IMG/VR virus record: IMGVR_UViG_3300028840_005054
Coordinates: 1 to 30,771 of that record
Length of the DNA: 30,771 nt
Reading direction: 5' to 3' (one strand)
DNA from: a virus
Part shown: in pieces, positions 1 to 30,771 of the stretch
Numbering within the stretch: position 1 is the stretch's first letter
How the letters are laid out: each line of letters opens with the position of its first letter
Position numbers and translations under genes: made by a program
Notes under the pieces: model-generated
The model's input: the letters and a program-made list of their open reading frames with translations, nothing else
What the model was told of the DNA's origin: nothing
Database searches by the model: none

Positions 1-83
1 GCGGCGTTTGCGCTGGTAGCCGCCTCCCCGCTTCAGCTTGGGACCAGGCAGGTTTTCTGAAAGGTTGCCTGCTCCTCTACCAC

Positions 84-116
84 GAAAAGCCCGGCCCGGA
101 TTTTCCCGGACCAGGC
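84..116 (-). terminator. Intrinsic terminator after the ParB-like gene
   Basis: Read on the minus strand, positions 116-89 form an 11-bp stem (two G-U wobbles) with a GAAAAT loop, followed by a TTTT run at 88-85. It begins 24 bases past the stop of the leftward ParB-like gene, as expected for a Rho-independent terminator of that transcript. The loop contains one copy of the GATTTTCCCGG motif that recurs in the first 1.9 kb. Confidence 0.8.
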
Positions 117-139
117 TATGTGGAGAACAGGCCGGCGTA

Positions 140-1057
140 TTATGCGGCCTCTTGCTTGGGTTGATTCATCTCGACTTTCGCATCAAAGGCGTCCAACTGC
201 GCGAGAGTCGTGTCGGATATCTTTTTAAGTTCCTGCATGGTCAGCCGAATTTCCCGGACATCCCGCTTTCTCGCATTGATCACGTTGGGATGGCAGGAAA
301 ACCCTGAGTTCACGTATGCGGTCACCGCTTTCTGAAAGGCGATGCTGGCTTTTCTCGCCTTGGACAGGCCACCGTTTTCCGCAGCGTCCTGCTTGGCCAA
401 AGTGAAAAGATCCTGTTGATTGGCCTTGTCGATGTATGCCTGGATGGCCGCGAGTTTTTTCCCGGTGGACCCAGCCCCTTTGACGAAGTTATTGAAAACG
501 CTCATCTGACGGGCAGCGTCCCATTTCTCGCCATTGGTCGTGGCCGATGCCAACTTTCTCGCAACTTCCTTGGCAAGCTGGCCGTTGTCAACGAACTTGT
601 GGAGGTCCGGCGCCAGATCGCACAATTCCAGGTCGGCTTTGACCGTCTGAACCGACACGCAAAGAACCTTGGCGATTCTGCCTACCGACAGACCTTTTTC
701 CAGGCCGTCCTTAATGGCGAAGACACGTTCCATCGGCAGGAGGTCTTCCCGGTGCTCATTTTCTGAAAGCTGAGCCTCGAAAATTTCCTGCTCGCTCATG
801 CCATCGGCAACGTATGCCCACAGGTATTCAACCCCGGCCTTCTCGGATGCCATCGTCCGCCTGTTTCCCCAGATGGTCTGGAATTTCCTGCCATCTGGAT
901 CGTCCGGATTGAGATTGGACTGAATCAGGATCGCCCGATAGGGATCAAACCCGTTCGTCTTGATGGATTCGACCAACCCTTCCATATTGGAGTAGGTTTT
1001 CCTGGGCTGATTCGGATCGACCTGGACATCCTTTACCAGAATTTTCTGTGATTCCAT
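140..1057 (-). CDS. parB-like: ParB/Spo0J-family DNA-binding protein
   Basis: A 305-residue protein with ParB N-terminal architecture. Residues 5-25 contain the VDPNQPRK segment, GNRRTMASEKAG near residue 64 matches the GERRxxAA box, and ENEHREDLLPMERVFA near residue 99 matches the ENxxRxDLxPxE box. A helix-turn-helix follows at about 120-145 (GLSVGRIAKVLCVSVQTV). Family members bind parS-type sites and hydrolyse CTP to spread on DNA, but phage versions may act as regulators. The start is supported by GGGGGGAG seven bases upstream. No ParA lies in the window, so a partition role is unproven. The C-terminal half is helical and charged and ends without a recognised domain. An intrinsic terminator follows directly. 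Confidence 0.85.
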   Translation of the reverse strand: MESQKILVKDVQVDPNQPRKTYSNMEGLVESIKTNGFDPYRAILIQSNLNPDDPDGRKFQTIWGNRRTMASEKAGVEYLWAYVADGMSEQEIFEAQLSENEHREDLLPMERVFAIKDGLEKGLSVGRIAKVLCVSVQTVKADLELCDLAPDLHKFVDNGQLAKEVARKLASATTNGEKWDAARQMSVFNNFVKGAGSTGKKLAAIQAYIDKANQQDLFTLAKQDAAENGGLSKARKASIAFQKAVTAYVNSGFSCHPNVINARKRDVREIRLTMQELKKISDTTLAQLDAFDAKVEMNQPKQEAA

Positions 1058-1086
1058 AATTTTTCTCCCCCCGTATTTGAGATTAC

Positions 1087-1101
1087 GGTGTCAAGGACAC
1101 C
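1087..1101. promoter_or_regulatory. Perfect GGTGTC/GACACC dyad upstream of the ParB-like gene
   Basis: GGTGTC at 1087-1092 and GACACC at 1096-1101 form a 6-bp inverted repeat with a 3-bp spacer, 30 bases upstream of the ParB-like start. A second weaker dyad, GGCCA...TGGCC, is at 1149-1162. Such a site could be an operator or a parS-like site, but no classical parS 16-mer is visible. The rest of 1058-1228 shows no credible gene. Confidence 0.35.
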
Positions 1102-1224
1102 AAAGAACGGGAAATCGCCAGCGTACACGGACACAAAACCCATCTTTAGGCCATTTCTGGCCGGGACCGATCCTTTATTTCCCGCTCATTGCTGCCCTCG
1201 ACAGCCCTCACAACGGAGAGTTTA

Positions 1225-1269
1225 ACCACAAAAAGCCGACCCAGGACAGATTTTCCCGGAAATCGGCTT
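1225..1269 (-). terminator. Intrinsic terminator on the minus strand
   Basis: On the minus strand AAGCCGA (1269-1263) pairs with TCGGCTT (1239-1233), and the T-run continues to about 1230. The loop contains a GATTTTCCCGG copy that can itself fold. It lies between the zinc-ribbon gene and the ParB-like gene, and so separates the two leftward transcripts. Confidence 0.55.
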
Positions 1270-1347
1270 AGTTTTCTTCAGGAAAGGTGGGACGCCCCAG
1301 GTTTCCCCAGGGCGCACACAGGATGGAAGGAGGTGTCAGGTAAGAGA

Positions 1348-1407
1348 TCAGGAAATTTTCTTTTTCCGCAGGATATAGACTTTCCCATCTTTCGTTACTC
1401 TTCTCAT
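1348..1407 (-). CDS. Possible 19-residue basic peptide
   Basis: A very short open frame (starts MRRVTKDGKVYILRKKK) preceded by TTGGAGGGTACT, a strong ribosome binding site at ideal spacing. The peptide is rich in Arg and Lys. It sits 37 bases downstream of the zinc-ribbon gene in the same direction. It may be a genuine phage micro-protein, a leader peptide or chance; only the ribosome binding site supports it. Confidence 0.25.
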   Translation of the reverse strand: MRRVTKDGKVYILRKKKIS

Positions 1408-1444
1408 AGTACCCTCCAAGTTAGAAAATTTCCCAGTATGGATG

Positions 1445-1627
1445 TCACTGGGCTTTGATAGCACGATGATTGCCTTGGGTAACGCAAATTTTCCCGTCAG
1501 GCATATTCATTGTCTTAATCGTGGTATCTCGACATTTTCCGTAGATCGCCAGATATTCTTCAGGAGTCAGGCAATCAACACAGATGCCTCCGCCAAGCAG
1601 AGGAACACCACATCGCTTGCAATACAT
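1445..1627 (-). CDS. Small zinc-ribbon-like protein
   Basis: A 60-residue protein beginning MYCKRCGVPLLGGG with CVDC at residues 16-19, so CxxC and CxxC knuckles are spaced like a small zinc ribbon. The start is chosen at 1627 because CGGGGGAGAAAAAT stands right before the ATG, nearly identical to the leader of the ParB-like gene. The same frame stays open upstream to 2014, but that extension crosses a stable hairpin and has no ribosome binding site. Function is unknown; a small DNA- or protein-binding accessory is likely. Confidence 0.6.
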   Translation of the reverse strand: MYCKRCGVPLLGGGICVDCLTPEEYLAIYGKCRDTTIKTMNMPDGKICVTQGNHRAIKAQ

Positions 1628-1645
1628 GATTTTTCTCCCCCGTTG

Positions 1646-1869
1646 GATTTTCCCGCTTGTCTCAATTCTGCCCATGACCCGTAAAGCATTCCGTCCAAAG
1701 ATGCCCAGTAAAGGACAGAGCTGTTTCTCGGAAGGACAGGTCACGGACAGTATGAAACACCGACCCCCCATAAAGGCAAGGGTCGGGGAGTTTCGGAGGG
1801 ATTCTCCCGATCCAGATTTTCTCGCTTGCCATATAAGTGCGGTCTCAAAAGTTGTGCAGATTTTCTCGC
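1646..1869. repeat. Dispersed GATTTTCYCG motif copies
   Basis: Near-identical 11-mers GATTTTCYCG[GC] occur at 99-109, 1249-1259, 1646-1656, 1815-1825 and 1859-1869, all in one orientation. A partial AATTTTCCCG copy lies inside the zinc-ribbon gene near 1488. Two copies sit in terminator loops. The three in 1646-1869 are in sequence with no credible gene. They could be regulator or centromere sites, or terminator debris. Confidence 0.45.
1760..1786. other. Strong hairpin in a gene-free stretch (1628-2050)
   Basis: CCGACCC (1760-1766) and GGGTCGG (1780-1786) form a 7-bp GC-rich stem. On the minus strand it is followed by TGTTTC, a weak terminator-like tail. The surrounding 1628-2050 region has no start codon with a good ribosome binding site on either strand and I see no gene there, only this hairpin and the GATTTTCYCG repeats. 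Confidence 0.4.
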
Positions 1870-2050
1870 AACTCCCAGCAACATCAATGCTCCAGACTTT
1901 CTGCGGTTTAAACAGCAACCCCCGCCCGAAGCTGGCAAGGTATCGTTCGCACCCATACTCGACCCTTTGCTCCGTATGCCGTTCGTTTACGAAATCATCA
2001 GCACGGTATCTCAACCGCTATGGCTCCCGATCAAACCTCAGACCGAAAGA

Positions 2051-2654
2051 GCTTAGATTTACGCCCTAAGCCGACGTGCCTTATGCGGCGGACAAACCGC
2101 TCTCATGATAGACCCGAAAGCCCGGGACATGGAGATCCCAGCAATTCAACGCCTTGCCAGAGCGCACATACTGCTTTGACCGAAGCAAGCATGGTTGCAC
2201 GAGCCAGTCTGTGAGTAGGGACATCCAAACTTGACCGCATACCGGCGCAGCGGAAGGCGTCCCCGACCTGGTAAGCCTGGGCAGGTCGCACCCAGCATAT
2301 TTTTATGTCTCATGCCAAGACACCCTATGACTCCCCGGTATCGGCGTAATACGCTCACTTTAAGACCACCAAGGGTAGACCGTCAGACCGGACACATAGG
2401 GCTTCCGGTCCCGAGCCTGCTAAGTGGTGTGCCCGACGTACTGCGCGGATCATGGCCGAATACTAATCAGCTCCCCGCTATCAGGCGCACCTACAACATG
2501 GGATCGCAGGCGTTCCCATGAGGTGTCCACAGGTGACCGTCACGACCCGGCTGGATCATGGGCGGATTGCCAGCATGGCCCGGCCAGGTCAGTCACCCGG
2601 CAGACGTAAGGGCGTAAGCCCTTAATGGTGCGTCCCGGAAAACCCAGGGCGCAC
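2051..2654. ncRNA. Candidate large structured non-coding RNA
   Basis: About 600 bases with no convincing gene but many strong inverted repeats: GCTTAG/CTAAGC (2051-2071), CGACCTG/CAGGTCG (2264-2288), GACCGGA/TCCGGTC (2386-2410), CATGGGA/TCCCATG (2497-2520), TAAGGGC-GTAA-GCCCTTA (2607-2624, GNRA loop on the plus strand) and GTGCG-CCC/GGG-CGCAC (2628-2654). TTACGCCCT (2059-2067) is complementary to AGGGCGTAA (2609-2617) and could close the whole domain. Size and phage setting recall giant ornate RNAs such as GOLLD and ROOL, but I do not recognise the sequence. Strand is unknown: the GNRA loop favours plus, the neighbours run minus. Confidence 0.45.
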
Positions 2655-2663
2655 GATAAGGGT

Positions 2664-2843
2664 TCACAGCACTATGGAAAACAAGCGGCGCCAGAATCCA
2701 GGCCGCTTGACTCGCTTTATCGGGCGGCAATATAGGGTCCGCCCGACGTTGCGGAATGCGTAGCAGGTTCGCATCGCATTCGTTTTATGATCGCATCGGA
2801 ACCATACGGCTCCATGTCGATCAGTAAATGTCGCTTCAGCCAT
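2664..2843 (-). CDS. Small basic hypothetical protein
   Basis: A 59-residue protein starting MAEATFTDRHG and ending RRLFSIVL, with three Cys residues and a very basic C-terminal half. The start at 2843 is chosen because AAGGGAGG lies eight bases upstream; an ATG two codons earlier is too close to it. Its ribosome binding site overlaps the end of the upstream 24-residue peptide gene, so the two are probably co-transcribed. No family is recognised. Confidence 0.5.
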   Translation of the reverse strand: MAEATFTDRHGAVWFRCDHKTNAMRTCYAFRNVGRTLYCRPIKRVKRPGFWRRLFSIVL

Positions 2844-2858
2844 AGGCATTCCCTCCCT

Positions 2859-2933
2859 TTACAGAATAGCAATCAGGAAGGATACGGCAATTAGACAACA
2901 TACAAAATAATCCTGGATATCAATTAGGATCAT
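2859..2933 (-). CDS. 24-residue hydrophobic micro-protein
   Basis: Starts MILIDIQDYFVCCLI and ends FLIAIL, so nearly the entire peptide after residue 8 is one possible membrane helix. GGGAGGG stands seven bases upstream of the ATG. The same SD sequence precedes the next gene, 16 bases further on. The pairing of two genes with identical strong SDs argues for real translation. It may be a membrane micro-protein; function unknown. Confidence 0.4.
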   Translation of the reverse strand: MILIDIQDYFVCCLIAVSFLIAIL

Positions 2934-3013
2934 AAGCAAGCCCTCCCTTCCAAAATATGAGAGATAAATAAACTCTCTCTATACCTTAAACGATCTGAGC
3001 GCAAAAAATGTGC

Positions 3014-3032
3014 AAGTGAAGGTCACTTTTTT
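3014..3032 (+). terminator. Possible short intrinsic terminator
   Basis: AAGTGA (3014-3019) and TCACTT (3023-3028) form a 6-bp stem with a three-base loop, followed by a T-run to 3032, just ahead of the sigma-gene promoter. A plus-strand transcript arriving from the structured region could end here. The loop is tight, so support is modest. A GAGAG/CTCTC dyad (2959-2977) lies nearby in the divergent intergenic region. Confidence 0.35.
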
Positions 3033-3054
3033 CCATTTTTTTTCAAAAAAGGTC

Positions 3055-3082
3055 TTGACACGCACAAATAAAGGTATATAAT
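3055..3082 (+). promoter_or_regulatory. Sigma70-type promoter for the sigma-like gene
   Basis: TTGACA (3055-3060) and TATAAT (3077-3082), both perfect consensus, are separated by 16 bases and preceded by an A/T-rich stretch that could act as an UP element. Transcription would start near 3090, giving an untranslated leader of about 60 bases. This predicts strong early expression by the host polymerase. Confidence 0.85.
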
Positions 3083-3148
3083 AAGAGTCAAAGGATATGG
3101 GATTGTTTAGTAAGTCGGCGTAAACATTAACAAACGGAGGGTTACAAG

Positions 3149-4054
3149 ATGGAAAAGGAAAAGGTAAAGGTTTATCAGGATTTGATGGAGTTCTCAAGTC
3201 GTCAAGAGGAGTCAAAGGTAACCGATCAAGACCTCATTCAATCGGCCATAGTTCGAGCCTTGGAAACAGGGAAAAAGTTTAATGATGATAACCATTTCAA
3301 AGCCTATCTAAAATCAGCTATTCGCTCCAAGCGTATCGACACGGAACAACAGAAAGAAAATCTTGTTTCTCTATCTGATACCGACATCGGAAATGAGATT
3401 GAGACTTTTGCAGTCTCAATCCCCAAAGATTACTACCTTTATAAGTGGATCATAACGCAAAAGACTTCCAAAGGAAGGTATCTTTTTTCATCCAGAGAAC
3501 GAAAGGTTTTCGCCAAACGTTACCTTGGAGGCAAAACACAAGAGGAAATATCTGAGGAGATGGGCATTGATAGAACTGTCATTACGAAAAACTGTCAAGC
3601 TATCCAAAGGAAGTTGTTATCCCTTCCTATAAAAGATATGGCAGGTGCATGGTATTATGGGAGCGGGGTTTATTCAAGCGGGGACATTTGGGCGGAGATT
3701 GAAGTCAAACCATCACGCATCGGATTTTTAAAAAGGTATCGTAGAGCTGGAAAACAGACTGACTTGGAAAAGTTTAGAAAAGACAGCGCTCGCTGTTTCA
3801 ACCAGCATTCGGCCATAGTCGGCGTATCTGCTACACCTATTTATAATGATACTCCCATACCACAAGGGAAACCGGAGCGTGATCCGGATCATATCCCAGA
3901 CTATTACCCGGTTAAAGGCAAGTCAAGGGACTTGACTCCCATTGTCAAGGAATCTGAATCCATCAAACGAAACAGTTTAGCCAGTCACTTCAAGCATAAT
4001 GTGGATAACCATACTGACTGCCAGCCTTGGCTGTCACTGAGCAACTACTCTTAA
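3149..4054 (+). CDS. Sigma-factor-like transcription regulator
   Basis: A 301-residue protein. Residues 45-75 (NHFKAYLKSAIRSKRID) resemble sigma70 region 2, and 113-156 (SSRERKVFAKRYLGGKTQEEI then MGIDRTVITKNCQAIQRKL) match the region 4 helix-turn-helix. The roughly 145 residues after this are not recognised, are rich in Pro, Asp and Ser, and look disordered. Family members direct RNA polymerase to specific promoters, so this is a plausible phage middle or late switch. GGAGGG lies 9 bases before the ATG. The gene has its own consensus promoter and a strong terminator, making it a monocistronic unit. A plain HTH regulator rather than a working sigma factor is possible. Confidence 0.65.
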   Translation: MEKEKVKVYQDLMEFSSRQEESKVTDQDLIQSAIVRALETGKKFNDDNHFKAYLKSAIRSKRIDTEQQKENLVSLSDTDIGNEIETFAVSIPKDYYLYKWIITQKTSKGRYLFSSRERKVFAKRYLGGKTQEEISEEMGIDRTVITKNCQAIQRKLLSLPIKDMAGAWYYGSGVYSSGDIWAEIEVKPSRIGFLKRYRRAGKQTDLEKFRKDSARCFNQHSAIVGVSATPIYNDTPIPQGKPERDPDHIPDYYPVKGKSRDLTPIVKESESIKRNSLASHFKHNVDNHTDCQPWLSLSNYS

Positions 4055-4077
4055 CCACCAACCACCTGCCATACCAT

Positions 4078-4122
4078 AAGGGACTTGAGGCACTACCATC
4101 GCCTTGAGTCCCTTGTCTTTTA
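4078..4122 (+). terminator. Strong intrinsic terminator after the sigma-like gene
   Basis: AAGGGACTTGAGGC (4078-4091) pairs along all 14 positions (two G-U) with GCCTTGAGTCCCTT (4101-4114), with a nine-base loop, followed by GTCTTTTAT. It lies 23 bases after the stop codon. Confidence 0.8.
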
Positions 4123-4400
4123 TATCCACCTGCCACTGAGCCACAAGGGAAGGGACTTGACTCGGCTCACCTTCCCTAGCACGCCCAGCAACCACCACCA
4201 CAACCACCATAAGCACGCCCAGCACACCCACAGCACACCACACCACTGAGCCTATACCATGCCATAGGATATCAACAGGATACATCGTCATGGCCTTGTG
4301 ACACACCCAGGGTATGGGATAACCGACTGATAAGCTGGACAATAGGACAATGCAAGAGAGAGATATCTATAGAGGGGAGGGGGAGGGGACAGGAATTGAT
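4123..4400. repeat. Low-complexity CCA/CACA-rich intergenic sequence
   Basis: Contains ACCACCACCACAACCACC-type triplet repetition and two copies of GCACGCCCAGCA (near 4179 and 4213), then a purine run of GAGAGAGA and GGGGAGGGGGAGG (4350-4390). An open minus-strand frame here (4034-4342) reads as polyvaline and is an artefact of the repeats. I see no gene in 4123-4784. Confidence 0.6.
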
Positions 4401-4423
4401 GACGGCCACTATCATGCAATCAT

Positions 4424-4471
4424 AATGGGTATATGACCATACCCACTAATGGGTATATCGACATACCCACT
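4424..4471. repeat. Two tandem 24-bp repeats, each a TGGGTAT/ATACCCA dyad
   Basis: Units 4424-4447 and 4448-4471 read AATGGGTATAT-NNNN-ATACCCACT and differ only in the central four bases. Each contains perfect 7-bp arms (TGGGTAT and ATACCCA) with a 6-bp spacer. Head-to-tail dyads with conserved arms and variable centres are typical of dimeric repressor or initiator sites. They lie 230 bases upstream of the next promoter. Confidence 0.7.
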
Positions 4472-4551
4472 TTGACACGATCAGCGAGCCTACTTTATAC
4501 CCTATAAAGTCATCGGCTTGGTTTATTTATGTTGTGATATCAATAGCTTGA

Positions 4552-4586
4552 CCCCCCCCTCCGCTTGTTTGGGAAGCCCGGGGGGG
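4552..4586. other. C8/G7 homopolymer hairpin
   Basis: A run of eight C (4552-4559) and a run of seven G (4580-4586) can form a very stable hairpin with a 20-base loop. There is no immediate T-run, so it may be a transcription barrier or a structured leader rather than a simple terminator. Homopolymer lengths here are prone to sequencing error. Confidence 0.4.
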
Positions 4587-4701
4587 CCTTGCCGTCGCCG
4601 GGTACTAACCACAATTTTTTATCCTGAAATTCCGATATCTAGGGAGCCGAAATCGAGGAAACCGATAGGCGAAAAAAGTTAAAATAGGGCAGATTTTTTT
4701 C

Positions 4702-4731
4702 TTGACGTTTTATTTCTGCTGTGCCTATAAT
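4702..4731 (+). promoter_or_regulatory. Sigma70-type promoter for the small-gene cluster
   Basis: TTGACG (4702-4707) and TATAAT (4726-4731) are separated by 18 bases, with an A/T-rich upstream tract. It would drive the rightward cluster starting at 4785, with a leader of about 50 bases. Confidence 0.75.
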
Positions 4732-4784
4732 GCACATAAAAAACCTGTTTTGTGTTTGGTAAGGCCAGAAAGATGTGACGAGAT

Positions 4785-4913
4785 ATGGGTATTATCCTGG
4801 ATTTTTTGATGAGCTGGTGGGGGCTTGTGATTTTGGTTTTAATTTGTGTTTTCGGGGTGATTTACTGTGAGTGGTACAGCTGGAAACATTATGGAGATAC
4901 CTGGAGGATGTGA
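4785..4913 (+). CDS. Small single-pass membrane protein
   Basis: A 42-residue peptide beginning MGIILDFLMSWWG, with a hydrophobic helix at about residues 12-27 and a polar aromatic tail (CEWYSWKHYGDTW). It is the first frame after the 4702 promoter and ends six bases before the next gene. The ribosome binding site is weak, so confidence rests on position and composition. Function unknown. Confidence 0.45.
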   Translation: MGIILDFLMSWWGLVILVLICVFGVIYCEWYSWKHYGDTWRM

Positions 4914-4919
4914 ATAAAT

Positions 4920-5168
4920 ATGGATACTGCGTACACATATGGGAAGAGTGTTGTTGGGTTCTGGAATAGAGATACTGACAGTCAGCTTTGGCTTTCTATT
5001 GTATCACTGCGATTAGCCAGGCTGATTTATCGAAAGGGAAAAAATTGGAGGAATCCTGTTGCTTTTTATCAACCGCCCATAAGGGTTGACGGGTATTTAT
5101 TGATCGGGTTTGCCCCAAGCATAAACCGGCACATTGCGATTAAGGAGGATCGATATGGACACAGGTGA
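4920..5168 (+). CDS. Hypothetical protein
   Basis: An 82-residue protein, starting MDTAYTYGKSVVGFW, with basic residues in the middle and no membrane segment. GGAGG lies about 13 bases upstream of the ATG, a little far. Its last 14 bases overlap the next gene, which has a much better ribosome binding site inside this frame. No family recognised. Confidence 0.5.
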   Translation: MDTAYTYGKSVVGFWNRDTDSQLWLSIVSLRLARLIYRKGKNWRNPVAFYQPPIRVDGYLLIGFAPSINRHIAIKEDRYGHR

Positions 5169-5361
5169 AGGAAGGTTTGAGCGGTTTGAGGCTCTTGATG
5201 GTGGAGATTTTGCAGACAGAGTAAATCAATTAAGGCGGCAATACCCGAAGTCAAGGGGTATCTTCCAGGTGGGTGAAGTTGTGATGGTTAAAGGGAGCAG
5301 GCTTCAGGTGGAACGGATCAATAATGACCGAATCATTTTTAAGCTGCTTCCGGTAGAGTGA
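5155..5361 (+). CDS. Small hypothetical protein with a beta-rich C-terminus
   Basis: 68 residues starting MDTGEGRFERFEALDGG. The start is fixed by AAGGAGG six bases upstream. The second half (FQVGEVVMVKGSRLQVERI) reads like a short SH3- or KOW-type beta barrel, an impression rather than a match. It overlaps the previous gene by 14 bases, suggesting translational coupling. Confidence 0.65.
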   Translation: MDTGEGRFERFEALDGGDFADRVNQLRRQYPKSRGIFQVGEVVMVKGSRLQVERINNDRIIFKLLPVE

Positions 5362-5410
5362 TTTATTTTCTCTCGTGACGCCGGAAGGCGGCACAGGGCA
5401 GGAGGAAAAT

Positions 5411-5641
5411 ATGGCCAAAAAGAAAGCTGCTGTTACAACATGGAAGCCCTGGGATGATTTCAAGGAAGAACCAGAGAGGCTTCCGATAGAAGCGCCCCCA
5501 TGTCCAGAATGCAGGTACTGGAATCCCGTCAGGATATACATGGGTGCCCAGTATGAAGGGGTCAGGTTGTGCCATTGTCGTTCCCATTCTTTAGAGATGG
5601 AAAGTGACTTCTCCTGTTTTAGGGAGAAATGGACCGGGTGA
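5411..5641 (+). CDS. Small Cys-rich (zinc-ribbon-like) protein
   Basis: 76 residues starting MAKKKAAVTTWKPWDDF. CPEC at about 31-34 and CHC at about 54-56 could bind one zinc. The start at 5411 is chosen because GGAGG lies five bases upstream; an earlier in-frame ATG (5375) would place the SD inside the gene. Unknown role; one of several Cys-pair proteins in this cluster. Confidence 0.65.
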   Translation: MAKKKAAVTTWKPWDDFKEEPERLPIEAPPCPECRYWNPVRIYMGAQYEGVRLCHCRSHSLEMESDFSCFREKWTG

Positions 5642-5658
5642 TAAGGAGGTGAAGAAGC

Positions 5659-5943
5659 ATGAAGAAGGTTTTTGGGGTAATTATCCTGGCCGTTCTTTTC
5701 TGCAGCTCTGTATGTATCGCAGGGGAAGTTGGTTTTTATAATTTCAAAACCAGGAGTTATGAGTTTGTAGACATTGATGTTATCAATGATTTTTCCCCAT
5801 ATATACCCCAATGGGATTCGGCACAGGCTATATACCAGATTTATCTTTACATGGGGAAGAAACCGATGGAGGCAGCACTGAAGACGTTATTGGATGTTGA
5901 AGAGGCGTATGAAGTTTGGAGGTACCAAATCTTAGAACCATGA
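5659..5943 (+). CDS. Small exported protein
   Basis: 94 residues with a clear Sec signal: MKK, a hydrophobic core at about 4-18 and a likely cut after CIAG near residue 22. The mature part is about 72 residues, acidic and aromatic, with no recognised domain. AAGGAGG lies nine bases upstream. It is followed 13 bases later by another exported protein, so the two may act together in the periplasm or at the cell surface. Confidence 0.7.
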   Translation: MKKVFGVIILAVLFCSSVCIAGEVGFYNFKTRSYEFVDIDVINDFSPYIPQWDSAQAIYQIYLYMGKKPMEAALKTLLDVEEAYEVWRYQILEP

Positions 5944-5956
5944 AGAGGGGGTTGTG

Positions 5957-6271
5957 ATGAGATTGATAATTACAGCTTTTTTAGTGTTTCTTTTCTGTTT
6001 TACTGGAGCGAGTGCGGTTGCGGATGAACAGGATGAACAGAAGACGCCTATGTATCGGGTGACGATCTCCGTCACGTACAATGCGGTGAGCGGGGACGAT
6101 GCTGTGAGGATTGCCCGGGAGGCCGTAAAGACTCACGAGGGCGCGTGTGATGTGGATGTCCGGATTAAGAAGGGGCAAGAACCTGGAGGCATCACTTTCA
6201 GTGATAGTGATTATGATACTGGTGGGCGCAGCATCTTGTTAGGCCGACCGGCCACCCTTGAAGCTCGGTGA
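5957..6271 (+). CDS. Small exported protein
   Basis: 104 residues starting MRLIITAFLVFLFCFTG, with an AVA-type cleavage near residue 21. The mature part starts with an acidic linker (DEQDEQK), then a strand-helix-strand pattern (YRVTISVTYNAVSGDDAVR...). The acidic GITFSDSDYDTGG tail is likely flexible. A GTG one codon earlier (5954) could also serve. GAGGGGG lies upstream. Function unknown; superinfection exclusion or envelope modification is a guess. Confidence 0.65.
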   Translation: MRLIITAFLVFLFCFTGASAVADEQDEQKTPMYRVTISVTYNAVSGDDAVRIAREAVKTHEGACDVDVRIKKGQEPGGITFSDSDYDTGGRSILLGRPATLEAR

Positions 6272-6385
6272 TAAAGCCAAATGGGATACGAGCGAGGGCA
6301 GAGTGACCGTTTCCCCAGGGCTTAAGGCCACAGGCAAAATGTGCGAAAAATGGTCCTTAGTATATATGTATATAGAAAATGAAAT

Positions 6386-6497
6386 ATAGGTAAAGAAATT
6401 TTACCTATTTCGACGATTGCCCGGAAATATAGGTAAAAAAACTTTACCTATTGAGAAATATAGGTAAAAAAACTTTACGTAAAGAAATTTTACCTAT
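6386..6497. repeat. Array of four 23-bp dyads (ATAGGTAAA-N5-TTTACCTAT)
   Basis: Perfect copies at 6386-6408 (spacer GAAAT) and 6429-6451 (spacer AAAAC). A fused pair follows at 6460-6497, where the right arm of one and left arm of the next share TTTACGTAAA. All have 9-bp arms and 5-bp spacers. No credible gene occupies 6272-6710. Regular dyads in an A/T-rich gap are typical of operators for a dimeric repressor, or initiator sites at a replication origin. Confidence 0.8.
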
Positions 6498-6540
6498 ATT
6501 GCGGATCGTGAGTTAAATCAATAAGTTATGTCATGTAAAA

Positions 6541-6560
6541 ATACTTGGTAATACTTGGTC
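6541..6560. repeat. Tandem ATACTTGGT repeat
   Basis: Two adjacent near-identical decamers (ATACTTGGTA, ATACTTGGTC) lie 44 bases right of the dyad array, in the same A/T-rich gene-free gap. They may be part of the same regulatory or origin region. Confidence 0.4.
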
Positions 6561-6710
6561 TTAAGCAGTTTTAAAGAGCTAAAGCAAAGTGACTAATGTA
6601 TGACATTTAACTAGGATGGGTAGAGGGAGTTAGATAAACCCAAAGTAAGGCTTAATTCATTTTTCTACAGGGTAACTTACAGTAAAACCCTCCAGAAAGG
6701 CTGAAAATCC

Positions 6711-6962
6711 ATGAAAGACAAAGACGGAAACCAGCTTTCTATAGAAAATCTTCACCAGATGGTCGTTGGGGAAGGCGATCTCGCCATAATGCCTGAGGGA
6801 TGTATGGGAGGGGGAGATGGCAGGCCGAAAAAGCCGGGAAGGTCGTTTTGTTATGTCTGCTATAAGTCATTGCCGCGTGAGATGCAGAGCGATCTGTACC
6901 GTCATGTGGGGGATGGATATGGTGAGGCTTACGATAAGGCCGTTGAATGGCTGGAGGGATAA
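6711..6962 (+). CDS. Hypothetical protein with a CxxC motif
   Basis: 83 residues starting MKDKDGNQLSIENLH. A Gly-rich linker is followed by RSFCYVCYKSLP (one CxxC) and an acidic helical end. With only one Cys pair plus C31, metal binding is uncertain. An AAAGG-type site lies upstream. It is the first gene after the dyad array, so those sites may control it. Confidence 0.55.
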   Translation: MKDKDGNQLSIENLHQMVVGEGDLAIMPEGCMGGGDGRPKKPGRSFCYVCYKSLPREMQSDLYRHVGDGYGEAYDKAVEWLEG

Positions 6963-6987
6963 TGGCATGAAAGGATGAGGTCGCGGG

Positions 6988-7170
6988 ATGAAACTTTTTC
7001 TTATTATCTCAATTCTGATTTTATACCTAATACTGATAGCGTGTTTATTCCAGCTGTTTTGGTTACTGTTTATTGCGATTGGCATGGCGTTTATTGGAGC
7101 CCCGATATGGGCTATTTGGGAATATCGATTTAATCCAGATCAACCTACGCACAGTTGGATGGATTTTTAA
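6988..7170 (+). CDS. Small two-helix membrane protein
   Basis: 60 residues. MKLFLIISILILYLILIAC begins a long hydrophobic stretch to about residue 46, enough for two membrane helices, with a polar C-terminus (RFNPDQPTHSWMDF). A GGATGAGG site lies about 10 bases upstream. Holin-like size and topology, but no family evidence. Confidence 0.5.
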   Translation: MKLFLIISILILYLILIACLFQLFWLLFIAIGMAFIGAPIWAIWEYRFNPDQPTHSWMDF

Positions 7171-7203
7171 GGCAATGACGGTCCTCCTAAAATGAGCGGC
7201 GAT

Positions 7204-7268
7204 ACTCCCCCCGCACCGCCTGGGGGTAAGGGCCTGCCCCTGTAGCGCAAAATAGGGGGAGTTTTTAA
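7204..7268 (+). terminator. Likely intrinsic terminator
   Basis: ACTCCCCCC (7204-7212) pairs with GGGGGAGT (7255-7262), followed by TTTTT. The loop contains a further GGGG/CCCC pairing. It lies between the 6988 membrane-protein gene and the next micro-gene cluster. Confidence 0.55.
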
Positions 7269-7290
7269 TCATCAATGTGGAGATGTGTGT

Positions 7291-7461
7291 ATGGAAACGA
7301 CACTGGAGGTTCTAACCACTTTATGTTTTGCGAACACGGTTCTTGTGGGGGTCACCATTTGGTCGAGGACATTGCTGAAGGACGGTGTTAGCTCATTTTT
7401 ACTTTTTGCGTTTGCCCTCAATGCGGCCGCCTTCGCTTCCTTGATGGGATGGTTGAAATGA
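7291..7461 (+). CDS. Small two-helix membrane protein
   Basis: 56 residues starting METTLEVLTTLCFANTV. Hydrophobic segments at about 8-24 and 34-52 are separated by a short basic turn (SRTLLKDG), a hairpin topology as in small holins. GGAGAT lies seven bases upstream. First of four successive short membrane-type genes. No endolysin was recognised nearby, so a lysis role is only a possibility. Confidence 0.55.
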   Translation: METTLEVLTTLCFANTVLVGVTIWSRTLLKDGVSSFLLFAFALNAAAFASLMGWLK

Positions 7462-7486
7462 ACGAAATACGAGTTCAAGGAGAGAG

Positions 7487-7594
7487 ATGGAAACTTGCAT
7501 GAATTGGTTATGGTTTTTTGGTGGCATGGGGATAGCTTTACTTATCATTTTAGTCATACATTTGGCCAGTATGGATGACAATAGCGGATGTTAA
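7487..7594 (+). CDS. 35-residue membrane peptide
   Basis: Starts METCMNWLWFFGGMG, with a single hydrophobic helix at about 7-27 and a short acidic tail. AAGGAGAG lies just upstream. The next gene starts within its last codons (GGATGTTAA), indicating translational coupling. Confidence 0.5.
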   Translation: METCMNWLWFFGGMGIALLIILVIHLASMDDNSGC

Positions 7595-7764
7595 AACTTC
7601 CCAAACCTGTATGGACATTACTGTGGAGCCTCTTCAGCCTGTGCGTTGTCGTTATTTTCGTTTTATGGTTCATCCCAAAGGTTATTGTATTTCGATTTTA
7701 CAGGAAAAAGGCACGACGTAAACAGTTTGAAAGATCGATTCGCAAACTGGTATCGCTTAACTGA
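7588..7764 (+). CDS. Single-pass membrane protein with a basic tail
   Basis: 58 residues starting MLKLPKPVWTLLWSL, with a membrane helix at about 9-35 and a strongly basic cytoplasmic tail (RKKARRKQ...). The start overlaps the previous gene's stop by seven bases. Function unknown; the topology recalls regulators of membrane complexes or holin partners. Confidence 0.5.
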   Translation: MLKLPKPVWTLLWSLFSLCVVVIFVLWFIPKVIVFRFYRKKARRKQFERSIRKLVSLN

Positions 7765-7773
7765 GGGGAAGAT

Positions 7774-7923
7774 ATGATCCGTGAACTCGGATCCATAATC
7801 GCAAGCGCGGCCATGTTGGTTGTGGCCATAATGGCCTGGGTGATTATTCGGCTAAGCCAATTTCTTTTTTCAGGAGACTTCCGTGAACCATCAAAGCGCA
7901 ACTCCATACGAGATATTTCGTAA
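7774..7923 (+). CDS. Single-pass membrane protein
   Basis: 49 residues starting MIRELGSIIASAAML, with one helix at about 8-30 and a polar tail (REPSKRNSIRDIS). GAGGGG lies upstream and the gene starts nine bases after the previous stop. Fourth in the run of short membrane proteins. Confidence 0.5.
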   Translation: MIRELGSIIASAAMLVVAIMAWVIIRLSQFLFSGDFREPSKRNSIRDIS

Positions 7924-7945
7924 AAACTTCGTAAGGGCAAAGTAA
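7883..7945 (+). CDS. Possible 20-residue peptide overlapping its neighbour
   Basis: A GTG-start frame (NHQSATPYEIFRKNF...) preceded by AGGAGA. It overlaps the end of the previous membrane gene in another frame. Only the ribosome binding site supports it. Confidence 0.25.
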   Translation: MNHQSATPYEIFRKNFVRAK

Positions 7946-7957
7946 ATAGTCCGCATT

Positions 7958-8083
7958 ATGGAGCAGGCCACTTGCTATATCGGGATCGAGTCTACACAGG
8001 AAGAAATTGACCGCGAGATAGCACGGCAATGGGCCAAGGAAAATAAAAAGGGGGTGAATAATCTGTGGCAGAAACAGACTTGA
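7958..8083 (+). CDS. Small charged helical protein
   Basis: 41 residues starting MEQATCYIGIESTQEEID, mostly one charged helix. It has no clear ribosome binding site, so it is tentative. Its end overlaps the next gene start by 19 bases in a different frame. Confidence 0.35.
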   Translation: MEQATCYIGIESTQEEIDREIARQWAKENKKGVNNLWQKQT

Positions 8084-8331
8084 AGACCGCTATTCAAAAA
8101 ATCTGGAAGGCGATAAACGATCTGGATAAAGCCGACGTTCAAACAACGGCTTTGGCGCATACAATCATCACGCTGTTGATCGAGAAAGGGTTCACTACCC
8201 AAAAGCAGATCGTGGAATTCCTTCCTTCCAGTTTTGAAAAGGCAAAAGAAATGAGGAAGGATATTTCCCAAGAGACAGTTTCCGTATTGGACGCCGATTC
8301 TGCCTGGGAATTCTTTAAAACGGTGCAATAA
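8065..8331 (+). CDS. Helical hypothetical protein, paralogue A
   Basis: 88 residues, GTG start (MAETDLKTAIQKIW) with GGGGG ten bases upstream. It is all-helical and appears related to the next gene. NDLDKADVQTTALAHTI aligns with DNLDRQDLNNLALLHDI, and the later QIVEFL...MRK aligns with QIAESL...KRK. This suggests tandem duplication. The stop and the next start overlap by one base (TAATG). Function unknown. Confidence 0.7.
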   Translation: MAETDLKTAIQKIWKAINDLDKADVQTTALAHTIITLLIEKGFTTQKQIVEFLPSSFEKAKEMRKDISQETVSVLDADSAWEFFKTVQ

Positions 8332-8555
8332 TGACTGAAATAGATAAGATTCAAACTGCCCTGGACAACCTCGATCGCCAGGACCTGAACAATCTTGCCC
8401 TTCTCCACGATATCGCGGCCGTTATGGTTATCACAAAAATGGTGACCCTGGAAGAAATGACCACACAAATTGCGGAGAGCCTTGCTTTTGTTATGGACAA
8501 GAGAAAGAAGGTTCATGATGCCATGGGGAATAAACCGGCAGGGGTGGTGCAGTAG
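8331..8555 (+). CDS. Helical hypothetical protein, paralogue B
   Basis: 74 residues starting MTEIDKIQTALDNLD, with the same helical layout as its upstream neighbour but shorter. It is coupled on both sides: TAATG with the previous gene, and TAG overlapping the GTG of the next. The pair might form a heterodimer; this is inference. Confidence 0.7.
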   Translation: MTEIDKIQTALDNLDRQDLNNLALLHDIAAVMVITKMVTLEEMTTQIAESLAFVMDKRKKVHDAMGNKPAGVVQ

Positions 8556-8755
8556 TGGAGGACGAAGATCTATCCATCTTGGAACGCTTCAGGCTTGAAT
8601 CCATGCCGAACCAGGACGAGGTGGATCGGGAGTTCTGCAGAAAACGCTGTTGTGCATGGCTGGGCGCCGAGCATGGATGCAGCACCGTATGGAACCCGGG
8701 GTTGAGGAAGGGGAAATGCCTTTGGACTTACGAGGAGTTGAAAGGGAAAGCCTGA
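8555..8755 (+). CDS. Small Cys-rich protein
   Basis: 66 residues with a GTG start. Five Cys fall in FCRKRCCAWLGAEHGC and a later GKCLW, a candidate zinc or disulphide-bonded site. AGGGGTGG lies upstream. TGATG overlap couples it to the next gene. No family recognised. Confidence 0.55.
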   Translation: MEDEDLSILERFRLESMPNQDEVDREFCRKRCCAWLGAEHGCSTVWNPGLRKGKCLWTYEELKGKA

Positions 8756-8889
8756 TGGCGAATAATTCGTTACTCGAAGGCCAAGATCTTGGGAGTATTA
8801 TAAAGAGAATCCTAAAACATTTCTATGATGAACTCTGTATGTACTCGGTTTCCTATTGGCAAGCTTGGGATCCAGCTGATAGACGATAA
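8755..8889 (+). CDS. 44-residue hypothetical protein
   Basis: Starts MANNSLLEGQDLGSIIKRI and ends with an aromatic stretch (YSVSYWQAWDPADRR). AAAGGG lies upstream and the start overlaps the previous stop (TGATG). Confidence 0.45.
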   Translation: MANNSLLEGQDLGSIIKRILKHFYDELCMYSVSYWQAWDPADRR

Positions 8890-8952
8890 ACTCGATGGAA
8901 ATCGCTATTCAAGCGATGGAACCGTGAAACGGATTATCAGGAAGGCAACTGA

Positions 8953-9255
8953 ATGATCGCCTATAGTAGCGACACCACTTATACCGGAACATACAGCAGT
9001 GGTCCTTACGATAATGATGTTGCCGTTTTTTATTCCGCTGCCGATGCATTCCACGACTTCGCAGAAGAAATGAAAAAGCTTTTGGCCCTCAGGTATCAGT
9101 CATGGTACAGATTTACTTTTTGGTTTGATATTAGACTGGGGAGGGAACCCATTTCCCCGCCCAAGTTCTTTCTGGCTTTTGCGAAACCATTTCTGGTCTA
9201 TCGCATGATGCGATGCAACCGACATGGTATCGGTTTGAGAACTCGAATCAAATAG
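8953..9255 (+). CDS. Hypothetical protein
   Basis: 100 residues. The Ser/Thr/Tyr-rich N-terminus (MIAYSSDTTYTGTYSSG) is followed by an amphipathic helix and a basic, aromatic C-terminal half. AGGAAGG lies about 10 bases upstream. Unrecognised. Confidence 0.5.
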   Translation: MIAYSSDTTYTGTYSSGPYDNDVAVFYSAADAFHDFAEEMKKLLALRYQSWYRFTFWFDIRLGREPISPPKFFLAFAKPFLVYRMMRCNRHGIGLRTRIK

Positions 9256-9267
9256 GAGATAAAGATT

Positions 9268-9474
9268 ATGCCAAGACAGCAACCACCACCTTTTGATCCA
9301 TCCCAGGCAACTCCGGCAATTTGCCTCGATTGCAACGGGGAATTCTTTGATAAGGCCTACCGGGTCGCAATAGTGAGCGTTTTAGCCCCCGGCAACGCAA
9401 CGGGGAAGAACATCGTCCTCGAATATCCCGTTTATCTATGCCATAAATGCGGGAAAGAACTCCAAAAACCATGA
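9268..9474 (+). CDS. Small zinc-ribbon protein
   Basis: 68 residues starting MPRQQPPPFDPSQATPA. CLDC at about 19-22 and CHKC at about 58-61 form a four-Cys zinc ribbon around a short beta segment. TAGGAGAT lies upstream of the ATG. Likely a small nucleic-acid- or protein-binding accessory. Confidence 0.65.
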   Translation: MPRQQPPPFDPSQATPAICLDCNGEFFDKAYRVAIVSVLAPGNATGKNIVLEYPVYLCHKCGKELQKP

Positions 9475-9495
9475 TAAAACCTGTGGGCATCCAGT

Positions 9496-9855
9496 GTGGC
9501 GATAAAACGCTTTTCGGATACGCAACATATTCAGATTGATTATGGTCTTCTTCACAGCGAAGCCTGGCAAAGCCTTTCGAGGTCTGCCAGAGACTTTTAC
9601 GTTCAGCTCAAGGCGCGGCGGAACCTGAAGGACTCCCGCGGAAAGATTATCAACCGTGATGATGATTACATTAAATTCAGCCATACAGATTCATACGGAA
9701 TGTCAAAGCCGACATTCAGGAAGGCCGCGGACGAATTGATTAAGAAAGGGTTTATCGAAATAGTGGAGTGCGGCCATTTCCCAGCGATAAGGCCTAAGTA
9801 CGCATTGAGTGAAATGTGGAGATGGGATGATGAGGACGATTTCGTGATGGATTGA
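9496..9855 (+). CDS. Winged-helix DNA-binding-like protein
   Basis: 119 residues. YGLLHSEAWQSLSRSARDFY followed by a helix-turn-helix at about 63-90 (YGMSKPTFRKAADELIKKGFIE) and a wing (VECGHF...) matches the pattern of phage replication or regulatory winged-helix proteins. The GTG start at 9496 lacks a good ribosome binding site. The acidic tail ends just before a strong terminator, so it is the last gene of the early cluster. Replication initiation or repression are both possible. Confidence 0.6.
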   Translation: MAIKRFSDTQHIQIDYGLLHSEAWQSLSRSARDFYVQLKARRNLKDSRGKIINRDDDYIKFSHTDSYGMSKPTFRKAADELIKKGFIEIVECGHFPAIRPKYALSEMWRWDDEDDFVMD

Positions 9856-9856
9856 G

Positions 9857-9888
9857 AAAGCCCACCAGCTATTTGCCAGTGGGCTTTT
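9857..9888 (+). terminator. Intrinsic terminator ending the small-gene cluster
   Basis: AAAGCCCAC (9857-9865) and GTGGGCTTT (9879-9887) form a perfect 9-bp stem whose T-run ends at 9888. It lies immediately after the winged-helix gene. Confidence 0.85.
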
Positions 9889-9982
9889 GAAAAGGAAAAC
9901 AGTAAGGTTACAGGATGACTCTAATTTAAACCATTGGTATCGGAATGTCAAGAAGAAAATTACATGAGGGGGTTTTAATATT

Positions 9983-10537
9983 ATGGCTGTTGACCAGTCA
10001 AAGGTCGGTCGAGATCTGAAAACGCAAGTCGGGACCGTTATGGGTATGCAGGCGCGGTACATCGCCCATGTCCAGGAATGCAAAGGTGAAAAGTGCCCCC
10101 TTTATGATCAGTGTACTTACAAGAAAAAAATGGGGCCCTGCAAGGTTATTCACAACTTCTTATCCTCTCTCTATCGTGATTGGGTGGATCCAGATAACGG
10201 CATAGGCGATATCATTGTCCAGTCTCAACTGGACAGACTTGGCCTTCTGGTCATTCCTCTGTATCATATGTATATCCGAATGCTTTTGGAAACTTTTTCA
10301 GTTGACAGCACAGACTATGAGGACAGCAAGGGAAGGATTCACACGCGACCGCAATTTATAGAAATGCCCAAACTGATTCGAGAGATCAGGGCCGAGCTTA
10401 AGGATATTGGCTTGGACAAGCTCTGGAACCAGAAATTCGGAAGGAAAAAGCCACTGCCTGCAGGAAAAAGCATGGATGATCTCATGCGAGACGGGCAGGG
10501 CTATGAGGCGGCCCAGGGCTGGGATGAAAATTCCTAA
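9983..10537 (+). CDS. Cys-cluster protein in the small-terminase position
   Basis: 184 residues starting MAVDQSKVGRDLKTQV. Four Cys in CKGEKCPLYDQC and GPC (about 33-53) suggest a metal or iron-sulphur site. The remainder is helical (LDRLGLLVIPLYHMYIRMLL...IREIRAELKDIGLDKLW). It lies one short RNA-like element upstream of the large terminase, where a small terminase subunit is usual, but no typical helix-turn-helix of that family is obvious. GAGGGGG lies upstream. Small terminase is a positional inference. Confidence 0.55.
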   Translation: MAVDQSKVGRDLKTQVGTVMGMQARYIAHVQECKGEKCPLYDQCTYKKKMGPCKVIHNFLSSLYRDWVDPDNGIGDIIVQSQLDRLGLLVIPLYHMYIRMLLETFSVDSTDYEDSKGRIHTRPQFIEMPKLIREIRAELKDIGLDKLWNQKFGRKKPLPAGKSMDDLMRDGQGYEAAQGWDENS

Positions 10538-10541
10538 TGCT

Positions 10542-10739
10542 TTTGTTGTGCGATAGAAGGAGGATGCATTCAGGCGAGTAACTAAGGTGAAAGCCCCTCC
10601 GGTTGGACCTCAATGAGAGGTACGCTTCATGGAAATAGCATAGATCCATGCAGGGCAAGGCTACCCAATAATAGCCGCTTGTAGAAGCCGCTTAGGGAGC
10701 GGGAGTGGTGTGGGGGAAAACCACGTATCGCACAACAAA
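10542..10739 (+). ncRNA. Structured RNA (HEARO/omega-RNA-like?) upstream of terL
   Basis: A 198-base gene-free element closed by a perfect 14-bp terminal stem (10542-10555 with 10726-10739). Internal hairpins: GGAGG/CCTCC (10559-10600), ACCTC/GAGGT (10607-10621), CATGGA/TCCATG (10628-10650), GGCTA/TAGCC (10659-10676), GCTT/AAGC (10677-10688) and CCGCT/AGCGG (10688-10702). The core AACTAAGGTGAAAGCCCC is reminiscent, from memory, of HEARO (IscB omega-RNA) and of group II intron domain I. No IscB, reverse transcriptase or intron domain V is present. A terminal-inverted-repeat element is the main alternative. Confidence 0.6.
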
Positions 10740-10757
10740 TCAATTTGAAGGGAATGT

Positions 10758-12611
10758 ATGAATAGCAACGACTACATCTACAAGCATAAGCCGGAATATA
10801 CAAACGGTGCCGAAGGGTTTATCTTATGGGCTGAAGATAACGCCTATATTGAGGTCGTCCCCTTTGATTCCACGGCAAAGAAGTGGGTGTCACTTAGGGA
10901 CCTGCCGGACGACCTTCACCCTGAAACAGGCAAGTCGTACAAGCAAATGTGGGAGGCCCAGAAAGAAATTATCCGTGAAGCCCTTAGAATGGAAAAAGGC
11001 CAATTTGTTTACCGCCTGTTAGTTTTTTGCTGGCCTCGCGGAGAGGGTAAGTCGCTCCTGGTATGCCTGATAAAGCTTTGGAGGTTTTGCGTTTTTCAGA
11101 GGCAGAAGATACTTTGTGGCGCCAACAGTAAAGACCAGGTTACTTTTGTCCACTATGATATCATGAAAGATATCATAAAAAACTCGCCAAAGCTCATAAA
11201 TCTGATAGGGCTGAAGAATGTGAAGAAACAGGCTATTACCCTAACAGACAGATACGATAGCATCCAGTCGGAAATCAAGCCTATATCATCCCACACCGGA
11301 CTTCTCTCCAATATCAATGCCTACACCTTCAGCGATCTGTTTAAAATGGTCAAGTCAACGTTTTTTACAGAGCTGGATGGATCGACGCGGTGGATCCCGA
11401 ATGCCATGGGAGCGATCGATTCAACCGTGTCGCCAAAGAATCATATCCTCCACAACCTATACGAGTCGTATATTAAAGGCGAAGACCCAACTCTTTTCTT
11501 TTCGTACCGATTTAGCAAAGAAGGGGACCCGGCAGATTATTGGAACCCAAATGCGACAGTTGCCCAACTCAATGGGTTTAGAGTCAAATTTCCGTTCGGT
11601 GATTTTGAGAAGTTCTTTCTTAATCTATGGGAGTCCGCCGAAGAAAAGTTCTTTAAACCCGAGACAATCGAGGCGATGCATTATCTGGGGGTTGACAGGG
11701 CCATCAACGTTCACAATACCCTTATTGAGCTAATCAATGAAAAGACGAAACTGGAAGAGACGAAAGCTGAATTCGCAGAGCGGGGTATCGAGGCTAATGT
11801 CGAAAACCAGATTCAGGTGATCAAGAAGAAGCTTTGGCATATCGAGGACATTTTTCGGTTGCGAACGGATCAGAACAGGCCAAGGATTCCGGAGCCTACT
11901 GACGTTGAAACGTTGAGCAATATTTATGATACCGATTGGGCGATCATGGGCTCCATAGACCGTGCTGATCCAACGGAAGGAAAAAGAACGTCTGCAAGGA
12001 CTATCGTATCGGCCATTATGAAAGGGCTGATTGGAAGCAGGAGAAATCCGCTGATAGCAGCAGAGGGAGAAATCCCGGCGTACCTGTATATTCTTCTGTA
12101 TCTTGATGATGTGGAAGATCACAGCTTAGAGGGGATTAAAAATAGATTTCAAGTGATCCATGACACTTTTGGTGGGTTGGATATCCTTGGGGGAGAACGA
12201 TGGGGCGTTTGGGATCTCGCGCCATGGTGCGAAGAACGAGGAATAAAGCTCCAAATATGGAGCCCAAATTATTCTCAGCAGAAGGCGATGTTTTCGGAGC
12301 TTTTCAACGCTGCGAAATTTGGGCAATTCAAGGCCCCACCATTGGCAGTACCAGGTTACAAGAAGGATGATATCCTCATAGAAGAAGCGACGGAATTCAT
12401 TCATCAGCCCCCAGCGCCTGGAAAGAAGGCGGGATGGTTCGGAAGTCCGGAGAAGAACATAAAGGGTGGCGTACAGGACGATTCCATTTTTACAATAGGC
12501 GGCGGAATGTACGCCGGCCGCGAGTTAACGGTGGTCGATTTCCGAGAGAGAAAGGGTAAAATGGATTTCGGAACATTTTTCCCGGCAGAGGGGTTATTGG
12601 GGAAATATTGA
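10758..12611 (+). CDS. terL: Terminase large subunit
   Basis: 617 residues. Walker A WPRGEGKS lies at 92-99 in the packaging ATPase domain. The C-terminal RNase H-like nuclease is indicated by GSIDRAD (D401), WGVWDLAP (D486) and the closing GVQDDSIF (D574-D575). A coiled insert at about 325-360 (NEKTKLEETKAEFAE...) separates them. It pumps DNA into the prohead through the portal and cuts concatemers. GAAGGGAATGT precedes the ATG. It sits between the structured RNA and a strong terminator and is the first firmly identified gene of the head module. The length is normal for the family. Confidence 0.9.
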   Translation: MNSNDYIYKHKPEYTNGAEGFILWAEDNAYIEVVPFDSTAKKWVSLRDLPDDLHPETGKSYKQMWEAQKEIIREALRMEKGQFVYRLLVFCWPRGEGKSLLVCLIKLWRFCVFQRQKILCGANSKDQVTFVHYDIMKDIIKNSPKLINLIGLKNVKKQAITLTDRYDSIQSEIKPISSHTGLLSNINAYTFSDLFKMVKSTFFTELDGSTRWIPNAMGAIDSTVSPKNHILHNLYESYIKGEDPTLFFSYRFSKEGDPADYWNPNATVAQLNGFRVKFPFGDFEKFFLNLWESAEEKFFKPETIEAMHYLGVDRAINVHNTLIELINEKTKLEETKAEFAERGIEANVENQIQVIKKKLWHIEDIFRLRTDQNRPRIPEPTDVETLSNIYDTDWAIMGSIDRADPTEGKRTSARTIVSAIMKGLIGSRRNPLIAAEGEIPAYLYILLYLDDVEDHSLEGIKNRFQVIHDTFGGLDILGGERWGVWDLAPWCEERGIKLQIWSPNYSQQKAMFSELFNAAKFGQFKAPPLAVPGYKKDDILIEEATEFIHQPPAPGKKAGWFGSPEKNIKGGVQDDSIFTIGGGMYAGRELTVVDFRERKGKMDFGTFFPAEGLLGKY

Positions 12612-12645
12612 CCTGTATTGTGCATCTCAGGAACAAAATGACATC

Positions 12646-12671
12646 AAAGTGGCCTTTTAGGTCACTTTTTT
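12646..12671 (+). terminator. Intrinsic terminator after terL
   Basis: AAAGTGGCC (12646-12654) pairs with GGTCACTTT (12660-12668), with one G-U and a five-base loop, followed by six T. It splits terL from the portal operon. Confidence 0.85.
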
Positions 12672-12672
12672 A

Positions 12673-12714
12673 TTGACAAACCAATTTTTTTAGCATTTCA
12701 TGATACATATATGT
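12673..12714 (+). promoter_or_regulatory. Possible promoter and palindrome before the portal gene
   Basis: A perfect TTGACA (12673-12678) follows the terL terminator. No good -10 is found at 16-18 bases, so it may use an activator or the phage sigma-like protein. A perfect ACATATATGT palindrome (12705-12714) follows. A new promoter is expected here because the preceding transcript terminates. Confidence 0.3.
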
Positions 12715-12775
12715 CTCATTGAGGCACTTTTGTACCGTTGATACAGATGTGTTTCACAAGAGGATGTCCCATGAA

Positions 12776-14359
12776 ATGCCGGAAAATTCAAAGATACAGC
12801 TAACGGAAGAGAATTGGGCTGAAGCTCAGTTCGCCCATCCGTGGCAATACGCACCTCCTTCAGCAATTGAGGGGGCTCGGGATACTGACGGCTTTCCGGT
12901 AGTTGGATCCACATCAAAAGACGGCTCTGTAATCAGCAGGGAATACCTCCACGCACATATCTGGAACAAATTCCATTCAAATCCTCATGTCAACACCTCC
13001 ACTCGCGGCCTTGTGGGCCGCCTTACCGGCCAAGGTTTCGCAACCGTATCGGACATCCCGGAAATAGACGCAGTCATTGACGAAACCGAAACGGACTATC
13101 GCAACAGGCTGTACGATTATTGGCCAAAATATGTGACCCGGACATTTATCAGCGGCGAGCTACATCTTTGTTTTACCTGCCATAAGGACGGGTTTATTGA
13201 GATTGATTTCATAGACCCCGATGTAATCGACGGGGAGAACGAGTATGGGATTCTCTTCCATCCACGCAAAACCAGGATGCCCCTTGTTTATTGCATTAAG
13301 GACACGGAGAACGACATTGAGGAACATGTCCCGTCCATTTATATGGCGCGATATCCTGAACTATACCGGGTAGCCAAGACTCTTAACGGTTTCAGTTCCA
13401 AAATGCTGGATCCCTGCAGGACCAGGGCGAAGGCCTTTAAGTCCGTAGGGGGATTCAATCGATTCATCGTGTCATGGGATCTGGGTCTTATCACAAAGCG
13501 CAGCACGTCACACCTGCAAACCATCCTCCAATGGCTGAACCACTGGGAAAACCTCAAGATGTATGAGATTGATCACAAGAAATCAAGTGGCGCATACGTC
13601 TGGGTAATCCGATTTACCGATGTTAAAAGCTGGCTTACCTGGCTGACCCTTACAGACGAGCAGAAACAGAAAACCGGGATAGGCGCAGTGAAAACGCCGG
13701 GGTCAACCTTGGTCGTTGGCCCGAATATGGAAGTGAAGGCCGAGTTTCCGAATCTTCCAAGGATCAGCGACGGCGATACGGACATCATGCAGATGATCTC
13801 TTCAGGTTTGAATGAGCCCCAGGACATTACGACCGGAAGGGCGTCGGGGCCATTTGCAAGCGTAAAGGCGTCCCGGGGCCCCCTTAGCGATCGGGTATCA
13901 GACGAGATTGTTGCCTTTGAAAGATGGCTCAGGTGGGACTTCTGGGGAAACATCTTCTTTCTGAAATCAGAAATTGCGGGGTTTCCGAAGACCTTTACCG
14001 TTGAAGAGGCGATTGATTTTGACAAGAACCAGGAACCGATTTTCAAGGAAATTCAAAAAAAGCCGGAGAGATGTATCGAGACAACCTTCCCGGTGTCCCA
14101 GATAGAAAACATTGAGAGTATGGCGAAGGCGATGTTGGGCGTTAAGCATGGCAGTTTGAACGATACGGCAGGCATTCCGAACGAAGACATCCTGAAGAGG
14201 TTAGGATTCAGAGGATACAAGCGGCTGAGGCTTAAAAAAGCGACGGAAGACAAACGGTTCCCCAAGACGATTTTGGCGGTGGACCAGGAAGCACACCAAG
14301 AATCAACCGAAGCCGAACCCCCGAAAAAAGGGAAGAAGGCTTCACAACAGGATCAATAA
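12776..14359 (+). CDS. Portal protein
   Basis: About 527 residues from the chosen ATG. Long helical-beta architecture, position after terL and before the protease, and segments such as NPHVNTSTRGLVGRLTGQGF, ISSGLNEPQDITTGRASGPFAS and a charged Lys-rich tail are characteristic of phage portals, which form the dodecameric vertex for DNA entry. The start is uncertain: ATG at 12776 has AAGAGG twelve bases upstream, ATG at 12764 abuts it, and the frame is open back to a TTG at 12719. Confidence 0.75.
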   Translation: MPENSKIQLTEENWAEAQFAHPWQYAPPSAIEGARDTDGFPVVGSTSKDGSVISREYLHAHIWNKFHSNPHVNTSTRGLVGRLTGQGFATVSDIPEIDAVIDETETDYRNRLYDYWPKYVTRTFISGELHLCFTCHKDGFIEIDFIDPDVIDGENEYGILFHPRKTRMPLVYCIKDTENDIEEHVPSIYMARYPELYRVAKTLNGFSSKMLDPCRTRAKAFKSVGGFNRFIVSWDLGLITKRSTSHLQTILQWLNHWENLKMYEIDHKKSSGAYVWVIRFTDVKSWLTWLTLTDEQKQKTGIGAVKTPGSTLVVGPNMEVKAEFPNLPRISDGDTDIMQMISSGLNEPQDITTGRASGPFASVKASRGPLSDRVSDEIVAFERWLRWDFWGNIFFLKSEIAGFPKTFTVEEAIDFDKNQEPIFKEIQKKPERCIETTFPVSQIENIESMAKAMLGVKHGSLNDTAGIPNEDILKRLGFRGYKRLRLKKATEDKRFPKTILAVDQEAHQESTEAEPPKKGKKASQQDQ

Positions 14360-14428
14360 CGCCAGGGTGATCCTCCCAACAACCGGACCCTGTTTCGACG
14401 GTAGGCCAGCCTGAAAAAACGGGGAGTG

Positions 14429-14484
14429 AGCGAAAGGGCAGAATAGTGGGCCGCCCACACCTACTACTCTGCCCTTCGCTTTTC
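14429..14484 (+). terminator. Branched hairpin with T-run before the protease gene
   Basis: AGCGAAAGGGCAGA (14429-14442) pairs with TCTGCCCTTCGCT (14468-14480), with one bulge, followed by TTTT. Between the arms GTGGG/CCCAC (14446-14457) forms a second hairpin. This Y-shaped structure could be a terminator, a partial terminator tuning the portal-to-capsid ratio, or a processing site. Confidence 0.6.
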
Positions 14485-14503
14485 CGGGACAGGGGAATAA
14501 GCG

Positions 14504-16024
14504 ATGAGCACAAATTTTGATATTGCGGCCCACGATGAGTTCTTTGGGGTTACACCAGAAGAACGCGAATCTTTCGCTACGAAAGATGATCGCAAAAAGC
14601 CGGGCGGATCCAATGCTGGCACTTACAAAAAGGGACCGTTCTGCGGACCAAGCGGCGGGGCCCCAAAAGGCACATACCCGGTGGATACCCGAAAAAGGGC
14701 CATTGCCGCCATTGCTTATGCGCGTCACGCACCTAACCCTGCGGGAATTAAAAAGTGTGTTTGCAGACATTGGCCGGACTTGCCGGCCTGCAAGACCAGC
14801 AAGAAAAAGGAGAAGCAGTCCATGGAAGTTGAAATGAAGGTCCCGAAGTCAGCCCTTCATTTTATGGATCATGAGGGGTTCGCAAGAGCTGTAAGCCGTG
14901 GCGACGAGGAAGGGTTCCAGATGGTTGCGTACAGCGGAGGGATAATCCCAAAGCATTGGTATTGGGGTGATCTCCTGATTGACCTGTCTGGAATGAAGTT
15001 TCCGAAATCAACCTATCCCATTCTCGAATCCCACGATACCAACCGTAAAATCGCATTTGCAAAAAAGCCAGACATTTCCATGGGGGCGATTGAGTTCAAT
15101 TCGGCGCAATTTGTTGACACTCCTGTCAGCGAAGAATTCCGAAAGCTATCGAAATTAGGCTTCCCCTATGAGGCAAGTATATACGCAATGCCAACAGCAG
15201 TCGAAAGAATTGAGGCCGGTGAATCCGGAGAGGCTAACGGCCTTACCGTGAAGGGCCCGGCGTCAATATGGCGGAAATCAGTATTCAAGGAAGCCTCTGT
15301 TTGTGTCTTTGGGTACGACTCGAATACTCGGTCAACCGCTTTTGCGGATGAAGACGTTGATCTTACCGTCGAATCGGTCGGCGGTTTCCACAAAGAACAG
15401 GCCCAGAAGGGGGCCACCAAAAAGGAGGTGAAGGTAATGCCGAACACCATTGAGGAACTCAAAGCCGAAAGCCCGGATTTGTATCAGGAAATCAGGGATG
15501 AGGCCGAGCGGGATCTTAAAGCCTCCTTCGAAGCCGTTAAGAAAGGCCTCGAAGACCAGGTTGCGGATCTCAAGGACCAACTTCAGCAAAAGGACGTGGA
15601 GAAGGAACAGTTGGAGGAGCGGATTCTGAAGTTGGAAAAGTCGGATTACATCCGCACGGAACAGGAGAAGCGCAACCGGATTGACAGTGCGGCCGACCGT
15701 ATCTGGACCAGGGCACTTTCTGCGTGTGACATTCCTGAACACATGCACGAGAAGGTTCAGAAGATGGTCAAGGCCGATGCGTTTGTCAAGGACGGAGCAC
15801 TGGATGAGGAAGTCTTCAGCCAAGCCGTCCAGGCGGAAATTGAGGAATGGGAAGGCAAGGGCATGACCGTATCCGTTCTGGGTACGGGCTTCAGTGGAGA
15901 CAAGGACGGTCACGAAACTGATCCTGACGCCAAAACTGCCAAGCAAATGGAAGAGGAAGACGACGCCTGGGTCAAGGAGATGCAAGCTCTCGGTGGCCAG
16001 GCAGAGGAAGGAGGTGAAGCGTAA
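14504..16024 (+). CDS. Prohead protease-scaffold fusion with N-terminal extra domain
   Basis: 506 residues in three parts. Residues 1-105 include CGPSGGAPKGTYPV and a helical IAAIAYARHAPNPAGIKKCVC module seen in various phage proteins. About 107-290 is a prohead-protease-like domain, with H177 in SHDTNRKIAFA and S225 in GFPYEASIYA as likely catalytic His and Ser. About 311-506 is a charged scaffold with a coiled coil (about 325-385). The protease cleaves scaffold and capsid proteins during head maturation. AGGGGA lies upstream. Two in-frame internal starts with strong SDs (14822 and 15437) suggest shorter products. Confidence 0.75.
   Translation: MSTNFDIAAHDEFFGVTPEERESFATKDDRKKPGGSNAGTYKKGPFCGPSGGAPKGTYPVDTRKRAIAAIAYARHAPNPAGIKKCVCRHWPDLPACKTSKKKEKQSMEVEMKVPKSALHFMDHEGFARAVSRGDEEGFQMVAYSGGIIPKHWYWGDLLIDLSGMKFPKSTYPILESHDTNRKIAFAKKPDISMGAIEFNSAQFVDTPVSEEFRKLSKLGFPYEASIYAMPTAVERIEAGESGEANGLTVKGPASIWRKSVFKEASVCVFGYDSNTRSTAFADEDVDLTVESVGGFHKEQAQKGATKKEVKVMPNTIEELKAESPDLYQEIRDEAERDLKASFEAVKKGLEDQVADLKDQLQQKDVEKEQLEERILKLEKSDYIRTEQEKRNRIDSAADRIWTRALSACDIPEHMHEKVQKMVKADAFVKDGALDEEVFSQAVQAEIEEWEGKGMTVSVLGTGFSGDKDGHETDPDAKTAKQMEEEDDAWVKEMQALGGQAEEGGEA
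15437..16024 (+). CDS. Probable nested scaffold protein from an internal start
   Basis: In-frame ATG at codon 312 of the protease gene, with AAAGGAGGTGA eight bases upstream, a better site than that of the full gene. The 195-residue product (starts MPNTIEELKAESPD) is entirely the scaffold coiled-coil part. Lambda (C/Nu3) and Mu (I/Z) use this arrangement to make excess scaffold. Expression here is inferred from the SD and the domain boundary. Confidence 0.6.
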   Translation: MPNTIEELKAESPDLYQEIRDEAERDLKASFEAVKKGLEDQVADLKDQLQQKDVEKEQLEERILKLEKSDYIRTEQEKRNRIDSAADRIWTRALSACDIPEHMHEKVQKMVKADAFVKDGALDEEVFSQAVQAEIEEWEGKGMTVSVLGTGFSGDKDGHETDPDAKTAKQMEEEDDAWVKEMQALGGQAEEGGEA

Positions 16025-16719
16025 TGTACGGATCTCAGCCTTATGGAACTGTGTTGACGGGCGCAACTGATCTTCGCGCCCTGTTTAAAAGCCCCCCGGA
16101 GCAGGCAAGGATCAAGGACATCTCCATCCCTGCCGGGTATGGTGTGATCCCTGCCGGTACCGCAATGGGGATCATTACGGAGTCCACGAATCGGGCAGGA
16201 ATGTACGTCCCGTATGTGTGTGCCGATAACGGCCTGTCCGCTGGGTTGACCACCTACCCTGGACTTGCATACCTGACAGCAGACGTTTCTGCAAGCACAA
16301 CGATCTATATGACCATGGATGACAGCTACAAGTTCGCGGTGGGGGACCATCTGGGTGGTGGTGACAGCACCTATGATGGCGCTTCAGGTATTGACTGCGG
16401 GGCCATTTCGTCCATTGATCGAACCACGTATTCGCACATTGCGGCGATTGTGGTTGCGAATACGATTACAGCCTTGACCATGACCCTTGGTGCGTGCGTG
16501 TGGATCCAAACCAAAACGGCAGCCCCATTTGTTCAAGCGAAGGGATTCCTTGCTGGCGCGGTTGATACCGGAACGGGCGAGAATGCAAAAGGCGGTCAGG
16601 GCAACTTGGTATTTGGAAACGCTGAACTTTATGAGGGAGCCTTGTACGGCTATGACGCTGAGGTTTTAGCTGACCTCAGTGGCGCAGCTGACATGGGCAC
16701 GACCATCTATCTGCCGTAA
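16024..16719 (+). CDS. Capsid decoration-like protein
   Basis: 231 residues, Gly/Ala/Thr-rich and predicted beta. DISIPAGYGVIPAGTAMGI resembles the fold of phage head-stabilising (lambda gpD-like) proteins. The start has GGAAGGAGGTGAAGC upstream and shares a base with the protease stop (TAATG). Between protease and capsid gene is the normal place for a decoration protein. Longer than gpD (about 110 residues), so it may carry an extra domain. Confidence 0.6.
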   Translation: MYGSQPYGTVLTGATDLRALFKSPPEQARIKDISIPAGYGVIPAGTAMGIITESTNRAGMYVPYVCADNGLSAGLTTYPGLAYLTADVSASTTIYMTMDDSYKFAVGDHLGGGDSTYDGASGIDCGAISSIDRTTYSHIAAIVVANTITALTMTLGACVWIQTKTAAPFVQAKGFLAGAVDTGTGENAKGGQGNLVFGNAELYEGALYGYDAEVLADLSGAADMGTTIYLP

Positions 16720-16740
16720 ACTGGAAGGAGGTGAAGCAGA

Positions 16741-17964
16741 ATGACCATTCGAGCAAGTGATTTTCCTGATCTTCGACTTTCAAGACTTCAGAAACTCATC
16801 GAAACGTGGCAAACGCCTCCTTCGCTGTTTCTCTTGAAGTTGTTCGGTCAGGACAACTGGGAGTCTGACAACATCAAATGGGAAACCCAGATCGGAAACC
16901 GGGGTTTGACGCCTTTCGTAGCGCCCGGGTCTCCGTCCCCGACCACAGCCCCTATGGGCGTTGGCGCCGGGGCGGCCTTTGCGGCTTTCTGGAAGGAAAA
17001 GATTCCGTTCGGTGAGGAGTTTTTGAACAACCTTCGTGAGCCTGGAACGACCGCCAAGTACATGACGGCCAAGAAACGTATTGCCAAGGAAACCCAATCC
17101 CTGAAGAACCGTTCGGAGCGGCGCAGGGAATGGATGTTCGCAAAGATGATGTGCGGGGCCTCATTCACCTATTCGGTGATGAACGGCTTGAAATACACCA
17201 TCGATTACAATGTCCCATCTGACAACGTGGTCACCCTTGCGGCGGCCGATCAATGGGATGACGGTGCGAACGCGAACATCGTTGAGGACATCTTTGATGC
17301 CCGAAATGCGATGCGGAAGGCGAACGGCGGGATCATCGATTACGCCATCTTCACGACCGACGTTTTGAAGTACATGATTCTGGACACATCGATCCAGAAC
17401 CTTCTCACGAAATCGGCCTTTGGAGACGGTGACCTTTTTACAAGGTCCGCACAAACCCTCGGCGCCCTCCTGAACATCAAGAACATGGTCGTTTACGATG
17501 AAACGTACCAGATAAGGTCATGGTTGACTGCGGTGGTGACTGCCGATTCGACCACCACGATCAGCGTGGACGATGCGACGGACTTCGAGGCCGGAGATAC
17601 ACTGTCCTTCTATGATGTGTCCGCTCGCACCAAGGAAGCGGAGACCATCTCAAGCGTAGACGTGCAGGCCGGTACCGTCACGGTTTCATCGGCGCCATCG
17701 ACTTCCTACAAGTCGCAGGAAGATTACGTTTACACGAACAAAAACTACATTCCAACGGACAAATTCGTGATGTTCTGCTCTACCGTTGAGGACAACAAAA
17801 TCGCTGAATTTGCCAATGCACCGTTCGACCTGGATAGGCATTACGGCCTGAAGGTGGATAGCCATGTGGAATGGGATCCGGACGCTATTGTCGTTCGAGT
17901 CCAGAACAAGGGAATCCCGGTACTTTATCAGGAAGACGCCCTCTACATCCTGGATGTGGCTTAA
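16741..17964 (+). CDS. Major capsid protein (gpE-like)
   Basis: 407 residues. The capsid-E type pattern includes FLLKLFGQDN, IKWETQIGNRGLTPFVAPGSP, the REPGTTAKYMTAKKR region and the conserved NIKNMVVYDETYQ and KFVMFCSTVED near the C-terminus. It forms the icosahedral shell. Residues about 258-331 (after VVYDETYQ) read as an independent beta-rich, Asp/Thr-rich insert (ISVDDATDFEAGDTLSFYD) absent from usual gpE relatives as I know them. GGAAGGAGGTGAAGC lies upstream, the same SD as the previous gene, implying high expression. Confidence 0.8.
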   Translation: MTIRASDFPDLRLSRLQKLIETWQTPPSLFLLKLFGQDNWESDNIKWETQIGNRGLTPFVAPGSPSPTTAPMGVGAGAAFAAFWKEKIPFGEEFLNNLREPGTTAKYMTAKKRIAKETQSLKNRSERRREWMFAKMMCGASFTYSVMNGLKYTIDYNVPSDNVVTLAAADQWDDGANANIVEDIFDARNAMRKANGGIIDYAIFTTDVLKYMILDTSIQNLLTKSAFGDGDLFTRSAQTLGALLNIKNMVVYDETYQIRSWLTAVVTADSTTTISVDDATDFEAGDTLSFYDVSARTKEAETISSVDVQAGTVTVSSAPSTSYKSQEDYVYTNKNYIPTDKFVMFCSTVEDNKIAEFANAPFDLDRHYGLKVDSHVEWDPDAIVVRVQNKGIPVLYQEDALYILDVA

Positions 17965-17996
17965 CGCCCCTCCGGGGAGAAAGGAGGTGATTTCCG

Positions 17997-18476
17997 ATGG
18001 CAAAATCGAGAAAGTACAAGGGACCAAATCCAAATCCAGGGTTTGCAAAGCAGGTAAACGAAGTCGTTGAACCCACGCTGAAAGCTGTTTTCTCCGGTGA
18101 GATTACCAATACGATACGCGGTTATCCTCTGGGTGCTGCCAAGTATGCCGGTAATGTGTCGGATGTTTGGATGTCGGCTTTGGCAAGCGGGAAAGATGAT
18201 TCCAACACGCTGCAGGTGGCCCTTGATGTAAAGATCAATGGCACAACCTGCCTGACAACCCAGCCGGTCATTGCACATGTATCCGGTGAAGCGTCAACAA
18301 ACAAAACAACCAAAGAAAGTGGTGATACGGGTATCACCCAGGCGGCTCTCAGTTCGTCAAAGAGTTACTCGCCGGGCGATATGTTCACCTGCGATCTGGT
18401 GCTAACCAGAACTTCTACGCCAACGACTGAGATGTCGAATGTTGCTGTGGTTGTGGATCTGGAACCCAGCAACTAA
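17997..18476 (+). CDS. Hypothetical virion-associated protein
   Basis: 159 residues starting MAKSRKYKGPNPNPGF. The remainder is Thr/Ser/Val-rich with alternating beta pattern. AAAGGAGGTGATTTCCG lies upstream, as for the capsid genes. Position just after the capsid gene suggests a minor head or head-fibre component. Unrecognised. Confidence 0.6.
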   Translation: MAKSRKYKGPNPNPGFAKQVNEVVEPTLKAVFSGEITNTIRGYPLGAAKYAGNVSDVWMSALASGKDDSNTLQVALDVKINGTTCLTTQPVIAHVSGEASTNKTTKESGDTGITQAALSSSKSYSPGDMFTCDLVLTRTSTPTTEMSNVAVVVDLEPSN

Positions 18477-18510
18477 TCCCACAATCCTCTAAATTGCGAG
18501 GAAACGAATC

Positions 18511-18699
18511 ATGGCTATCCGATTGAATGTCTTTTGTAATGGACAGGTTGCGCAGAACCGCAACTATTTGGATAAGTTTGACCGAGTGAAATGGAACCCG
18601 GGAGCCGTCAAACGTGACGCTCTCGGGATTCCTATTTCTTATGGTCGGAAAGATATGCCGATGAGGGAGGTGGGAAAGGATGCCGACTTACAGAAATGA
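18511..18699 (+). CDS. Small hypothetical protein
   Basis: 62 residues starting MAIRLNVFCNGQVAQNR. TTGCGAGGAA lies upstream. It overlaps the next gene by 20 bases, which has its own strong SD (GGGAGGTGGG) inside this gene. Basic; no family recognised. Confidence 0.55.
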   Translation: MAIRLNVFCNGQVAQNRNYLDKFDRVKWNPGAVKRDALGIPISYGRKDMPMREVGKDADLQK

Positions 18700-19111
18700 T
18701 TCAACGACAACTACGTACCGTATCCGGGACATAGACGGAAACCCCCAGAATGTCATTCCAGGGCACACCGTTCAGACGTTCGCAAGAACCGTTCCGGACG
18801 ATTTCACGAAAACAAGCGATTCGCCTTATTGCGAGCGCAAAATATATGCGAGTGGCGAGGATGTGTTCACTGAAGCTGTTTGCCCGAAGGGCCACTTCAA
18901 CACCAGTGTGAGCGGAGAGTTTACGGGGACCGTCCGACTGGAAAGATCATTCGATGGGTTTGCCACAGCCAAGACAATGGATACGTTCACATATCCGCTT
19001 GAGGATGACTACAACGACGAGGACCCAAACGCACAGTACAGACTGGGTGCCAGAGCCAATGAAATCACGGCCGGGTGCGTTACTGTTGTATTGAGCCTCC
19101 CAGAAAGATAG
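18680..19111 (+). CDS. Hypothetical beta-rich virion protein
   Basis: 143 residues starting MPTYRNDSTTTTYRIRD. RIRDIDGNPQNVIPGHTVQTF and SGEFTGTVRLERSFDGF suggest beta sandwich modules as in phage neck or fibre-binding proteins. Located between the head genes and fibre genes. Function unproven. Confidence 0.55.
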   Translation: MPTYRNDSTTTTYRIRDIDGNPQNVIPGHTVQTFARTVPDDFTKTSDSPYCERKIYASGEDVFTEAVCPKGHFNTSVSGEFTGTVRLERSFDGFATAKTMDTFTYPLEDDYNDEDPNAQYRLGARANEITAGCVTVVLSLPER

Positions 19112-19123
19112 GAGGGCAAGAGG

Positions 19124-21130
19124 ATGAAAAGGCTCTTTTCGACCATCATATTTTTCACAATCCTTGCGATTGCCGGGCAGGTTTTCGCAGAACGCCCATC
19201 TTTTATCAGAAACAGGGATACCCCGCAAACGTATGCTGGTGAAGCCGGGAAGGTCCCTGTTGTCAAGAGCACTGAGGACGGGCTTGAGTTTACGGGTGGG
19301 CCTACTTGGACATCGTTATCTCTCGACCATAACACTGAAACACTTACCGGAGATAAAACCTTTGCGACAACCGATGTCCCAGTGCATTTTCTTGATCCAG
19401 GCGGGGCAGATAGAAACATAAACCTCTTTGCTGAAACAGCTGGTAAAGACAGACAGTTCATTATCATTAATACTGCTGACGGCTCTGGAGAAGATCTTAC
19501 CGTCAAGGACGATACACCATCCACCCTTGGCATTATCGGCCCCAAAATGGGGGCGCTGGTTTCCTGCGATGGAACGTATTGGAAGATGGTGTCATTCGTC
19601 ACAGGCGATGGCACAACTCTCTATATTGACGGGGTAGCCGGAACAATTACGGTCAACGGTGCAACCATAGCAGGTGGGACCAATACCTTCTCAATCACCA
19701 ATGGAACCGCCTCCCTGGATGTTGCGGCGGCGGCGGTTGTGGACATCGACAAGTCCCTGACCGTGGACGGTCAGAAGACCACGATTACAGGGGTAACTCA
19801 GGCAAACACCCTTACCCTGAACGAATCTTTTGCTGTCGGGGATGGATACAGTGGAACCCTGACGTTCTCGGGGTCTGGCAAGACGTTGACGGTGGAGGAT
19901 ACATCTGCTGTCAATCAAGACCTGACCACAGATGCTTCCCCAACATTCGTTACCATAGACCCCACAGGCGTAACCGACAATAACATCCCCAAGGTAGCGA
20001 GTGGCGCAGCGGGGTTTGCCGACTCCCCCCTGAGCACAGACGGAACCACAGTCTCAGCGACCGGACCTATCGCTTCCGGTGCTTCCCCAACCCCTACTAC
20101 CAACTTCAAAGATAACGACTGCGAAGATGGCGATGTCAATGCCAAGATTTATGGCAATCTGTCAGATCCATCGGCTGGTGCACAATATATGGATATGTTC
20201 TGGCAAGCCCAGATCAATGGCATACTTACTACCTTCATGGCTTTTGATGCATCCGGTTCATATTTGTATTCGGTGTACGGTATTGGAATTGGAACAACAA
20301 CCCCTGACACCCTGTTAGAAGTCAGTGAGGACAGTGCTGATTCGGAAGTAACCATATCGGCGTATCATGACACAGAAGCTACATCACCAACATTGGTTAC
20401 AAGAAAAGCCGAAGGTACGGAAGCCTCTCATGCCACTCCGGTAGATGATAACGCCGTTTTGGGCACATGGAAAATGCAAGCCTACGATGGAGATTCATGG
20501 GCCAATGGCGCATACATTCAGGCTCGTGTGGACGGTACGCCAGCCGATGGTGATATGCCGACTGAGGTTGTGATTGCGACAAGTGCCTCTGGTTCTGAAA
20601 CCCCAACAGAGCGGCTTACAATCGACCCTGCTGGTTTAGTGAAAGTCACCACTGCAAACATAACTGCCGGATCTGGCTCTGGAGTAACGGTTAACAGCAC
20701 GGGAAATCTTAATTCGCATCTCTACAAAGTTACGACCACTTATGCTGCCTACTCGGATACGGATACCACCAAGGGGATTGTTATTGCTACCCTTCCGGCC
20801 AAGACCAAGATTATCGGATTTTATGCAGACACGACTGCGGCGTACACTGGTGGTACTGTGTCAGCGGCCACGCTGGAAGTCGGAATCACGGCAGAGGGAG
20901 CAGCAGAGATATTAGCTGCTCACGATGTCCTTTCCGGCGCTGTCACGAAAGGTTTGGCAGATGCCGACATGGGTACAGGCATGACAAGGGCTGCGGCTAT
21001 ACAGGGCGGTTATCTGCCAAGCTGGACAGGAACCACTGAGATTTATGCAACGATTGACACGACAGACGGGAACACCAACGCTTTAACGGCAGGATCAACG
21101 ACTTTTTATGTCGAGACTGAAAGATATTAA
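19124..21130 (+). CDS. Exported tail-fibre/spike-like protein
   Basis: 668 residues. The N-terminus is a convincing Sec signal (MKRLFSTIIFFTILAIAGQVFA, cut about residue 22). The remainder is Gly/Thr/Asp-rich beta repeat of fibre type, including TLTLNESFAVGDGYSG, a GIGTTTPDTLLEVSED segment typical of spike shafts, and a C-terminal trimeric-like tip ending FYVETERY. Fibres recognise host receptors. A signal peptide is unusual, since virion proteins normally assemble in the cytoplasm. The next gene has the same feature and starts four bases after this stop. Both could instead be moron-type surface proteins. Confidence 0.65.
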   Translation: MKRLFSTIIFFTILAIAGQVFAERPSFIRNRDTPQTYAGEAGKVPVVKSTEDGLEFTGGPTWTSLSLDHNTETLTGDKTFATTDVPVHFLDPGGADRNINLFAETAGKDRQFIIINTADGSGEDLTVKDDTPSTLGIIGPKMGALVSCDGTYWKMVSFVTGDGTTLYIDGVAGTITVNGATIAGGTNTFSITNGTASLDVAAAAVVDIDKSLTVDGQKTTITGVTQANTLTLNESFAVGDGYSGTLTFSGSGKTLTVEDTSAVNQDLTTDASPTFVTIDPTGVTDNNIPKVASGAAGFADSPLSTDGTTVSATGPIASGASPTPTTNFKDNDCEDGDVNAKIYGNLSDPSAGAQYMDMFWQAQINGILTTFMAFDASGSYLYSVYGIGIGTTTPDTLLEVSEDSADSEVTISAYHDTEATSPTLVTRKAEGTEASHATPVDDNAVLGTWKMQAYDGDSWANGAYIQARVDGTPADGDMPTEVVIATSASGSETPTERLTIDPAGLVKVTTANITAGSGSGVTVNSTGNLNSHLYKVTTTYAAYSDTDTTKGIVIATLPAKTKIIGFYADTTAAYTGGTVSAATLEVGITAEGAAEILAAHDVLSGAVTKGLADADMGTGMTRAAAIQGGYLPSWTGTTEIYATIDTTDGNTNALTAGSTTFYVETERY

Positions 21131-21133
21131 GCC

Positions 21134-22588
21134 ATGAAAAAATATCTCATAGCAATAGCCGTCCTGCTCTTCTCTGCTACATGGGCATGGGCGGGTATAG
21201 AAGCACCTGTAGACCACTGGCCGCTGACTCAAGATTGGATGGAATCGAGTACGGTTGTCTCAGACGTAGGCACAGGTGGCAATCATGGGACGCTGGTGAA
21301 TGCGCCGGTTGTGGGGGCCACTTATACAACTTTTGATGGTGTAAATCAAAATGTAGTTGCTGCATCAGTTTTTGGGGATGTTGATTTCAAGGCAACGGCA
21401 TTTTCCATATCGATGTGGCTCAATCAGGATTGTTCTGATGGCGATTATAGCATGTTTGTTAATTTTGGGTGTGCAACTGGTACAAACTTCAGAATAATAG
21501 CGGTTATCAATAGTAAAACCTACATTAAGTTTATATTCCATCGGGCAGACAATAATACGCTTGGCCGTATTGCTATTGAGGGATTAAACACTTTTACCTG
21601 CGGATCGTTGCATCATGTTGTCATCACACATAACGGTGGGGCACCAAGCACCACAAACACGAAGATTTACATGGATAATGTCGATGTTACAAATACGACA
21701 GGCGTTGGGACTTTTGATGCCTATCAGGTAAATGCCATCAAAATATCATACGGCGATGCCAATGGTTTCACCGGCTTCATCTCCGATGGTCGCATCTACC
21801 CCCACGCCCTATCCGCTGACGATGTAGCCGCCCTGTACGCTCTTGGGCGAAATTCATTACCGGCAAGCGGGGGGAATACTGTGGAGGGCGTAACCACAAG
21901 CCTCGTCCAGTTCGACGACCAGACCGCCTACATTGACGCTGCGGGGGATGGCGGGGAGTTTTTGTGGTTGCCAGACACAGACTTGAGCCAGTACTCTTCC
22001 CACACGCCACGGTATAAAGTCGTAGTCTATGATGTGACCAACGACAAGTACCTCATTGGCTATGCCGGTGCTGCTGGGGGCGGGGAGGCTCTGGGTGGAG
22101 ATTTACTTGCTGGTTGGAATTTAACGGTGGGATGGACTGAATCAGCAGCAATAATAAACGATGCTGATACTTTCACTACCTTGGGTGCAGGTGCAATTTA
22201 TAAAAATGCAAACGTACTTTCTGCGAAAGAATTATATAAAATTTCCACAGTTGGTGCGAGTACAGCATCGACAGTGAATTGGTATGCCATGTATTATGGA
22301 GTTGGAATTTATTTAATATCAAGCGGCGTTACTGGGTCAGATTACCATACCGGATTGGCAAATTACACAAAACTATATATTAAAAACATGTCTGCCGGAG
22401 TAACTGATATAACTTCAATGACTCTCAAGCGTGTCACCGACTGCGCCACAACCGGACTCCACATCTATGATGCAGCCACGGGCGGCTCACGGGGTTGGGC
22501 GTCTGCCGAGTCGGGTTTTGACTACAATGCAACCAATCTGCGGGTGATGATTTACCCCGCTGGCACGGGAAACGCAGTGAGTTTTTAA
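21134..22588 (+). CDS. Exported LamG-domain adhesin/fibre protein
   Basis: 484 residues. Signal peptide MKKYLIAIAVLLFSATWAWA. Residues about 22-240 form a LamG/concanavalin-like domain (TTFDGVNQNV, SLHHVVITHNGG, ISDGRIYPHALSADDVAALYA), usually carbohydrate binding. The rest is beta-rich with Cys, ending NAVSF. A second half-repeat of jelly-roll type is likely at about 330-440 (LLAGWNLTVGW...). It pairs with the upstream fibre gene, both exported, suggesting a joint surface function. Glycan binding is inferred. Confidence 0.7.
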   Translation: MKKYLIAIAVLLFSATWAWAGIEAPVDHWPLTQDWMESSTVVSDVGTGGNHGTLVNAPVVGATYTTFDGVNQNVVAASVFGDVDFKATAFSISMWLNQDCSDGDYSMFVNFGCATGTNFRIIAVINSKTYIKFIFHRADNNTLGRIAIEGLNTFTCGSLHHVVITHNGGAPSTTNTKIYMDNVDVTNTTGVGTFDAYQVNAIKISYGDANGFTGFISDGRIYPHALSADDVAALYALGRNSLPASGGNTVEGVTTSLVQFDDQTAYIDAAGDGGEFLWLPDTDLSQYSSHTPRYKVVVYDVTNDKYLIGYAGAAGGGEALGGDLLAGWNLTVGWTESAAIINDADTFTTLGAGAIYKNANVLSAKELYKISTVGASTASTVNWYAMYYGVGIYLISSGVTGSDYHTGLANYTKLYIKNMSAGVTDITSMTLKRVTDCATTGLHIYDAATGGSRGWASAESGFDYNATNLRVMIYPAGTGNAVSF

Positions 22589-22613
22589 CCCATCAAAAAT
22601 AGAAAGGGGAGCT

Positions 22614-23033
22614 ATGAGAGTACAACTTTTAACGTCGATTAAGGCGAGGATATCACAAGGAGAAGGAGAGGAACGCCAACTGCTATCAAAGACGTGGCCG
22701 AGAGATAAAATATTTGACGATGCAAATGAATCCATCCCAGAGCCCATTCTTGAGCTGGTAAATTTAAAGGATCCATCCGTAATGGTATTGGGTGATCTTG
22801 GCAGTAACTCTCCCAATGCTGAAAATGATCGTTTGAAGGCAGAGCTTGCACAGGCCCTGAAGATCATCGATGATCTTGAGAAAAAACTGGAAGCTGATGT
22901 TGAGGCTAAACCCAAAGAGTTTCCATGCCCTGTCAGTGGTTGCGATAAGGTCCTGCGGACACAGCAAGGCCTGAACAGTCACTTGACGCAGATGCACCCT
23001 GATTTCAAGTGGGACGGGCCTGAAGGAGATTAG
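22614..23033 (+). CDS. Connector-region protein with a C2H2 zinc finger
   Basis: 139 residues. A coiled coil at about 66-97 (AENDRLKAELAQALKIID...) is followed by one C2H2 finger: C105, C110, H123, H128 (spacing C-x4-C-x12-H-x4-H) in CPVSGCDKVLRTQQGLNSH. Such fingers are rare in bacteria and scattered in phages. It lies directly before head-tail connector-type genes, ending one base before the next start. GAAAGGGGAGCT lies upstream. Confidence 0.7.
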   Translation: MRVQLLTSIKARISQGEGEERQLLSKTWPRDKIFDDANESIPEPILELVNLKDPSVMVLGDLGSNSPNAENDRLKAELAQALKIIDDLEKKLEADVEAKPKEFPCPVSGCDKVLRTQQGLNSHLTQMHPDFKWDGPEGD

Positions 23034-23492
23034 ATGACCGAAGCTGAACTCATTGCCAGGGTTACGCGGGAAATCATGGGCCTATCGGACAGCTTTGATT
23101 CCGACAACTATGCCGATGCCGTTGATATGGCCGAAGCCGAAACAGGGTTCACGTGCCCTGTTACTTCTTCTTTCCAGATTATGTGGCTGATCCAAAGAAC
23201 CAAGCGAGCACTGTTCTTTATGTTGACTTCTGGCGCTTCCAAGAAGGTCCGATTCGAAGATGTCCACCGCCAGCAAGAGTTTGAAAACCTGCGCAAGCTT
23301 ATTAAGGACATGGATGATGATTTTGAAAGGGCCAAGAAGGACAGCGTATATGAGTTTGCTGGGGTTTCGGCCGTCCATATTTTCGGGACCAAGATTGACG
23401 CTGGCTTCCAGTATGAGGACAGAACTGGCGCCGAGGCTACTTACCGGGACGATAATAAGGTAATCGTGAGTCCCAGTGATGGGGAGTCATGA
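23034..23492 (+). CDS. Head-tail connector-like protein
   Basis: 152 residues starting MTEAELIARVTREIM. All-helical N-terminal part (ADAVDMAEAETGF, MWLIQRTKRALFFML, then QEFENLRKLIKDMDDDFERA) resembles phage adaptor or head-completion proteins. Position after portal, capsid and fibre genes fits. Specific family not certain. Confidence 0.5.
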   Translation: MTEAELIARVTREIMGLSDSFDSDNYADAVDMAEAETGFTCPVTSSFQIMWLIQRTKRALFFMLTSGASKKVRFEDVHRQQEFENLRKLIKDMDDDFERAKKDSVYEFAGVSAVHIFGTKIDAGFQYEDRTGAEATYRDDNKVIVSPSDGES

Positions 23493-23509
23493 CCGCCCAC
23501 AACCGAGAT

Positions 23510-23580
23510 CTTTTGTTGTGGTAACAACCGTTAACGAGCAACTAACCCTTTAGCTTCTTCCATGAGGGAAGGGCTTCATG
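23510..23580. other. Possible degenerate copy of the terL-upstream element
   Basis: Shares three blocks in order with the element at 10542: CTTTTGTTGTG (23510-23520; 10540-10550), CGAGYAACTAA (23535-23545; 10574-10584) and GCTTCATG (23573-23580; 10624-10631). Spacing is shorter. A GTTGT/ACAAC hairpin is also present. It lies in an 85-base gap inside the otherwise tightly packed head module. Chance similarity cannot be excluded. Confidence 0.3.
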
Positions 23581-24198
23581 ACAATCGGATCAGAGATCAC
23601 GAGTATGCTGGCAGGTGTGGGGGCGGCGTACACGATTGTACGCGATGCCGGAAACATATCCGGTGAATACGCGACTTACCGCCATACTTCCCAGGCCACA
23701 AAGCCGATCACGCTGGAGCATTTCAAGAGGGCCAGGATAGCATATAACACCTCCGCTGAGGCTGGGGATGTCATCGAGTTTGACGTGAGTACCGAACGGT
23801 TTCTCGTCACAAATATGCTCCCAAAGATATTTGAAGGAAACCTGGCGTGGTACGATTCCATCCTCTATAAGTGCAATGTCAACAGCGGCGAACTCATGCG
23901 GCCAAGCGGTGAAGTGAGAGACCCCAACACTTACCTGAAGGAGACACAGTGGCAAAGCGTCAAGGATAACTGTGATGCAATGCAGGTGGCGGCCCTATAC
24001 GGAAACGAGCTGGAGGATGAACAAGAGCTGGCCCTGTTGGGCCTATCCAAAAATGAGGTCTATCTGCCTCATTCATATGGGGCTCAAGTGCTCGACCGGT
24101 GGAAACCTGCATCCGGAGAATACTACCAGGTGAGCATAGTGGAAACGCGCCGGTTTCCTAATATAGACGTGTTAACCGTGGAGGAAGATCATAGATAA
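23578..24198 (+). CDS. Neck/head-closure-like protein
   Basis: 206 residues starting MTIGSEITSMLAGVG. Beta-rich part (ISGEYATYRHTSQATKPI, EAGDVIEFDVSTERFLVTNM) is followed by a region with LPHSYGAQVLDRW. Such patterns occur in phage neck proteins (head closure). GAGGGAAGGG lies upstream. Last probable virion gene before the carbohydrate cassette. The next gene starts about 20 bases later. Confidence 0.5.
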   Translation: MTIGSEITSMLAGVGAAYTIVRDAGNISGEYATYRHTSQATKPITLEHFKRARIAYNTSAEAGDVIEFDVSTERFLVTNMLPKIFEGNLAWYDSILYKCNVNSGELMRPSGEVRDPNTYLKETQWQSVKDNCDAMQVAALYGNELEDEQELALLGLSKNEVYLPHSYGAQVLDRWKPASGEYYQVSIVETRRFPNIDVLTVEEDHR

Positions 24199-24217
24199 AC
24201 ACCCATTGGAGGTGAAA

Positions 24218-26269
24218 GTGAAAAAGAAAGTTCTATTCGTGGGCCTGCATCCACATAGCGGTATAGGGAATGGAAATATGATGTCCGCTATTACATCCCA
24301 GGTGGATACCGAAAAGTATGAGTTCTCCTGCTTTTGTGCCGAAAACGTCGATCCAATCGGAATTGCTTTCGACCCTCTCCCCTATACCCTTATAGGCGCT
24401 ACATCACGAAACGATTACTGGGGCAAGGCACGTCTGATAAGCCTTCTCCAGCGATTGGACCTGGACATTGTGTGTTTTGTTGGGATCGATATCTGGCAGT
24501 ATTATGAAATTTGGAAGAACATTATCCAATTACGTGATTCCAGAAAATTTAAGATCGTATATATCTTCCCATACGATGTGCAAATGATCAGGTTGGATTG
24601 GGTCAAGTGGATAAACGATTGCGATATGCCGTGTGTTTACTCCCAATACGGGTTTGACACACTGAAAGATCATGTTCCGAACCTGCGGTACTTTCGGCCT
24701 CCGCTTCTGAACAGCGAGAAATTCATGAGGCTTGAAAACCGGAATGCGGTGAGAAAAACACTTTTTCCAACGGTTCCGAGTGACAACCTGGTCTTTGGAT
24801 ATGTTGGCGTGAACTGCGTAAGGAAGGCCCCGGAGCGATTGCTGAAGGCGTTTACCGAAGCTAAAAAGCAATATCCGAAGATGAATCTTTACATGCATAC
24901 AAGGATTGACGGGTATCACAACTTGAGGCAACTCGCCAAGGATTTTGGGGCGCGGTCTGGTGATTTGATCGTGAAGGTTCCGGGGACGTACAATATAGAC
25001 AAAATGGTTGGTCTGTATAATGCCATGGACTGCTTGGTAAACTGCTCGATGCAAGAAGGGCTATCGTGGACCCCACTGGAAGCCATGCTGTGCGAAACGC
25101 CTTGCATTCTGACGGATACGACAGCTCAAACGGAGTTGGGACTGGGCGTTGCCGAAATGGTGCCATGCAACGACGATGCCTTTGTCCCCATGGTAACGGA
25201 AGGGGGAGAGTCTGAAATCGAGGCGAAGGCACCCCGCGTTGCGGATATCAGGAGGGCCATATTGAGGGTTGCCAGGGATCCTGAGTTGAGAAAGGGCATG
25301 GCCGAAAGGGGGCTTGAGAGGGCCAAAGAATGGGTTGCCGGCGTTGACGATATCAACGATGTTTTCAGCGACATTGTGAACCAAAAACCAAAGCCGAAAA
25401 TACAGAAGGTGTTGTTCGCCCAGCATTCATCGGCCGGAGATGTCCTCATGACAACCCAGTGCCTTAAGGGGATTAAAGAGAGACATCCCAACATGAAGTT
25501 GACCTACATGACCCAGTCTATTTACACCGATATCGTTGAGGGAAATCCGTACATAGACGAAATCATTGACTGGGATTACCAGCTGTTGAACAGGTATCAG
25601 GTTGTTTACTCCCCTCATGAGGATCACATTCTGCCGGGCGGTTTCAATAATCTGGATGTCAAACTTTACTCCATGTACCCGTATTTCTGCAAGGTGGAGG
25701 CGGATGAGATATTTATCAAGCCTGAAATGCCAGACCTGAAGATGTTTGGAGATTTATTCTGGAAAGCCGATCCAGACAGAGATGTTGGAGCATATGGATA
25801 TAACGATTTCATCGTAGTACACACAACCGGAGGAAGCCGGATGTACCGATCGTATCCTCACATGGATATTGTCCTGAAGGGGATCGGTCTTCCAATCGTC
25901 CAGTTAGGCGGTGCCTCAGATATCAGGTGTAAATCAGATCTGGATCTGTGTGGAAAACTGACCTTTAGGGAGAGTGCATGGGTCATGAAGCACGCTAAGG
26001 CTGCCGTTGTGATTGACAGCTTTCTGTCCCATTTGGCCGGTGCTGTTGGGACCGATGCCGTATGTCTGTATGGCCCGGCGCCTGCGAGAGTGGTTGGCCC
26101 CAGGGCGCAGTACGGAGCCAGGATCATCAATCTTCAACCGGATATGCTGGCCGTGTGCAAAACCATGAGTCACTGTTGGGGAACCAACCCGCAATGCACT
26201 TCGCCATGCATCCACTCAATCTCACCGTTGAAAGTGAGAAAAGCTTTGGAGGAACTATTAAATGGTTGA
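24218..26269 (+). CDS. GT4-GT9 bifunctional glycosyltransferase fusion
   Basis: 683 residues. The first half (to about 395) is GT-B GT4-like: FGYVGVNCVRKAPERLLKAF and LVNCSMQEGLSWTPLEAMLC with the usual EGLSW-P-EA signature. The second half (from about 400) is GT9 heptosyltransferase-like: VLFAQHSSAGDVLMTT, NPYIDEIIDWD, then QLGGASD and VIDSFLSHLAGAVGT. It likely transfers two sugars or has one inactive half. GTG start at 24218 has GGAGGTGA five bases upstream. First gene of the cassette; the next overlaps it by eight bases. Acceptor unknown. Confidence 0.8.
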   Translation: MKKKVLFVGLHPHSGIGNGNMMSAITSQVDTEKYEFSCFCAENVDPIGIAFDPLPYTLIGATSRNDYWGKARLISLLQRLDLDIVCFVGIDIWQYYEIWKNIIQLRDSRKFKIVYIFPYDVQMIRLDWVKWINDCDMPCVYSQYGFDTLKDHVPNLRYFRPPLLNSEKFMRLENRNAVRKTLFPTVPSDNLVFGYVGVNCVRKAPERLLKAFTEAKKQYPKMNLYMHTRIDGYHNLRQLAKDFGARSGDLIVKVPGTYNIDKMVGLYNAMDCLVNCSMQEGLSWTPLEAMLCETPCILTDTTAQTELGLGVAEMVPCNDDAFVPMVTEGGESEIEAKAPRVADIRRAILRVARDPELRKGMAERGLERAKEWVAGVDDINDVFSDIVNQKPKPKIQKVLFAQHSSAGDVLMTTQCLKGIKERHPNMKLTYMTQSIYTDIVEGNPYIDEIIDWDYQLLNRYQVVYSPHEDHILPGGFNNLDVKLYSMYPYFCKVEADEIFIKPEMPDLKMFGDLFWKADPDRDVGAYGYNDFIVVHTTGGSRMYRSYPHMDIVLKGIGLPIVQLGGASDIRCKSDLDLCGKLTFRESAWVMKHAKAAVVIDSFLSHLAGAVGTDAVCLYGPAPARVVGPRAQYGARIINLQPDMLAVCKTMSHCWGTNPQCTSPCIHSISPLKVRKALEELLNG

Positions 26270-26471
26270 TTGGAAAGATTACAATAATATCTGGCTTGGT
26301 GACAGCGAAGTAGGCCAGGCAGAAGCCAAGAAAGCACTCTCAGAACTGATTGAGAGGTGTAAGATCGTAAGAATTTCATCCAAAGATGATTTTGCCCCAA
26401 ACCCAATTGAACCCCACACGAAGTTTACGGGGAAACGTTACGTCTTTTTGGAGGTACTGGAACCATGCTGA
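26262..26471 (+). CDS. Small hypothetical protein in the glycosyltransferase cassette
   Basis: 69 residues starting MVDWKDYNNIWLGDS. Overlaps both neighbours (8 bases left, 7 bases right). GGAGGA lies upstream. No recognised domain. Cassette membership suggests a partner or adaptor for glycan chemistry. Confidence 0.5.
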   Translation: MVDWKDYNNIWLGDSEVGQAEAKKALSELIERCKIVRISSKDDFAPNPIEPHTKFTGKRYVFLEVLEPC

Positions 26472-27205
26472 TTGGAATGAAGGGACTCGATGAGGAAAAA
26501 ATGGTCAAGCCCGTCATTGGGGACATCCATGACGAGCCATGGGTAAGCCGGATCATTGTGATCGATGGTTGGAGTTCAGACGATACCGTCATTGAATTGA
26601 AGGAGTTCCCAAAAGTCGAGGTTTATTCCCACAAGTGGGAGAAATGGTTTCATGCCCAGGAGATCATTCAGTCGAATATCCTGCTCCAGTATATTCCTCT
26701 TGGGGAGATCTTTTTCATCCTTGATTTTGACGAACAGTGCTCTCCTGAACTGAAGGTGTTGCTTGCCGATATCGACAAAAACGGTATGCCGGACGATGTG
26801 GACTGCGTTCATGTATCCCGGAAATCCTATGAGCTTATGAGGTTCGATGATTCACCGTTTGCTATGCCCGACCCTGATACCGGATTCTGGATCAAGTCTC
26901 ACCAGATTGGCCAGTACCCCGATTTTCAACTCAGGATTATTCGGCGGAAACTGGGGATGCAATGGGTCAACTCCCCTCATCATGTCATGTGGGGGTTTGA
27001 GGAGGGCCTATGGACCAACAGGAACATCGAGGCTGACCTGATACACTACCATGGCAAAGAGGATGCCAGGGACAGATACGGCATTGAGCGTCAATGGCTG
27101 AGACATCAAGCCCGAAGGAAGGAATTGGGCCTGGAGGCAGATGTTTTCGAGTGCGATCCAAAACCAGAGATGGCCCGGTACGCTGATCCGGAGTATTGGA
27201 GGTAA
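26465..27205 (+). CDS. GT2-like glycosyltransferase
   Basis: 246 residues. VSRIIVIDGWSSDDTV and FFILDFDEQCSPEL match the nucleotide-sugar and DxD-like metal motifs of GT-A family 2 enzymes (DFDEQ replaces the usual DxD). FEEGLWTNRNIEADLIHYHGK near the C-terminus resembles the acceptor part. The start overlaps the previous gene. Lacks membrane helices, so it is probably cytoplasmic. Confidence 0.75.
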   Translation: MLIGMKGLDEEKMVKPVIGDIHDEPWVSRIIVIDGWSSDDTVIELKEFPKVEVYSHKWEKWFHAQEIIQSNILLQYIPLGEIFFILDFDEQCSPELKVLLADIDKNGMPDDVDCVHVSRKSYELMRFDDSPFAMPDPDTGFWIKSHQIGQYPDFQLRIIRRKLGMQWVNSPHHVMWGFEEGLWTNRNIEADLIHYHGKEDARDRYGIERQWLRHQARRKELGLEADVFECDPKPEMARYADPEYWR

Positions 27206-27209
27206 TCCT

Positions 27210-27401
27210 ATGAAATTTGCAACCGGAGGTGTTGTCCCTGAAGTTGATAAGGCCGAAATACTCCAATCCATCATATTGGAACGAGGGACTGTTTTTGTTC
27301 CAAGGTCTACCCTGTCTAAATATGGGGAGGTGTTCCTCAAGAAACTCAATGGTGGAGACCCTGAAATTGTTGTGATTGATGAGGAAGGAAACGCTAAATG
27401 A
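27210..27401 (+). CDS. Small GG-motif protein with tail-protein-like sequence
   Basis: 63 residues starting MKFATGGVVPEVDK. RGTVFVPRSTLSKYGEVFLKKLNGG resembles, from memory, the GG-x-TPGEFV-type motif at the end of some phage tail-tape or fibre proteins, here as a free small protein. TTGGAGG lies upstream; the ATG is fixed at 27210 because earlier starts lack an SD. Stop overlaps the radical SAM start (AAATGA). Confidence 0.5.
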   Translation: MKFATGGVVPEVDKAEILQSIILERGTVFVPRSTLSKYGEVFLKKLNGGDPEIVVIDEEGNAK

Positions 27402-28252
27402 AGCCCATTTATGAAATGTATATCTGCAACATCGACATTACGAACTACTGCAATATCGGGTGTATCTATTGTTCGAGGCATATCCGACACGTCCGGAAAG
27501 ATCAGCGGTATCACATGAGCCTTGGGGATTTCAGGAAGGCCCTCGAATCCCTGGTGGATTGGCCCGGGCAGATCGGAATCAGCGGCGGGGAACCGACCCT
27601 GCACCCTGAATTCGATGGAATCTGCGAGATCATACGGCAATTCCCGCGGCCTGCAGGAAAGCAATACCAGCTTTTTACCGCGTGCGGTCCCCGATATGAG
27701 AAATTCAAAGAGATGTGCAGGGGCACCTTCTGCTGTATCCACGAAAATCCGCATGATGATATGCAGAAGGAAATATGTCTACATCAGCCCTCCCTCGTAT
27801 CAGTTGGGGATGTTGTCAAAAGCAAAGTCCTCCAGGAGAAGCTGATCGATGACTGCTGGGTGCAGGCGAATTGGGCACCCATTGTGAACTCGAAAGGCGC
27901 TTTCTTCTGCGAAATAGCCGGGGCGTTCGACATCATCCTCGATGGTCCAGGGGGATGGCCAGTTGAGCCCGGATGGTGGAACAAGACGCCGGATGAGTTT
28001 AGGGATCAGAGAGACCGGTATTGCCACAAATGCGGTATGCCCGTCCCGCTGAAAAGGCAACTTTTAAATGACGATATGGAGTGGATCTCGGAAGGCCTAT
28101 TGAGCGAGTTCGAAGACAAAGGATTACCCGGTACAAAGAGGATGAGGCCGTTTGCAAGAACCCTCATGAACAGGGAGATTGAAAAGAACAGGGAGACCTG
28201 GGACCCCGGCAACTATCGTCAGGATTTGAGAAAAGACAAGTGGCAAACATGA
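27398..28252 (+). CDS. Radical SAM enzyme
   Basis: 284 residues. CNIGCIYC (C18, C22, C25) is the CxxxCxxC cluster motif, and GISGGEPTLHP is the GGE motif binding SAM. Additional Cys (C-terminal FFCEIAG and YCHKCGMP) suggest an auxiliary cluster (SPASM/twitch type). Such enzymes perform radical chemistry, often modifying sugars or peptides. Its place between glycosyltransferases and methyltransferases suggests glycan or virion-protein modification. Strictly needs an iron-sulphur supply, pointing to an anaerobic or microaerobic host as a weak inference. Confidence 0.85.
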   Translation: MKPIYEMYICNIDITNYCNIGCIYCSRHIRHVRKDQRYHMSLGDFRKALESLVDWPGQIGISGGEPTLHPEFDGICEIIRQFPRPAGKQYQLFTACGPRYEKFKEMCRGTFCCIHENPHDDMQKEICLHQPSLVSVGDVVKSKVLQEKLIDDCWVQANWAPIVNSKGAFFCEIAGAFDIILDGPGGWPVEPGWWNKTPDEFRDQRDRYCHKCGMPVPLKRQLLNDDMEWISEGLLSEFEDKGLPGTKRMRPFARTLMNREIEKNRETWDPGNYRQDLRKDKWQT

Positions 28253-28776
28253 GAAAGAACTTTTACGAGGTGTTCGGGTACACAAACCCCATGGAATGCA
28301 TGACGCTACAAAGATTCGGCTTAAACGGATCGTGCCTTGAGATTGGGGCGTTCTACGGGAAGTCCACGGTGGCCATGGCGGAGGTGGCCATGATCGTCTA
28401 TACAGTGGATACCTTTAAGTCGGATAAGATGGGAGAACGACAACTGGATGTTATAACGACCTACGACCAATTCATCCAGAACATTAAGGGTTACGACAAT
28501 ATCGTTATTGTGGAAGGTATGTCCTATGACGTTGTTCCAAAGATCCAATTGAAGTTTGACCTTGTGTTCTTGGATGGGCTTCACACATATGAAAACACGG
28601 CCATGGATATCAGGATATGCTGGCCGAAACTAAAGCGCGGTGGAACAATGGCCCTTCACGACTATGGGTTCTATAAACACCCCGGGTGCAAAGAAGCGTT
28701 CAATGAGCTGCTCGGGGAACCAGAGGGAATCCAAGACACGGTAGCGTGGGTTACCAAAAGGAGAACGTCCCTGTGA
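28249..28776 (+). CDS. Class I SAM-dependent methyltransferase
   Basis: About 175 residues. SCLEIGAFYGKSTVAMAE is motif I. FDLVFLDGLHTYENTAMDI and LKRGGTMALHDYGFYKHPG match the small Methyltransf_24-like phage enzymes, with the DGLH motif near the active site. Alternative GTG start at 28240; the ATG overlaps the radical SAM stop (ATGA). The target could be a sugar or a peptide; not deducible. Confidence 0.75.
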   Translation: MRKNFYEVFGYTNPMECMTLQRFGLNGSCLEIGAFYGKSTVAMAEVAMIVYTVDTFKSDKMGERQLDVITTYDQFIQNIKGYDNIVIVEGMSYDVVPKIQLKFDLVFLDGLHTYENTAMDIRICWPKLKRGGTMALHDYGFYKHPGCKEAFNELLGEPEGIQDTVAWVTKRRTSL

Positions 28777-29513
28777 AAATCTCAGTTATAACGGCATGGG
28801 GAAGCGAACCGCAGTTAGCACCCTACTTCTGCAGGCACTATGCCTATGCCGATGAGATTCTTGTCCTAATGGGACCAGGGGAATGTGAGGAAACAATCGA
28901 GATCCTATCGAAGTTCCCGAATACGCACTATCGTCTGATCGAATATCCCGATGGTAAATGGGATATGTACCGCAAACAGAAAGAGTTGTCGTGGGCGGCG
29001 CATAACGAAGCTCAGGGGGAGTGGGTTATTCTGGTGGATGCCGATGAATTCGTGTTTCCGATGGCCGGAGATAAGATCCCCATAATTGATCCGCGAGTGT
29101 TCCTTGGGATGGTCAATGATGGAAACGTTCTGTGCGCGTTCATGTGGCACGTTTACCGGAATGTCGAAGACACGGATTTGGATCCTGAAAGGGCGCCGCT
29201 GTTTCAACGGCGGCATGGTGATCCAGAGATAGAGCATCATTACATCAAACCGATTGTGGTTAAGCCAAATGAGAGCCATATCGAATGGCACATCGGAGCC
29301 CATAGATATTTTGATAACGAACACCTTAAAGTGTCGAGCAAGCGATTCGCGGGAGTTCACTGGCACTGGGCCGATGCTGACATAGCCATTGCGAGACATA
29401 ATATGACGGCAGGTAGGATAATCTCTAAGCAGCAATGGTTGACCGATCCAATAGACGAAAACGTTATCCGTGCAAGGTGTGACGCACACAGGAACGATCC
29501 GAGGTTGTTCTGA
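28773..29513 (+). CDS. GT2-like glycosyltransferase
   Basis: 246 residues starting MKISVITAWGSEPQL. WVILVDADEFVFP holds the DAD metal motif of GT-A enzymes; ADEILVLMGPGECEETI precedes it. C-terminal HIGAHRYFDNEHLKVSSKRFAGVHWHW resembles the acceptor end. GTG start chosen for AAAGGAG ten bases upstream. Overlaps the previous gene by four bases, so it is part of one operon. Confidence 0.75.
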   Translation: MKISVITAWGSEPQLAPYFCRHYAYADEILVLMGPGECEETIEILSKFPNTHYRLIEYPDGKWDMYRKQKELSWAAHNEAQGEWVILVDADEFVFPMAGDKIPIIDPRVFLGMVNDGNVLCAFMWHVYRNVEDTDLDPERAPLFQRRHGDPEIEHHYIKPIVVKPNESHIEWHIGAHRYFDNEHLKVSSKRFAGVHWHWADADIAIARHNMTAGRIISKQQWLTDPIDENVIRARCDAHRNDPRLF

Positions 29514-29514
29514 C

Positions 29515-29991
29515 ATGAAATTAGATTATAGCGTAAAATGCACAAATGACGAATGTGATTGGGATGGAAATTCGAGCGATTGTAAAGGCCTTGATAATCG
29601 TAACTGCCCAAAATGTAATTCCATTGTTAAAGAACAGACAGAGAAAGAGGCTATACCATGGAGAAAGCAAGGCCTATGGATAGAACCAGATACGCTTTTA
29701 GAGTCCTCCTGCATCATAATATGGGCGCAAAGAATTGATATTAAAACCGGCTCTTTCATGCCATGGACAGAAATAGCATGCATGCCAATAAGCGAAGAAG
29801 CTTTAAAGATAATCAAAAAAAGTGCTGTGGCTGGAACCTATATTACTTGCGAACGCCCCTGGAGAGATCACTGGGGAATTTGCCATCATGAATGGGTGGA
29901 GACAAAACAAGATGTGTTCAAATGCACAAAATGCGGAGTGTTTTGTGAGGATGCTATTGTTGTGAAAAAAATAAAAGAGTATTTGGAGTGA
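29515..29991 (+). CDS. A/T-rich zinc-ribbon protein, possibly recently acquired
   Basis: 158 residues starting MKLDYSVKCTNDECDW. Cys pairs at CTNDEC, CPKC (about 32-35) and a C-terminal CTKCGVFC suggest two zinc ribbons, with a central IIIWAQRIDIKTGSFMPW beta region. Its codons are visibly richer in A/T than the neighbouring GT and methyltransferase genes. It starts two bases after the previous stop, ATG fixed by position. Function unknown. Confidence 0.6.
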   Translation: MKLDYSVKCTNDECDWDGNSSDCKGLDNRNCPKCNSIVKEQTEKEAIPWRKQGLWIEPDTLLESSCIIIWAQRIDIKTGSFMPWTEIACMPISEEALKIIKKSAVAGTYITCERPWRDHWGICHHEWVETKQDVFKCTKCGVFCEDAIVVKKIKEYLE

Positions 29992-29998
29992 AGATTGA

Positions 29999-30523
29999 AT
30001 GATCGAACAGCTTTACAAAGAACGTTGCGAAAAAGTAACGGACATTAACCAGCACCTCCCCCTTTTAAGGGAGCTGGCAGAATCCGTCAATCATGTGACG
30101 GAGTTTGGCGTCAGGTTCGGCAACTCAACCGTTGCATTAGCCGCGGCCCAGCCAATGATGCTGGTATCCTATGATATCGAACCGATTCCGAAAGACCTTG
30201 AGGCTAAGATCGTGGCGGGGATGCCAAGGTTTGGATTCCGGTTTATCCAGGCAAACGTGCTTGAGGTTGAGATTGAGCCAACAGACATGCTGTTTATCGA
30301 CAGCCACCACACGTACAAACAGCTCAAAGAGGAATTGAGGCTTCATTCTGGAAAGGTGGCCAAGATCATTGCGTTGCACGACACGGAATTTTTCGCAAAG
30401 GTCGGACAGGACGGATCAACCCCAGGCCTGTGGCAGGCGGTAGAGGAATTCATGGCTGGAGGTAAATTTACCAACATGGACCATTACAGCAACAACAACG
30501 GCTTAACGGTGCTTTGGCGATGA
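29999..30523 (+). CDS. SAM-dependent methyltransferase-like protein
   Basis: 174 residues starting MIEQLYKERCEKVTD. TEFGVRFGNSTVALA is motif I; PTDMLFIDSHHTYKQLKEEL and IIALHDTEF correspond to the later motifs. Same family type as the upstream methyltransferase at 28249. Stop overlaps the next start (ATGA). Confidence 0.7.
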   Translation: MIEQLYKERCEKVTDINQHLPLLRELAESVNHVTEFGVRFGNSTVALAAAQPMMLVSYDIEPIPKDLEAKIVAGMPRFGFRFIQANVLEVEIEPTDMLFIDSHHTYKQLKEELRLHSGKVAKIIALHDTEFFAKVGQDGSTPGLWQAVEEFMAGGKFTNMDHYSNNNGLTVLWR

Positions 30524-30771
30524 AACTGATTGAAGCGGCACAACAGAGAGAGAAAGGTCAGATCCTCAGATGGACACATTATTTTGAGGCCTATGACTTC
30601 CACTTTCAAGGACTGAAGCCCAAGAGACTCCTTGAGATTGGCGTCATGGGTGGAGGGTCCCTATGGATGTGGAAACGGTACTTCCCGGGTGCGGAAATCG
30701 TTGGGGTTGATATCGATGAGAAGTGCCGGCAATGGGAGGATGAGGTCAAGGGGGTCAAGGTTTTTGTCGGT
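30520..30771 (+). CDS. Methyltransferase-like protein (partial, cut by window end)
   Basis: At least 84 residues, no stop in the window. MKLIEAAQQREKGQILRW is followed by LLEIGVMGGGSLWMWKRYFP and VGVDIDEKC, SAM-binding motifs I and II of class I enzymes, of the type of glycosyl-O-methyltransferases or cephalosporin-hydroxylase relatives. Coupled to the previous gene by ATGA. Confidence 0.65.
   Translation, partial: MKLIEAAQQREKGQILRWTHYFEAYDFHFQGLKPKRLLEIGVMGGGSLWMWKRYFPGAEIVGVDIDEKCRQWEDEVKGVKVFVG

Follow-up and report, generated by a model that had tools for sequence, protein, structure and literature searches.

A hairpin-rich, 198-bp non-coding element with perfect terminal inverted repeats lies before the large terminase gene of a phage and is tentatively read as a MITE-like insertion

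The window analyzed here is the whole 30,771-nucleotide stretch of IMG/VR virus record IMGVR_UViG_3300028840_005054, and a 73,680-bp sister contig of the same phage differs from it by 2 bases over 26,554. Its large terminase gene (terL; 10758 to 12611, + strand, 617 aa) was recognized with PHROG terL models (best E 9e-9) and follows a 184-aa ORF on the same strand (9983 to 10537). An earlier note, made from the sequence alone, had described this junction as lying between a head gene and terL. The second half of that description stands, whereas the upstream ORF had no family match in profile searches and, because it is a conserved neighbor of terL, "small-terminase candidate" by position is the most that can be said of it. 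Both genes are full length, and the 220-bp gap from the stop codon of the upstream ORF (10535 to 10537) to the terL ATG at 10758 also supplies terL with its own ribosome-binding site, a Shine-Dalgarno-like GAAGGGA on the + strand (10747 to 10753). Downstream of terL we observed a terminator-like hairpin with a T-run (12643 to 12670, + strand), which is also present in the predicted fold, and then, up to position 12715, TTGACA and TATA-like boxes ahead of the portal gene; terL and the portal gene may be separate transcription units. No promoter-like site was found over the gap element itself.

That element, which spans positions 10542 to 10739 and is assigned to neither strand, is non-coding, rich in hairpins and closed by a perfect 14-bp stem (P1). 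Its arms, TTTGTTGTGCGATA (10542 to 10555) and TATCGCACAACAAA (10726 to 10739), form a terminal inverted repeat that matches at 14 of 14 bp; on the + strand the left arm has a mean pairing probability of 0.97, and the right arm was recovered by both the repeat search and the fold. No other inverted repeat spanning up to 500 bp is as long in the window or the 73.7-kb sister contig, and 400 dinucleotide shuffles of the 220-bp gap produced none longer than 11 bp. Perfect 14-bp ends that exactly bound a non-coding stretch exceed chance. Within the gap, no plus-strand ORF of more than 23 aa begins, and antisense ORFs over the element reach 58 aa at most. The element is not A+T-rich (G+C 51% versus 48.7% for the window), and it begins with TTT and ends with AAA, such that a terminal TA is absent.

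Inside the closing stem we counted five non-overlapping perfect stems (at least 5 bp, loops up to 12 nt) where 0.93 were expected, and 0 of 1000 shuffles reached five; a composite GGAGG...CCTCC arm is present besides these. The repeat, the hairpins and the ORF scan thus agree with the earlier note that a non-coding, multi-hairpin element fills the gap before terL. Its predicted fold is a closed multibranch loop. Reading along the + strand, the composite hairpin comes first (10559 to 10600; GGAGG/CCTCC, GC/GC and TTCA/TGAA around a 15-nt purine-rich loop, GGCGAGTAACTAAGG; pair probability 0.90-1.0), followed by ACCTC-AATGA-GAGGT (10607 to 10621; probability 0.96), CATGGA...TCCATG (10628 to 10650; 0.98) and GGCTA-CCCAATAA-TAGCC (10659 to 10676; 0.70). 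Two adjacent small hairpins, GCTT/AAGC and CCGCTT/GAGCGG, then share C10688 (10677 to 10702; about 0.5 and 0.81, respectively), and a last hairpin, GTGGT...ACCAC (10705 to 10724), has a competing register of the same arm with a probability of 0.55.

For the whole element, the folding-energy z-score was -2.4 (+ strand) and -4.1 (- strand), whereas removing the closing stem left a core with an unremarkable energy (z of -0.63 and -1.85, respectively). Much of the excess stability therefore comes from the terminal repeat, a feature that is expected of a DNA element too, and several other stretches of the window fold as unusually or more so. The bases left unpaired on the + strand are 75% purine (A33 G27 T12 C8), a weak hint from the modeled fold that, if there is an RNA, its strand is the + strand, co-directional with terL.

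Most decisive was the comparison with relatives, which revealed the junction in its uninterrupted form. A TerL search of IMG/VR returned 38 loci besides the sister contig, whose best segments are 41-62% identical, and in many of these a homologue of the upstream ORF precedes terL. Searching with the capsid gene added a closer relative, L082, in which the upstream ORF, TerL and portal proteins are 55%, 68% and 75% identical to ours; there the upstream ORF occupies 3070 to 3618 and the ATG aligned with our TerL start lies at 3608, so that the genes overlap by about 11 nt with no insert. Across eight further relatives with an upstream homologue (TerL 52-62% identical), the two genes abut or overlap, within about 30 nt, in L003 to L006, L010 and L012, and unrelated sequence follows the upstream homologue in L007 and L008. 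The element was found at the terL junction of none of these nine relatives, from which we take it that the element is a gain of this phage lineage. Both proteins keep their ends, the upstream protein at its C-terminus (...AQGWDENS* in the window, ...AQGERDGV* in L082) and TerL at its N-terminus (MNSNDYIYK and MESDNTYIYK), so the element and a new ribosome-binding site were added without coding loss. Other inserts occur at this junction as well. The L007 sequence includes a small ORF, unrelated to the element, inserted between the upstream gene and terL, and in L026 the gap upstream of terL (790 to 1020) holds tandem G-rich repeats (GGGCAAGGTCCGGCA...), which suggests that the junction is tolerant of varied inserts.

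A model of the element alone (R1) matched the window and the sister contig, each at the element, and nothing in the TerL relatives, the capsid relatives, the whole relative contigs or 80 listed contigs that carry the end 14-mer; neither the window nor the 73.7-kb contig holds a second copy. Phages, plasmids (one 23-base match) and E. coli genomes showed no meaningful DNA similarity, scanning viral contigs and genomes for exact cores turned up chance matches only, mostly inside coding frames, and paired ends spaced at 155-185 bp occurred in no other viral contig. As for a transposon with the same ends, the 80 listed contigs yielded 2 near-pairs (partner within 4 kb) as compared to 0-4 for shuffled ends, and direct repeats that might represent a target-site duplication were limited to 5-mers of chance size lying off the boundary. 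No tRNA or tmRNA was detected, and a literature search on RNAs at terminase genes found nothing relevant.

We also evaluated the element against described structured RNAs, since the earlier note had likened its core to HEARO/omega-RNA or to domain I of group II introns. Neither resemblance was supported. Rfam 15 gave nothing over the window at gathering thresholds, the covariance search that the note had proposed against Rfam (HEARO, group II and phage RNAs) found nothing up to E=10 in 501 and 208 bases around the element, and the HEARO model (RF02033) searched alone was likewise negative; these results lead us to reject HEARO/omega-RNA, group II and all remaining Rfam families. The note's further claim that no partner protein is encoded nearby was borne out, with no reverse transcriptase (PF00078), RRXRR (IscB/IsrB) or IS110 transposase domain in either the window or the 73.7-kb contig, and with sub-threshold matches to the TnpB zinc-ribbon model that we regard as noise. 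What the element shares with the IscB omega-RNA is a size of about 200 nt and a multi-hairpin form, but neither the covariance match nor the RRXRR protein. With group II domain I it shares a GTGCG string in the 5' stem arm and a GGTGAAAG-like loop, a visual resemblance only, whereas the Rfam group II models (D1D4 families and D5-D6) are unmatched, domain V and the intron-encoded reverse transcriptase are missing, and the surrounding genes need no splicing. Self-splicing was also considered, as excision of about 233 nt would bring back an ancestral-looking terL start at 10522; it was dropped because the possible borders obey the rules of neither group I nor group II introns and because the terL ATG is preceded by an in-frame TGA. 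The terminal complementary arms, which enclose the hairpins, resemble the a1/a2 arms of retron RNAs (msr-msd), but the element has no long msd hairpin, and the known phage sequence has no reverse transcriptase.

The element looks like a small passive mobile element more than a known guide RNA or intron, with a function that is putative, and the reading we tentatively favor, at a probability of roughly 40%, is a structured, MITE-like insertion whose transcription would be shared with terL. The earlier note had named a MITE as an alternative, and the part of it that holds is that the insertion is specific to this lineage and has a terminal inverted repeat at its borders. Of the usual marks of a MITE, the element has terminal inverted repeats (14/14 bp), a non-coding length of 198 bp and an empty site in relatives; it shows no detectable target-site duplication and lacks the A+T-richness and terminal TA that are common, though not universal, among such elements. 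As the searches returned no target duplication, no further copy and no transposon end that matches, we describe the element as built like a MITE-like repeat without assigning it to that class. Such bacterial repeats are shorter than 200 bp, encode no protein, mostly carry terminal inverted repeats and form stem-loop transcripts that affect adjacent mRNAs (PMC2229807), and their old target duplications can decay (PMC10969869). The likeness to Correia/NEMIS, RUP, ERIC and RPE extends beyond size, non-coding content, terminal repeats and a stem-loop transcript to lineage-specific, intergenic insertion beside stop and start codons. In contrast to these families, the element is single-copy in the sequence available, has no detectable target duplication and no sequence match in the searches made, lacks a terminal TA and A+T-richness, and sits at a phage late gene junction. 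The dense short hairpins also speak against a MITE-like insertion, as an IS that shrank by deletion would not usually carry them.

The main rival is a cis-acting RNA under selection, that is, a structured leader of terL in the mRNA that frees terL from coupling to the upstream gene and controls how it is translated or how stable the mRNA is, perhaps after cleavage of the closing stem. We consider such a leader possible, though clearly less probable than a MITE-like insertion. The element fills the space from the stop codon to the terL ribosome-binding site with GAAGGGA just outside the stem, the terminator-like hairpin after terL would fit a transcription unit of this kind, and the purine-rich unpaired bases are a weak sign in the same direction. 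However, the element is missing from every relative although the junction is otherwise conserved, the folding energy of its core is ordinary, and the stronger z-score falls on the minus strand. An RNA acting in trans (a guide, scaffold, decoy or retron-like molecule, processed from the transcript or transcribed at the site) would account for the closed multi-hairpin form, the purine-rich loops, the retron-like terminal arms and the lack of an ORF; we judge it unlikely given that Rfam, the partner domains and the promoter scan, as described above, all came back empty. Slightly less likely again is that the element represents an undescribed class of phage structured RNA of ~200 nt that is released or transcribed at the terminase junction and acts in trans with a partner encoded elsewhere.

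Two readings instead take the element as DNA, or as a relic. Decay of an IS, an intron or a moron gene, with no present function and with the inverted repeat incidental, would be consistent with the lack of a homologue anywhere searched, with antisense ORFs of no more than 58 aa and with the unrelated small inserts at the junctions of L007 (small ORF) and L026 (G-rich repeats), but decaying DNA would not be expected to preserve a 14-bp repeat and short stems in perfect form, and we regard this origin as improbable, about on a par with an RNA acting in trans. The least probable of the explanations is a site for packaging initiation (cos/pac) or other protein binding in which the inverted repeat acts as DNA. 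Its position between packaging genes, its perfect inverted repeat and its strand-symmetric hairpins would suit such a site; against this, the gap is missing from relatives whose TerL is 52-68% identical, and packaging in this group thus needs no such site there.

Under a MITE-like insertion, the element would have entered as DNA that a transposase mobilized in trans, probably from the host, and it would then be transcribed together with terL. In the mRNA, the 14-bp stem would be expected to close, so that the insert is looped out and the terL ribosome-binding site stays accessible. The chief effect would be a loss of the gene overlap and of translational coupling, such that terL initiates by itself. 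Perhaps RNase III would cleave the stem, just as it reportedly cuts at the terminal inverted repeats of Correia elements (PMC10969869). If the element is indeed a mobile structured element, it shows a phage tolerating an insertion at a point where the packaging genes overlap in its nearest relative, with both coding ends intact and with an insert that closes on itself in the mRNA; should it instead be an RNA under selection, the DNA-packaging motor would gain a newly recognized point of control. Neither outcome changes what is known of guide RNAs or introns.

Evaluating the other non-coding parts of the window, we found two stretches that look like better RNA candidates than the 198-base element, because they have homologues in relatives, which the element lacks. 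The stretch at 2320 to 2800 is non-coding, folds strongly (z of -3.8 on the + strand and -4.7 on the - strand) and has no Rfam match, and its blocks CATGGGCGGATTGCCAG, GCGTAAGCCCTTAA and CCAGGGCGCA are conserved in order in a relative phage (IMGVR_UViG_3300037424_000925), within positions 601 to 1000 of its locus L208, where they are non-coding as well; it is a candidate for a large phage RNA, undescribed so far, of about 400-500 nt on either strand. The other is a long hairpin between the portal and head protease genes (14427 to 14482) that recurs at 95 to 175 of L083 and at 7680 to 7760 of L082, where the stem sequence differs yet pairs and the apex TGGGC.GCCCAC is constant, which suggests a conserved cis-acting RNA before the protease gene. 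Two further stretches are marked by short repeats. At 6382 to 6501, a non-coding stretch carries clustered, near-identical copies of AATATAGGTAAAA in direct and inverted orientation, which are iteron-like and a possible replication or partition site. Several short related palindromic copies around GGGTATAT / ATACCCA lie at 4418 to 4470 and may represent operators or ParB sites; ParB itself is encoded at 140 to 1057 on the minus strand.
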